DNA of 49,615 bases from Rhodococcus gordoniae (GTDB taxonomy: Bacteria > Actinomycetota > Actinomycetes > Mycobacteriales > Mycobacteriaceae): the NCBI RefSeq assembly GCF_001646655.1, contig NZ_LPZN01000034.1, positions 1 through 49,615 on the forward strand. Direction: 5' to 3'. Both the position numbers and the translations under genes were made by a program. The notes below the pieces were generated by a model. That model was not told where the DNA came from and ran no database searches. It worked only from the letters and a program-made list of their open reading frames with translations. Shown here piece after piece: positions 1 through 49,615 of the stretch (position 1 is its first letter; every line of letters begins with the position of its first letter).

Positions 1-792
1 GTCGTGGTCTCCGACTTCGACTGCGTGCGACTCGAATTCCTCCGGTGTCGCGAGATCGGCCATCAGCTCCGGCGGTAGGGCGTTGGTCGACCACTGCTCG
101 CGGGCGATCGCCTCGGCCCGATCACGGGTGCTCGCCCAACTCAGATGCACCTGCAGCACGGTCCGTCCGGTTCCACCGCCGTCGCGGTAGGCGTCGAGGA
201 TGCGGCGCAGGTCGTCGAGCGGGGCGTTCACGGTGACGAGGCCGTCGACCCGGCCGGCGAATCGGCGGGCCGTCTCGGGAGTCAGTGCGGGGAGCAGGAT
301 TTCGGGAGGGACCGGTGGTCGGTCCCAGACGCGTCCGCGGTCGACCTTCACAGCGCCGTCGTGGTCGACGATCTCGCCCGCGTGCAGACGCCGGACGATG
401 TCGAGGTTCTCGCCCAGGATCTGCTGACGTTCTTCCTTGGACGGCCAGGGAGTCCCGGACATGCGTTCGTTGCAATGCTCACCGCTGCCGAGCGCGAACC
501 AGAAACGGTGCGGGAACATCGATGCCAGAGTCGCGGTGGCCTGAGCGGTGACGACGGGATGGTAGCGGAAGCCCGTCGCGGTGACGACGCCGAAACGCAG
601 TTCGGTGGTGGCCAGGGCCGCACCGAGCCACGACCACGCGAAACCCGAGTGTCCCTGCCGGCGCGACCAGGGTTCGATGTGGTCCGAGCACATGGCCGCC
701 CGGAAACCGGCTGCTTCCGCGAGCCGGACGTCCTCGAGCAGGCGGGATGGAGACACCTGTTCGTGTGAGGCGTGGAAACCTATCAGTGTCAT
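1..792 (-). CDS. LLM-class flavin-dependent oxidoreductase, 3' part off the left edge
   Basis: Reading from ATG at 792 gives 264 codons without a stop, running off the window edge, so the C-terminus is missing. The product begins MTLIGFHASHEQ and contains SDHIEPWS, the run FRYHPVVTAQATATL and FALGSGEHCNE. These are hallmarks of the bacterial luciferase-like (TIM-barrel, F420 or FMN dependent) family, closest in my memory to the TIGR03885-type subgroup. Such enzymes transfer hydride or oxygen using a reduced flavin or deazaflavin; the substrate cannot be read from sequence. The start is supported by a strong GGAGGAGC ribosome site at about 801-808. Family call is firm; the cofactor is an inference. 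Confidence 0.85.
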   Translation of the reverse strand, partial: MTLIGFHASHEQVSPSRLLEDVRLAEAAGFRAAMCSDHIEPWSRRQGHSGFAWSWLGAALATTELRFGVVTATGFRYHPVVTAQATATLASMFPHRFWFALGSGEHCNERMSGTPWPSKEERQQILGENLDIVRRLHAGEIVDHDGAVKVDRGRVWDRPPVPPEILLPALTPETARRFAGRVDGLVTVNAPLDDLRRILDAYRDGGGTGRTVLQVHLSWASTRDRAEAIAREQWSTNALPPELMADLATPEEFESHAVEVGDHD

Positions 793-1258
793 CACTGTCC
801 GCTCCTCCGGTCGATCGGGGATCAGTACTTCTCGATGAGTGTCAGTGCAGCGGTCATGAGTACGGGGTGACTCGGTCCCCGGGGAAGATTGCCGAGGCGG
901 GCAGGGCGTCGCAGGTGGCCTGCATGCGCGGACCCCGGTCGTATCCGCCGACGGTTCCGGGCAATACGGAGGCGTCCGGCCGATCGGTGCCCGGACAAGC
1001 GGTGTGGCAACCCGATTCGTCCGGCCGGCAGGTCTCCCCGGCTCATCGCGCCCGGTGCGGCACAGGTGCGCAGGTCCGCACAACCGTCGTCGTCGCGGGC
1101 TGGGATCACACGCACTCCTCGCAGGGCCGGGTACACGGCGGTCGCTCGGTTGCATACCCGCGCCGTGTCGAGACAAACGATCGGCAGGTTCCTCCGGGCG
1201 AGTGGCTCCTGTGCCACGATCACACCGTGAACCGGACGCCTGGCACGGTACTGCCGCG
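793..1258. other. 466-bp gap without a convincing gene
   Basis: No frame here matches a family I recognise. The minus strand carries a 62-codon open stretch (854-1042) with mostly G/C third positions, reading ETCRPDESGCHTACPG near its start, but it has no start codon or ribosome site. It may be a gene remnant. The right end must hold the promoter of the antiporter gene at 1259 and the region near 793-830 the leader of the oxidoreductase gene. Confidence 0.5.
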
Positions 1259-2902
1259 ATGAACGGAGCCTGGATCCTGCTGGTCGTCATCGCCGGAATC
1301 GCGGTGACCACCGTCGCGTCGCGCCGCGACCTCCAGGCTCCGCTCGTGCTCGTCACCGTCGGAGCGCTCGTATCGTTCGTGCCCGGTCTGCCACGGCTCG
1401 AACTGCATCCGGACGTCATCCTCGGGGTCGTTCTGCCACCGCTGCTGTATTCGTCGGCCCTGAGGTTCTCGGTCCCCACCTTCCGTCGGTACCTGCCGTC
1501 GATCCTGCGGCTCGGAATCTTCACCGTGCTCGTCACGGCGTTCGTCGTGGCATGGACCGCATCCGCGATGGTGACGGCGCTGAGCTTCGGCGCGGCGCTC
1601 GCTCTCGGCGCGGTCGTCGCACCGACCGACGCGGTCAGCGCCGTCGCGGTGGGTCAGCGACTCGGACTGCCGAAACGGGTCCTCGCGGTGCTGACCGGGG
1701 AAGGGCTGGTCAACGACGCCACGGCCCTGACCTTGTTCACCGTGGCGATCTCGGCCGTCACGGGAACGCACATCCTCGCCGATTCGCCGGTCCTGTTCTT
1801 CCTCTACGAGGTCGCGGGTGGGGTCGCCGTCGGTCTGGTGCTCGCGTACATCGTGCACCTGATCCGCGCCCGGATGTACGACTCGCCGCTCGAGACCGTC
1901 CTGGGGCTGGTTCTGCCGTTCGCGGCCTACCTCGCGGCCGAGGAGGTCCACGCCTCGGGAGTGCTCGCCGTCGTCGCTGCCGGACTGTTCCTCGGGCACC
2001 GCGCCACCGAGGTCTCGGTGAGCACGCGGCTGCAGGAACGCGCGGTGTGGAAAAGCGTCGACGTGGTGCTCGAGACCTTCGTCTTCGCCTACATGGGCCT
2101 GCAATTCCGGTTCGTCCTCGACGACGTCCGCGGCAGCGGCACCGATCTGCATGTCGCGTTGCTCGGCGCGGTGGCGATCCTGCTCGTCGTCATGCTCGTG
2201 CGACCCGCGTGGGGCCTGCTGCACTGGGGGCGGCGCGCACTCGTGCGCCGCGCCGGATCCGAGCGCCTCGGCCGCGACCAGCTGCGCTTCCGGGAACACG
2301 TCGTGGTGTCCTGGGCGGGCATGCGGGGAGTCGTCACTCTCGCCGCCGCCGGCGGGGTGCCTGTCGTGATCGCGTCGGGTGCCGACTTCCCCGGTCGGGA
2401 GATGATCCAGATCTCCGCGCTCGTCGTCGCCATCGGCACACTGCTCATCCAGGGAGCGACCATGCCGTGGCTCATCCGCAGGCTCGATGTCACCGACCCC
2501 TACGAGCGTCTGCGGACCGAGGAACAGATGGCGGTGGCCCGCCGGATCTCGGCGGAGTCGAGCGACCGTGTGCTCGGCGAACTCGCCGTGGACCCCCCCG
2601 ACGGTGTGAACCCGGAGATCTACGAGACACTGCTGAACAGGGCACGCACGTCGCTCCGATCCCGGCAGGAGGCGGAGACCGCCGAGGACGCGGCGGAGGA
2701 TGCGGGACCGCAACCGGCCGCGCTGTTCGACGACATCCGGCGCGCGACGTTGCAGGCGCGGCGCCAGGCGCTCATCGACGCACGCGATCGCGGGGAACTC
2801 GACGACGAGATCCTTCGCGACGTGCTGGAGAGTCTCGATGTCGACGAGGCAGCCGTGGAGGAACGTATCCGTCGCCGCCGCGACAGCGGTGCACAACGGT
2901 AG
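1259..2902 (+). CDS. Na+/H+ antiporter, CPA1 (NhaP/NhaO-like) family
   Basis: A 547-residue polytopic membrane protein that probably exchanges cytoplasmic Na+ or K+ for protons. About twelve hydrophobic segments fill residues 1-410. The family signatures are visible: APTDAV at 121-126, the ion-site region with its conserved aspartate, and GEGLVNDATAL at 147-157. The last 130 residues are hydrophilic and acidic/basic-rich, typical of a cytoplasmic regulatory tail. The same frame is open further upstream, but the protein-like part begins at ATG 1259 (MNGAWILL), directly at the first membrane segment. It is monocistronic, followed by a hairpin at 2910. Ion specificity is not visible. Confidence 0.9.
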   Translation: MNGAWILLVVIAGIAVTTVASRRDLQAPLVLVTVGALVSFVPGLPRLELHPDVILGVVLPPLLYSSALRFSVPTFRRYLPSILRLGIFTVLVTAFVVAWTASAMVTALSFGAALALGAVVAPTDAVSAVAVGQRLGLPKRVLAVLTGEGLVNDATALTLFTVAISAVTGTHILADSPVLFFLYEVAGGVAVGLVLAYIVHLIRARMYDSPLETVLGLVLPFAAYLAAEEVHASGVLAVVAAGLFLGHRATEVSVSTRLQERAVWKSVDVVLETFVFAYMGLQFRFVLDDVRGSGTDLHVALLGAVAILLVVMLVRPAWGLLHWGRRALVRRAGSERLGRDQLRFREHVVVSWAGMRGVVTLAAAGGVPVVIASGADFPGREMIQISALVVAIGTLLIQGATMPWLIRRLDVTDPYERLRTEEQMAVARRISAESSDRVLGELAVDPPDGVNPEIYETLLNRARTSLRSRQEAETAEDAAEDAGPQPAALFDDIRRATLQARRQALIDARDRGELDDEILRDVLESLDVDEAAVEERIRRRRDSGAQR

Positions 2903-2909
2903 GACGACA

Positions 2910-2936
2910 GGCCGGGCGTTCCCGGATCGCCCGGCC
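2910..2936 (+). terminator. Hairpin after antiporter gene
   Basis: Perfect 9-bp stem GGCCGGGCG/CGCCCGGCC with a 9-base loop, starting 7 bases after the stop codon. There is no U-tract, as is usual in actinobacteria. It separates the antiporter gene from the two-component genes. Confidence 0.65.
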
Positions 2937-2957
2937 GATCCGACGTAACGTGGGCGC

Positions 2958-4172
2958 ATGATCGCGATCGAGCTCGCAGTGGCCGTGCTGCTCCTGGTGC
3001 TGGTCGTGATCTCGGTGGTGCTGTGGACCCGGCGGGTGGTCACCACACCCGCCGAACGCGCGGTCCACGCGACGTTGCACACGGCGTCGCTCGCGGCCCG
3101 TCCGCTCCGGGCCGGACTCGACGCGTCGTCCGCGAAGGAAGCGGCTCCGCACCTGCGGATGCTGCTGGCCGAAGCTCGCGCGGTGGCACTGCTGGACGAG
3201 GACGGCGCACTGCTCGCATGGGACGGTCCGTTCGAGGAACTGACGGACGAGATGCTCGCCGCCGCCGCCCGTGCCGCAGCCGACAAGCGACGTGTCCTCG
3301 TCGGTCACCACGATCTGCGCCGGACCAACGGCGATCTCGCGGCCCGCGCACTGATCGCGCAGCCGCTCGTCGTGGAGGACGTGGGTGTCGCGGGGGTGCT
3401 CGGAGTCGTGACGACCGTCGAACCCGGCCCGGCGCTGCTCGGTGCGATCACCGAGGTGGCGCGTTATGCGTGCAGTCAGATCGAACTGGCCGAACTCGAT
3501 GCCTCCCGCGCCCGGCTCGACCGCGCCGAGGTCCGTGCGCTCCGCGCCCAGATCAGTCCGCACTTCATCTACAACGCGCTCAACACGGTGGCGTCGTTCG
3601 TCCGCACCGACCCCGATCGGGCCCGCGAACTGTTGCTGGATTTCGCGGACTTCACCCGGTACTCGTTCCGCGCGGCGGGCGAGTACACCCTGCTGGCCGA
3701 CGAACTGCGCAACATCGACCGGTACCTGACGCTCGAACGCGCCCGCTTCGGCAATGCCCTCGAGGTGCGTCTGCAGATCGCGCCCGAGGTGCTCAACGTG
3801 ACGCTGCCCTTCCTCGCCCTGCAGCCGCTCGTCGAGAACGCCGTGCGGCACGGGATCGCGGGCAAGGACACCCGCACGGGGACGATCATCATCACGGCGG
3901 CCGACGAAGGCACCGACTGTGTCATCAGCGTCGAGGACGACGGCATCGGCATGGATCCGGAACTGCTGCGCTCGGGGACGCTCGACGCGATCGCCGAGAG
4001 CGAGCACGGCAGCGGTGTCCGGGAGTCGGCGCACGTGGGTCTCGCCAACGTCGACGACCGGTTACGTGCCGCCTTCGGCAACGATTACGGTCTCGTCATC
4101 GAGACCGCGCCGGGTGCCGGCACCCGGGTCAGCATGCGCGTGCCGAAGTTCCGGGCGGGTATCCGGCCGTGA
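2958..4172 (+). CDS. LytS-family sensor histidine kinase
   Basis: A 404-residue kinase of the His_kinase (PF06580)/HATPase_c type. One membrane segment (about residues 4-23) is followed by a region of about 150 residues that looks like a small sensory, GAF-like domain rather than the 5-TM Lyt domain of classical LytS. The phospho-acceptor motif is ISPHFIYNALN with His202. ATPase motifs follow: PLVENAVRHG (N box) and DDGIGMD (G1 box). It lies 31 bp ahead of the LytTR response regulator, so the two form a pair. Downstream DUF485/SSS genes suggest it senses a carboxylate or related carbon source; that ligand is an inference from context (compare BtsSR/YpdAB-type systems). Confidence 0.88.
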   Translation: MIAIELAVAVLLLVLVVISVVLWTRRVVTTPAERAVHATLHTASLAARPLRAGLDASSAKEAAPHLRMLLAEARAVALLDEDGALLAWDGPFEELTDEMLAAAARAAADKRRVLVGHHDLRRTNGDLAARALIAQPLVVEDVGVAGVLGVVTTVEPGPALLGAITEVARYACSQIELAELDASRARLDRAEVRALRAQISPHFIYNALNTVASFVRTDPDRARELLLDFADFTRYSFRAAGEYTLLADELRNIDRYLTLERARFGNALEVRLQIAPEVLNVTLPFLALQPLVENAVRHGIAGKDTRTGTIIITAADEGTDCVISVEDDGIGMDPELLRSGTLDAIAESEHGSGVRESAHVGLANVDDRLRAAFGNDYGLVIETAPGAGTRVSMRVPKFRAGIRP

Positions 4173-4203
4173 GGAAGACCCGACATGGCACGATGGACTC
4201 GCC

Positions 4204-4986
4204 GTGAACGAGATCACACACAACCTGACCGTGCTGGCGGTCGACGACGAACCGCCGGCCCTCGACGAGCTCGCCTACCTGCTGCGGGCGCAGGAGGAGA
4301 TCGGCGTCGTGCACACCGCGGGAGACGCGACGACCGCTCTGCGCGTGCTGCGCGACGGCGGTATCGACGCGGTCTTCCTCGACATCAACATGCCCGGACT
4401 CGACGGTCTGGAGCTTGCGGGCATCCTCCGCAATTTCGCCGTGTCCCCGGCCGTGGTGTTCGTGACCGCGCACGACGACCGCGCGGTCTCGGCATTCGAC
4501 CTCGGTGCCGTCGACTACGTCCTCAAACCGCTCCGTGAGGAACGGCTCGCCGAAGCGGTCCGGCGGATCGCCGAGCGCAGCCGGCCCGCCGCGCAGACGA
4601 CATCCGACACCGGTCCGGGCGACGACGTGATTCCCGTCGAGCTCGGCGGCGTCACCACGCTCGTGCCGCGCTCGTCGGTCCACTGGGTCGAAGCCGAGGG
4701 CGACTACGCGCGACTGCACACCGCGACCGGTTCGCACCTGGTCCGCATCCCGATATCGACGCTCGAGAACCGCTGGGCCGAGGCCGGCTTCCTCCGCGTG
4801 CACCGCTCCTATCTGGTGGCGCTGCCACTCGTGACCGGTATCCGCAGCGTCGGTTCGGGCCTCGTCGTCTGCCTGCGCGGCGACAGCAATTCCCCGCCCG
4901 TCGAACTACCGGTCAGCCGCCGGCATACGCGCGAGCTCAAGGACCGGCTCATCCGCGGACCCATGCAGTCGTGGACGTCGCGATGA
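4204..4986 (+). CDS. LytTR-family response regulator
   Basis: A 260-residue regulator. Residues 8-125 form a receiver domain with acidic pair D14/D15, phosphorylation site D60 in FLDINMPG, and K108 in YVLKP. A linker leads to a LytTR DNA-binding domain (about 150-255) containing VHWVEAEGDYARLHT and FLRVHRSYLV. GTG 4204 was chosen because it sits just before the receiver domain, leaves only a short gap after the kinase gene, and the upstream extension is not protein-like. Its ATGA overlap with the next gene (4983) implies translational coupling to the transporter module. LytTR proteins bind spaced direct repeats; I did not find a clear pair. Confidence 0.9.
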   Translation: MNEITHNLTVLAVDDEPPALDELAYLLRAQEEIGVVHTAGDATTALRVLRDGGIDAVFLDINMPGLDGLELAGILRNFAVSPAVVFVTAHDDRAVSAFDLGAVDYVLKPLREERLAEAVRRIAERSRPAAQTTSDTGPGDDVIPVELGGVTTLVPRSSVHWVEAEGDYARLHTATGSHLVRIPISTLENRWAEAGFLRVHRSYLVALPLVTGIRSVGSGLVVCLRGDSNSPPVELPVSRRHTRELKDRLIRGPMQSWTSR

Positions 4987-5357
4987 GCAGCACCGGTGGC
5001 CCGCCTCCGCAGCGACAGAAGGTCGTTCTCGCCGAGCGGCGCGGGGCGCGCATGGTCCGGACCCGCGTGGAGGTGCAACAGCAGACCGAGGTCGGCGACG
5101 CGATGGTCCGCGGGTTGGTCCGTGCGCAACTCGGGCTCGCCCTTCGGGTCGCGTTGTTCACGGTGTGCCTGCTCGGCGCGATTCCGGTGCTGTTCCACGC
5201 CTTTCCCGGTCTCGCGGAGATGACGGTGCTGGGCATCCGCCTGCCGTGGGTGTTGCTCGGGGTGGTCGGTTATCCGATCCTGCTCGGTATCGCGTGGGTG
5301 TACCTGCGTCTCGCCGAACGCAACGAGCAGGATTTCACCGACCTCACCGACGATTGA
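4983..5357 (+). CDS. Small membrane protein, DUF485-like companion of SSS symporter
   Basis: A 124-residue protein with a basic N-terminus (about 1-45) and two membrane segments (about 50-75 and 82-107). Gene position and topology match the DUF485/YjcH partner proteins found before acetate/monocarboxylate SSS symporters, although its sequence is more divergent than the second copy at 7286. The ATG at 4983 overlaps the stop of the response regulator gene (ATGA), whereas the ATG four codons earlier would overlap more. The symporter gene begins 7 bases after its stop. Function of DUF485 partners is unproven; assistance to the transporter is an inference. Confidence 0.75.
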   Translation: MSSTGGPPPQRQKVVLAERRGARMVRTRVEVQQQTEVGDAMVRGLVRAQLGLALRVALFTVCLLGAIPVLFHAFPGLAEMTVLGIRLPWVLLGVVGYPILLGIAWVYLRLAERNEQDFTDLTDD

Positions 5358-5364
5358 CGCCCCC

Positions 5365-7161
5365 GTGAGCGGATCGATTCCCGTCGCCACCGTCGTCGGT
5401 CTCGTCGCCGCGGCGATCGCCACCGTCGCGATCGGCGTGTACGGCGTGCGGATGGCGCGCACCACCTCGGATTTCCTCGTCGCCTCGCGCAGTGTGGGCC
5501 CTCGCTGGAACGCCGCGGCGATCTCCGGTGAGTACCTCTCCGCGGCATCCTTTCTCGGTGTCGCCGGACTCGTCGCGAAGTTCGGCGCCGACGCACTGTG
5601 GTATCCCGTCGGTTTCACGGCGGGCTATCTGGGTCTGCTGCTGTTCGTCGCTGCGCCGCTGCGACGTTCGGGTGCCTACACCGTCCCCGACTTCGCGGAG
5701 TTCCGGCTGGGGGAGAAGTGGTTGCGCACCCTGTCGATGATGGTCGTGGCCATCATCTGCATCCTCTACCTGGTCCCGCAGTTCCAAGGAGCAGGGCTCA
5801 CCCTCAACATCCTTCTGGGAGTACCCGACTGGGTGGGGGTCGCGGTGGTCGGCGTGATCGTCGTGGCCAACGTCGTCGGCGGCGGGATGCGCTCGATCAC
5901 GTTCGTGCAGGCATTCCAGTACTGGCTCAAACTCACCGCCGTCGCGTTGCCCGCGCTGGTGCTGACGTTGCACTTCGTCGGCGACCACCGGGCCGTCGAC
6001 GAGCCCGTGCCGCCCACCGTCACGGAGACCACGACCGTCGACGTGACGATCGACGTGGTCGTGCAGGTCGCCGAGCCGCTGCCGGTCGTGGTGACCGGGG
6101 AGGTCGACGGCCGACCGGTCGCAGGTGAATTCGAACTCGAGCCGGGAGAGCACGTCCTCGGGGCCGGCACCGAACTCGTCCTCGACGCCGGGTCTCCGGT
6201 GCCGGTGGTGGCCGGTGCGCCGACCGACAACGACAGCTGGGCGTCGCCGGGGGCCGGATTGGGGGCGAGCAGCGAACATCCGCTGTTCCAGGTCTACTCG
6301 CTGATGCTCGCGACCTTCCTCGGAACCATGGGCCTGCCGCATGTGCTGGTGCGCTTCTACACGAACCCGGACGGACGCGCGGCGCGCATGACGTCCTTCG
6401 CCGTGATCGGGCTGCTCGGGCTGTTCTATCTGTTCCCGACGCTGCTCGGGGTGTTCGCGCGCCTGTACGTCCCGCAGTTGCTCATCACGGGACGGTCGGA
6501 CGCCGCGGTGCTGCTGTTGCCGGGATCGGTGTTGTCCGGTTGGGGTGGGCAGCTGCTCGCCGCCCTCGTGGCCTCGGGCGCGATCGCGGCCTTCCTGTCG
6601 ACCTCCTCCGGGTTGCTGGTCAGTGTCGCGGGCGTGCTGTCCACGGACGTGCTGCGCGGACGGGTGCGCGACTTCCGGATCGCGGCGGTACTCGCGGGCG
6701 TGGTGCCGCTCGTGCTGGCGCTGTCGGTGACCTCCCTCGACCTGTCGCGGTCGGTGGGGCAGGTCTTCGCGATCGCCGCCTCGACGCTGTGTCCGCTGCT
6801 GGTCCTGGGGATCTGGTGGCGCGGTCTCACCGCGATCGGTGCCGCGGCGGGGATGGTCGTCGGTGGTCTCGTCGCGGGGGCCGCCGCTCTGGCGACCGTG
6901 CTGCTGCCGATCGATCCGTCGGTGGCCGCAGGGTGGCCGACGGTGCTCTCCGCCTATCCGGCGGCATTGAGTGTGCCGCTGGCGTTCCTCACGATGATCA
7001 CGGTGAGTGTGCTGACGCGCCGGCGGATCCCTCGTGACCTGGGCCGGACGTTCTCCCGCATGCACGTCCCCGAGCGGCTCGGCATGGGACGCGACCGCGA
7101 ACTCGGTGCGTTCGGCGACCGGGGGCGGGGACCCGGGGAGGAGCGCCGTTCGTCGCGGTGA
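5365..7161 (+). CDS. SSS-family sodium:solute symporter with extra external domain
   Basis: A 598-residue sodium/solute symporter of the acetate/monocarboxylate (ActP/MctC) branch. The N-terminal part carries the typical SGEYLSAASFLGVAGL (54-69) and the central part TMGLPHVLVRFYTNP (321-335). Between membrane segments near residue 203 and 307 lies about 100 residues of polar, Val/Thr/Glu-rich sequence containing an EVDGRPVAGEF run, which the sister transporter at 7648 lacks. It looks like a beta-rich extracytoplasmic insertion. The gene is fourth in a tightly spaced cluster (kinase, regulator, small membrane protein, symporter). Substrate is probably a short monocarboxylate, by family. Confidence 0.88.
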   Translation: MSGSIPVATVVGLVAAAIATVAIGVYGVRMARTTSDFLVASRSVGPRWNAAAISGEYLSAASFLGVAGLVAKFGADALWYPVGFTAGYLGLLLFVAAPLRRSGAYTVPDFAEFRLGEKWLRTLSMMVVAIICILYLVPQFQGAGLTLNILLGVPDWVGVAVVGVIVVANVVGGGMRSITFVQAFQYWLKLTAVALPALVLTLHFVGDHRAVDEPVPPTVTETTTVDVTIDVVVQVAEPLPVVVTGEVDGRPVAGEFELEPGEHVLGAGTELVLDAGSPVPVVAGAPTDNDSWASPGAGLGASSEHPLFQVYSLMLATFLGTMGLPHVLVRFYTNPDGRAARMTSFAVIGLLGLFYLFPTLLGVFARLYVPQLLITGRSDAAVLLLPGSVLSGWGGQLLAALVASGAIAAFLSTSSGLLVSVAGVLSTDVLRGRVRDFRIAAVLAGVVPLVLALSVTSLDLSRSVGQVFAIAASTLCPLLVLGIWWRGLTAIGAAAGMVVGGLVAGAAALATVLLPIDPSVAAGWPTVLSAYPAALSVPLAFLTMITVSVLTRRRIPRDLGRTFSRMHVPERLGMGRDRELGAFGDRGRGPGEERRSSR

Positions 7162-7221
7162 CGTGACCGTTCGTCGCACGAGCGCACCCCTCGTCGTTCC
7201 GCCCGTACCCGTCTCTGTTCG

Positions 7222-7260
7222 TGTGACTGCCGTCTCATTAATCTTGTGATCATCCTCACT
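7222..7260 (+). promoter_or_regulatory. Two CRP/GlxR-like operator sites before second DUF485-SSS pair
   Basis: At 7245-7260 the sequence is TGTGA-N6-TCACT, one base off the CRP/GlxR consensus TGTGA-N6-TCACA. At 7222-7237 there is a weaker copy, TGTGA-N6-TCTCA. They end 25 bases before the GTG start of the DUF485 gene. In Corynebacterium the related mctC gene is known to be under carbon control. Binding by the CRP-family protein of this organism is an inference. Confidence 0.5.
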
Positions 7261-7285
7261 TCACACGACTACCAAGGAGTCGGCA

Positions 7286-7651
7286 GTGACCACAGCACCA
7301 CTCAGCGAGAGTGGCGTACCCCAGCAGCGTCGGATACCGACGCCGCAGGAGTTCGTCACGATGCAGGAGAGCCCGGAGTTCCAGGAACTGCGCAGCCGCC
7401 TGCGCCGTTTCGTGTTCCCGGTGACGGCGTTCTTCCTGGCCTGGTACGCCCTGTACGTCCTGCTGGCCACGTATGCGGACGAGTTCATGGCGACGAAGGT
7501 CCTCGGCAACATCAACGTCGGTCTGATCCTGGGTCTGGGTCAGTTCGTCACGACCTTCGTGATCACCGCCGTGTACGTGAAGTTCGCCGGCCGTGAGCTG
7601 GATCCGCGTTCCGCGGCGATCCGCGAGGAACTGGAAGGACCGCAGCAGTGA
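7286..7651 (+). CDS. DUF485 (YjcH-like) small membrane protein
   Basis: A 121-residue inner-membrane protein with a hydrophilic N-terminus and two membrane segments (about 47-67 and 80-102), ending in a charged tail. The FVFPVTAFFLAWYALYVL segment and the FAGRELDP end are typical of DUF485, the partner of acetate permease ActP. GTG 7286 has a good AAGGAG site at 7273-7278. Its stop overlaps the GTG start of the next symporter gene (GTGA), so the two are translationally coupled. Role is by association only. Confidence 0.88.
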   Translation: MTTAPLSESGVPQQRRIPTPQEFVTMQESPEFQELRSRLRRFVFPVTAFFLAWYALYVLLATYADEFMATKVLGNINVGLILGLGQFVTTFVITAVYVKFAGRELDPRSAAIREELEGPQQ

Positions 7652-9282
7652 CCGTTCTCGCCCAGGGTGGGACCGACGTCGGTAACCCGATCCTCAACAT
7701 CGCCATCTTCGTCGCGTTCGTCGTCGTCACGATGGCACTGGTCATCAAGGCCAGCCGCACGACGAAGAAGGCTTCCGACTTCTACACCGGCGGCGGCCAG
7801 TTCTCCGGCCCGCAGAACGGTTTCGCCATCGCAGGCGACTATCTGTCGGCCGCGTCGTTCCTCGGTATCGCGGGTGCGATCGCCGTCTACGGTTACGACG
7901 GCTTCCTGTACTCGATCGGCTTCCTGGTGGCATGGCTCGTCGCCTTGCTGCTCGTCGCCGAACTGCTCCGCAACACGGGCCGGTTCACGATGGCGGACGT
8001 GCTGAGCTTCCGCCTCAAGGAACGCCCCGTGCGTATGGCGGCGGCGCTCTCGACCCTCGCGGTGTCGCTGTTCTACCTGCTTGCGCAGATGGCCGGCGCC
8101 GGCGGACTCGTGGCGCTGTTGCTCGACATCGAGGGCAAGGTCGGCCAGGCCATCGTCGTCGCGGTCGTCGGTGTGCTCATGATCGTGTACGTGCTCATCG
8201 GCGGTATGAAGGGCACGACCTACGTGCAGATGGTCAAGGCCGTGCTGCTCATCGCCGGTGCGGGCCTGATGTTCGTGCTCGTCCTGTTCGCGGTGCGGGG
8301 CAACTTCTCGCAGCTGCTCGCCGACGCTCAGGCGATGGTGTCGAGCTCGTCGAACGAGGCCGTCGCGCAGCGTGACGTGCTCGCTCCCGGTGCCAAGTAC
8401 GGCATCAGCAACATGACGCAGATCGACTTCCTCTCCCTCGGCCTCGCGCTGGTCCTCGGTACCGCGGGTCTGCCGCACGTGCTGATGCGCTTCTACACCG
8501 TGCCCACCGCCAAGGAAGCCCGTCGCTCGGTCACCTGGGCCATCGCGCTCATCGGTGCCTTCTACCTGTTCACCCTGGTCCTCGGTTACGGTGCCGCGAA
8601 GATGGTCGGCCCCGACGCGATCCTCGGTGCTCCCGGCAAGGAGAACGCGGCGGCACCGCTGCTGGCCTTCGAACTCGGCGGAACGCTGTTCCTCGCGATC
8701 ATCTCGGCGGTCGCCTTCGCGACGATCCTCGCGGTCGTCGCCGGCCTGGCCATCACCGCCTCGGCGTCCTTCGCGCACGACATCTACGCCAGCGTCATCA
8801 AGCGTGGCAACGCCACGGAGGACGAACAGGTGCGGGTCTCGCGGATCACGGTCGTCGTGATCGGTCTGGTGTCGATCGTCCTCGGCATCCTCGCCATGGG
8901 ACAGAACATCGCCTTCCTCGTGGCGCTCGCCTTCGCGGTCGCGGCCTCGGCGAACCTGCCCACGCTGCTGTACTCGCTGTTCTGGCGGAAGTTCAACACG
9001 ACCGGCGCCCTGTTCAGCATCTACGGTGGTCTGATCAGCTGCCTCGTCCTCATCGTGTTCTCCCCGGCGGTATCCGGTGCCCCGTCGGCGATGTTCCCGG
9101 AGGTGGACTTCTCGTGGTTCCCGTTGTCGAACCCGGGCATCGTGTCGATCCCGCTCGCGTTCGTCCTCGGGATCGTCGGCACCTTCGTCGGACGCCGCAA
9201 GCAGGAGGACCGGTACAAGCAGGCGGAGATGGAGGTTCGCTCGCTCACCGGTGTCGGTGTGGAGAAGGCCGTCTCCCACTGA
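7648..9282 (+). CDS. SSS-family monocarboxylate (ActP/MctC-type) symporter
   Basis: A 544-residue symporter with about thirteen membrane segments. Motifs include GGGQFSGPQNGFAIAGDYLS near residues 50-70, YVLIGGMKGTTYVQ, TAGLPHVLMRFYTVPTAKEA and FAHDIYASVIKRG, all strongly like cation/acetate symporters and the Corynebacterium MctC transporter for acetate, propionate and pyruvate. It is coupled to the DUF485 gene by a GTGA overlap. It lacks the large insertion of the upstream paralogue. A strong hairpin follows at 9294. The CRP-like sites at 7222-7260 suggest carbon-source control. Confidence 0.92.
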   Translation: MTVLAQGGTDVGNPILNIAIFVAFVVVTMALVIKASRTTKKASDFYTGGGQFSGPQNGFAIAGDYLSAASFLGIAGAIAVYGYDGFLYSIGFLVAWLVALLLVAELLRNTGRFTMADVLSFRLKERPVRMAAALSTLAVSLFYLLAQMAGAGGLVALLLDIEGKVGQAIVVAVVGVLMIVYVLIGGMKGTTYVQMVKAVLLIAGAGLMFVLVLFAVRGNFSQLLADAQAMVSSSSNEAVAQRDVLAPGAKYGISNMTQIDFLSLGLALVLGTAGLPHVLMRFYTVPTAKEARRSVTWAIALIGAFYLFTLVLGYGAAKMVGPDAILGAPGKENAAAPLLAFELGGTLFLAIISAVAFATILAVVAGLAITASASFAHDIYASVIKRGNATEDEQVRVSRITVVVIGLVSIVLGILAMGQNIAFLVALAFAVAASANLPTLLYSLFWRKFNTTGALFSIYGGLISCLVLIVFSPAVSGAPSAMFPEVDFSWFPLSNPGIVSIPLAFVLGIVGTFVGRRKQEDRYKQAEMEVRSLTGVGVEKAVSH

Positions 9283-9293
9283 CCCTCCGTGCC

Positions 9294-9329
9294 GCGGTGG
9301 CCCGCTCCCGATCGGGGGCGGGCCACCGC
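9294..9329 (+). terminator. Strong hairpin after SSS gene
   Basis: A 16-bp stem with one G-U pair (arms 9294-9309 and 9314-9329) closes a GATC loop 11 bases after the symporter stop. There is no U-tract. It should end the transporter transcript ahead of the SRPBCC gene. Confidence 0.75.
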
Positions 9330-9378
9330 CGCGTCTCGGGTCTCCGTCCCCGGAACCGAGCGTCTACTGTTGCGGACC

Positions 9379-9816
9379 ATGGCGAAACTCGAAGTGTCGA
9401 CCGATCTTCCGCTCGACCCACACGCTGCCTGGGAGCACGCTTCCCGTCTGGAGTCGTTCGGTGAGTGGCTGAGCATCCACGACGGCTGGCGCAGCGACCT
9501 TCCCGATGCCCTGTCCGAGGGCATCACGCTGCAGTCGGTGGTGTCGGTCAAGGGCATGCGCAACCGGGTCACGTGGACCATCGTCGAACTGGACGCGCCG
9601 CACCACGTGGTGTTGAAGGGAACGGGCAAGGGCGGCACGAAATTCTCCATGCGACTCGCCGTCACAGCCCGCGGCGACGGTTCGGCGCTGACCATGAAGA
9701 TCGAACTCGGCGGAGCGCCGTTGTTCGGCCCGATCGGGTCGGGGGTGGCGCGCGCCCTGCACGGCGACCTGCAGTCGTCGCTCGGCACCTTCGCGCGCCG
9801 CTACGGCCGGAACTGA
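9379..9816 (+). CDS. SRPBCC-superfamily protein (polyketide cyclase/dehydrase-like)
   Basis: A 145-residue START/Bet v1-like protein. The N-terminal strand MAKLEVSTDLPLDPHAAWEH, the FGEWLSIHDGWRSD segment and the C-terminal helix with HGDLQSSLGTFARR fit actinobacterial SRPBCC proteins that bind hydrophobic ligands. ATG 9379 is the start of this typical first strand; longer reading upstream is not protein-like and runs into the hairpin at 9294-9329. No catalytic residues are recognisable and no ligand can be named. The gene stands alone. Confidence 0.8.
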   Translation: MAKLEVSTDLPLDPHAAWEHASRLESFGEWLSIHDGWRSDLPDALSEGITLQSVVSVKGMRNRVTWTIVELDAPHHVVLKGTGKGGTKFSMRLAVTARGDGSALTMKIELGGAPLFGPIGSGVARALHGDLQSSLGTFARRYGRN

Positions 9817-9931
9817 CGCCTCTGGACACTTCTTCCGGAAAGGCGTAGACCCGTAGGAACGACCGCGGCCCGCTGCGGATCGATCCGTCCCCGAGTGCTC
9901 GGTACTCGACGCGAATGCGAGGTCGACGCCC

Positions 9932-11254
9932 ATGTCCGAGGATCATCACCCGAGTACCGACGAGAACGTCGCCGAATCGCGCTGGTGGGCATGGGCGGCC
10001 TGTATCGCCGTGATCGCGGCGATCGTGGTGCCACTCGCGGAGGCGGGTCTGCGCGGCGTCGTCGCGCTGCTGCTGGTCGCGGTGGCCGGCGGCGCCCTGG
10101 CCGTTGCCGGGGCCTACTGGTTTCTCACGCACCACGGTGTGATCCGCGGGGCTGCGCTGGCCGTGACCGTGCTCGCGCCGGTCGTCGTGGTGGTCGTCTT
10201 CGCGGCGGCGGGTCACCTGTGGGCCGCCCTCGCATCGGTGCTGCTCGTCGCCGTGGCGGTCGCGTGTGGACGCCGCGCTCTACGACATGCCCGGGTGACT
10301 CCGCAGCCCGAATTTCCGGCCGTACCCGTTCGGCATCCCTTCTTCGTCATGAATCCACGCTCGGGCGGCGGCAAGGTCGTCCGTTTCGACCTGCAGCGCA
10401 AGGCCGAAGAACTCGGGGCGGAAGTGGTGTTGTTGAGCGGACCGCAGCAACTCGACGTCACCGAACTTGCGGAGAAGGCAGTCGAGCGCGGGGCCGACCT
10501 GCTCGGCGTGGCGGGTGGCGACGGAACCCAGGCCCTGGTCGCGGCGGTCGCAGCGGAACATCGACTTCCGTTCGTGGTGATCAGCGCCGGAACCCGGAAC
10601 CATTTCGCCCTCGATCTCGGGCTGGACCGGGACGATCCCGCTGCGGGCCTGGGCGCTCTCGGCGACGGTGTCGAACTGCGCGTCGATCTCGGCCGGATCA
10701 ACGGTCGCCCGTTCGTCAACAACGCGTCCTTCGGTGTCTACGCGGAGGTGGTCCGGAGCCCGCAGTACCGCGCAGACAAGACGGCGACGGTACTGCAGAT
10801 GCTGCCGGATCTGCTCGGTGAGCAGGGTAGGCCGACATTGCGGGCGGGAATCGATACCGAGACCGTCGACGGACCGCAGGCCGTCCTGGTCAGCAACGGC
10901 CCGTACACCTTCGACGACCTGGCGGGACTCGGGCGACGAGCCCGTCTGGACAGTGGGCGGCTCGGTGTCGTCGCGATCTCGGTCTCGAACGCCCGCCAGG
11001 CCATCGGCCTGTTCCGTCGCACTCACGACCGAGGACTGTTGCAGCGCACCGCGACAGAGGTGGTCGTCGAAGCGGACGTACCGGAGATTCCGGTCGGAGT
11101 CGACGGCGAGTCGGTGATGTTGTCGACACCCGTTCGATGCACGATCTCCACCGGAGCGCTACGCGTTCGTGTTCCCCGCGACCGTCCGGGAGTGCGATTG
11201 CCGTCTCCACGCCTCGATTACGCAGGGTTGCGGAAGATATTGTGGCCGAAATGA
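9932..11254 (+). CDS. Diacylglycerol kinase-family lipid kinase with N-terminal membrane domain
   Basis: A 440-residue protein. Residues 20-112 contain about four membrane segments. Residues 134-430 form a DAGK_cat-type lipid/sphingosine kinase domain with NPRSGGGK (141-148), the ATP-binding GGDGT (195-199), SAGTRNHFALDLGL and the C-terminal beta domain ending VGVDGESV. It would phosphorylate a lipid such as diacylglycerol or undecaprenol; the substrate is unknown. Most bacterial DgkB-type enzymes are soluble, so the membrane anchor is notable but not unique. ATG 9932 has a GAGG site eleven bases upstream. Confidence 0.85.
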   Translation: MSEDHHPSTDENVAESRWWAWAACIAVIAAIVVPLAEAGLRGVVALLLVAVAGGALAVAGAYWFLTHHGVIRGAALAVTVLAPVVVVVVFAAAGHLWAALASVLLVAVAVACGRRALRHARVTPQPEFPAVPVRHPFFVMNPRSGGGKVVRFDLQRKAEELGAEVVLLSGPQQLDVTELAEKAVERGADLLGVAGGDGTQALVAAVAAEHRLPFVVISAGTRNHFALDLGLDRDDPAAGLGALGDGVELRVDLGRINGRPFVNNASFGVYAEVVRSPQYRADKTATVLQMLPDLLGEQGRPTLRAGIDTETVDGPQAVLVSNGPYTFDDLAGLGRRARLDSGRLGVVAISVSNARQAIGLFRRTHDRGLLQRTATEVVVEADVPEIPVGVDGESVMLSTPVRCTISTGALRVRVPRDRPGVRLPSPRLDYAGLRKILWPK

Positions 11255-11294
11255 AGTCTCACGACGTCACCCCACGAGGGGCCGGGCGACTTCA
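11252..11294 (+). terminator. Possible two-part hairpin after lipid kinase gene
   Basis: TGAAGTC at 11252-11258, including the stop codon, pairs with GACTTCA at 11288-11294. Within the loop CCCC-ACGA-GGGG forms a second short stem. It lies just before the amidotransferase start and could also act in its leader. Confidence 0.35.
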
Positions 11295-11302
11295 ATGTAT
11301 GT

Positions 11303-12151
11303 GTGTGCAGATGGATGGTGTATACCGGTGACCCGGTCCTGATGGACGACGTGCTCTTCCGGCCGGTCCATTCCTTGATCGATCAGAGCCTGCATTCCAG
11401 GATGGGGGCGACCACCACGAACGGAGACGGATTCGGGATCGGCTGGTACGGAGAAGGTCCGAGACCCGCGTTGTTCAAGTGCATCGAACCTGCGTGGAAC
11501 GAGAGCAACCTGCGGGAGATCGCAACGCAGATCCGGACGCCGTTGATGTTCGCGCATGTCCGTGCCTCGACGGGGACTCCGGTGCAGCGCACCAATTGTC
11601 ATCCCTTCCGGTACGAGAACAGGTTGTGGATGCACAACGGGGCCGTGCACGGATTCCACGCGATGAAACGCGATCTGGCGATGGCCGTCGATCCGAGTCT
11701 CTACGACGGGATCCGGGGATCGACCGATTCCGAGATGTTGTTCTACCTCGCGCTCACCTTCGGCCTCGCCGACGACCCGTTCACCGGTGTGGCGAAGGCC
11801 GTCGGCTTCGTGGAGGATGTCGCTGCCCGTCAGGGTATCGAGAACCCCATGCAGGGAACGATTGCCACCACCGACGGCGACAGTGTCTGGGTGTTCCGGT
11901 ACTCGACGGAACGAAAGACACGTTCGCTGTTCTACTCGGCCGACATCACGGCTGTACGGGCGCAGCATCCCGAAGTGGAGGTGCTGTACAAGCTGGGCGA
12001 CGACACCCGATTCGTGGTGTCCGAGCCCCTTCGGGATCTCGAAGGGGCCTGGCTGGAGGTACCGGAGTCGAGCGCAGGCGTCGTTCGGGGGAGCGACCAG
12101 GAGTTCCGGCCGTTCGAGCCGATCTCGCCGGTCCACTCGATCCCGTCGTGA
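11303..12151 (+). CDS. Class II glutamine amidotransferase (YafJ-like)
   Basis: A 282-residue Ntn-hydrolase. The start is GTG 11303, giving MCRWMVYTG; removal of Met exposes Cys2 as the nucleophile, which fixes this start. Other family features are GDGFGIGWYG (about 42-51), FAHVRASTGTPVQRTNCHPF and WMHNGAVHGF. Stand-alone proteins of this type hydrolyse glutamine or gamma-glutamyl compounds; EgtC of ergothioneine synthesis is a relative, but no egt genes are nearby so I do not name it. It converges on the metallo-hydrolase gene with 26 bases between stops. Confidence 0.88.
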   Translation: MCRWMVYTGDPVLMDDVLFRPVHSLIDQSLHSRMGATTTNGDGFGIGWYGEGPRPALFKCIEPAWNESNLREIATQIRTPLMFAHVRASTGTPVQRTNCHPFRYENRLWMHNGAVHGFHAMKRDLAMAVDPSLYDGIRGSTDSEMLFYLALTFGLADDPFTGVAKAVGFVEDVAARQGIENPMQGTIATTDGDSVWVFRYSTERKTRSLFYSADITAVRAQHPEVEVLYKLGDDTRFVVSEPLRDLEGAWLEVPESSAGVVRGSDQEFRPFEPISPVHSIPS

Positions 12152-12177
12152 CGAATTCTTCGCTACCGGATCCGATT

Positions 12178-12984
12178 TCACCGTTCGCCCCGGCCGGCAC
12201 CCGGTGTGTCGATCGAGTCACCCGGGGACAGCTCCACGGCGGCGATCCCCGCACGATGGGCCCGGCCGACGAACTCGGTGCCGGGCTCGAAGAACAACCG
12301 GGGGCGGACGGCGCCGAATCCGATCGGCCACAGCGTGCCGTAGTGGATCGGTACGGCCAGGCCTGCCTGCACGAGATGGGCGACGACAGCGGCCCGGCCG
12401 GGATCGAGGTGGCCGTCGCCGAGGGTGGGCCCCCAACCTCCGACCGGTAGCAACGCAAGATCCACCGGCCCCACATGGTCGGCGAGACCCGGGTACAGAT
12501 CCGTGTCGCCGGCGAAATAGGTGCGCCGGTCTCCTTCGACGACGTACCCGACCGCCGGTGCGAGTTCCGGTCCACGACGCCAACGGCGGCCATCGTGCCG
12601 GGCGGGCACGGCGCGCACGGTGACCGTGCCGATCCGTGTTTCCTCGCCGGGACGCAACGGCACCAGCCGGTCGGCGAATCGACGCAGTGCCGGCAATCCG
12701 TCGACAGCTCCCCAGGGGATCACGATCGGAACGTCCGTATCGAGCAACCGCAACGACCTCAGGTGGGTGTGGTCCGCGTGCAGGTGTGAGAGCAGGACGG
12801 CATCCGGATCGCGTACACGCGGTCCGGCAGGGGTGGGTCCCCGGCGGCGGTGCAGATGTGCGACGCGGTCGGTGAGCACCGGATCAGTCAGGACGACCGT
12901 CCCGTGGTCCTCGATCAGCGTGGTGGCATGCCCGAGCCAGCGCAGACCGGATACAGGGGCATTCGGACGCGGCGGCGTACGCAT
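12178..12984 (-). CDS. MBL-fold metal-dependent hydrolase (UlaG-like)
   Basis: A 268-residue metallo-beta-lactamase-fold protein. The metal motif HLHADH is at 67-72, with further ligands expected in PARHDGR, FAGDTDLYP and the C-terminal IHYGTLWP. The GLRWLGHATTLIEDHG start is typical of the UlaG/RomA-like group. The C-terminus is complete. The gene diverges from the membrane phosphodiesterase gene with 36 bases between starts, so both promoters overlap there. Substrate unknown. Confidence 0.87.
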   Translation of the reverse strand: MRTPPRPNAPVSGLRWLGHATTLIEDHGTVVLTDPVLTDRVAHLHRRRGPTPAGPRVRDPDAVLLSHLHADHTHLRSLRLLDTDVPIVIPWGAVDGLPALRRFADRLVPLRPGEETRIGTVTVRAVPARHDGRRWRRGPELAPAVGYVVEGDRRTYFAGDTDLYPGLADHVGPVDLALLPVGGWGPTLGDGHLDPGRAAVVAHLVQAGLAVPIHYGTLWPIGFGAVRPRLFFEPGTEFVGRAHRAGIAAVELSPGDSIDTPGAGRGER

Positions 12985-13020
12985 GAACCTTACGATTCCA
13001 GACGTGGGAAGGGGCCCGCG

Positions 13021-15018
13021 ATGCGTACGGTGGGCGGCTTGTTACGGATACTCGTCGAGTTCCTCGTGTTGTGGGGATCGTCGGCGCTCGTGCTCGTCGT
13101 GCTCGACCGGGTCCTCGGCGGCATCACCCTCGACCGGTCCGGCTTCGCTCCGATACCGACACTGCCTGCCGCGCTGGTACTCGCGCTGGTGTTCGGTCTG
13201 CTGAACGCGGCGTTGTGGCCGGTGATGATGCGGTTGATGTCGTGGATCGGCCCGGTATTGCTGTTCGCCGGAGTCTTCCTGGCCGGCGGTGTGATCATGC
13301 TGCTGACGCTGTACCTGGTACCGGTCGCCGGAGTGGACCGCCCGGGCGATGCGATCGTGCTCGCCGCGCTGGTCTCGCTGGTCACTTCCGTCGTCTCGGG
13401 CGCGATCGCCTCCCGTTCCGACACCGCCTACCGGTTGATGCAGGTGCGGCGGAACCGGTTCCGATTGCGGCGCAACGCGACGCTCGTGGGTGCGCCTCCG
13501 GGGTTGCTGTGCATCCAGATCGACGGGCTCGGGTACGACGTCCTGCGGCGGGCGATCGCCGACGGTGTCACGCCCGGCCTGGCGAAGCTGGTGCGTGAAA
13601 CCCACCGGCTGGTGCCGTGGCACACCGATTGGAGCAGCCAGACCGGAGCGACCCAACTGGGCGTGCTGCACGGCTCCAACCACAACGTGCCCGCATTCCG
13701 CTGGTACGACAAGACCACCGGGCGTATCTCCGTGTTCAGCAACCCGGCCGACAACGAGCAGCGCGAACTCGAACGAGCAGAGCGGCCCGGGCTGCTCGCC
13801 CACGACGGTGCGAGCCGGGGCAACCTGTTCACCGGTGGTGCGCAGGACAACGTACTGGTCGTCAGTCGTATGCGCGGCGCCCGGCTCGGTGGGGGCGCCG
13901 GCTACAGCGCCTATTTCGCCGATCCTGCGAGTGCGCTGCGCACCTTCATCCGGATGATCGCGGAACTGCAACGGGAACTTCGTCAGTCGCTGCGGCAGAA
14001 ACGGAAGGACATCCGGCCACGGGTACCGCGTGGCGGAATGTATCCCTTCGTCCGCGCCTTCGCGACCGTACTCGCCACCGACGTCACCGCCGCCGCGGTG
14101 GTCGGTGATCTGATCAAGGGACGTACTGTCGTCTACCTCGATCTGATCGGCTACGACGAGGTCTCGCACCACTCCGGGATCTCTCGGCCCGAAACGCTGT
14201 CCGTGCTCGCGAAGGTCGACGACATCATCGCGATGCTGCTCGCGGTCGCGGAACAGTCCGACCGGTCCTATCGCGTCGTCGTGCTGTCCGATCACGGGCA
14301 GAGTCAGGGCGCGACGTTTCTTCAACGCTACGGAGAGAGCCTGAAACAACTGGTGATCCGGTCGGCCACACGGGACGAGCCGGCCGATCGTCACCGGCAC
14401 GAGCGCAGAGCGGAGCCCTCGACCCGGCCCGGAGGGGAAGGACGCGCGTATGCCGCAGCCAGCATGCACGCCGCGCCGGTCGGCGAGCAGGCGCACACCG
14501 TCGCCGGTGAACCGATCGTGCTCGGCTCGGGCAACCTCGGCCTGATCTACTTCCCTCATCTGCCCGGCCGCGCCGACGTCGATACCATCGAGGCCGCGCA
14601 TCCAGGACTTCTCACTGCTCTCCGGGAGCATCCCGGCATCGGCTTCCTGCTCGTCGCCACCCCTGGCGGATCCGTCGTGCTCGGAGCCCACGGCCGGGTG
14701 GACGTGACGACCGGTGAGGTCACCGGCCGCAACCCTCTCGAGGTGATGGGTCCCGATGCGCTGGCGAAGATCCGGCGCACCGACACCTTCGACAACGTCG
14801 CCGACATCATGGTCGGCGGTGCCTACTGGCCCGAGACCGACGAGGTTGCGGCGTTCGAGGAGCAGGTCGGCTCGCACGGCGGTATGGGTGGCCCGCAGAG
14901 CACCCCGTTCCTCCTCTATCCCGCCGTGCTGCACGAGGTGCTCGCCGGGTGGCGGGATCTCTCGGCGGGACCGACCACGGCCACGACCGATCACGACGCA
15001 ACGGTCGGGGACGGGTGA
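13021..15018 (+). CDS. Holin-like membrane domain fused to alkaline phosphatase-family phosphodiesterase
   Basis: A 665-residue protein. The first 130 residues hold four membrane segments resembling the phage_holin_4 (DUF360) fold. From about residue 160 a type I phosphodiesterase/nucleotide pyrophosphatase-like domain begins: LLCIQIDGLGYD (162-173), DWSSQTGATQLGVLHG, LDLIGYDEVSHHSG and VVVLSDHGQSQG provide the expected metal and nucleophile positions (Asp168, Thr in SQTG, Asp/His pairs). The enzyme domain probably lies at the membrane and cleaves a phosphoester; substrate unknown. ATG 13021 follows AAGGGG. The frame is open upstream but that part overlaps the divergent gene. Confidence 0.82.
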   Translation: MRTVGGLLRILVEFLVLWGSSALVLVVLDRVLGGITLDRSGFAPIPTLPAALVLALVFGLLNAALWPVMMRLMSWIGPVLLFAGVFLAGGVIMLLTLYLVPVAGVDRPGDAIVLAALVSLVTSVVSGAIASRSDTAYRLMQVRRNRFRLRRNATLVGAPPGLLCIQIDGLGYDVLRRAIADGVTPGLAKLVRETHRLVPWHTDWSSQTGATQLGVLHGSNHNVPAFRWYDKTTGRISVFSNPADNEQRELERAERPGLLAHDGASRGNLFTGGAQDNVLVVSRMRGARLGGGAGYSAYFADPASALRTFIRMIAELQRELRQSLRQKRKDIRPRVPRGGMYPFVRAFATVLATDVTAAAVVGDLIKGRTVVYLDLIGYDEVSHHSGISRPETLSVLAKVDDIIAMLLAVAEQSDRSYRVVVLSDHGQSQGATFLQRYGESLKQLVIRSATRDEPADRHRHERRAEPSTRPGGEGRAYAAASMHAAPVGEQAHTVAGEPIVLGSGNLGLIYFPHLPGRADVDTIEAAHPGLLTALREHPGIGFLLVATPGGSVVLGAHGRVDVTTGEVTGRNPLEVMGPDALAKIRRTDTFDNVADIMVGGAYWPETDEVAAFEEQVGSHGGMGGPQSTPFLLYPAVLHEVLAGWRDLSAGPTTATTDHDATVGDG

Positions 15019-15251
15019 CCCGGCTCGGAACGAATGGAACCTGTTCGGGAGAGGCTGTTCTCGTCGACGTGCGCGTGTTCCGTTCGTCGGCCGGCCTGGC
15101 CGAGCAGTGCTCCCACCGTCGTTCCGCCGGTCGTGGTGCCGACGAGCCCGATACCCACGGGCGGGAAGAGTGCGGCCACCGGCCCCGCGCCCGGACCTCA
15201 GCCGAGACCGACCTCCGCTCCGTGACGGGTGGGGTGCTCGTGCTGGCTCAC
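14991..15251 (-). pseudogene. Remnant of DUF1269-like membrane stress protein
   Basis: Read from GTG 15251 (preceded by GGAGGG), the frame gives SQHEHPTRHGAEVGLG, then TGA at 15198-15200, then continues in the same frame as GPGAGPVAALFPPVG and GTTTGGTTVGALLGQAGR. This matches the glycine-rich LFPP membrane hairpin in the middle of DUF1269-type proteins. The usual N-terminal domain and the GLSR...ELG C-terminal part are missing, and its tail overlaps the end of the phosphodiesterase gene on the other strand. So it is truncated at both ends and has an internal stop. The family assignment is from memory of the motif. Confidence 0.6.
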
Positions 15252-15254
15252 GTC

Positions 15255-15531
15255 CTACCCTCCGATATCCGGAATCGCAGGCGGAAGAACGGAATCGAAA
15301 ATCGGAGGTTCGGAGAGTCCGTGCTCCACCGCCTTCTCCACGAAGAACGGAACGAAGTCTCGGACCCTGCTCGTGACACATCGGCGGTAGACGCCGTGCA
15401 CCGCGTTCGATGTCGTCCGAGGGAACGTGGGGACAGCGAACGATGCGACGTTCGATCACCTGTCGGACCTGACGCATCTCGTCGTCGCCGGTTATCGTTC
15501 GATCGTCGTCCTCGCGTCGGATACTCGTCAA
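15255..15531 (-). pseudogene. Frameshifted small three-helix-bundle-type protein gene
   Basis: One minus-strand frame reads MRQVRQVIERRIVRC then PHVPSDDIE; the next frame continues AVHGVYRRCVTSRVRDFVPF and FVEKAVEHGLSEP, ending at TAG 15255-15257. Joined, they resemble small actinobacterial proteins with a three-helix bundle dimerisation domain (the VRDFVP-hVEK signature). The frame change falls near 15401-15410, where one base is extra or two are missing. Start may be TTG 15531 or ATG 15477. It lies directly before the DUF1269 remnant, so both probably formed an operon. A sequencing error would be an alternative. Confidence 0.55.
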
Positions 15532-15643
15532 GGCTCGAAGTGGTCTCCGAATCCGGACGAAGGCGCAGAATGGATGTCGTGCGGAGGTGGATCGTGGAAC
15601 ACGAAACGGGACACGGGAACAGTCGTGAGCGCTCGTTCCCGGT

Positions 15644-17377
15644 GTGCAGGAACTTCGGGCCGTGTCCCGATTGACGGGGCTCTCCGCGCTTCCCGGAATC
15701 GCAACGGCTCGTGGCTACCGTCGCGAGTGGTTGCGTCCGGACATCACCGCCGGCCTCGTGCTCACCGCACTGCTCATCCCTGCCGGAATGGGGTACGCGG
15801 AAGCGGCCGGACTGCCTGCCTATGCCGGCCTCTATGCAACCATCGTGCCGCTCCTGGCCTATGCCGTGGTCGGCCCGTCGAAGATCCTCGTCCTGGGCCC
15901 GGACTCGTCGCTCGCCCCGCTCATCGCAGCGGCCGTCCTCCCACTCGCCGTCGCAGACGACCCGGAGAGCGCCCTGGTCTTCGCCGGGATACTCGGTGTG
16001 CTCGTCGGCGTGATCCTGCTCGTCGGGGGGTTCCTCCGTCTCGGCTTCGTCACCGAACTGTTGTCCAAACCGATCCGGCTGGGTTACCTGAATGCGATCG
16101 CACTCGTCGTGATCGTCGGGCAACTGCCGAAGCTGCTCGGCTTCTCGGTCGACGCGCCCGGCCTCCTGGGGGAGATCCGGGAGATCGGGGAAGCCGTGGC
16201 GGGCGGCGGGATCGACCCGGTCGCAGCCGGTATCGGGCTGGCCTCGCTCGCGGTCATCGTGGGTTTCCGATTGTGGTTGCCGCGGATACCGGGAGTCCTG
16301 GTCGCGGTCGTCGGAGCGATCGTGACCTCCGCCGCGCTGGATCTCACCGACGACATCGGGATGGTCGGTGCGCTGCCCGAGGGGCTCCCGCTCCCGTCGT
16401 TCGGCGGGGTCGGATGGGGAGACGTGGCCCGGCTCGTCGGACCGGCGGCCGGTATCGCGCTGATCGCCTTCGCCGACACCGGGGTGCTCTCCCGCACGTT
16501 CGCTGCGCGCCGAGGCGAGAACGTGAACGGGAGTACGGAGATGAAGGCGGTGGGTGTCGCCAACATCGCGGGGGGACTCTTCGGGGGGTTCCCGATCTCG
16601 GCGAGCGGATCGCGGACGCCGGTTGCCGAGCAGAGCGGCGCGCGTACACAGTTCGCCTGTGTCGTAGGCGCGGTCGCCGTCCTCGTCTTCATACTCGTCG
16701 CTCCGGGTCTGACCACCTACCTGCCCGATGCGACTCTCGGTGCCGTGGTGGTCGTCGCCGCCACGGCCCTGGTCGACATCCGGGGCATGGTCCGGATGTG
16801 GAGGATGAGCACGGTCGAGTTCGGGCTGGCTGCCGCGGCCTTCCTCGGTGTCGCTCTGGTGGGCGTGCTGCAGGGCATCCTCGTCGCGATCGGTCTGTCC
16901 TTCGTCTCGGTGGTTGCGCACGCGTGGCAGCCGTACCGCACCGAACTCGTACGGACCGCCGACCGTCCGGGATTTCACGACGTCGAGCGTCATCCCGACG
17001 GGACTCGTATCCCGGGGCTGGTGCTCGTCCGGTTCGACGCTCCGCTCTTCTTCGCCAACGGTGAGATCTTCGATCGGTACGTGCGCTCGGTGGTCGCCGG
17101 AAGCGAGGTGCCGGTCGAGTGGGTGATCATCGCGGCCGAACCGATCACAGGACTCGACACCACTGCCGTGGACGAACTCGTCGACCTCGACACCTATCTG
17201 GAAGGCAACGGAATCCGGCTCGTATTCGCCGAGATGAAGGGACCGATCAAGGATCGGCTCGTCAGATTCGGGGTGGGAGACAGATTCGACCCGACTCGCT
17301 TCCACCCGACCGTCGACGATGCGGTGAACGCCTTCATCGGCAGGACCGGTCGTAGCGGCGATCAGGTCGTCGGCTGA
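15644..17377 (+). CDS. SulP-family anion transporter with STAS domain
   Basis: A 577-residue transporter for sulfate, bicarbonate or another anion. About residues 25-430 carry ten to twelve membrane segments with the SulP signatures LLIPAGMGYAEAAGLPAYAG and GPDSSLAPLI. A cytoplasmic STAS domain follows (about 455-565), containing FDAPLFFANGEIF and ITGLDTTAVDEL. GTG 15644 opens the frame; GTG 15662 is an equally possible start. The 3' end overlaps the convergent membrane-protein gene by 16 bases. The anion cannot be told from sequence. Confidence 0.9.
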   Translation: MQELRAVSRLTGLSALPGIATARGYRREWLRPDITAGLVLTALLIPAGMGYAEAAGLPAYAGLYATIVPLLAYAVVGPSKILVLGPDSSLAPLIAAAVLPLAVADDPESALVFAGILGVLVGVILLVGGFLRLGFVTELLSKPIRLGYLNAIALVVIVGQLPKLLGFSVDAPGLLGEIREIGEAVAGGGIDPVAAGIGLASLAVIVGFRLWLPRIPGVLVAVVGAIVTSAALDLTDDIGMVGALPEGLPLPSFGGVGWGDVARLVGPAAGIALIAFADTGVLSRTFAARRGENVNGSTEMKAVGVANIAGGLFGGFPISASGSRTPVAEQSGARTQFACVVGAVAVLVFILVAPGLTTYLPDATLGAVVVVAATALVDIRGMVRMWRMSTVEFGLAAAAFLGVALVGVLQGILVAIGLSFVSVVAHAWQPYRTELVRTADRPGFHDVERHPDGTRIPGLVLVRFDAPLFFANGEIFDRYVRSVVAGSEVPVEWVIIAAEPITGLDTTAVDELVDLDTYLEGNGIRLVFAEMKGPIKDRLVRFGVGDRFDPTRFHPTVDDAVNAFIGRTGRSGDQVVG

Positions 17378-18771
17378 TCCTCGATCGCCGGATGCTCCTC
17401 GACGGTGCGGGCCGGCCTGATCACCAGTTCCAGGACCAGCAGCGCCAGGACCGCACCCAGCACGATGAGCGCGACCACGAGTCCGGTGGGGTAGCGCCAG
17501 AACATCACGAGCAGCGCGGCCACTCCGATGATGACCGACCGGATCACGATGCGGGCACGGAAAGCTGCTTCCTCGAAGGGATTCGGCGGGCGCGGCCGGC
17601 GCAGTCGTTGCACGGCGTCGAGGCTGCGGCCGAACCCGCGCCGGACGGTCTCGGCGGAGGACGAACCACCGGTGAGGTAGGCGCCGAGAGCGATCACCAA
17701 CCCGAGGACCGCGACCGCCCGGAGAGTGGTTCGCAGCGGTACCAGCACGGCATCGATGATGGCGGCAGCCGCATCCGGCGACAGGACGTCGGGTGGAACA
17801 CCGTCGAGATACAGCGATCGAGCGATGATAAGGGCGACCGCCAGAACGAACATGCCTACGACCAGCGCGAGGCCGACGAACGCGAGTGCGCGTAGGTGCC
17901 GTCCCGCCGGCGCGACCGCGACTGCGGCGGCAGCAGCGGCGAGCGTGATCCAGGGCAGTACATCGGACACGTTGTCGAGGGTGTTCACGGCTCGTTGTGC
18001 CCGGACCAGTTCCGGTGATCGGAACAGGACCAATTGTTTGTCGACACTCGGGATCTTCTCGGCGAACGTGAAACCACGGTCGAGGAGGCGAGCCTTCACG
18101 TTGTCGATCACCGTGCCGAGCGAGATGCTCACCGTACCCGCGTCGTCGACCGTTACGGACGACGGACCGAGATTCCCGGTCACCACCGCGACCACGCCCT
18201 CGTGGGCGGCGCGATTGGCCTGGATCCACAGATCCTCGAATCGGTCGCTCTGCACGAAGGACAGCACCGTCTGGTTGACGAAGCTCCGCGCCTGCCCCGT
18301 GATCACCGGCGCCAGTCCCTCCACCGCGCGGTCGACACGGGGCGCGTTCTCCGTGGCCGGAACGGCATCGGTGAGGGCAACCAGTGCGTCGGTCGTCAGG
18401 CCTTCGATGTCCACGCGCGTGAAGATCTCGTCGGTGACGGAGTTCGCGATCTGTGTCTGGATGGCAGGGTTCGAACCCAGAGGGGCGACGGTGGTCACGT
18501 ACCGGTCGGTGTCGAGGATCTCGCTGCGCACGAACCGTGCCGTCACCGACAGGACAGCCAGAACCGCGACCAGTACGGTGAGCAGCGCAACCGCAGCCCA
18601 GCGCCATCCGTGTCTCGGGGGGCGCGGTTCGCGAACGGGCTTCGTCCCGGGAGCGGCTCGTTCCCGAAGCGTGGCGACCTCCGCGCGCAACCGGTCGAGT
18701 TCGGCGCGTTCGTCGTCGTCCAGTCGACCCGGTCGGGGATCTTCACCGCCCGCGTCGGTGTTCGTGGTCAT
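17362..18771 (-). CDS. Multi-pass membrane protein of unknown function
   Basis: A 469-residue protein. A charged N-terminus with a short coiled-coil-like stretch (about 18-38) precedes one membrane segment (57-78). Residues 80-250 are predicted outside and include DRYVTTVAPLGSNPAIQ. Three or four further membrane helices lie at about 262-312, 350-385 and 405-455. Similar large actinobacterial membrane proteins are annotated only as hypothetical. It is divergent from the DUF6325 gene and convergent with SulP, overlapping its end. No enzymatic motif is visible. Confidence 0.78.
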   Translation of the reverse strand: MTTNTDAGGEDPRPGRLDDDERAELDRLRAEVATLRERAAPGTKPVREPRPPRHGWRWAAVALLTVLVAVLAVLSVTARFVRSEILDTDRYVTTVAPLGSNPAIQTQIANSVTDEIFTRVDIEGLTTDALVALTDAVPATENAPRVDRAVEGLAPVITGQARSFVNQTVLSFVQSDRFEDLWIQANRAAHEGVVAVVTGNLGPSSVTVDDAGTVSISLGTVIDNVKARLLDRGFTFAEKIPSVDKQLVLFRSPELVRAQRAVNTLDNVSDVLPWITLAAAAAAVAVAPAGRHLRALAFVGLALVVGMFVLAVALIIARSLYLDGVPPDVLSPDAAAAIIDAVLVPLRTTLRAVAVLGLVIALGAYLTGGSSSAETVRRGFGRSLDAVQRLRRPRPPNPFEEAAFRARIVIRSVIIGVAALLVMFWRYPTGLVVALIVLGAVLALLVLELVIRPARTVEEHPAIEDQPTT

Positions 18772-18967
18772 CCCTGCATCGCCCCCTTCCGGGGCCGGAC
18801 TCAGTATGCGCCGCCGAGGATCTCTCCGTAGGAAATATGGACTCTATTCGCTTCGGAAACAGCCGCCGGGCGGTCATACTCGACAAGAGGGGATCTGTTC
18901 TCGACGACACCGGCGGAAGTCGGCTCCCGGCTTCCGCGAACGATCTTTCATCGAAACGAGGCTCCAG

Positions 18968-19417
18968 GTGACCGATTCGGATATCGACGAGATGGGCCCG
19001 GTCGACTATCTCGTCATCGAATTCCCCGCCGACCGACCGCCGAACGGCTCTGCTCTACCGCTGCTGCTCGATCTCGTCGAACGAGGCATCATCCGGGTGC
19101 TCGATCTCGCGTTCGTCCGCAAGGACACCGACGGTTCGGTGGCCGGGATCGACATCTCCGAGGTCGGACTCGAAGGAGAGGTCGACGTGACGCTGTTCGC
19201 GGAGGCCTCCTCGGGCCTGCTCGGCGACACCGACTTCGATGAAGCGGGGGCCGCGCTCGAACCGGGCTGCTCGGCCGCCGTCCTCGTCTACGAGAACACC
19301 TGGGCTGCTCCGCTGGCGCGGGCACTGCGCCGAAACGGCGCCGAACTCGTCGCATCCGGGCGTATCCCGGTGCAGAGCATCCTGGCTTCGCTGGAGAAGC
19401 TCGATGTCGAAATGTGA
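18968..19417 (+). CDS. DUF6325 family protein
   Basis: A 149-residue acidic protein starting TDSDIDEMGPVDYLVIEFP, followed by LLLDLVERGIIRVLDLAFVR (about 33-52) and a C-terminal LVYENTWAAPLARALRRNGA stretch. This is the DUF6325 pattern, related to the N-terminal part of DUF1269 proteins. GTG 18968 is the start that gives the conserved MGPVDYLV context; upstream reading is not protein-like. Its neighbour is a SHOCT protein, a pairing common in stress-responsive loci of Rhodococcus and relatives. Molecular function is unknown. Confidence 0.82.
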   Translation: MTDSDIDEMGPVDYLVIEFPADRPPNGSALPLLLDLVERGIIRVLDLAFVRKDTDGSVAGIDISEVGLEGEVDVTLFAEASSGLLGDTDFDEAGAALEPGCSAAVLVYENTWAAPLARALRRNGAELVASGRIPVQSILASLEKLDVEM

Positions 19418-19449
19418 TTCGAGCGAACGAGATACGTGAGGAGAGCATC

Positions 19450-19740
19450 ATGCCGGGACTGCTTCGTGGGGTGGCTCGTACCGCAGTCGTAGCGGGGACT
19501 GCGACAGCCGTCTCCAATCGGGTCTCCCGCCGTCAGGGGGCACGGTGGAGTGCGCAGGAACAAGCACAGTACGGTCGGCCCGAACAGTACGCACCCGAGC
19601 CCGCGCCGACCCCGGCGAGCCCGCCTCCGGGCGGGACGGACCGCATCGCGGCGTTGAAGGACCTCGCCGAATTGAAGGCACAGGGCGTGCTCACCGAGGC
19701 CGAATTCGAGAGGGAGAAGGCGAGGATCCTCGCGTCCTGA
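19450..19740 (+). CDS. SHOCT-domain small protein
   Basis: A 96-residue protein. The N-terminus MPGLLRGVARTAVVAG is a short hydrophobic/basic stretch; the middle is Pro/Gly-rich; the end (about 65-95) is a SHOCT motif, DRIAALKDLAELKAQGVL followed by TEAEFEREKARIL. SHOCT motifs mediate oligomerisation or protein contacts. ATG 19450 has GAGGAG at 19439-19444. It follows the DUF6325 gene by 32 bases and is probably co-transcribed. Confidence 0.85.
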   Translation: MPGLLRGVARTAVVAGTATAVSNRVSRRQGARWSAQEQAQYGRPEQYAPEPAPTPASPPPGGTDRIAALKDLAELKAQGVLTEAEFEREKARILAS

Positions 19741-19815
19741 GCGCGAGTCCGACCTCCGCGTCGGGCGGGCGCGCCCCCGCTCCGACGCGACGACGGGTTC
19801 GACGGGACGAGCCTC

Positions 19816-20031
19816 ATGGGCGACTGGAGGTGTACGGTACACCGGATCGACGAGCCGACCGAGTGCGTGGCAAGGCTGTCGCTGGTACTGGCGGACGAGC
19901 TCACCTCGGCAGAGGTGCAGGACCGCGCTCGTGTGCTGGCCCGCCAGTTCTTCGGACACGACGTCGATGTCGCTGACGTCGAACCGGAATACTGGTCGAC
20001 GGGCATTCCCCGCCGGCCACCGTCGGCGTGA
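19816..20031 (+). CDS. Small hypothetical protein (71 aa)
   Basis: A short protein beginning MGDWRCTVHRIDEPTECVA with a helical middle (LTSAEVQDRARVLARQFFG) and an acidic segment DVDVADVEPEYW. It has strongly G/C third positions and fits the strand and spacing of the DUF6325-SHOCT genes, 75 bases downstream. I do not recognise a family. It may be a dsRBD/DUF1876-like small domain (DUF1876 proteins also carry a WxCxVxIDE-type start), which would be worth a profile search. Confidence 0.6.
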   Translation: MGDWRCTVHRIDEPTECVARLSLVLADELTSAEVQDRARVLARQFFGHDVDVADVEPEYWSTGIPRRPPSA

Positions 20032-20617
20032 ACGGGCACCGTTTCATCGAGGTTCACAACCGTTGGCGGGAAAGGTGTTTCGTTCTGAAGGCATCAAATA
20101 TCCACGCCGGAGGCGCGGTGCGGTCAGCGTGTTGTGGACGTGGCGCGTGAGGTGGCCGGGGGAAGGTGGGGCGACAGGGGGCAACTTCCCTCAGGTCTTC
20201 GGTCACCTCACCCTCGTCGATGCGGCCTGCGCGATCACCGCTGCGGAACGGACCGGAGGGGCCGATGCGGCGAACGAAGGGCCTGGCACCCGACCCGCCC
20301 TCGGGCGGATTGTCGAGACGATCCGAATGGCAAGTGCCCCTTCGGTATACATCGACAGACATGCGGTGTGTAGGTACACCGGCGGAGGCATCGGGTGCGA
20401 CTCTCTACTTCCGGAAGTCCGGACTCGAACCAACTCCGTTGGTACGCAGATGAATCGGAAGAAATGGTACGAATGTCACCGATTCGGCGCGGGCGCTTCC
20501 CCCGGCCCCCCGAACAGGATTCAATGACAGGTGCAGAGGGACTGCCGGGAGCGCAGGGGATACGCTTCCGCATCGCTGCTCCGTCGGGAAATTCGCGAAC
20601 GGTGGCAGGGGACGACA
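20032..20617. other. 586-bp gap without a clear gene
   Basis: Neither strand shows a frame with family resemblance. It holds whatever promoter drives the cold-shock gene at 20618, and GGGGATACG at about 20557 could be a -10-like element. The minus strand has an open frame at 20203-20433, but codon use is poor. Base composition is slightly lower in G+C than the neighbours. Confidence 0.5.
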
Positions 20618-20818
20618 ATGGAGCACGGAGTTGTGCTGTGGTTCGATGCCGATCTGGGACACGGATTCATCCGTGACGACGACGGCACCGAAATCCTGGT
20701 GCATTATTCACAGATCGACGGGAGCGGTTACCGCTTCCTGACAAGTGGTCAGCGGGTCCGGTTCGACGTGGGCTACGGAATCTTCGGCCGGCAGGCGGTC
20801 GACGTGCACGTATGCTGA
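20618..20818 (+). CDS. Divergent cold-shock-domain protein
   Basis: A 66-residue single CSD protein. RNP1 is changed from KGFGFI to GHGFI, and RNP2 reads ILVHYS in place of VFVHFS; VVLWFDADLGHGF corresponds to the VKWFN core. The fold is therefore kept with altered nucleic-acid contacts. ATG 20618 follows GGGG spaced about six bases. The ANTAR-AraC regulator gene starts 32 bases downstream, suggesting co-expression of two nucleic-acid-binding proteins. Probably an RNA chaperone, by family. Confidence 0.85.
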   Translation: MEHGVVLWFDADLGHGFIRDDDGTEILVHYSQIDGSGYRFLTSGQRVRFDVGYGIFGRQAVDVHVC

Positions 20819-20850
20819 CATAGGGGCCGTCCGGACGGTGGGAACGGATC

Positions 20851-21444
20851 ATGGATACACGTGCGAACGAGCGGGTGGGGGAGATCCACCTTTCTCCCTC
20901 GGAGGAGCAGGTGTGGGCCTCGCGGGCTGCAATCGAACGGGCGACGGGCGTGCTGATGGAACGATACGGCCTCGATGCCGGACAGGCGAAGGAATCGCTG
21001 CTTCGGGCCTCCCGCCGTACCGCCGTATCGACGGTGCAATTGGCGGAGGAGGTGCTCGTCTCCGGCCGGACGCATGAGCCGTCCTCGATCCGGGAAGTGC
21101 TGGACGCCGCACCCACGCCTGCGGCCCTGCAGAAGGCCGTCGCCTTCATCGAGGCCGAAGCGGCTCGCCCGATCAGACTGGCCGATATCGCCGCTGCCGC
21201 CGGCGTCGGAGGGCGCGCCCTGCAATACGATTTCGTACGCCACCATCACACGACGCCCGTGCGGTACCTGCGTTCGGTACGACTCGAGCGGGCCCACCGT
21301 GATCTGCAGACCGCCGACCCGAACCGTGAGACGGTGGCCTCGATAGCGGCGCGGTGGGGCTTCTCGTCGCCCGGGCGGTTCGCGGCGCAATACCGGTCCG
21401 TCTACGGTCGATCCCCTCGCGTGACCGGCGCGGGACGGTTGTGA
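20851..21444 (+). CDS. ANTAR-AraC fusion regulator
   Basis: A 197-residue protein with two regulatory domains. Residues 24-70 are an ANTAR RNA-binding domain (IERATGVLMERYGLDAGQAK, then LAEEVL). Residues 92-190 form an AraC/XylS double HTH: LADIAAAAGVGGRALQYDF is the first helix-turn-helix and VASIAARWGFSSPGRFAAQY the second. There is no sensor domain (GAF, PAS or receiver). The combination of antiterminator-type RNA binding and promoter DNA binding in one chain is unusual. ATG 20851 lies 32 bases after the cold-shock gene. Targets are unknown. Confidence 0.87.
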   Translation: MDTRANERVGEIHLSPSEEQVWASRAAIERATGVLMERYGLDAGQAKESLLRASRRTAVSTVQLAEEVLVSGRTHEPSSIREVLDAAPTPAALQKAVAFIEAEAARPIRLADIAAAAGVGGRALQYDFVRHHHTTPVRYLRSVRLERAHRDLQTADPNRETVASIAARWGFSSPGRFAAQYRSVYGRSPRVTGAGRL

Positions 21445-21892
21445 TCCGATCGGATTACCGACGAATCTCCGAAAAACGAATAGACTGCACCGGAAGCGAA
21501 CAATGCGTCGCTGTCGAGACTGCCGACGGGGCGTGAGACTTCCGGCGCAGGGGGTCGGATGCGTCCACCTGCCCCGTCGGCAGTAACTCGAACATGCACA
21601 TTCGATCCCGGCCGGGGCCATTCGGCGTATTCTCGGGATATCGATGATCGCCTGTCACCCCCCTGCGCGGACGATCACCGCCGCCGGGTGGATCCGATGT
21701 CGGCCACTCAGGCGATGCCGGACCCTGCCCGCCCCATTCCCCTGCTCGGGCGACAGGGTTTCGGCGCTGTACAGCGTGCCTCACGCTGCTTCGAATCCGT
21801 CCGCCCGAAGCTTCGGCGTTCACGGACGTGCCGCCCCGATCACCCTCTTCGACACCGCACCCGAACGCGCCCGAATTGGCAGAATCCGAAGT
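21445..21892. other. 448-bp gap with inverted repeat, no gene seen
   Basis: This stretch separates the ANTAR-AraC gene from ligD. The palindrome ATCCGATCGGAT lies at 21444-21455, touching the regulator's stop codon, and a 14-bp inverted repeat spans 21519-21584. The rest shows no convincing reading frame. It could include the ligD promoter and a structured RNA. Confidence 0.5.
21519..21584. repeat. 14-bp perfect inverted repeat, 38-base loop
   Basis: ACTGCCGACGGGGC at 21519-21532 is exactly complementary to GCCCCGTCGGCAGT at 21571-21584. The loop is too long for a simple terminator. It could fold as an RNA element or serve as an operator. It lies 75 bases after the ANTAR-AraC gene. Confidence 0.6.
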
Positions 21893-24208
21893 ATGCCGAC
21901 CCGGACGATCGACGGTCACCGCATCACCCTGACCAACCTCGACAAGGTGCTGTATCCGAGCACCGGGACGACGAAGGGTGAGGTCGTCGAGTACTACGAA
22001 GCGATCGCCGAGGCGATGCTGCCCCACATCGCCGGCCGGGCCACGACCCGCAACCGGTGGCCGAACGGCGTCGGTGGACAGTCCTTCTTCGAGAAGAACC
22101 TTCCGGACCACGCACCGGCATGGATCGAGCGTCGCACTCTGCACCACAAGGACCGGCGGGTCACCTACCCGCTGTTCGATTCGGTCGCCGGACTGGTCTG
22201 GCTCGCACAACAGGCAGCCCTCGAACTCCACGTCCACCAGTGGCGTTTCGACGGAGAGAAGGCCGGACCCGCGACCCGCATCGTCTTCGATCTCGACCCC
22301 GGGCCCGGGGTGGGCCTGGCCGAGTGCGCGGAGGTCGCCCGCCACGTGCGCGACACCGTCGCAGAACTCGGGTGGAACGCCTATCCCGTGACCAGTGGCA
22401 GCAAGGGGATCCACCTGTACGTTCCGCTCGACCGGGTGTTGTCCTCGGCGGGGGCGTCGAAGGTGGCGAAGCAGGTCGCGCGCAATCTCGAGACCACCCT
22501 TCCCGGCCTGGTGACCGCGACGATGGCGAAATCCGCGCGCGACGGCAAGGTCTTCGTCGACTGGAGTCAGAACAACAGTTCCAAGACGACGGTGGCTCCG
22601 TACTCGCTGCGCGGTCGCGACGAGCCGTGGGTTGCGGCCCCGCGTAGCTGGGACGAACTCGACGATCCGGACCTCACGCAACTGCATTTCCGCGACGTGC
22701 TCGCTCGTATCGACGAACTCGGGGACCTACTCGCCGGATTGGATCCGCCGCTCGGCGGCGGCACCGTGTCCGGCGGCGACGCTCTGGACACCTACCGCGG
22801 CAAGCGCGACGCGGCGCGCACCCCCGAACCCGTGCCCGATCGCGTCCCGGACGACGGTCCCGGCAACAGGTTCGTCATCCAGGAACACCGTGCGCGTCGC
22901 CTGCACTACGACCTGCGGCTCGAACGCGACGGTGTGCTGGCCTCCTGGGCGGTGCCGAAGAACCTGCCGGAGACCTCCGGGCGCAACAATCTGGCGGTAC
23001 GGACCGAGGATCATCCCATCGAGTACCTGACCTTCCACGGGACGATCCCGAAGGGCGAATACGGTGCCGGCAGCATGACCGTGTGGGACACCGGCACCTA
23101 CGACACCGAGAAGTGGCGGGACGACGAGGTGATCGTCCGTTTCCACGGCGAGCGGATCGAGGGACGGTACGCGCTGATCCGCACCGAGAAGAACCAGTGG
23201 CTGGCGCATCGCATGAAAGACCAGGCGGAACCGATCCCCGAGCCTTCGTCCGACGGCGGGCCGTCGAAGGTCTTCCCGCACGACCTGGCGCCGATGCTCG
23301 CGACCCCCGGTGACGTCTCGGATCTCGACGCCGAACACTGGGCGTTCGAAGGCAAATGGGACGGATACCGCGCGATCGCGGAGATCGAGGACGGCACGGT
23401 GAGGCTCCGCAGCAGATCCGGACGCGATGTCACCGGCGACTATCCGAAGCTCGTCGAACTCGCGACGATCCTCGACGGTCACCGGGCGGTGCTCGACGGG
23501 GAGATCGTCGCGGTGGACCGTTCCGGCGTGACGAGTTTCTCGATGCTGCAGCGCGGCGTGAACTACGAGTACCGCGTGTTCGATGTGCTGTATCTCGACG
23601 GGGTTTCGCTGCTGCGCAAGACCTACGACGATCGCCGCCGGGTCCTCGAGGCGCTCGCCGCCGCAACGGACGGACTGATCGTCCCCGACCTGCTCCCGGG
23701 TGGCGGACCCGACGCTCTCGACCGCAGCCGGGCGAAGAACTGGGAGGGCGTGGTCGCGAAGCGCCGTGACTCCGTATACCTGCCGGGCAAACGCGGAGCG
23801 GGGTGGATCAAGTCCAAGAACTGGCTGACCCAGACCGTCGTGCTCGGGGGGTATCGGCGCGGCCGCGGCAATCGCGCCTCCACCTTCGGATCCCTGTTGC
23901 TCGGCGTCTACGACGACGGCGAGTTCGTCTACGTCGGCAAGGTGGGTACCGGTTTCGACGCCGAGACCCTCCTGTCGGTGGCGAAGACCATGAAGGGACA
24001 CACGAGTCGTTCGAACCCGTTCGCGAACGAGGTGCCGGCCGCCGAACGCCGCGATGCGGTGTGGCTGCGGCCCGAACTCGTGGGGGAAGTGCGGTTCGGG
24101 GGATGGACGGAAGGAGACCGTGTGCGGCACGCGAGCTGGCGCGGTCTGCGCGACGACGTCGACGCGTCGAGCGTGGTGCGAGAAGAGGAAGCAGGCGCTG
24201 ACTCCTGA
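21893..24208 (+). CDS. ligD: Multifunctional non-homologous end-joining ligase LigD
   Basis: A 771-residue DNA repair enzyme with domains in the mycobacterial order. Polymerase/primase: about 1-290, metal motif FDLDPGPG (132-139). 3'-phosphoesterase: about 320-450, with H332, H338, D340 and R342 in EHRARRLHYDLR plus H382. ATP-dependent ligase: about 465-771, with nucleotidyl-lysine K488 in EGKWDGYR. It fills, trims and seals double-strand breaks with Ku. No ku gene is in this window. ATG 21893 precedes the usual TLTNLDKVLYP start region; a longer frame upstream is not protein-like. Confidence 0.93.
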   Translation: MPTRTIDGHRITLTNLDKVLYPSTGTTKGEVVEYYEAIAEAMLPHIAGRATTRNRWPNGVGGQSFFEKNLPDHAPAWIERRTLHHKDRRVTYPLFDSVAGLVWLAQQAALELHVHQWRFDGEKAGPATRIVFDLDPGPGVGLAECAEVARHVRDTVAELGWNAYPVTSGSKGIHLYVPLDRVLSSAGASKVAKQVARNLETTLPGLVTATMAKSARDGKVFVDWSQNNSSKTTVAPYSLRGRDEPWVAAPRSWDELDDPDLTQLHFRDVLARIDELGDLLAGLDPPLGGGTVSGGDALDTYRGKRDAARTPEPVPDRVPDDGPGNRFVIQEHRARRLHYDLRLERDGVLASWAVPKNLPETSGRNNLAVRTEDHPIEYLTFHGTIPKGEYGAGSMTVWDTGTYDTEKWRDDEVIVRFHGERIEGRYALIRTEKNQWLAHRMKDQAEPIPEPSSDGGPSKVFPHDLAPMLATPGDVSDLDAEHWAFEGKWDGYRAIAEIEDGTVRLRSRSGRDVTGDYPKLVELATILDGHRAVLDGEIVAVDRSGVTSFSMLQRGVNYEYRVFDVLYLDGVSLLRKTYDDRRRVLEALAAATDGLIVPDLLPGGGPDALDRSRAKNWEGVVAKRRDSVYLPGKRGAGWIKSKNWLTQTVVLGGYRRGRGNRASTFGSLLLGVYDDGEFVYVGKVGTGFDAETLLSVAKTMKGHTSRSNPFANEVPAAERRDAVWLRPELVGEVRFGGWTEGDRVRHASWRGLRDDVDASSVVREEEAGADS

Positions 24209-24405
24209 CGTCGACGTATCGAGCTCGGGCGCGACGGCCGGCGGATCGGTTGAGCGGTCGAAGTACCGATGCCCGTATTCTGTCGGGCAGAAAGAGATCG
24301 GTATGGGTGATTGTCGCCTCCAACCGTTACGTTGTATCCACTCGAAACGGTGTTCGTCGGGGGACCCGGCTCGATCCCATGTATCCATCTCGGTAGGGAC
24401 GCGCT

Positions 24406-24678
24406 ATGACGACGATGCTCGGACATTCCCCGGCTCAGGAGCCTGCACCACAGAAGCCCGCACTCTCGGCTCGCGAGATCGAGATCCTACGGGCCTGGTT
24501 GCTCTGCGAGTCCAAGGCAGAGGCGGCTGCGAGCCTGTTCGTCACCGCAGCCACGGTCAGCACCCACATCGTCCGCATTCGCGAGAAGTATGCCCGGGTC
24601 GGGCGTAGGGCGACCACGAAGACCGCACTGCTCGCCCGCGCCCTGCAGGACGGTGTGATCTCCATCGACGAACTGTGA
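24406..24678 (+). CDS. Solitary LuxR-type HTH protein
   Basis: A 90-residue protein consisting almost only of a LuxR/GerE-type DNA-binding domain: LSAREIEILRAWLLCESKAE (about 24-43), then FVTAATVSTHIVRIREKYA and a C-terminal recognition extension ending VISIDEL. There is no receiver or ligand-binding domain, so activity may depend on expression level or a partner. Its stop overlaps a GTG start of a small ORF (GTGA at 24675). The 197 bases upstream hold no other gene. Confidence 0.82.
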   Translation: MTTMLGHSPAQEPAPQKPALSAREIEILRAWLLCESKAEAAASLFVTAATVSTHIVRIREKYARVGRRATTKTALLARALQDGVISIDEL

Positions 24679-24836
24679 CCCGTCGGCTTCTCACCGGGCA
24701 GGGTGGACACACGACGGAAGCCACGAGTGCGGCGGACGCCGCGCGTCGACGAGGCGTGGACGTGGTGATGCTCGACGATCACGGCATGGACGAGAGCGCG
24801 CGCGGCATCGAGTCGGGTGTGGTGTCGCAGGACTAG
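24675..24836 (+). CDS. Small coupled ORF, 53 aa, unknown
   Basis: GTG at 24675 overlaps the LuxR stop codon (GTGA), a classic translational-coupling arrangement. The frame has G/C-rich third positions and reads [19 protein letters not shown] before ending at TAG 24834-24836, ten bases before ynfA. No family is recognised; the [10 protein letters not shown] stretch is strand-like. It is too short for most gene finders, so it is listed with moderate confidence. Confidence 0.4.
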
Positions 24837-24846
24837 AGTTCCTCGT

Positions 24847-25176
24847 GTGACCGTGCTGAAGTCGTTGCTGCTGTTCGCCGTTGCAGCCCTGTTCGAGATC
24901 GGTGGTGCGTGGCTGGTGTGGCAGGGCGTGCGCGAGCACCGCGGCTGGATCTGGATGGGGATGGGCGTGATCGCGCTCGGCGCTTACGGTTTCGTCGCCA
25001 CGCTCCAGCCCGACGCGAACTTCGGGCGCATCCTCGCCGCGTACGGCGGTGTGTTCGTGGCCGGTTCGTTGGCGTGGGGCATGGTGATGGACGGCTTCCG
25101 GCCCGATCGATGGGATGTCGCGGGCGCGCTCGTCTGCCTCGTGGGCGTCGCCATCATCATGTATTCACCTCGGTGA
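24847..25176 (+). CDS. YnfA/UPF0060 family membrane protein
   Basis: A 109-residue protein with four membrane segments and the UPF0060 signature: [20 protein letters not shown] (about 14-33), [15 protein letters not shown] and [15 protein letters not shown]. The family resembles small multidrug resistance pumps in topology, but its substrate is not established in actinobacteria. GTG 24847 gives [10 protein letters not shown], directly at the first membrane segment. It is followed by a terminator shared with the convergent gene. Confidence 0.9.
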
Positions 25177-25181
25177 CGAGG

Positions 25182-25206
25182 CATCCGGTGCGGGCGGCGC
25201 CGGATG
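25182..25206. terminator. Bidirectional hairpin between convergent genes
   Basis: A 10-bp stem with one G-U pair closes a 5-base loop (arms 25182-25191 and 25197-25206); two or three further pairs extend it outward. It lies in the 42-base space between the ynfA stop and the stop of the secreted-protein gene, so it can serve both transcripts. Confidence 0.7.
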
Positions 25207-25218
25207 TCTCTCCCGATG

Positions 25219-25671
25219 TCACGGCACTACGACGCCTCCGGTTGCGGGGGTCGAGTTGCACAGCGGTCCACTGCCGAGATTCACCGAGCCGAACACCGTG
25301 GCCACGACTTCACCCGGTCCGGTGTCGACCAGCGCCGACAGGTTCGGGTACGCACCGCCCAGATCGACGATGCCGGTACGGCCGGTGGTGCGATTGAGCC
25401 ATGCGACGCTGACCTGGCCTGCTGCCGGGACCGGCCACAGCGCTTCCCGCGTGGAGAACAACACGTGTCCGCCGGGAATACCGGCGTCCGGTCCGGGTTG
25501 CGCCGCGACCGAGGTCAACGACGCGAGGCTGCCCTGATTGATGCAGCCGATGGTGATCGCCGTGCCCAGCGGCTGAGGGGGTGCAGCGGTTGCCGCACCG
25601 GTGAATGCGATTGCGGCAGCGATGGGAGCCGCCAGGGCGAGAACTCGACGTGCACTTCGCAGTGCAGGCAT
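25219..25671 (-). CDS. Secreted protein of unknown function
   Basis: A 150-residue protein with a clear signal peptide: SARRVLALAAPIAAAIAF then TGAATA-APP, cleavage probably after residue 27-30. The mature part contains two cysteines (GCINQ and GPLCNS), likely a disulfide, and resembles a small beta-rich actinobacterial secreted protein (hypothetical). ATG 25671 has AGGAG spaced seven bases; the frame is open further upstream but without such features. No enzyme motif is seen. Confidence 0.75.
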   Translation of the reverse strand: MPALRSARRVLALAAPIAAAIAFTGAATAAPPQPLGTAITIGCINQGSLASLTSVAAQPGPDAGIPGGHVLFSTREALWPVPAAGQVSVAWLNRTTGRTGIVDLGGAYPNLSALVDTGPGEVVATVFGSVNLGSGPLCNSTPATGGVVVP

Positions 25672-25765
25672 GGTGCTGCTCCTCGGAAAAGGGACGTCAC
25701 GTCCGGGAGCCGACCGCGGCGAGGAATACCGCGGCGCGTCCCGCGCACCGATGACGAGCGTGAGT

Positions 25766-26539
25766 CTATCGAGACACCGAAGTTCCTGGAGCGGTTTCGG
25801 TCTCGATCCGGTACAGCCCGGAAGCATTGCGGCGCAATACCGCGTCGGCGAGGTCGTCGCCGAGCGCGTCCTCGACGAGGGTGATGTCGGTGTCCCGGAA
25901 CGGTCGTGGTGCCCGCGTCGACGGCAGGTCGGTGCCGAACACGAGGGCGGCGGGATTCGCCTCGGCAAGGGCCCGCAGCGCGTCGGCCACCGGGAAGTCG
26001 AGGCGCCCGAACCCCGTGGCCTTCACGTGGACACCACTGTCCACCAGGCGCAACAGTGACGGCAGGCCGTCCCGCGACAATCCCAGATGATCGATCGACA
26101 CCGCGGGTAGCGCCGCGATCGTCGAGTGCACATCGGCCAGATCGCGGGCATCGATGTACAACTCGGCGTGCCAGCCGACGAGGTCGTGGACCCGGCGGGC
26201 CAGCCGGTCGAGTTCGGAGAGGGTCGCCGACCCGCCGCGGCGGACGTTGAATCGCACCGCCCGCACGCCCGCCGCGTCGAGCCGCACGATCTCGTGGTCC
26301 GAAGCGGTGACCGGCAGATGCACGACACCCACGAAGGACGGACCGAGCCGGTCGAGCGCGTCGAGGAGGTAACTGTGATCGAAGGCCTGGAACGACGCCG
26401 ACACCACCGCTCCTCCGGTGACCCCGAGATGCGCGACCCGCGCGAGATAGTCGTCGACGGTGAACGGTTCGGGTAGATACCCGTCGTTCTCGACGAGGGG
26501 GAAGCGCGGATCGATGATGTGCAGGTGCGCGTCGAACAT
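25766..26539 (-). CDS. Amidohydrolase-family (Amidohydro_2) metal-dependent hydrolase
   Basis: A 257-residue TIM-barrel hydrolase. MFDAHLHIIDPRFP gives the HxH metal motif at the N-terminus; VSIDHLGLS supplies the strand-6 His region and FGTDLPSTR the C-terminal Asp. This is the pattern of the 2-pyrone-4,6-dicarboxylate lactonase/aminocarboxymuconate decarboxylase group. The start is ATG 26539 (MFDAHLH); ATG 26587 would add 16 residues. It follows the WYL regulator gene on the same strand by 7-55 bases, so the two may be one operon. Confidence 0.85.
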   Translation of the reverse strand: MFDAHLHIIDPRFPLVENDGYLPEPFTVDDYLARVAHLGVTGGAVVSASFQAFDHSYLLDALDRLGPSFVGVVHLPVTASDHEIVRLDAAGVRAVRFNVRRGGSATLSELDRLARRVHDLVGWHAELYIDARDLADVHSTIAALPAVSIDHLGLSRDGLPSLLRLVDSGVHVKATGFGRLDFPVADALRALAEANPAALVFGTDLPSTRAPRPFRDTDITLVEDALGDDLADAVLRRNASGLYRIETETAPGTSVSR

Positions 26540-26594
26540 CTCCTCACGATAGGAATCGCGCCGCAGCAGGGACAGCTTTCGGATCATCGGGAGT

Positions 26595-27578
26595 TCACGG
26601 ACGGCGACGATGCGCGGTATGGCGGCGGAGGAGCGACTCGGCCAGTCCTGCCACGAGGTCCCGTGCCTCGGGTGGCCCGACGATCTCGATGTGCTCGCCG
26701 AACTGCAGCAGTTGCCGCACACCGTCGATCGAGTCGTAGGCCACCGTGATCCGCGAGACGTCCGGTCGCGGCCCTGCGGTGCTCCCGCGCAGGCGGGCAC
26801 CGAGGATGCGCCGCGCGAGGTCGAGACGGCTCGTCGCGAGATCGGCGGTGACGACGACGTCCTCGCGTCGTTCGAGCGCGTCGCCGAGTTCGCGTGCCAG
26901 GGCGGGCAGGGTCCGGCCGGGGGACAGGAGGCGCGGCCGGTCGAGCACTTTCCACGCCCTGAGGCGGGTGAGTGCGAACAGTCGTGGTCGCCCCTGATCG
27001 TCGGCCACGAGATACCAACGGCCGGCGCGGGAGAGCACACCGTACGGATCGACGACGATCTCGCGTTCGTCGCGGTGCCCGCTCGAGCGGTAGGTGATCG
27101 CGAGTCGCCGTCCGCGTCGCAGGTCGCGGGTGAGCGCAGCGACGTCGGCCCGGTCCTCGGCGGCGAACCATCCCCGGTTGTCGACGGTGACCACCTCGGT
27201 CAGCGGCAGCAGGTCGTTCTCGCGTGCGCTGGACGGCGTGCGCCGGCCGCGCGCGGTGAGCTTGTTGACGGCGTCGCGTGCGGTGGCGTCGACACCGAGT
27301 TGCCGGGCCCGGCCCATGTCGAGACCCAGGGCGCGCAGGACGTCCACCTCGGACGCGGTGAGCCGGTTCAGGTCGGTCTGCCGACCGGGGAGCATCACGA
27401 TGCCGCCGTACCTACCGCGTTCGGCGACCACCGGAAGATCCGCAGCAGCAAGCGTTTCCACATCGCGCAACACGGTGCGCCCGGAGACGCCGAATTCCTC
27501 CGCGAGTTCGGCGGCCGTGACCCGTCTGCGGGCCTGCAGGACGACCAGCATGCTCAGCAACCGCTGCGGCCGGTTCAC
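26595..27578 (-). CDS. WYL-domain transcriptional regulator (YafY/DeoR-like HTH)
   Basis: A 327-residue regulator. Residues 2-58 are an HTH_11-type DNA-binding domain: RPQRLLSMLVVLQARRRVTA, with ELAEEFGVSGRTVLRDVETL. Residues 140-240 form the WYL domain (DPYGVLSRAGRWYLVADDQG), thought to sense nucleic acid or a nucleotide ligand. A C-terminal WCX-type extension follows. GTG 27578 has AAAGGAG nine bases upstream. It is divergent from the VOC gene across 99 bases, which it may control. Confidence 0.9.
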   Translation of the reverse strand: MNRPQRLLSMLVVLQARRRVTAAELAEEFGVSGRTVLRDVETLAAADLPVVAERGRYGGIVMLPGRQTDLNRLTASEVDVLRALGLDMGRARQLGVDATARDAVNKLTARGRRTPSSARENDLLPLTEVVTVDNRGWFAAEDRADVAALTRDLRRGRRLAITYRSSGHRDEREIVVDPYGVLSRAGRWYLVADDQGRPRLFALTRLRAWKVLDRPRLLSPGRTLPALARELGDALERREDVVVTADLATSRLDLARRILGARLRGSTAGPRPDVSRITVAYDSIDGVRQLLQFGEHIEIVGPPEARDLVAGLAESLLRRHTAHRRRP

Positions 27579-27677
27579 GGACTGTTCGCTCTCCTTTCGA
27601 AAACACGACAGGAACTGTCGGGTTTCGGTGCCACGGTAGTCCCCGAAGCCTTCACCGCCTACCGGAAGGAGATGTCG

Positions 27678-28049
27678 ATGACCGTGTCGTCGCCCAACCT
27701 GTTCCTGATCTACGTGACCGACGTCGAACGCGCGACCCGCTTCTACAGCGACCTGTTCGGCATGACCCCGCAGATGACGACCCCGCGCTACGTCTGCTTC
27801 GAAGTGGCGCCGGGAGTGCTGTTCGCACTGTGGTCGGGTCGCGCCGAGACCGCGGATGCGAATGCGCCGCGGTTCTCGGAGGTGGGCCTGATGGTGCCGG
27901 GCTCGGCCGCCGCCGTCGACGCGATCCACGACGAGTGGGCCGGCAAGGGGGTGACGGTCGTGGAGGCACCTCACGACGAGGTGTTCGGGCGGACATTCGT
28001 GGTGTCGGACCCGGACGGCAACCTCATCCGCGTCTCCCCGCTGGACTGA
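27678..28049 (+). CDS. VOC-family (glyoxalase/bleomycin-resistance fold) protein
   Basis: A 123-residue protein with the paired beta-alpha-beta-beta-beta pattern: LFLIYVTDVERATRFYSDLF at the start and GRTFVVSDPDGNLIRVSPLD at the end. Such proteins bind a metal and small substrate; some confer resistance to glycopeptide-like drugs or act in glyoxal metabolism. ATG 27678 was preferred over ATG 27672 because AAGGAG (27666-27671) is then at a proper distance. It is divergent from the WYL regulator, a common arrangement for such pairs. Confidence 0.88.
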   Translation: MTVSSPNLFLIYVTDVERATRFYSDLFGMTPQMTTPRYVCFEVAPGVLFALWSGRAETADANAPRFSEVGLMVPGSAAAVDAIHDEWAGKGVTVVEAPHDEVFGRTFVVSDPDGNLIRVSPLD

Positions 28050-28068
28050 GCCCGCTCGACCGGCCGAT

Positions 28069-28884
28069 CTACGACGCCTCGCGCATCGTGAGCCCGCCGA
28101 GTTCGACCGTGTACGTCTGCGACGCCTCGTCCCACCACACGGAGTAGGTGGTGGGGTACAGACCCGCGCGCTGGTAGGCCTCGGGCTGGGGAAGGGGCTC
28201 GTGGATCGCAGGCCGGGACGCGAGCCACTCCCGGCTCATCATGGGCTCGATGAACGCCTGCCGGCCGTCCCACGAGCCGTAGAGCACCGTCTCGGTGAAG
28301 TGGTGTTCCGCAGCGGAATCGTGCCCGGTCTCGGTGGTGTCCACCCAGTGCAGTCCCATACCTGCGACCGTCGAGGTCAGCGGATCCCCGGACGGTGCGT
28401 ACCCCTTCGGGAGGTAGCGCGGGTCGGGCACGCGGGCAGCAGCGGGGACGTAACCGGGGGCGAAGGGATGGATCGACTCCACCGTCGGCCTGTCCAGCAG
28501 ATAGAAGTGGACATCGAAATGCGGGACGTCGAAGCCGTGCTGGGGGTCGTGGCCGTGCGAGTTCCAGTCGATCGTGACGTGGTCGAAGGCCGTGGCGGCC
28601 GCCTCCTCGGGCAGGCCGAGCACGTAGGCCTCGGTGACCGGCAGCAGAGAGCTGGGCAGGTCGTCGAGTGCGGCCGCGTCGAGTCGGACCCCGATGGCGG
28701 CCGGCGTGCCCTCCTCGTCGACGGTGACGTACGTGCGGGCGTTGCCCGCGCCGACCGGATGGGCCGGACCTTCGACGAGACCGGAGACGCCTCCGGCCCC
28801 TGCGGGGGCGGGAGTGACGAACAATCCGAGGACCACCGCCGAGACGATCACGGCGAGGTGTGAGGCACGAGGCCGAATGTCCAT
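28069..28884 (-). CDS. Secreted DUF5602-like (TTHB210-type) protein
   Basis: A 271-residue exported protein. Residues 1-30 are a signal peptide ending AGAGG. The mature part includes FDHVTIDWNSHGHDPQHGFD and VPHFDVHFYLLDRP, histidine-rich runs typical of DUF5602/TTHB210-like domains, which suggests metal binding. A later HWVDTTETGHD and EPMMSREWL stretch is also characteristic. ATG 28884 has GAGGA nine bases upstream. It converges on the VOC gene with 19 bases between stops. Function unknown. Confidence 0.75.
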   Translation of the reverse strand: MDIRPRASHLAVIVSAVVLGLFVTPAPAGAGGVSGLVEGPAHPVGAGNARTYVTVDEEGTPAAIGVRLDAAALDDLPSSLLPVTEAYVLGLPEEAAATAFDHVTIDWNSHGHDPQHGFDVPHFDVHFYLLDRPTVESIHPFAPGYVPAAARVPDPRYLPKGYAPSGDPLTSTVAGMGLHWVDTTETGHDSAAEHHFTETVLYGSWDGRQAFIEPMMSREWLASRPAIHEPLPQPEAYQRAGLYPTTYSVWWDEASQTYTVELGGLTMREAS

Positions 28885-29031
28885 GCGGGGTCCTCGATTT
28901 CCGTCTCCAGCGGCATCGTTCTGGATGCTAACCGTCGTGCGGACGGCGGAGGACGGACTAGATCGAACCGTGATGCGGGGGCTTCGGGCGGTCGGCGGTG
29001 ATCCCGGAAGGTCGCGAACCCGGCGGTGCCC

Positions 29032-29106
29032 GATGCTCGGGACCCGGGTGGTGTCGGATGCTCGGGACCCGAGTGGTGCCCGATGCTCGGGACCTGGGTG
29101 GTGTCG
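29032..29106. repeat. Three tandem 25-bp repeats next to tRNA-Arg
   Basis: Three head-to-tail units at 29032-29056, 29057-29081 and 29082-29106 share GATGCTCGGGACC-GGGTGGTG with one to four differences, mainly in the last three bases. A fourth unit begins with GATGGTG and runs into the tRNA 3' end. The junction of some units forms CCCGATGCTCGGG, a 5-bp stem with a 3-base loop, so the tRNA transcript may end in a series of small hairpins. Confidence 0.75.
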
Positions 29107-29108
29107 GA

Positions 29109-29184
29109 TGGTGCCCCCGGCAGGATTCGAACCTGCGACACCCGCTTTAGGAGAGCGGTGCTCTATCCCCTGAGCTACGGAGGC
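29109..29184 (-). tRNA. tRNA-Arg (anticodon CCT)
   Basis: On the minus strand the molecule runs from GCCTCCG (29184) to CGGGGGC, discriminator A and an encoded CCA (29109). The D arm contains AGCTCAGGGGATAGAGC, the anticodon stem-loop is CCGCT-CTCCTAA-AGCGG with anticodon CCT reading AGG codons, and the T loop is GGTTCGAATCC. All four stems pair. A -10-like TACACT lies 36-41 bases upstream of the 5' end (29220-29225). Confidence 0.97.
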
Positions 29185-29315
29185 GTCCGGCCGGGCGGAG
29201 CCGACCTTTGCGCGTTGTGAGTGTAGCCGCCGGGCCGCTGCCGTAACCAAGCGCCCGCTCCCGGGCCTCGCCGGAGGGAGCATACGACCTGCAGGTTCCC
29301 GCCGATTGAGATCAA

Positions 29316-29358
29316 GGAAAGGTAACTCTGGCCTTTCCCTATATCGTTTTGTTACCTT
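29316..29358 (+). promoter_or_regulatory. Nested inverted repeats ahead of M23 peptidase gene
   Basis: GGAAAGG (29316-29322) can pair with CCTTTCC (29332-29338), while the overlapping AAGGTAAC (29319-29326) can pair with GTTACCTT (29351-29358). The two pairings exclude each other. The GTTAC/GTAAC elements also resemble MtrA-type recognition elements reported before cell-wall hydrolase genes. TATATC at 29340-29345 may be a -10. Either operator or RNA use is an inference. Confidence 0.4.
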
Positions 29359-29419
29359 GGGTCGCCAGGAACGGCCGGGGGATACCCGGTCGAAGTCGGG
29401 ACGAAACAAGGGACACACT

Positions 29420-30235
29420 GTGGGACGCCATCAGCGCACACGCGAAGACGTAGCATTCGACCTCGAACCGATTCGCGTGCCGTCCTCCGGCAAGGGTCGC
29501 CACCGTGTCGAGCCCACCGGGACGTCCGCGCCGGTCAAGGCCGCCACCGTCGCCGCAGCCACGGGTGCATTCTTCGCCGTGGGCTCGCAGATCGGCGCCG
29601 GCACCGCCGCCGCGCATCCCGGCCACGACCACGTCCAGGCCGAGGCTCCCGCTCTTCCCTTCGAGCTTCCTGCGGGTCTGCTGCCCGAGGGTGTCGAGAT
29701 CCCGGCGATTCCCGGTGTCACCACCCCGGCCGAGCAGGGTGCGCCCGAGCTCCCCGCCGAGGTCACCGATTTCCTCGATCAGTTCTCGGGTCCCGGCTGG
29801 CTCGACCAGCTCAACCCGGCTGCGCCTTCCGCTGTCCAGCCCGTCTCCGGCACCCTCACCTCCGACTGGGGTCCGCGCTGGGGTACGCACCACGGCGGCA
29901 TCGACATCGCGGCGCCGATCGGCACGCCCATCAAGTCCGCCGCCGACGGCACGGTTCTCGACGCCGGGCCGGCTTCCGGCTTCGGCCAGTGGGTTCGCGT
30001 CCTCAACGACGACGGCACCACCGCCGTCTACGGTCACGTGAGCACCTACCAGGTTTCCGCCGGGCAGCGGGTCAACGCCGGCCAGCAGATCGCGACCGTC
30101 GGCAACGAGGGCTGGTCCACCGGCCCGCACCTGCACTTCGAGGTGTGGGACACCGCCGGCACCAAGATCAACCCCAATGCGTGGCTGAGCGATCGCGGTG
30201 TGGTCACCGACTGGGGCGGATACCGCGCCGTCTGA
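29420..30235 (+). CDS. Secreted M23-family (LytM) metallopeptidase
   Basis: A 271-residue cell-wall hydrolase-like protein. A long signal region (hydrophobic core about 42-64, TVAAATGAFFAVGSQIG) is followed by a Pro-rich linker (70-140). The catalytic LytM domain (145-255) has zinc ligands H158 and D162 in HHGGID, H206 in YGHVS, and HLH at 237-239 in GPHLHFEVW, so all catalytic residues are present. It should cut peptidoglycan peptide bridges. GTG 29420 follows AAGGGA. The leader contains the inverted repeats described at 29316. Confidence 0.92.
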   Translation: MGRHQRTREDVAFDLEPIRVPSSGKGRHRVEPTGTSAPVKAATVAAATGAFFAVGSQIGAGTAAAHPGHDHVQAEAPALPFELPAGLLPEGVEIPAIPGVTTPAEQGAPELPAEVTDFLDQFSGPGWLDQLNPAAPSAVQPVSGTLTSDWGPRWGTHHGGIDIAAPIGTPIKSAADGTVLDAGPASGFGQWVRVLNDDGTTAVYGHVSTYQVSAGQRVNAGQQIATVGNEGWSTGPHLHFEVWDTAGTKINPNAWLSDRGVVTDWGGYRAV

Positions 30236-30241
30236 TCTCAC

Positions 30242-30262
30242 CGGGTCGTCCGATCCGACCCG
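30242..30262 (+). terminator. Short hairpin after M23 peptidase gene
   Basis: CGGGTCG and CGACCCG form a perfect 7-bp stem with a 7-base loop, starting six bases after the stop codon. It overlaps the first of two 25-bp tandem repeats. Confidence 0.45.
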
Positions 30263-30294
30263 ACGGCGAGTCGTCCGATCCCACCCGACCGAGA
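30245..30294. repeat. Two tandem 25-bp repeats
   Basis: Units at 30245-30269 and 30270-30294 both start GTCGTCCGATCC and differ at three positions. The unit length equals that of the repeat beside the tRNA at 29032, but the sequence is different. It fills the space between the M23 peptidase and GCS2 genes. Confidence 0.7.
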
Positions 30295-30345
30295 GTCGCG
30301 CGCTAGGCTTGGCTCGACCGACTGCACGCCGACCCGGGGGTTCCA

Positions 30346-31854
30346 TTGGGAGCTGAGATATCTGCTCGTTCGTTCACCGGGGAAGACCGGCGGATGTTCC
30401 GCAGCAAGGTTCGCGACTGCATGAAGGCGCTCGAGCGGATGCTCAGGGAGGACGTCTTCGTCGATGTGCACTCGTCGCCCGAACCTCATCTCGGCATGGA
30501 GATCGAGTTCAACCTCGTCCGCGACGACATGTCGCCCGCGATGTCGAACCTCGAGGTACTGCAGGCGATCGACGACCATGCGGTCTTCCAGACCGAACTC
30601 GGCCAGTTCAACGTCGAGATGAACGTCGAACCGCGGCGCCTCACCGGCGACGAACCGTTCGAACTCGAGGATTCGCTGCGTTCGTCGCTGCGCCGTGCCG
30701 ACGATCGGATGCACCGGCACGACGCGCAGTTGGTGATGATCGGCATGCTGCCGACGCTCGAACTCGACGATCTCGAACTGGGTCGCATCACTGCCAATCC
30801 CCGCTACGAAGCGCTCAACGACCAGATTTTCGCGGCACGCGGTGAGGACATCGAACTCGATCTCGACGGTGTGCCCCTCCCCGGCAGCGACGTCGTGGAA
30901 ACCCTTCGCGCGGATATGAACTCGGTGGTTCCCGAAGCCGCCTGCACGTCCTTGCAGTTGCATCTGCGGGTCGCGCCGGAGGATTTCGCGACCCATTGGA
31001 ACGCTGCCCAGTGCCTGGCGGGAGCCCAGGTCGCGCTCGCGGCGAACTCACCCTTCCTCGCCGGTAAGGCGCTGTGGCACGAAAGTCGGATCCCGCTGTT
31101 CGCGCAGGCCACCGATACACGTCCGCTCGAACTGCGGAATCAGGGTGTCCGTCCCCGGGTGTGGTTCGGCGAGCGGTGGATCGACTCCGCCCTCGACCTG
31201 TTCGAGGAGAATTCCCGCTACTTCACGGCGCTCCTTCCGGAGATCTCGGACGTCGATCCGATGGCCGAACTCGACGCCGGCCGGGTTCCCGAGCTGCGCG
31301 AACTGCAGATGCACAACGGCACCATCTACCGGTGGAACCGCCCCGTCTACGACATCAGCGACGGCCATCCACACCTGCGTGTCGAGAACCGTGTGCTCCC
31401 GGCGGGTCCGACCGTTCTCGACACGATGGCCAATGCCGCCTTCTACTACGGGACGCTGCGCGCTCTGGCCGACGCCGACGAGCCGCTCTGGCGCGACCTC
31501 AGCTTCGACGCCGCGGAACGCAATCTCGTCCTGGGCGCGAAGTTCGGGCTCGACGCGAAGCTGTACTGGCCGCGGACCGGATGGGTCGGCGCCGACGAAC
31601 TCGTTCTGCGGTGCCTGTTGCCGCTCGCGCACAAGGGTCTCGACGCCTACGGGTTGTCGGCGGCGGTCCGGGATCGTTACCTCGGGATCGTCGAACGGCG
31701 CGCCTCGAGTCGGCAGACCGGTGCGGCATGGCAACGCCGACAGGTGGCCCGGCGTGAAGCCGCCGGTGAGGATCGGCGCGTGGCGCTCCTGGGGATGATG
31801 CAGGACTACGTGCAGAACATGCGGACCGGCACGCCCGTTCACGAGTGGGAGTGA
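30346..31854 (+). CDS. Glutamate-cysteine ligase-like protein, GCS2 family
   Basis: A 502-residue ATP-grasp-like ligase of the GCS2 family. HLGMEIEFNLV (about 48-58) provides the N-terminal Glu residues for Mg-ATP, and QTELGQFNVEMNVEP, LQLHLRVAP and VENRVLPAGPTVLDTMANAA are further family motifs. GCS2 proteins join the gamma-carboxyl of glutamate to cysteine or another amine. In mycothiol-producing actinobacteria the true substrate is often uncertain, so a role in ergothioneine or another gamma-glutamyl product is possible. TTG 30346 is the start next to GGGGG; the N-terminus is otherwise complete. Confidence 0.82.
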   Translation: MGAEISARSFTGEDRRMFRSKVRDCMKALERMLREDVFVDVHSSPEPHLGMEIEFNLVRDDMSPAMSNLEVLQAIDDHAVFQTELGQFNVEMNVEPRRLTGDEPFELEDSLRSSLRRADDRMHRHDAQLVMIGMLPTLELDDLELGRITANPRYEALNDQIFAARGEDIELDLDGVPLPGSDVVETLRADMNSVVPEAACTSLQLHLRVAPEDFATHWNAAQCLAGAQVALAANSPFLAGKALWHESRIPLFAQATDTRPLELRNQGVRPRVWFGERWIDSALDLFEENSRYFTALLPEISDVDPMAELDAGRVPELRELQMHNGTIYRWNRPVYDISDGHPHLRVENRVLPAGPTVLDTMANAAFYYGTLRALADADEPLWRDLSFDAAERNLVLGAKFGLDAKLYWPRTGWVGADELVLRCLLPLAHKGLDAYGLSAAVRDRYLGIVERRASSRQTGAAWQRRQVARREAAGEDRRVALLGMMQDYVQNMRTGTPVHEWE

Positions 31855-31860
31855 CATTCC

Positions 31861-34152
31861 CTACAAGCGGAAGGTCCGTGTCACGGCCACCGTCGGTTGC
31901 ACGATGACACGGTCGGTGGGCGGTACGAATCCGGGTACGACGCCGAGATCGTCACCGAGATCGACCACCCGGACACCGAGATGGTTCTCGCGCATGCTCA
32001 GCGTCAGATCCACCTCGATCCCGTCGGGGCCGGGAGCCCAGAACAGGAAACCGAACTTGTCGGAGGGTTCGGCGCGGTAACCGTCCACCGTCGCGCCGTG
32101 GACGTGGGCCGTCGTGCTGTCGATCCACAATCCGACGGCCTGGGCGTCCCGCGGTGAGGTCAGCCGCAGCCGGATCTCCCGCGCGCTCCCGCCGATCGTG
32201 TCCTCGAGGATCTCGACCTCGGGCGCTTCGAGATCGGCGACCGGGGCGGGCCCGCGATGCATCGGGCGGTCCTCCCGCCACGGGAATGCGGCGGGAAGCG
32301 GTTCTGGACCGCTGGTGAGCAGGTCTCGGCTCCAGTCGGAGCGCGGACCGTCGGGCGACCCCCACACTGCGGCGCCCCGGTCGGCGTCGAGCGAGTACCA
32401 GAGGTATTCCTGCCGGGGATCGGTCGCTCCGTCCCGGTTGAGGTGACCGGCCAGCAGCGTGCACACCGCGACGAGCACCACGGTGCCCGTCGCGCAGGTC
32501 ACGAACCCCCGCGTGGTCGCCGGGAGCGGCTCGCACAGCGGGAGCACCGCGGCGAAGACGAATGCGACGAACAGACCGGCCACCGGTGCCCCGTACAGAA
32601 GGCCCGCGTCGAACGACACCAGCACGGCGGGCAGACCGAAGATCAGGGACCCGAGCGCGCCCAGCGTCGTCGCGACGAGCGGCCACACCGTGTCGCGCTG
32701 CGGGAGCAACAGCGCCACCAGCAGCCCCAGCGCCGACGGCAACGTGAGCACCGACAGTGTCAGCGGCACACCGGGGAAGGGGATACCGATCAGCGAAAGC
32801 ATCGCGACGAGCACGAATGCTCCGCACGTGAGGGCGGCGACCGGACGGCCGCGGCCCCACCACGACCGGATGACGACCAGTACGCCGAGGGCCGCGACGA
32901 CAGCGGCGAACTGGAAGACGCCGGGCCGGTAGGGCTCGTCGGCGACCGGTGCGGCCATGCCCGGATCGAGGACCTGCGCGACCCACCACGGCAACCATGC
33001 TGCCCCCGCGGCGAGCGCGGCCGCGAGCAGGGACACGACGACGGCGGTGCCGACCTGCGAGGCCGACGTCTCACCGCGGCGCACGCGCAGCACGACGAGC
33101 GCCGCCACGACGCCGCCGAGGACGACCGATCCGACGATCTCGGCCCAGCGCGGCATGTGGAGAAGTCCCCACGGCGCGGTGGTCACCACTTGGGCTCCGC
33201 CGTCGTCGACGACCGTCAGATCGGACGCGGCGAGTGCGCGGGCGGTCGCGAGGGAAGTCTCGCCCATGTGTTGCAGCGACGTCCGGCTGAGACGGTCGGG
33301 GGTGTCGAGAGGGCTGTGGTAGTACGCCGATCCCGCCGAGATCGCGGTGTCGAGGGCGTGATGGCCGCTCTCGGCGAAACGACGGAAATCGGTGTCGTTC
33401 GGCAGCGCTTCGAAGATCAGCTCGGTGAGGGAATCCGCATGCGCTCCGGGCGCTCCGGCCAGGTTGTCGATCAGGACGCCGTTGGGAGAGGTGATCCGGA
33501 AGGTGGTCGGCGTGCCCGCGTTCCCGCGGGCCTCGTGATTGAGGACGACGACGGGCCCCGCTCGCACGGACTGTGTGCCGACGAACCGGTGGGCGCCGAG
33601 CAGGCCGTTCTCCTCGCCGTCGGTGAGCAGCACGACGACGTCGTTCCGCGGGGGAGGACCGGCGTCGATCGCGCGTGCGGCCTCCAGGACCGTACCGACG
33701 CCGATCCCGTCGTCGCCGGCGCCGGGGGAGCCCCGGACCGTGTCGTAGTGCGCGACGAGCATGACGGTGCCGGTGGGATCGGTACCGTCCAGGGTCGCCG
33801 TGATGTTCTGCACACGGGCACCGCGCTGGGTCGCCTCCTCGGGCCGTGCCATCCATCCGACACCGGAGTCGACGCGGGTGGTCCAGCCGAGTTCGTCGAG
33901 GACGCCCACGAGATGATCGCGGGCAGTGGTGTGGGCGGTCGAGCCGAGCGGCCGTGGGGCCGTCGCGATCGCGTCGATGTGTTCGCCGGCGCGGGCGGCG
34001 CTGAAGACGTCGGCGGGGGCGTCGGTTCCGAGCGGTTCGTCGGAGCGGGGGACCAGGGCGACGAGGCCGGCCACGACGAGTACGCCGAGCAGTGCGAGTA
34101 CGTGGCCGAAGCGGGACAGGGCCGGGTGGCGAACAACCGCGGCGGAGTCCAT
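31861..34152 (-). CDS. Membrane-bound M28-family peptidase
   Basis: A 763-residue protein. One N-terminal membrane segment (17-36) precedes an M28 zinc aminopeptidase domain (about 55-310) with AHYDTV (H135, D137), GAGDDGIG (D147/D148) and TDGEENGLLGA (E180/E181). The C-terminal half has about eight membrane segments (about 335-565) and a final external beta-rich domain. The layout resembles vacuolar Pff1-type membrane peptidases. It should trim exported peptides. The gene converges on the GCS2 gene with six bases between stops and lies downstream of hmp beyond a terminator. Confidence 0.88.
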   Translation of the reverse strand: MDSAAVVRHPALSRFGHVLALLGVLVVAGLVALVPRSDEPLGTDAPADVFSAARAGEHIDAIATAPRPLGSTAHTTARDHLVGVLDELGWTTRVDSGVGWMARPEEATQRGARVQNITATLDGTDPTGTVMLVAHYDTVRGSPGAGDDGIGVGTVLEAARAIDAGPPPRNDVVVLLTDGEENGLLGAHRFVGTQSVRAGPVVVLNHEARGNAGTPTTFRITSPNGVLIDNLAGAPGAHADSLTELIFEALPNDTDFRRFAESGHHALDTAISAGSAYYHSPLDTPDRLSRTSLQHMGETSLATARALAASDLTVVDDGGAQVVTTAPWGLLHMPRWAEIVGSVVLGGVVAALVVLRVRRGETSASQVGTAVVVSLLAAALAAGAAWLPWWVAQVLDPGMAAPVADEPYRPGVFQFAAVVAALGVLVVIRSWWGRGRPVAALTCGAFVLVAMLSLIGIPFPGVPLTLSVLTLPSALGLLVALLLPQRDTVWPLVATTLGALGSLIFGLPAVLVSFDAGLLYGAPVAGLFVAFVFAAVLPLCEPLPATTRGFVTCATGTVVLVAVCTLLAGHLNRDGATDPRQEYLWYSLDADRGAAVWGSPDGPRSDWSRDLLTSGPEPLPAAFPWREDRPMHRGPAPVADLEAPEVEILEDTIGGSAREIRLRLTSPRDAQAVGLWIDSTTAHVHGATVDGYRAEPSDKFGFLFWAPGPDGIEVDLTLSMRENHLGVRVVDLGDDLGVVPGFVPPTDRVIVQPTVAVTRTFRL

Positions 34153-34175
34153 GTGTGCAGCCTAGTCGCGACTGC

Positions 34176-34210
34176 CGCGGTGCCCCGGCAGACTCGGCCG
34201 GGGCACCGCG
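34176..34210 (-). terminator. Strong hairpin after hmp
   Basis: A perfect 14-bp stem (34176-34189 with 34197-34210) and a 7-base loop lie 15 bases after the hmp stop on the minus strand. There is no U-tract. It should isolate the nsrR-hmp transcript from the M28 peptidase gene. Confidence 0.8.
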
Positions 34211-34225
34211 ATCGGATCGGCCGGA

Positions 34226-35449
34226 TCAGGAGGCAGGCGCCCAGCTGTCGGGTCCGAACACCTCGTAGTGGATGTTCTCCGCCGGAACGTTGCGTTCGAT
34301 CAGGGCTTCGCGCAGCGAGAGCATGAACGGCAGCGGGCCGCACAGGTAGGCCTGGGTCTTCGGATCGAGCGGCAGATCCGAGATGTCGGCGCGTCCGATG
34401 CGGATGGTCTCGAGCGGCTCGCGGTTGCCGAGATCCTCGTACCAGCGGTACAGCTGGGCCGAAGGAATCTTCTCGGCGAGGGTCTCGAGTTCGCGGCGGT
34501 GGGCGTGGCTCGCGACGGAGCGGTCGGCGTGGAGGACCGCGACGGGACGCTTGTCGCCGACGCCGGCGAGGTGATCGAGCATGCCGATCATCGGGGTGCA
34601 GCCGATGCCGGCCGACGCCAGCAGGATCGGGGTCTCGTCCTCGATGAGGACGAGATCGCCGAAGGGAGTGGTGACCTGAAGCTCGTCGCCTTCGAAGACG
34701 TTGTTGTACAGGAAGTTCGATACTTCGCCGGCGGGGAGCACGGTGCCGTCGGCTGTGGTGGTCTGCAGCACCCGCTTGACGGTGATCCGCCAGTCGCCCT
34801 TGGCAGGTGCGCTCGACAGGCTGTACTGACGGATCTGCCGGGCGCCGTCGGGGAGGTGGACGCCGACCGAGAGGTACTGGCCCGGGCGGAAGATGGGCAG
34901 CGGGGAGCCGTCGAGTGAGGTGAGGACGAACGAGACGGTGTCGGCGGACTGGTGCACGCGGTCGGCGACGCGGACGGTGCGCCAGACGTCGCCGGTCTCG
35001 ACACCCGCGGCCCGGTACAGATCGGCCTCCATCGAGATGAGAGTGTCGGCCATCAGCCAGTACAGCTCGTCCCATGCCTTCGCGACCTCGGGCGTGACCG
35101 CGTCTCCGAGGATTTCGACGATCGCCTCGAAGAGGTGCTTGTGGACGATCCAGTATTCGTCGGGCTTGATGCCGAGCGAGGCGTGCTTGTGGGCGATGCG
35201 GGACAGGATCGCCTCGACACGTGCGGGATCGGGATCGAGCTGGAGCGTCGCGAAGGCCGCGATGGATCCGGCGAGGGCCTTCTGCTGCTCACCCTGCTTC
35301 TGGTTGCCGCGGTTGAACAGGTCGCGTTCGAGTTCGGGGTGGGCGGCGAACATCTTGCTGTAGAACAGCGGGGTGATGTCGCCGATGGCGGCTCCCACCG
35401 CCGGAAGGGTCGCGGCGATGACGTCCTTGGATTCGGGTGAGAGCGGCAT
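34226..35449 (-). CDS. hmp: Flavohaemoglobin, nitric oxide dioxygenase
   Basis: A 407-residue protein converting NO to nitrate with O2 and NAD(P)H. Residues 1-140 are the globin domain, with proximal haem His in IVHKHLFEAI and the distal PLFYSKMF region. Residues 150-260 are the FAD-binding part (RQYSLSSAP), and 265-400 the NAD-binding part (SAGIGCTPM, then YLCGPLPFM and YEVFGPD). All modules of Hmp are present. It lies 54 bases downstream of nsrR on the same strand, with GAGGAG before ATG 35449. NO-induced expression through NsrR is likely. Confidence 0.95.
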   Translation of the reverse strand: MPLSPESKDVIAATLPAVGAAIGDITPLFYSKMFAAHPELERDLFNRGNQKQGEQQKALAGSIAAFATLQLDPDPARVEAILSRIAHKHASLGIKPDEYWIVHKHLFEAIVEILGDAVTPEVAKAWDELYWLMADTLISMEADLYRAAGVETGDVWRTVRVADRVHQSADTVSFVLTSLDGSPLPIFRPGQYLSVGVHLPDGARQIRQYSLSSAPAKGDWRITVKRVLQTTTADGTVLPAGEVSNFLYNNVFEGDELQVTTPFGDLVLIEDETPILLASAGIGCTPMIGMLDHLAGVGDKRPVAVLHADRSVASHAHRRELETLAEKIPSAQLYRWYEDLGNREPLETIRIGRADISDLPLDPKTQAYLCGPLPFMLSLREALIERNVPAENIHYEVFGPDSWAPAS

Positions 35450-35503
35450 GGTGTGTCTCCTCGTGTGTGTCGTGACGGGCTGCGCCGGCGGCCTCGCCGT
35501 GGG

Positions 35504-35947
35504 TCAGCGGTCGGTGGGTGGTTCGAGGGTGAGCGGGACCGGGCCGGCGTCAGGGGTCGCCAGGTCGGCGATCGTGACGTCGTCGAGGGCGGCGTAGAAG
35601 GCGTCCTGTGCGGCGCGCAGCTTCGAGCGCAGGTTGCAGCCGTGACGCATAGGGCACGGCTTCGCTCCTTCGCACTCGACGACTTCCTCTTCACCTTCGA
35701 GGGCTCGGGTGAGCCATCCGAGGCTCGCCGTGCGGCCGAGTTCGGTGATGGCCAGGCCTCCGCCGCGTCCGCGGCGGGTGGTGACCACTCCGAGCTCGCC
35801 GAGCCGGGCGACGACCTTCGTCGTATGTGCGTACGACAAGTCGAGCTGGTCTGCAATCGTTCTGGTACCGGGCATACTCCCCGCCGGGCCGGCGACGAGA
35901 TGCATCACAACTCTCAGTCCGAGATCGGTGAACCGGGTGAGTTGCAT
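35504..35947 (-). CDS. nsrR: NsrR, Rrf2-family nitric oxide-sensing repressor
   Basis: A 147-residue winged-helix regulator. MQLTRFTDLGLRVVMHL and RTIADQLDLSYAHTTKVVAR form the HTH. Cysteines C92, C98 and C104 in ECEGAKPCPMRHGC, together with D8, match the ligand set described for the [4Fe-4S] cluster of Streptomyces NsrR. NO would destroy the cluster and release DNA. Its position directly before hmp supports the name. The spacing to hmp (54 bases) allows one transcript or an extra operator. Confidence 0.92.
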   Translation of the reverse strand: MQLTRFTDLGLRVVMHLVAGPAGSMPGTRTIADQLDLSYAHTTKVVARLGELGVVTTRRGRGGGLAITELGRTASLGWLTRALEGEEEVVECEGAKPCPMRHGCNLRSKLRAAQDAFYAALDDVTIADLATPDAGPVPLTLEPPTDR

Positions 35948-35959
35948 GGCCCTACGCTA

Positions 35960-35972
35960 GTAAATTCGCATC
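35960..35972 (-). promoter_or_regulatory. Possible NsrR half-site upstream of nsrR
   Basis: On the minus strand GATGCGAATTTAC resembles half of the AAGATGCATTT-type NsrR element. It lies 13-25 bases before the nsrR start, where binding would give autorepression. Only one half is visible. Confidence 0.3.
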
Positions 35973-36040
35973 CACGATGACAATTTTATGTGACGCAGAT
36001 CGCTGTCGATGGAATGCATTGCAACCGAAGGAATCTCGAC

Positions 36041-36060
36041 ACGATGACCAAAGTCCGTAT
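36041..36060 (+). promoter_or_regulatory. Possible DosR (dormancy) box before universal stress gene
   Basis: The core GACCAAAGTCC (36046-36056) matches the central part of the DosR consensus GACTWWAGTCC at all but one position. Outer bases do not fit. It lies about 38 bases before the universal stress gene, a gene type typical of the DosR regulon. Confidence 0.35.
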
Positions 36061-36093
36061 CCGGGCGTACCGGATCCGGCTAGCCTTACGGAT

Positions 36094-37002
36094 GTGAAAC
36101 CTCTCGGTGAAGCACCCCGCGACCACAACCACGTGACCGTCGGTGTGGACGGTTCCCCGGCCTCCGAGCGCGCGGTGAGGTGGGCTGCCGCCACCGCGGC
36201 CGGCCGGAAGATCCCACTGCATCTCGTCCACGCGGTGGACTTCGCGCCGTCGGGCTGGACGAAACTTCCCTTCTTCCGCCCCTCGCAGGTCTTCGAGTGG
36301 AGCGAGGCCGAGGCCCAGGCACTCCTGAAGGAGGCGGCAGAGACCGCCGAGGCGGTGGCGCCGGATCTCGAGATCACCGCCGAGCTCGCCCTCACCGGAA
36401 GCGCCAAGTGGCTCGTCGAATTGTCCCGCACGTCGCGCATGATCGTCCTCGGGGCCACCGGCGGCACCAAGCTGGGGGAGGCGTTCCTCGGTTCCACCCC
36501 GGTCTCCGTCGCAGGTCACGCCGAATGCCCCGTCGTCGTGGTGCGGGGACCGGAAGGGCCCGTCCCCGACGAGCGGCCCGTCGTCGTCGGCGTGGACGGC
36601 AGCCCCGCCAGTCGCCAGGCGGTCGATCTGGCGTTCGAGGAGGCATCCTGGCGCAGGGTCGACCTCGTCGCCGTCCACGTCTGGAGCGACCTGAAGGTCG
36701 GGGAGATCGACGAGTCACCCCTCGACTTCGATCCCCGCGCGTTCGAGGAGTACGAGCACTCCCTGCTGTCCGAGTGCCTCGCGGGCTACGGCGAGCGCTA
36801 TCCGGACGTGACGGTCCACCGGAAGGTCTACGTCGACGGCCCCCGCGCCCATCTGCAGTCCTGGAGCGAGAAAGCCCAGCTCGTCGTGGTAGGGACCCGC
36901 GGCAGGGGCGGCTTCAAGGGGATGGTGCTCGGTTCTACCGGAAACGCGCTCATGCGCGAGGCGCGCTGCCCCGTGATGGTGGTGCGACCGGTCACCTCCT
37001 GA
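36094..37002 (+). CDS. Tandem-domain universal stress protein
   Basis: A 302-residue protein with two UspA domains (about 11-150 and 163-300). ATP-binding signatures are present in both: VLGATGGTKLGEAFLGS and VVGTRGRGGFKGMVLGS followed by TGNAL. It begins KPLGEAPRDHNHVTVGVDGS. GTG 36094 gives a short lead before the first domain; GTG 36136 is an alternative. Tandem USPs of this kind belong to the DosR regulon in mycobacteria, and dosR is 4 kb downstream. Role in dormancy is an inference. Confidence 0.9.
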   Translation: MKPLGEAPRDHNHVTVGVDGSPASERAVRWAAATAAGRKIPLHLVHAVDFAPSGWTKLPFFRPSQVFEWSEAEAQALLKEAAETAEAVAPDLEITAELALTGSAKWLVELSRTSRMIVLGATGGTKLGEAFLGSTPVSVAGHAECPVVVVRGPEGPVPDERPVVVGVDGSPASRQAVDLAFEEASWRRVDLVAVHVWSDLKVGEIDESPLDFDPRAFEEYEHSLLSECLAGYGERYPDVTVHRKVYVDGPRAHLQSWSEKAQLVVVGTRGRGGFKGMVLGSTGNALMREARCPVMVVRPVTS

Positions 37003-37075
37003 CGGCGGTAGTGTTCGGGGCACGTGGACGATCGCGCCCCCGAACGGGGGTGTGCAGCAGGGACGAAGGTGGCGC

Positions 37076-38116
37076 ATGCGCATCGGGATGGGACTGAACT
37101 ACAGCGGAGGTTTCGCGGAGACCGCGGCGGAGGTGGCCGACCTGGAGAAGGCCGGCCTCGACATCGTGTTCGTGCCCGAGGCCTATTCGTTCGACGCGGT
37201 GAGCCAGCTCGGCTATCTGGCGGCGAAGACCTCCCGCGTCGAACTCGCCTCCGGCATCCTCCAGTTGTTCACCCGGACACCCACGCTCACCGCCATGACG
37301 GCGGCCGGTCTGGACTTCGTCTCCGACGGCCGATTCGTGCTCGGTATCGGCGCGTCGGGCCCTCAGGTCATCGAAGGTTTCCACGGCGTTCCCTACAACG
37401 CGCCGCTGGGTCGCACCCGCGAGATCGTCGACATCTGCCGGCAGGTGTGGCGCCGCGAGAAGGTGGACCACCAGGGCAAGTACTACCAGATCCCGCTGCC
37501 CGAAGACCGCGGCACCGGACTCGGCAAGCCGCTGAAGATCATCAACAAGCCTGTGCGCGAACGTATCCCGATCATCATCGCGTCGCTCGGCCCGAAGAAC
37601 GTCGAGATGACCGCCGAGATCGCCGAGGGCTGGCAGCCGTTGTTCTACTACCCGGAGAAGGCCGCCGACGTGTGGGGCGAGTCGATCGCGAAGGGCAAGG
37701 CCAAGCGCGATCCCGCACTCGGCGACCTGCAGATCTACGCGCAGACCCCGCTCGCCATCGGCGACGACGTCGACCACATGCTCGACTGGGTCCGGCCCAT
37801 GGTCGCGCTGTACGTCGGCGGCATGGGAGCCAAGGGCAAGAACTTCTACAACGACCTCGCCATCCGGTACGGCTACGCGAAGGAAGCCGAGACCATTCAG
37901 GAGCTGTACCTGGCCGGCAAGAAGGACGAGGCGGCCGCAGCGGTGCCCCTCGAACTGCTCCGCTCGATCTCCCTGATCGGCCCGGAGGGCTTCGTGCGCG
38001 AACGCATCGCGGCCTTCGCGGAAGCCGGGGTCACCACCCTCAACGTCACCCCGTTCGCGGCCGATACCGCCGGGCGTGTGCGACTGATCGAGCAGCTGCG
38101 GCAGATCTGCGGCTGA
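37076..38116 (+). CDS. LLM-class F420-dependent oxidoreductase
   Basis: A 346-residue luciferase-like TIM barrel beginning MRIGMGLNYSGGF. Conserved elements are VFVPEAYSFDAVSQLGYLA, GRFVLGIGASGPQVIEGFHG and PIIIASLGPKNVEMTAEIAE. This is the F420-dependent group related to mycobacterial oxidoreductases such as TIGR03559 proteins. Substrate unknown. ATG 37076 is preceded by GAAGG. The next universal stress gene starts 25 bases after the stop, so both are probably co-transcribed, linking the enzyme to stress or low-oxygen physiology. Confidence 0.9.
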   Translation: MRIGMGLNYSGGFAETAAEVADLEKAGLDIVFVPEAYSFDAVSQLGYLAAKTSRVELASGILQLFTRTPTLTAMTAAGLDFVSDGRFVLGIGASGPQVIEGFHGVPYNAPLGRTREIVDICRQVWRREKVDHQGKYYQIPLPEDRGTGLGKPLKIINKPVRERIPIIIASLGPKNVEMTAEIAEGWQPLFYYPEKAADVWGESIAKGKAKRDPALGDLQIYAQTPLAIGDDVDHMLDWVRPMVALYVGGMGAKGKNFYNDLAIRYGYAKEAETIQELYLAGKKDEAAAAVPLELLRSISLIGPEGFVRERIAAFAEAGVTTLNVTPFAADTAGRVRLIEQLRQICG

Positions 38117-38141
38117 CCCACCGAGAAAGGTTCCGCGTGCG

Positions 38142-39053
38142 ATGACCGAGAACAAGCCGATCGTCGTGGCCGTCGACGGATCCGACGCGTCCACCACCGC
38201 GGTGAGCTGGGCGGCACGGGCGGCGGCGATCCGTGGCCTGCCGTTGCGCATCGTCACCGTCGTGCACATCCCCGCCTTCTACTACTCCGAGCCCTACCTC
38301 GCGCAGAGCTTCCACGAGGAGATGAAGGCAACCGCCCGCGACCGCCTCGACAGCGCGGCCGCGCTCGCCCGGCAGATCATCGACGAGAACCGCCACGGGA
38401 ACGTCGAGGTCACCACCGCGCAGCTCGAAGGCAAGGTCGTTCCCACGCTCATCGCCGAGGCCGACCACGCGGATCGGCTCGTCGTCGGCTCACGCGGCCT
38501 CGGTGAGGTGAAGGGTCTGCTCGCTGGGTCGGTCTCCACGGCGGTCGTCTCGCACGCGAAGGCGCCCGTCGTGGTGGTGCGGGGTCGTACGCTCGACGGC
38601 GCTCCGCCGGCGGAAGGGCCCGTCGTGGTCGGTGTCGACGGATCGGTCTCGTGCCGCGACGCGGTGGAGGTCGCGTTCGAGGAGGCATCCGCGCGCGGTG
38701 CGACGCTCGTTGCGGTGAACGTGTGGAGCGACGTGAGTGTGCAACCGTCGCTCGGGGCCGTCCCCGACGACCCGCACTGGAGCCGGATCCAGACCGGTGA
38801 GGAGGTCGTGCTCGCCGAGCGTCTCGCCGGTTATCAGGAGCGGTATCCGGACGTCGCCGTCGAGCGTGTCGTCGCGCGCGACCGGCCGGTGCGGGTGCTC
38901 AGCGAATATGCCGAAGCGGCACAGCTTCTCGTGGTCGGAACCCGCGGCCGCGGCGGATTCAAGGGACTGCTGCTGGGGTCCACCAGCAACGCGCTGATCC
39001 AGACCGCCGACTGCCCGGTCCTCGTCGTACGTTCGACCGAGACCGAGGACTGA
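38142..39053 (+). CDS. Tandem-domain universal stress protein (second copy)
   Basis: A 303-residue paralogue of the protein at 36094. Domain one (about 4-146) has LVVGSRGLGEVKGLLAGS; domain two (160-300) has LVVGTRGRGGFKGLLLGS, both ATP-binding G-2X-G-9X-G(S) motifs. The first domain keeps a FYYSEPY insertion seen in such USPs. ATG 38142 follows GAAAGG. It is the last gene of the oxidoreductase operon and ends just before a hairpin at 39062. Confidence 0.9.
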   Translation: MTENKPIVVAVDGSDASTTAVSWAARAAAIRGLPLRIVTVVHIPAFYYSEPYLAQSFHEEMKATARDRLDSAAALARQIIDENRHGNVEVTTAQLEGKVVPTLIAEADHADRLVVGSRGLGEVKGLLAGSVSTAVVSHAKAPVVVVRGRTLDGAPPAEGPVVVGVDGSVSCRDAVEVAFEEASARGATLVAVNVWSDVSVQPSLGAVPDDPHWSRIQTGEEVVLAERLAGYQERYPDVAVERVVARDRPVRVLSEYAEAAQLLVVGTRGRGGFKGLLLGSTSNALIQTADCPVLVVRSTETED

Positions 39054-39061
39054 TCCGGGTG

Positions 39062-39089
39062 GGGCGTCGGCCGAAGTCGTCGACGCCCC
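39062..39089. terminator. Hairpin between convergent genes, duplicated
   Basis: GGGCGTCG and CGACGCCC (39062-39069 and 39082-39089) form an 8-bp stem with a 12-base loop nine bases after the stress-gene stop. The core 39063-39087 is copied with one change at 39097-39121, inside the end of the convergent small gene, so a second similar hairpin is available for the opposite direction. Confidence 0.6.
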
Positions 39090-39100
39090 CGACCGAGGCG

Positions 39101-39364
39101 TCAGCCGAAGTCGTCGACGCCACCTTCGCGCAGTTCCCGCCATGCGTCGGCCGGGTGTACGCCGCGGCTGACCGCCCCGTTCTCGATGAGCACTCCGAGC
39201 ATCTGCGAGAGCAGGAACGCGACGTCCTCGAGGCGTCCGCTCTCGTAGCGGGCGGTCAGCCAGCCCGAGACATTGCCGACCTTGGCGGCCTGCGCCATGT
39301 CCAGGGCTGTGCGGAACAACTCGCGGGTCGGATCGTCGATCGGCTGCTCGGTCGGTGCACTCAT
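39101..39364 (-). CDS. Small hypothetical protein (87 aa) beside nitroreductase gene
   Basis: The product starts SAPTEQPIDDPTRELF and continues with helical sequence including VGNVSGWLTARYESGR and VAFLLSQMLGVLIENG, ending REGGVDDFG. It is complete and has good codon use but no family I recognise. ATG 39364 lies 23 bases after the nitroreductase stop on the same strand, so it is probably in that operon. The last codons are part of a duplicated 25-base sequence. Confidence 0.7.
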   Translation of the reverse strand: MSAPTEQPIDDPTRELFRTALDMAQAAKVGNVSGWLTARYESGRLEDVAFLLSQMLGVLIENGAVSRGVHPADAWRELREGGVDDFG

Positions 39365-39387
39365 CGTCGCTTCACTCTCCCGTTTCT

Positions 39388-40344
39388 TCAGAAACCCACA
39401 CGCAGGACGACCAGCGGAACGACCGTCAGGTCGAGCATCTCGGCCAGGCGCGACCCGGCGTCCTCCACCCGCAGGGGATGCGTCAGTACCGATGCCGACA
39501 ATCGCGCGTCGATCGCCGCCAGCCAGCACCGTTCGACGGCCGCGCCCACCCGGATCAGATCGGCCGGTGAGGTCGACGGTGCGGAGAACAGCAGCACCGA
39601 CTCGCGCGCGATCGCCGATGCCAGCGCATCGACGTCCGGGATCCCCGTCGTGACCAGGGCGTCGCCCGCTGCGCCCTTCCCGTCGAGGGTCGCACTCCAC
39701 GTGGTGACCACCTCGGAGTTGCCGCGCGGCTGCCAATGGGAGGTCCACGAGAACATCTCGCGCTGATAGTGCGGATGACGGCGGCAGGCCTCCGCCGCAT
39801 ACGCGAGCACCTGGGCCAGGGCGACGGCCTCGTCGTCCGCGAGCAGGCGCACGTCCACATCTGCGATCTCGCCGGCCACGGCGATCATGTCGGCGAGCGT
39901 CTCCGTCGGCACCGAGATGTCGGTGAACGATGTGCGGTGGCTGCGCCGGTGCGAGATCGCCGCATACAACCGCAGGTCGCGACCGGCCGGGGTGCCCGGT
40001 CCGAGCGTCTCGATGCGCGCGACGAGCTCCGGACGCTGCGGATCGGGCAGCACAGTGGTGCGCGATCTGTTTCCGAGGACCCGGATCGCGAGTTCGAGGT
40101 TGGTGAGGGCCGCGCCGCACGAGATCAACCGGTCGACACGCAGCGGGTCCGGGCCCGGCTCGGCGAATTCGAGGCGTTCCTCGAGTTCGGCGCTGTGATC
40201 GGGCAGGCGCAGATTCCATGGTTGCGTGTCGTGCACGGAGGGTGCTTCCACCACCGCACGTGCGATGATCTCGGTGTCACCGAGCGACCAGGTTCCGGCA
40301 TCGACTGTCACGACATCCTCCTCGTCGGCTCGTTCGTCCCACAT
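39388..40344 (-). CDS. Acg-type nitroreductase-fold FMN-binding protein
   Basis: A 318-residue protein of the Acg group (Rv2032-like). Features are RAVVEAPSVHDTQPWNLRLP near the N-terminus, ISHRRSHRTSF in the centre and the C-terminal LRVGF. Mycobacterial Acg binds FMN but lacks a normal lid and has no proven nitroreductase activity; it belongs to the DosR regulon. Here the gene is divergent from dosR across 149 bases, which supports common control. ATG 40344 follows GAGG. Confidence 0.85.
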   Translation of the reverse strand: MWDERADEEDVVTVDAGTWSLGDTEIIARAVVEAPSVHDTQPWNLRLPDHSAELEERLEFAEPGPDPLRVDRLISCGAALTNLELAIRVLGNRSRTTVLPDPQRPELVARIETLGPGTPAGRDLRLYAAISHRRSHRTSFTDISVPTETLADMIAVAGEIADVDVRLLADDEAVALAQVLAYAAEACRRHPHYQREMFSWTSHWQPRGNSEVVTTWSATLDGKGAAGDALVTTGIPDVDALASAIARESVLLFSAPSTSPADLIRVGAAVERCWLAAIDARLSASVLTHPLRVEDAGSRLAEMLDLTVVPLVVLRVGF

Positions 40345-40493
40345 GTTCGCCTCTACGTTCAGCGTCTCCCGAGCAGCGTCCGCGGGGGAGGGGGAGAAGG
40401 TCCTGATATGGATGTCGAACGGCCCCGCGGACGTGGGTATCGCGGTACAGCTGGGACAATGACCGGAAAGCCTGCCAACGAAAGGTGCCCGAG

Positions 40494-41141
40494 ATGACCC
40501 GCGTGTTCCTCGTCGACGATCACGAAATCGTGCGGCGCGGCCTGGTGGATCTGCTGAGCAGCGTGCCGGACTTCACCGTCGTCGGTGAGGCCGCCTCGGT
40601 GGGTGAGGCCCTGGCTCGCGTACCCGACAGCGGCGCCGACGTCGTGGTGCTCGACGTGCGGCTTCCCGACGGCAACGGTGTCGAACTGTGCCGCGAGCTG
40701 CGTACCCGCATGCCGGATCTGCGCGCTCTGATGCTCACCTCGTACGCCGACGACGAGGCACTCTTCGACGCGATCATGGCAGGCGCCTCCGGGTTCGTGC
40801 TCAAGCAGATCCTGGGAACCGACCTCGTCTCGGCGATCCGCACCGTCGGAGAAGGCGGCTCGCTGCTGGACAGCCGTGCCACCGCCGCGCTCATGGACCG
40901 GATCCGGGCGTCGCGGACGGCCGATCCGCTCGCCGAACTGTCGGAGCAGGAGCGCGCCGTCTTCGAGCTCATCGGTGAGGGCCTGACCAACCGGGAGATC
41001 GCCGAGCGGTTGTTCCTCGCGGAGAAGACCGTGAAGAACTACGTCTCGAGGCTCCTGGCGAAGCTCGGCATGCAGCGACGCACCCAGGCGGCGGTGCTCG
41101 CCACCGAACTGCGCAACGAGCGCGGCAAGCCGTCGTCCTAG
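40494..41141 (+). CDS. devR: DosR/DevR-type response regulator
   Basis: A 215-residue NarL-family regulator. The receiver has D8, D9 and phosphorylation site D54; a linker leads to a LuxR HTH with [20 protein letters not shown] followed by QRRTQAAV, almost identical to the recognition region of mycobacterial DosR. It controls the hypoxia/NO dormancy response there. ATG 40494 gives [13 protein letters not shown] 40485 with GAAAGG directly before it is the other possible start. It is divergent from the Acg-type gene and convergent with the sensor kinase gene. Confidence 0.9.
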
Positions 41142-41166
41142 CGCGAGTGATACCGAGCTCGTCCCG

Positions 41167-42825
41167 TCAGAGCGGGACGGTCCACAGCACCCGCGTGCCG
41201 CGCGGATCGGCCGGACCGATCTCGCACGACCCGCCGCACTGCACGGCGCGCCGCTCGAGGTTCGCCAGGCCGCTGCGGCGAGGTGTGTCGGGAAGGCCTG
41301 TGCCGTCGTCGAGGATCTCGATCCGGAAGTCGTCCTGAACCGAGACCGACACCGAGATGTTGTCGGACTGCGAGTGGCGCAGCGCGTTGCTCAGCCCTTC
41401 GCGGAGGACGGCCTCGGCGTGCGGGTGGATGCGCATCGGGACCAGGGTGTCGATGGGGCCGACGAACTGGACGTTGGGCGCCACCGCGGAGTGGATGCTC
41501 AGATCGCCCACGACGTCCAGCAGTCTCCGGCGCAGACTGTTCGATGCCGCTGCGCCGGTGGTGTGCAGATCGAAGATGGTGGTGCGGATCTCGCGCACCG
41601 TCCGGTCGAGCTGCTCGATCGCGTGACGGATGACTTCCACGGCGCGTTCGGTGCCCGCACCTTCCGCGGTCGCGCTCTGGAGGCTCATGCCGGTGGCGAA
41701 CAGACGTTGGATGACGTTGTCGTGCAGGTCCTGTGCGATGCGGTCGCGGTCGGCGAGCACATCGAGCAGACGCTTCTTGCGCTGCTGTTCGGCGAATTCG
41801 AGGGCCACGGCGGCAAGGTTCGCCATGGATTCGAAGCGGGCGACGTCCTCGTCGTCCCACGGTTCGGTGCCGGCCTCACGTGTCGCGATGAGTACGCCCG
41901 TGACGGTCGACGTCGCCGACAGAGGCAGCACCACCGCGTGTCCGTCGTCGCCCAGCTCCGTCGGTGGCAGCCCGGGGAGGCTGTCGAGATGCATCACCTG
42001 GCGGCTTTTGAGAGCTTGCAGCACAGGTGATCCGGTGATGTCGAAGCGCTTGTCCTTCCCGCACGGGAGCGCGGGTGCTGCGGCCTGCAGGCTGCCGTGG
42101 TGGCCGTCGACGAGCACGACATAGACCCCCGCGCACCGGGCGAGTTCGCGGACCTGGCCGGTGAGCATCGACAGCGTCTCGTCCACCGATCCGCCCATCA
42201 GCAACCGGGAGTTGATGGACGCCATTGCGGTGAGCCATCTCTCGCGAGCGAGGGAGCCCTCGAACAGGCGGGCGTTCTCGACGGCCACGCCCGCGGACAT
42301 CGCGAGTACCTTGAGGATCACCTCGTCCTCTTCGGTGAACTCGGGGGCGCCCAGCTTCTCGGTGAGGTAGATACTTCCGAAGACCTTGCCGCGCACCATG
42401 ATCGGGGTTCCGAGGAAACTCTTCATGGGTGGATGGTTCGGCGGGAAGCCGATCGAGGCGGAGTGCTTCGACAGGTCGCCGAGGCGGACCGGCCGGGGAT
42501 CGTTGATGAGCAGACCGAGGATGCCCCGGCCTTCGGGCAGGTGACCCATCACCTCGCGCTGCGCCGGATCGATCCCGACGTACACGAACTCCGACAGGCC
42601 TCCGTCGGCGGCGCGCACACCGAGTGCTCCGTACCGGGCGTCGAGCAGCGAGGTCGCCGCGGAGACGATGCGCTGGAGCATGGAGTCGAGTTCGAGACCC
42701 GATCCCACGACGAGCACCGCCTCGAGCAGACCACGCAGGGTGGTCGGGGCGTCGACGGAGTCGCCGAGCCGGTCGCGGAGCTCGGCGAGCAGCGTGTCGA
42801 TGGCGACGTCGGTGGGTTCGATCAT
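41167..42825 (-). CDS. devS: DosS/DosT-type haem GAF sensor kinase
   Basis: A 552-residue sensor. GAF-A (about 45-190) has ASIGFPPNHPPMKSFLGTP with H131, which aligns with the haem ligand H149 of mycobacterial DosS. GAF-B spans 215-345. The kinase core has phospho-acceptor H368 in RIAQDLHDNVIQRLF, LREGLSNALRHS (N box) and DDGTGLP (G1). It should sense O2, NO, CO or redox and phosphorylate DosR. Its ATG overlaps the stop of the upstream alpha/beta hydrolase gene (ATGA). It faces dosR tail to tail with 25 bases between, not in one operon with it. Confidence 0.9.
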   Translation of the reverse strand: MIEPTDVAIDTLLAELRDRLGDSVDAPTTLRGLLEAVLVVGSGLELDSMLQRIVSAATSLLDARYGALGVRAADGGLSEFVYVGIDPAQREVMGHLPEGRGILGLLINDPRPVRLGDLSKHSASIGFPPNHPPMKSFLGTPIMVRGKVFGSIYLTEKLGAPEFTEEDEVILKVLAMSAGVAVENARLFEGSLARERWLTAMASINSRLLMGGSVDETLSMLTGQVRELARCAGVYVVLVDGHHGSLQAAAPALPCGKDKRFDITGSPVLQALKSRQVMHLDSLPGLPPTELGDDGHAVVLPLSATSTVTGVLIATREAGTEPWDDEDVARFESMANLAAVALEFAEQQRKKRLLDVLADRDRIAQDLHDNVIQRLFATGMSLQSATAEGAGTERAVEVIRHAIEQLDRTVREIRTTIFDLHTTGAAASNSLRRRLLDVVGDLSIHSAVAPNVQFVGPIDTLVPMRIHPHAEAVLREGLSNALRHSQSDNISVSVSVQDDFRIEILDDGTGLPDTPRRSGLANLERRAVQCGGSCEIGPADPRGTRVLWTVPL

Positions 42826-43466
42826 GACTTCTCTTCCAGCAGGTGCAGCGCAGCAAGGACGGCGGCCTCCGACGGATCCGTCTTCGCGCGGCTCAGGTCG
42901 TGTGCGGCCCCGGTGACCTCCACGAGAGTCGTGGCCGCGGGCAGGAGAGCGAGTGCCTCCCGCAGTTCGCCGAAGGTACCGAAGGGATCGCGGTCGCCGT
43001 GGACGAACACCGTGGGCATCGCGATCCTCGGCAGGTGCTCGGTGCGCGGCTTCTCCGGTTTCCCCGGGGGATGAAGGGGATAGGACAGCAGGACGAGCGC
43101 GTCGGCGATGCCGGGTTCGTCGGCCGCGAGCATCGACGTCTGCCGGCCGCCGTAGGAGACACCGCCCAGCAGCAGGGGTCCGGACACCCGTCCACGCAGC
43201 TCAGCGGCCGCGGCGGCGACACCCTCACGGTCCTCCGCCGCCCGGGACGACTGCGGGGGTCCCTTGGGTGTGCGCCGGCGGAACGGCAGGTCGTAGCGCA
43301 GGGCGAGGAAGCCGGAGTCGGCGAACCGGGCGCACATCAGTTGCAGGATCCGGGCGTCGCAGTTGCCGCCTGCCCCGTGCGTCAGCGCGACCGCCCCCCG
43401 GGGACTCCCGTCGGGACGATGCAGGTGCCCGGCCACGGGGCCGGTGTCCAGCAGTTCGACGCTCAC
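42822..43466 (-). CDS. Alpha/beta-fold hydrolase
   Basis: A 214-residue hydrolase of the small KANL3/Tex30-like or dienelactone-hydrolase-like group. Nucleophile elbow GGVSYGGRQ, oxyanion region LTHGAGGNCDA, acid VFVHGDRDPFG and catalytic His in GAAHDL are all visible. Substrate unknown. GTG 43466 gives VSVELLDTGP; upstream reading is not protein-like. Its stop overlaps the dosS start by ATGA, so the sensor kinase is likely translated from the same transcript. Confidence 0.85.
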   Translation of the reverse strand: MSVELLDTGPVAGHLHRPDGSPRGAVALTHGAGGNCDARILQLMCARFADSGFLALRYDLPFRRRTPKGPPQSSRAAEDREGVAAAAAELRGRVSGPLLLGGVSYGGRQTSMLAADEPGIADALVLLSYPLHPPGKPEKPRTEHLPRIAMPTVFVHGDRDPFGTFGELREALALLPAATTLVEVTGAAHDLSRAKTDPSEAAVLAALHLLEEKS

Positions 43467-43530
43467 ACCGATACGGTAACCGCCGCATCGGCGGCGCTCT
43501 CGTACCCCTCCGCGCTCTGCCCCAGGTGGC

Positions 43531-44079
43531 CTACGCTCCGCGCGGCAGCCGTCCCGCTGCCATGCCGCGAGGCACAGGGCCGATGCCGGAGTGGCGGCCG
43601 GGGACGAGCGCGGCGTGCCGCCCACCCGGGCCGGGACCCCGGCGAGCGGCCAGCGCGTCGGCGACCGCCCCGGTGACGAAGCCGTAGACGCTCTTGTGGA
43701 GGACGTCGACGGCCAGTTCCGAGCGGGGCCACGTCTGCGGCGGTGCGCCGACGCCGGTCGCGTTCTCGAGGATCTGGTCGTTGGTCAGCCGCACGACGGT
43801 GAACTTCATCGATGCGAGTGGGCCCCGCAGCCCCACCTCGGCCATGACCGACCGCACCACACCCAGGGCGATGCCCTGACCGAAGTGCATCGCCCAGTTC
43901 AGTGCGGTCGAATTCTGCCCGTCGGACTCGGACGCACCCGTCAACCGGGCGAGGACGCGGCCGGGGACGTGCGAGTTCGGCCGCCCGGTGACGGCCTGCT
44001 CGATCTTCTCTCCGACAGTCATGGCCGCGACCCCGGCGGCACCGGCGACCAGGCCTTCCCACAGTGCGTTTCTCAGCAT
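43531..44079 (-). CDS. Hypothetical membrane-associated protein
   Basis: A 182-residue protein. The N-terminus LWEGLVAGAAGVAAMTVGEK is hydrophobic and glycine-rich; a second hydrophobic region covers MHFGQGIALGVVRSVMAEVG, and HKSVYGFVTGAVADALAAR lies near residue 140. The C-terminus is Pro/Gly/Arg-rich. The pattern resembles small actinobacterial membrane proteins near cytochrome-assembly genes, but I cannot name a family. ATG 44079 is the first start before the hydrophobic segment. It is divergent from the DUF2243 gene. Confidence 0.7.
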   Translation of the reverse strand: MLRNALWEGLVAGAAGVAAMTVGEKIEQAVTGRPNSHVPGRVLARLTGASESDGQNSTALNWAMHFGQGIALGVVRSVMAEVGLRGPLASMKFTVVRLTNDQILENATGVGAPPQTWPRSELAVDVLHKSVYGFVTGAVADALAARRGPGPGGRHAALVPGRHSGIGPVPRGMAAGRLPRGA

Positions 44080-44161
44080 GATCGCTCGGGTACCCCTCGC
44101 GGGATCGGAACAATCGGCAATCCCGATACGGCAGGTCCCGGGACGATACGGTGAGGAAGCG

Positions 44162-44656
44162 ATGACCGGCGCGATGCGACCCGGGGGTACGCGCGACGGA
44201 ATGTCGGTGCGGCACTCCGCGATCAGTGGTGCTCTGCTCGGTGTGGCGCTCATGGCGGCGATCGACGAGATCGTCTTCCACCAGATCCTCGGCTGGCACC
44301 ACTTCTACGATCGCTCCACGCCCGCGGTGGGTCTCGCCTCCGACGGCCTGCTGCACACTGCCGAGTTGCTCGTTCTCGTAGCGGGATTCGCGTTGCTCGC
44401 GGACGTGCGTCGCAGACATGCCCTTGCAGTACGGCACTTCTGGGCGGCCCTGCTCATGGGTGCCGGGGGATTCCAGTTGTTCGACGGACTGGTCGACCAC
44501 AAGGTGCTCCGCATCCACCAGATCCGGTACGACGTCGACGTGTGGCCCTACGACCTGGCGTGGATCGGAGCGGCTCTCGTGTTCCTGATCGCCGGTGCTG
44601 CGCTGTGGTGGTCGGCGCGGCGGAACGTCCGCACCGTCGGGCTCCCGGACGGATAG
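44162..44656 (+). CDS. DUF2243 family membrane protein
   Basis: A 164-residue protein with four membrane segments and the DUF2243 signature DEIVFHQILGWHHFYD followed by ASDGLLHT, then GGFQLFDGLVDHKVLRIHQI. The conserved histidines suggest a metal or haem contact. It precedes the CtaG-like gene by nine bases, a frequent pairing in actinobacteria, so a role in cytochrome oxidase or copper handling is possible. ATG 44162 has GAGGAAG upstream. Confidence 0.88.
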   Translation: MTGAMRPGGTRDGMSVRHSAISGALLGVALMAAIDEIVFHQILGWHHFYDRSTPAVGLASDGLLHTAELLVLVAGFALLADVRRRHALAVRHFWAALLMGAGGFQLFDGLVDHKVLRIHQIRYDVDVWPYDLAWIGAALVFLIAGAALWWSARRNVRTVGLPDG

Positions 44657-44665
44657 GAGCCGTCG

Positions 44666-45475
44666 GTGCACGACCATCCGACGTACACGGGGCCGGGTGT
44701 GCTCGCCCTCGTCGTCCTGATCGCCGCAGGGGTGGGGGTCGCGCTGTACACCGGTGCGGCCGTGCGGCTGCGCCGGCGTGGCGACGCGTGGCCGCGGTGG
44801 CGTGACGCGAGCGTCGTCGCGGGCGCCGGTGCCGTCGCCGCCGCGGCGGTGCTGCCCTTGCCCGGTGGTCCGTTCACCTCCCACATGACCGGCCATCTGC
44901 TGGTCGGCATGGTCGGACCGCTTCTGATCGTGCTGGGCAGGCCGATGACGCTGCTGTTGAGGAACGTCCCGGGAGGACGCACACGCACCGGTCTGCTCAC
45001 CGTGCTGCATTCACGTCCGGCCGGTCTGCTGACGGTGCCGGTCGTCGCGGCAGTCCTGGACATGGGTGGGTTGTGGGTGCTCTACCGGACACCACTGTTC
45101 GCGGCAATGCACGACGACGTGCTCGTCGCGACTGCCGTCCACCTGCACGTCTTCGCTGCGGGGATGCTGTTCACCGTCGCGATCTGCCGCCTCGATCCGC
45201 TCCGGCGCAGGTACGGTCTCCCGCACCTCGCGGTGGTGTTGCTCGTGGCCGGCGCCGCCCATTCGGTACTGGCGAAGACGCTGTATGCGCAGTCACCGCC
45301 CGGTACTACCTTCGATGTGCCCGATCTGCAGACCGGTGCCCAGGTGATGTACTACGGCGGCGACGCGGTCGGAGTCGCCTTGGCCGTCGTGCTCGCCGTC
45401 CGCTGGTACGGCGAGGTGGGGCGGGCTCGCACGCGTGCAGTCACGGCCGGTCGCGCTCGTCGACCGGCCGCATGA
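44666..45475 (+). CDS. CtaG-like cytochrome c oxidase assembly protein
   Basis: A 269-residue membrane protein with seven or so membrane segments of the caa3_CtaG family. FTSHMTGHLLVGMVGPLLIV (about 72-91) and VATAVHLHVFAAGMLFTVAI carry the histidines expected for copper handling, and LVAGAAHSVLAKTLYA follows. GTG 44666 is nine bases after the DUF2243 stop. The final codons overlap a TDT transporter remnant on the other strand. Confidence 0.88.
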   Translation: MHDHPTYTGPGVLALVVLIAAGVGVALYTGAAVRLRRRGDAWPRWRDASVVAGAGAVAAAAVLPLPGGPFTSHMTGHLLVGMVGPLLIVLGRPMTLLLRNVPGGRTRTGLLTVLHSRPAGLLTVPVVAAVLDMGGLWVLYRTPLFAAMHDDVLVATAVHLHVFAAGMLFTVAICRLDPLRRRYGLPHLAVVLLVAGAAHSVLAKTLYAQSPPGTTFDVPDLQTGAQVMYYGGDAVGVALAVVLAVRWYGEVGRARTRAVTAGRARRPAA

Positions 45476-45572
45476 GCCGCATCCGCGCTACCGCGTACAT
45501 GCCGAGCGGGAAGACGATCGACCACAGGGGCGAGTCGAGGTGTTCAGCAAGACGAGCAAGTGCCTGCCCGCA
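45441..45572 (-). pseudogene. C-terminal stump of TDT (tellurite/C4-dicarboxylate) transporter
   Basis: The minus-strand frame from 45572 to the stop at 45441-45443 reads ALARLAEHLDSPLWSIVFPL followed by GMYAVARMRL. The W-VFPLGMYAV signature is that of the last membrane segment of TehA/SLAC1-like TDT transporters. Only about 40 codons remain; the frame is stopped upstream at 45573-45575, and the AAA ATPase gene lies beyond. So the rest of the transporter gene has been lost or replaced. Family assignment rests on this one motif. Confidence 0.5.
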
Positions 45573-45627
45573 TCAGGGATCGAACAGAATCGAACGAGCT
45601 GCGATTTCCTGTGAGGGACACACCGGT

Positions 45628-46365
45628 TCAGTCGCCCAGTCTGCCGCCGGCAGTCAGGTGGCGGAGATACCGGCCAGGCGCATCAAGAAATGAACGCCAA
45701 CTCTGCACCATGTCGAGTTCGTCGTATTCACGGTCTCGTAGCCCCCATTCGCCTATCTCGAAGAGTTTCGCTTCGGGAAGTGACGCAAGGATCGGCGAAT
45801 GGGTGGACATGATCACCTGCGACCCGCTCGCCAGGAGTTCACGGATGTGCGCCAGTAACGCGAGGCATCCGTTGAATGACAGAGCAGACTCGGCCTCGTC
45901 GAACACCCACAGACCACCGATCCCGGACCGAGTGGCGAAGAACTCGACAAAGGACTCGCCGTGGCTTTGATAGTTGTGTACCCCGGAGACACCGACGTCA
46001 TCGAGATATGAGAAGTGACCGTGCATCGTCTCTGCTCGCAGGAATACTCCCTGTCGGGAGCTTCCTGCACCCCGTACGAGTTGCAGATGCTCGGCAAGTC
46101 CTGATTCTGTGCGCTGGGTTCGATGGAGCGAGTTCCTGGTGCCGCCTTCGACTCCCAGCCCGTACGCCTCGGCGACCGCTTCGACTATCGTTGATTTGCC
46201 GGCGCCGTTCTCGCCCACGAACACCGTGAGGGGCGAGAAATCGAGTCCCTCATCGAGAATCTGGCGTACAGCGGGGAGGCCGGCAGGCCACGTGTCTCGT
46301 GAAATCGGGGCAAGACGATGCTCCTCGATGCGACGCACTGGAAGACTCGAGAACAGATCACTCAT
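45628..46365 (-). CDS. AAA ATPase (OLD/RecF-like, ABC-type ATPase fold)
   Basis: A 245-residue ATPase. Walker A is GENGAGKST (51-59), an NYQSHGESF signature-like stretch lies at 131-139, Walker B is LWVFDEAES (152-160) and the switch His is in STHSPIL (187-193). No nuclease or partner domain is attached. Codon use is less G/C-rich than in neighbours (for example several AGA, TTT and ATA-type choices), suggesting transfer. No partner gene of a known defence system lies beside it. It sits where a TDT transporter gene has been truncated. Confidence 0.85.
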   Translation of the reverse strand: MSDLFSSLPVRRIEEHRLAPISRDTWPAGLPAVRQILDEGLDFSPLTVFVGENGAGKSTIVEAVAEAYGLGVEGGTRNSLHRTQRTESGLAEHLQLVRGAGSSRQGVFLRAETMHGHFSYLDDVGVSGVHNYQSHGESFVEFFATRSGIGGLWVFDEAESALSFNGCLALLAHIRELLASGSQVIMSTHSPILASLPEAKLFEIGEWGLRDREYDELDMVQSWRSFLDAPGRYLRHLTAGGRLGD

Positions 46366-46516
46366 ATCACGGCCAGACTACCGGCCCCTATCGGCTCGAG
46401 CGGGAGAGCTTCACACGCGGCGGACCGCCACACCGACTGGGCTACGAGCGTCACGTAGCCGGCAGCGGTCACGACTCCTTTCGCGAACCCGGGACCGGAT
46501 CTGCACGGCGCGTACG

Positions 46517-47383
46517 TCACTTCAGCAGGCGGGACATCCGCCGGTCGGCGAGGATCTTCCCGTCGGTCTGGCAGGTGGGGCAGTACTGGAACGAACGGTC
46601 GGTGTAGGAGACCTCGCGGACGGTGTCGCCGCACACCGGGCACGGCTCGCCGGTGCGGCCGTGCACGCGCAGCCCCGACCGTTTCTCGCCCTTGAGGCGC
46701 ACCGCGTCCTGCCCGACCGAGCGGGTGGCGGCGGCGGTGAGCACCGATCGCATCGCCCCGTACAGCGCGGTCACCTCGTCGTCGGTCAGCCGTCCGGCGG
46801 TCGCGAACGGTGACTGCTGCGCGACGTGCAGGATCTCGTCGGAGTAGGCGTTGCCGATGCCCGCGAGAATCTTCTGGTCGATCAGCAACGTCTTGAGGCG
46901 TGAGGTGCTGTCGGTCAGGAGCGCGGCGAACTCGTCGCGCGTGAGGGCGAGCGCGTCGGGGCCGAGGCGGGCGATGCCGGGTACCTTCTGCGGATCGTCG
47001 ACGACCCAGACCGCCAGTCGCTTCTTCGTACCCGCCTCGGTGAGGTCGAAGGCCGGTGTCGTCGCGTCGGGGGCGAACAGGTGGACGCGGAGGGCGAGCG
47101 GACCGCGGCCGAGTTTCGGGGGAGTCTGCGACGGCTCGTCGAGCCAGCGCAACCAGCCGCCGCGCGACAGGTGCGTGATCAGGTGCAGGCCCGAGCAGTC
47201 GATCGCGAGGAACTTGCCGAAGCGCGAGGTGCCGGTGATGTCGCGTCCCTGCAGAGCCGTGATCGGCGGGTCGGCGGTCTGCAGCACGCTCAGCGCTGCG
47301 ACGTCGATGCGTCCGACGACGCTGCCGACGGCATGCTCGCGCAGGAATACCGCAAGTGCTTCCACCTCGGGGAGCTCGGGCAT
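46517..47383 (-). CDS. Fpg/Nei-family DNA glycosylase
   Basis: A 288-residue base-excision repair enzyme. The N-terminal PELPEVEAL gives catalytic Pro1 and Glu2 after Met removal. The helix-two-turn-helix region is in IDQKILAGIGNAYSDEILH, and the zinc finger has four cysteines in CPVCGD and CPTCQT at the C-terminus. It removes oxidised bases and cuts the abasic strand. The sequence is closer to actinobacterial Nei-type proteins than to MutM, but I leave the symbol empty. It is divergent from thyA. Confidence 0.9.
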   Translation of the reverse strand: MPELPEVEALAVFLREHAVGSVVGRIDVAALSVLQTADPPITALQGRDITGTSRFGKFLAIDCSGLHLITHLSRGGWLRWLDEPSQTPPKLGRGPLALRVHLFAPDATTPAFDLTEAGTKKRLAVWVVDDPQKVPGIARLGPDALALTRDEFAALLTDSTSRLKTLLIDQKILAGIGNAYSDEILHVAQQSPFATAGRLTDDEVTALYGAMRSVLTAAATRSVGQDAVRLKGEKRSGLRVHGRTGEPCPVCGDTVREVSYTDRSFQYCPTCQTDGKILADRRMSRLLK

Positions 47384-47456
47384 GGGACCAGGCTACGGTC
47401 GCAGGCGCCGTCTCGGGTGCCGACGGGCACGATTCGGTCACGGATAGACTGCCCTC

Positions 47457-48257
47457 GTGACTGTGCCGACGCCCTACGAAGATCTCCTGCGCCTGATTCT
47501 CGACACCGGAGCCGAGAAGAACGACCGCACCGGCACCGGAACCCGAAGCCTGTTCGGCCACCAGATGCGCTTCGATCTGTCCGAGGGCTTCCCGCTGATC
47601 ACCACGAAGAAGGTGCATCTGAAGTCCATCGTCTACGAGCTGCTGTGGTTCCTGCGCGGCGACTCCAACGTCGAGTGGCTGCGGCAGCACGGCGTGACCA
47701 TCTGGGACGAATGGGCGGCGCCCGACGGCGACCTCGGACCGGTCTACGGTGTGCAGTGGCGCTCCTGGCCGACGCCGGACGGACAGCACATCGACCAGAT
47801 CGGCCAGGTCCTCGAGACGCTGCGCACCGACCCCGACTCGCGTCGCATCCTCGTCTCCGCATGGAACGTGGCCGAGCTCGACAAGATGGCGCTCATGCCG
47901 TGCCACGCCTTCTTCCAGTTCTACGTGGCCGACGGCAAGCTCAGCTGCCAGCTCTACCAGCGCAGCGCCGACATGTTCCTCGGTGTGCCGTTCAACATTG
48001 CGAGCTACGCGCTGCTCACTCACATGGTCGCGCAGCAGACCGGCCTCGAACCCGGCGAGTTCATCTGGACCGGCGGCGACTGCCATATCTACTCCAACCA
48101 CCTCGAACAGGTCACCGAACAGCTCACTCGTGAGCCGTATCCCTACCCGACGTTGAAGCTGCACCCGCGCGACTCGATCTTCGACTACCGCTACGAGGAC
48201 GTCGAGGTCGTCGGCTACCGGCACCACCCGGCGATCAAGGCGCCGGTGGCCGTCTGA
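47457..48257 (+). CDS. thyA: Thymidylate synthase
   Basis: A 266-residue enzyme converting dUMP to dTMP with methylene-tetrahydrofolate. [13 protein letters not shown] (about 22-34), catalytic Cys in [32 protein letters not shown] and GDCHIYSNH are all intact, and length is the usual 264-266. GTG 47457 gives [12 protein letters not shown]. Its stop shares a base with the folA start (TGATG), so the two genes are coupled. Confidence 0.97.
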
Positions 48258-48742
48258 TGGGAGATGTCACCCTCGTCTGGGCGCAGGCACGTGGTGGTGT
48301 GATCGGCCGGGAGAACACCATCCCGTGGCACATCCCCGAGGACATGGCGTTCTTCAAGGACGCGACGATGGGAAAGCCGGTGATCATGGGCCGGCTCACC
48401 TGGGATTCGCTGCCGCCGAGGTTCCGGCCGCTACCGGGACGCCGGAACATCGTCGTCACCCGCAACGTCGAGTGGTCGGCCCAGGGCGCCGAGACCGCGA
48501 CGAGCCTCGAGGACGCACTGACACTCGCCCGTGAGGACGAGGTCGTCGTCATGGGTGGGGGCCAGATCTACGCGCAGGCGATGCCGTTCGCGACGCAGCT
48601 GCTCGTGACCGAGGTCGACCTCGACGTCGCAGGAGATGCGACCGCACCTCCGATCGGCGCCGAGTGGGTGGCGGATCCCGGAGAATGGCTGACGTCCACC
48701 AAGGGAATCAGGTTCCGCTGGATCCGGTACGCCCGAAGCTGA
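48257..48742 (+). CDS. folA: Dihydrofolate reductase
   Basis: A 161-residue enzyme regenerating tetrahydrofolate for thymidylate synthase. LVWAQARGGVIGRENTIPWH (about 5-24) carries the active-site Trp/Ile region, MAFFKDATMGKPVIMGRLTW the catalytic acidic residue and NADPH contacts, and VVVMGGGQIYAQAM the second nucleotide motif. ATG 48257 overlaps the thyA stop. It is the target of trimethoprim-like inhibitors. Confidence 0.96.
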   Translation: MGDVTLVWAQARGGVIGRENTIPWHIPEDMAFFKDATMGKPVIMGRLTWDSLPPRFRPLPGRRNIVVTRNVEWSAQGAETATSLEDALTLAREDEVVVMGGGQIYAQAMPFATQLLVTEVDLDVAGDATAPPIGAEWVADPGEWLTSTKGIRFRWIRYARS

Positions 48743-48777
48743 GTTCTCGCGGCGGCATCTGAGCGATACTGCGGTAC

Positions 48778-49104
48778 ATGGACAAGCTCTCCTTGACCGC
48801 CATGGCACGGCAGCAGCTCAAACTCGCAGCGACGTCCAGCAGCGGACGCAGCTCCCAGACGGTTTTCGGTGGGCATACCAAGCACCTGCGGCAGACCGTC
48901 GTCGCGTTGCTGGCGGGGCACGAACTCGGCGAGCACGACAGCCCGGGCGAGGCGACCCTGCAGGTGCTGTCGGGTCAGCTCCAGCTCGTCGCCGGCAACG
49001 ACGTGTGGAAGGGTTCGGCGGGCGATCTGATCATCATCCCGGCCGTGCGGCACAGCGTCAGCGCCATCGAGGACGTCGCCTTCCTGCTCACCGTGGCGAA
49101 ATAG
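48778..49104 (+). CDS. Small cupin-domain protein
   Basis: A 108-residue protein with a single cupin beta-barrel: LRQTVVALLAGHELGEHDSP holds the first motif and LSGQLQLVAGNDVWKGSAGD and LIIIPAVRHSV the second. Histidines and glutamate expected for metal binding are partly present (EHDS, RHS). It follows folA by 35 bases and could be read from the same transcript. Its substrate or sensor role is unknown. Confidence 0.85.
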   Translation: MDKLSLTAMARQQLKLAATSSSGRSSQTVFGGHTKHLRQTVVALLAGHELGEHDSPGEATLQVLSGQLQLVAGNDVWKGSAGDLIIIPAVRHSVSAIEDVAFLLTVAK

Positions 49105-49110
49105 CGGCGC

Positions 49111-49615
49111 TCACCGGACGGGTGCCGGAGCGGTGTACCCGCGGTAGCCCTCCCACGCGAGTCGCCGGTCGCGGCGCGGATCGCGCTCGACACGCGTGAC
49201 CTCGTCGAAAATGACTGTCGCACGGTCGTTCTCGTCGTAGCGCGGCCACGACGGCAACGGTTCGCCGTGCCGGACCACGTTCAGCCACTGGCGCTGCATC
49301 GCCGCGGAGACCGTACGCAGACCGCGTCGGCCCCCCAGCGCCGTGAGGGCGCGGCCGAGCGGTTCGCCGCTCTGGTCGAAGACCGCGAGCAACTCCACGG
49401 CGTGGGTCGCGTCGAAGCCCATCCACCGCAACAGTCGCGGGGCGAGGTCGAACCGGTACATGAAGGTCGGCGCGAAACGCGAATGCGCCTGCGCGATCTG
49501 CACGGACGGATACCAGAAGGTGAGATCGCCGCCGAGATCGATCGCGGCACGCTCGTCCGGATATCCCGGATAGACCGCCGTGATGCGATCCTTCGCCTCC
49601 GGGTCGGTCGCGGCG
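49111..49615 (-). CDS. Type-B carboxylesterase/lipase, C-terminal part, off the right edge
   Basis: The minus-strand frame is open from the window edge to the stop at 49111 and gives about 167 residues. It includes DLGGDLTFWYPSVQIAQAHS, then FAPTFMYRFDLAP and MGFDATHAVELLAVFD, the segment around the catalytic His of carboxylesterases type B. The end carries LPSWPRYDENDRATVIFDE, also typical. The nucleophile Ser and N-terminus are outside the window. It converges on the cupin gene with six bases between stops. Confidence 0.85.
   Translation of the reverse strand, partial: AATDPEAKDRITAVYPGYPDERAAIDLGGDLTFWYPSVQIAQAHSRFAPTFMYRFDLAPRLLRWMGFDATHAVELLAVFDQSGEPLGRALTALGGRRGLRTVSAAMQRQWLNVVRHGEPLPSWPRYDENDRATVIFDEVTRVERDPRRDRRLAWEGYRGYTAPAPVR

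Follow-up and report, generated by a model that had tools for sequence, protein, structure and literature searches.

A genuine gene fusion, in which an ANTAR domain is followed by an AraC-type DNA-binding domain in a single chain, is present in the window, i.e., the whole stretch of 49,615 nucleotides of Rhodococcus gordoniae DNA that was analysed (Table 1). The chances are about even that its product is a sensorless AraC-type DNA-binding regulator whose ANTAR half does not recognise canonical hexaloop RNA, its most likely role being that of a protein–protein module, either for dimer formation or for joining another ANTAR protein. ANTAR is a known RNA-binding output domain; if this reading is true, an ANTAR that has lost its RNA contacts and is kept by selection would have moved from reading RNA to a new role, as the N-terminal module of a regulator that binds DNA.

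Domain content and distribution of the fusion

In Pfam searches the ANTAR profile (PF03861) matched the fusion with 45.6 bits against a cut-off of 27.3 (E 6.2e-12), and the isolated first 87 residues scored 48.5 bits with the same profile. HTH_18 matched with 69.8 bits (cut-off 33.6) and HTH_AraC, over residues 160-190, with 28.2 bits (cut-off 26.6), so that the double helix-turn-helix feature of AraC/XylS regulators is present over the cut-off through HTH_18; the solved structures nearest to the fusion by sequence are likewise AraC domains. Neither a sensor domain nor an AraC/XylS effector or dimerisation domain was matched by Pfam in the fusion, the latter being also absent from regulators of the MarA/SoxS kind. 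ANTAR does not occupy here the C-terminal output position behind a sensor or receiver domain; it starts at residue 23 with the AraC part behind it, and this sensorless, ANTAR-first order is unlike the common ANTAR architectures given in the available text of PMC7496416 and PMC8934654. The first-pass annotation had described both domains in one 197-residue chain without a sensor domain and in an unusual order, all of which the profile matches and their positions bear out; its ANTAR limits, 24-70, lie within one residue of those of the profile search. Both ANTAR and HTH_18 exceeded their cut-offs in every one of five scanned homologues, including one whose frame is truncated. Identity to the window protein is 61-80% in four full-length homologues, three of which share with it the start MDT.ANE, whereas the start of the R. 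ruber protein is different.

Table 1. Coordinates of the fusion and of neighbouring features in the window.
Feature	Position	Strand	Basis or remark
ANTAR-AraC fusion gene, 197 aa, ATG start	20851..21444	+	ORF and Pfam
ANTAR domain, residues 23-69, with changes at the RNA-contact positions T32, A43, K47, L51, R55, R56, A58, S60	20917..21057	+	
HTH_18 match of the AraC half, residues 113-191 (the full AraC domain spans about 92-192)	21187..21423	+	
Cold-shock domain gene, 66 aa, ends 32 nt before the fusion	20618..20818	+	PF00313, 62.2 bits
Candidate operator: AATCGG-N20-CCGATT inverted repeat within the conserved stretch that precedes the cold-shock gene	20453..20484	.	in 5/5 sequences compared; six-base arms
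Fusion-ligD gap, no GAF-ANTAR gene inside	21445..21859	.	

The fusion is rare and, among the genomes searched, confined to Rhodococcus. Of 18 Rhodococcus genomes, five carry it intact, namely G000 (the window's own genome), G005, G006 (R. ruber), G008, and G013, two have it broken, and in the remaining 11 it was not found. In G004 an internal deletion has removed approximately residues 31-147 and left the two ends in different frames, and the AraC half of the G007 copy is interrupted by an IS21-like element (IstB_IS21, 201 bits; Mu-transposase C-terminal domain, 44 bits). Outside the genus, no match spanning both domains occurred among the matches listed for overlapping samples of 151 genomes of the family, 397 of the order, and 396 of the phylum (thresholds 1e-22, 1e-30, and 1e-30, with about 21, 8, and 8 first-look candidates scored per genome, respectively). 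The frames with both domains among 233 loci, 14 in number, are all copies of the orthologue group to which the window fusion belongs. A tblastn search of plasmids returned 678 records, and in 115 of these a single place spanned 80% or more of the query; of these full-length look-alikes from outside Rhodococcus four were retrieved, and the three scanned by Pfam were rejected, as ANTAR was found in none. In twelve further loci, chosen for their wide or short frames, no AraC frame had an ANTAR match above 12 bits; one stretch of 11.9 bits in a 790-aa frame was not counted. A scan of named genomes with two narrow patterns returned R. ruber and one weak, unrelated-looking match, and one viral scan gave no match. 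No description of an ANTAR-AraC fusion was found in the open-access full-text literature (subscription papers and supplements lay outside this scope), including the available text of PMC8164766, PMC8934654, PMC7496416, PMC11854999, PMC13293324, PMC4338825, and PMC11796333.

RNA-contact residues and selection

The RNA contacts of EutV comprise R142, K143, K147, K149, E160, Y164, R168, M172, N173, R175, and R177 (PMC8934654). Binding by EutV falls 60-fold with E160A, 55-fold with Y164A, and 8-fold with R142A, and is abolished by M172A and by the triple change N173A/R175A/R177A (PMC8934654); in NasR the W362A substitution, like Y164A in EutV, leads to loss of RNA binding (PMC7496416, PMC8934654). 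In ungapped alignments, in which all eleven contact letters agree with chain 6WSH at an offset of two, these residues map, in order, to R25, A26, R30, T32, A43, K47, L51, R55, R56, A58, and S60 of the fusion. Nine of the eleven positions, including each one most costly to EutV, differ from EutV in all six homologues. Among the ten non-aromatic contacts R25 is kept, position 30 is conservative (R in all six, K in EutV), and eight are changed, in 6/6 homologues. The aromatic residue that stacks on G4 of the hexaloop (column 47) is also replaced in all six, by K in five and by G in R. ruber.

For comparison, 133 unique ANTAR segments were gathered from the loci, of which 128 remained after five partial ones had been dropped. 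F, Y, or W occupies column 47 in 116 of them. The other 12 comprise the six fusions, five GAF-ANTAR neighbours of the fusion (V in three, L in one, M in one), and a relative of those neighbours in G003 (L). Not every contact change is telling, since the antiterminator AmiR has H in the aromatic column, position 43 is A in 71/128 ANTARs, and position 55 is Q in 79/128. The net charge at the eleven contact positions is +5, +5, +4, +5, +2, and +5 in the six fusions and, by the same count, +6 in EutV; a basic face is therefore left in five homologues, the exception being R. ruber with +2. On these alignments, the best reading is that the ANTAR half would no longer recognise canonical hexaloop RNA. 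A conserved loss of RNA-contact residues across homologues, which the first-pass annotation had named as speaking against its own proposal, is what the sequences contain. Since the residues that grip RNA are changed, a DNA-binding regulator with a repurposed ANTAR becomes more likely.

Both halves are under purifying selection, the AraC half being more strictly kept. In ten pairs from five homologues (NG86) dN/dS ranges from 0.13 to 0.46 for ANTAR and from 0.07 to 0.26 for AraC, as compared with 0.31-0.83 for the N-terminal 17 residues (six computable pairs) and 0.10-0.87 for the linker (nine pairs). The values for ANTAR indicate that this half is retained for something. A decayed gene was considered because two of the seven copies are broken, yet the intact copies are under purifying selection, and the idea was rejected.

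Gene neighbourhood and search for RNA targets

The cold-shock gene preceding the fusion is probably cotranscribed with it. It lies beside the fusion or its remnant in four of six relatives, G013, G008, G005, and the broken copy of G004, and is absent from the stretches of G006 and G007. The inverted repeat upstream of it is a candidate operator, to be taken as a lead only. Further pairs of cold-shock and ANTAR matches were noted at G006:C45:27818-28233 (62 nt apart), G001:C44:14360-14773 (60 nt), and G000:C34:133458-134206 (413 nt), spacings from which it follows that such genes adjoin more than once in Rhodococcus. In G013, G008, G005, and G004 a whole glycoside hydrolase family 15 gene is located upstream of the cold-shock gene; the window retains only a remnant of it at 20180-20290, the last 37 residues (62% identity), and the MFS gene of those relatives is likewise missing. 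At 24406-24678 the window encodes a 90-aa stand-alone LuxR-type (GerE) HTH protein, of which a 94% identical copy occurs in the G004 stretch.

A convergent GAF-ANTAR gene, confirmed by Pfam in every case, follows the fusion in five relatives (G005, G006, G007, G008, and G013); in four of them it is located between the fusion and ligD, and the R. ruber stretch shows no ligD. At E 1e-30 this gene is absent from the window genome and from G004. The fusion and this neighbour are not strictly linked, since a neighbour-type gene occurs without the fusion in G003 and, with a broken frame and M at the aromatic column, in G012. A similar small protein, as judged by eye, is encoded after the neighbour-type gene in G008 (L109:8069-8518, minus strand; no Pfam match) and in G012 (L241, near 2157-2600). 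A FastTree phylogeny built from 121 domains contains two non-sister clades, one of the fusions (support 0.961) and one of the GAF-ANTAR neighbour group (0.994); deeper supports are 0.63-0.88. The tree suggests that the aromatic residue was likely lost twice, separately in the fusions and in the neighbours.

Where AraC and ANTAR genes are not fused, they also lie together more often than expected by chance. Six of 80 unique unfused AraC relatives have an ANTAR gene within their locus of about 3.3 kb, the expectation being 0.3-0.5 if 1.2-2.0 ANTARs per Mb are assumed (the window genome has 7 in 4.8 Mb); three of the six pairs belong to a single genus (g107), which leaves about four lineages to be counted, so that Poisson figures overstate the excess. 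Eleven more AraC loci, picked by frame length, added two further ANTAR neighbours. In genus g107 an ANTAR lies in the locus at all six AraC places of at least 68% identity, G530 included, and at none of the four with 50-61% identity. W or F stands in the aromatic column of 14 of the 15 distinct ANTARs that adjoin these unfused AraC genes; the remaining one, a weak match (18.8 bits), has L. Given this linkage, the Rhodococcus fusion looks like the joined form, with its ANTAR changed afterwards. The recurrence of the neighbourhood in Actinomycetota hints that control at the promoter and at the RNA level is coupled more often than described, and such gene pairs offer material for testing it. At one locus, L101 (G684:C23), an AraC gene is flanked by ANTAR genes on both sides, one of which has its ANTAR ahead of a possible sensor region.

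Around the fusion, Rfam gave no match up to E 1 in window positions 19500-22000, and no hexaloop pair was found in 19700-21899, the only locus scanned for it. The leader fold had a z of -0.29. RNAalifold predicted 80 pairs in the upstream region, four with both sides changed, and a positive covariation term; no case for a conserved RNA was seen in this result.

Weighing of the readings and comparison with known systems

In the preferred reading the C-terminal double helix-turn-helix would bind DNA, the N-terminal ANTAR would keep the ANTAR core without the residues by which canonical hexaloop RNA is recognised, and this ANTAR would make the regulator dimeric or join it to another ANTAR protein, e.g., the convergent GAF-ANTAR of the relatives. 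Such a homo- or heterodimer role is suggested by the retention of R25 and E29, to which the dimer-contact pair R142/E146 of EutV maps and which are invariant in five aligned homologues, and by the same aromatic loss in the neighbour. The pair is weak evidence, since R25 is common (116/128 ANTARs) and E occupies position 29 in only 44/128. By residue mapping, the coiled-coil residues L128, I132, L135, and L139 of EutV correspond to E11, S15, E18, and W22, one of them hydrophobic, and only 22 residues precede the ANTAR of the fusion; the missing heptad residues, the commonness of R25, and the absence of the neighbour from the window genome argue against a dimer role. It is rather doubtful that the two proteins form a split sensor-regulator, in which the GAF-ANTAR neighbour would sense a signal and pair through its ANTAR with the fusion, which would carry the signal to DNA. 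The loss of the RNA-stacking aromatic in both ANTARs of such a pair, on different branches, would then signal that an RNA-reading domain had turned into a heterodimer interface. In the window genome, which lacks the neighbour, its place would have to be taken by a different ANTAR protein or by a homodimer.

That the basic face of the ANTAR half still serves to bind RNA or DNA, with changed specificity, the protein thus touching nucleic acid at both ends, is possible but well short of probable. The face left in five homologues, with +4 to +5 at the contact positions, allows for it, K47 and R55 occupy the places of the EutV aromatic and methionine plug, the domain is under purifying selection, and a cold-shock gene adjoins; the low charge and G at position 47 in R. 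ruber, and the lack of any RNA element found at the locus, tell against it. It seems unlikely that ANTAR has no direct role and is a folded linker or remnant, the AraC half acting by itself in the manner of MarA or SoxS. Two of the seven genomes with traces of the gene have it broken, it was not found in 11/18, ANTAR is less constrained than AraC, and unfused AraC relatives exist in short open frames of 123-222 aa; however, ANTAR dN/dS is below 0.5 in 10/10 pairs and below that of the N-terminal 17 residues in the six computed pairs. Least credible, and very improbable, is the proposal of the first-pass annotation that one protein acts on promoter DNA and, by its ANTAR, on canonical hexaloop RNA in the nascent transcript. 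Both domains do exceed their profile cut-offs, and unfused AraC relatives often adjoin ANTAR genes, nearly all with the aromatic; at the residue level the proposal finds no support, with the aromatic and eight of the ten other contacts changed in every homologue, the coiled-coil positions mostly missing, and no hexaloop pair at the fusion locus.

Among known systems, EutV (6WSH/6WW6), NasR (4AKK), AmiR (1QO0), Rv1626 (1S8N), and PAL (6HMJ) resemble the fusion in an ANTAR profile match over the cut-off, and the core positions A31, G33, M36, A46, and A65 are common to the fusion and the six other ANTARs of the window genome. In antiterminators of known structure, however, ANTAR is the C-terminal output, whereas in the fusion it is N-terminal and sensorless, its RNA contacts are altered, and the output domain is of the AraC type. 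The GAF-ANTAR proteins belong to the same ANTAR family, and the copy convergent to the fusion in five relatives also lacks the aromatic; they differ in having a GAF sensor ahead of a C-terminal ANTAR and no DNA-binding domain matched. In G530 and its relatives the AraC half is related to that of the fusion and an ANTAR gene adjoins it (6/6 places at 68% identity or more), but these are two genes, the AraC protein carries an AraC_binding_2 sensor, and the ANTARs keep W at the aromatic column. RamA (7BEF) and SoxS (7W5W), both sequence matches, share with the fusion the AraC-type double HTH without a recognisable sensor; to our knowledge, regulators of this type, unlike the fusion, have no ANTAR domain.
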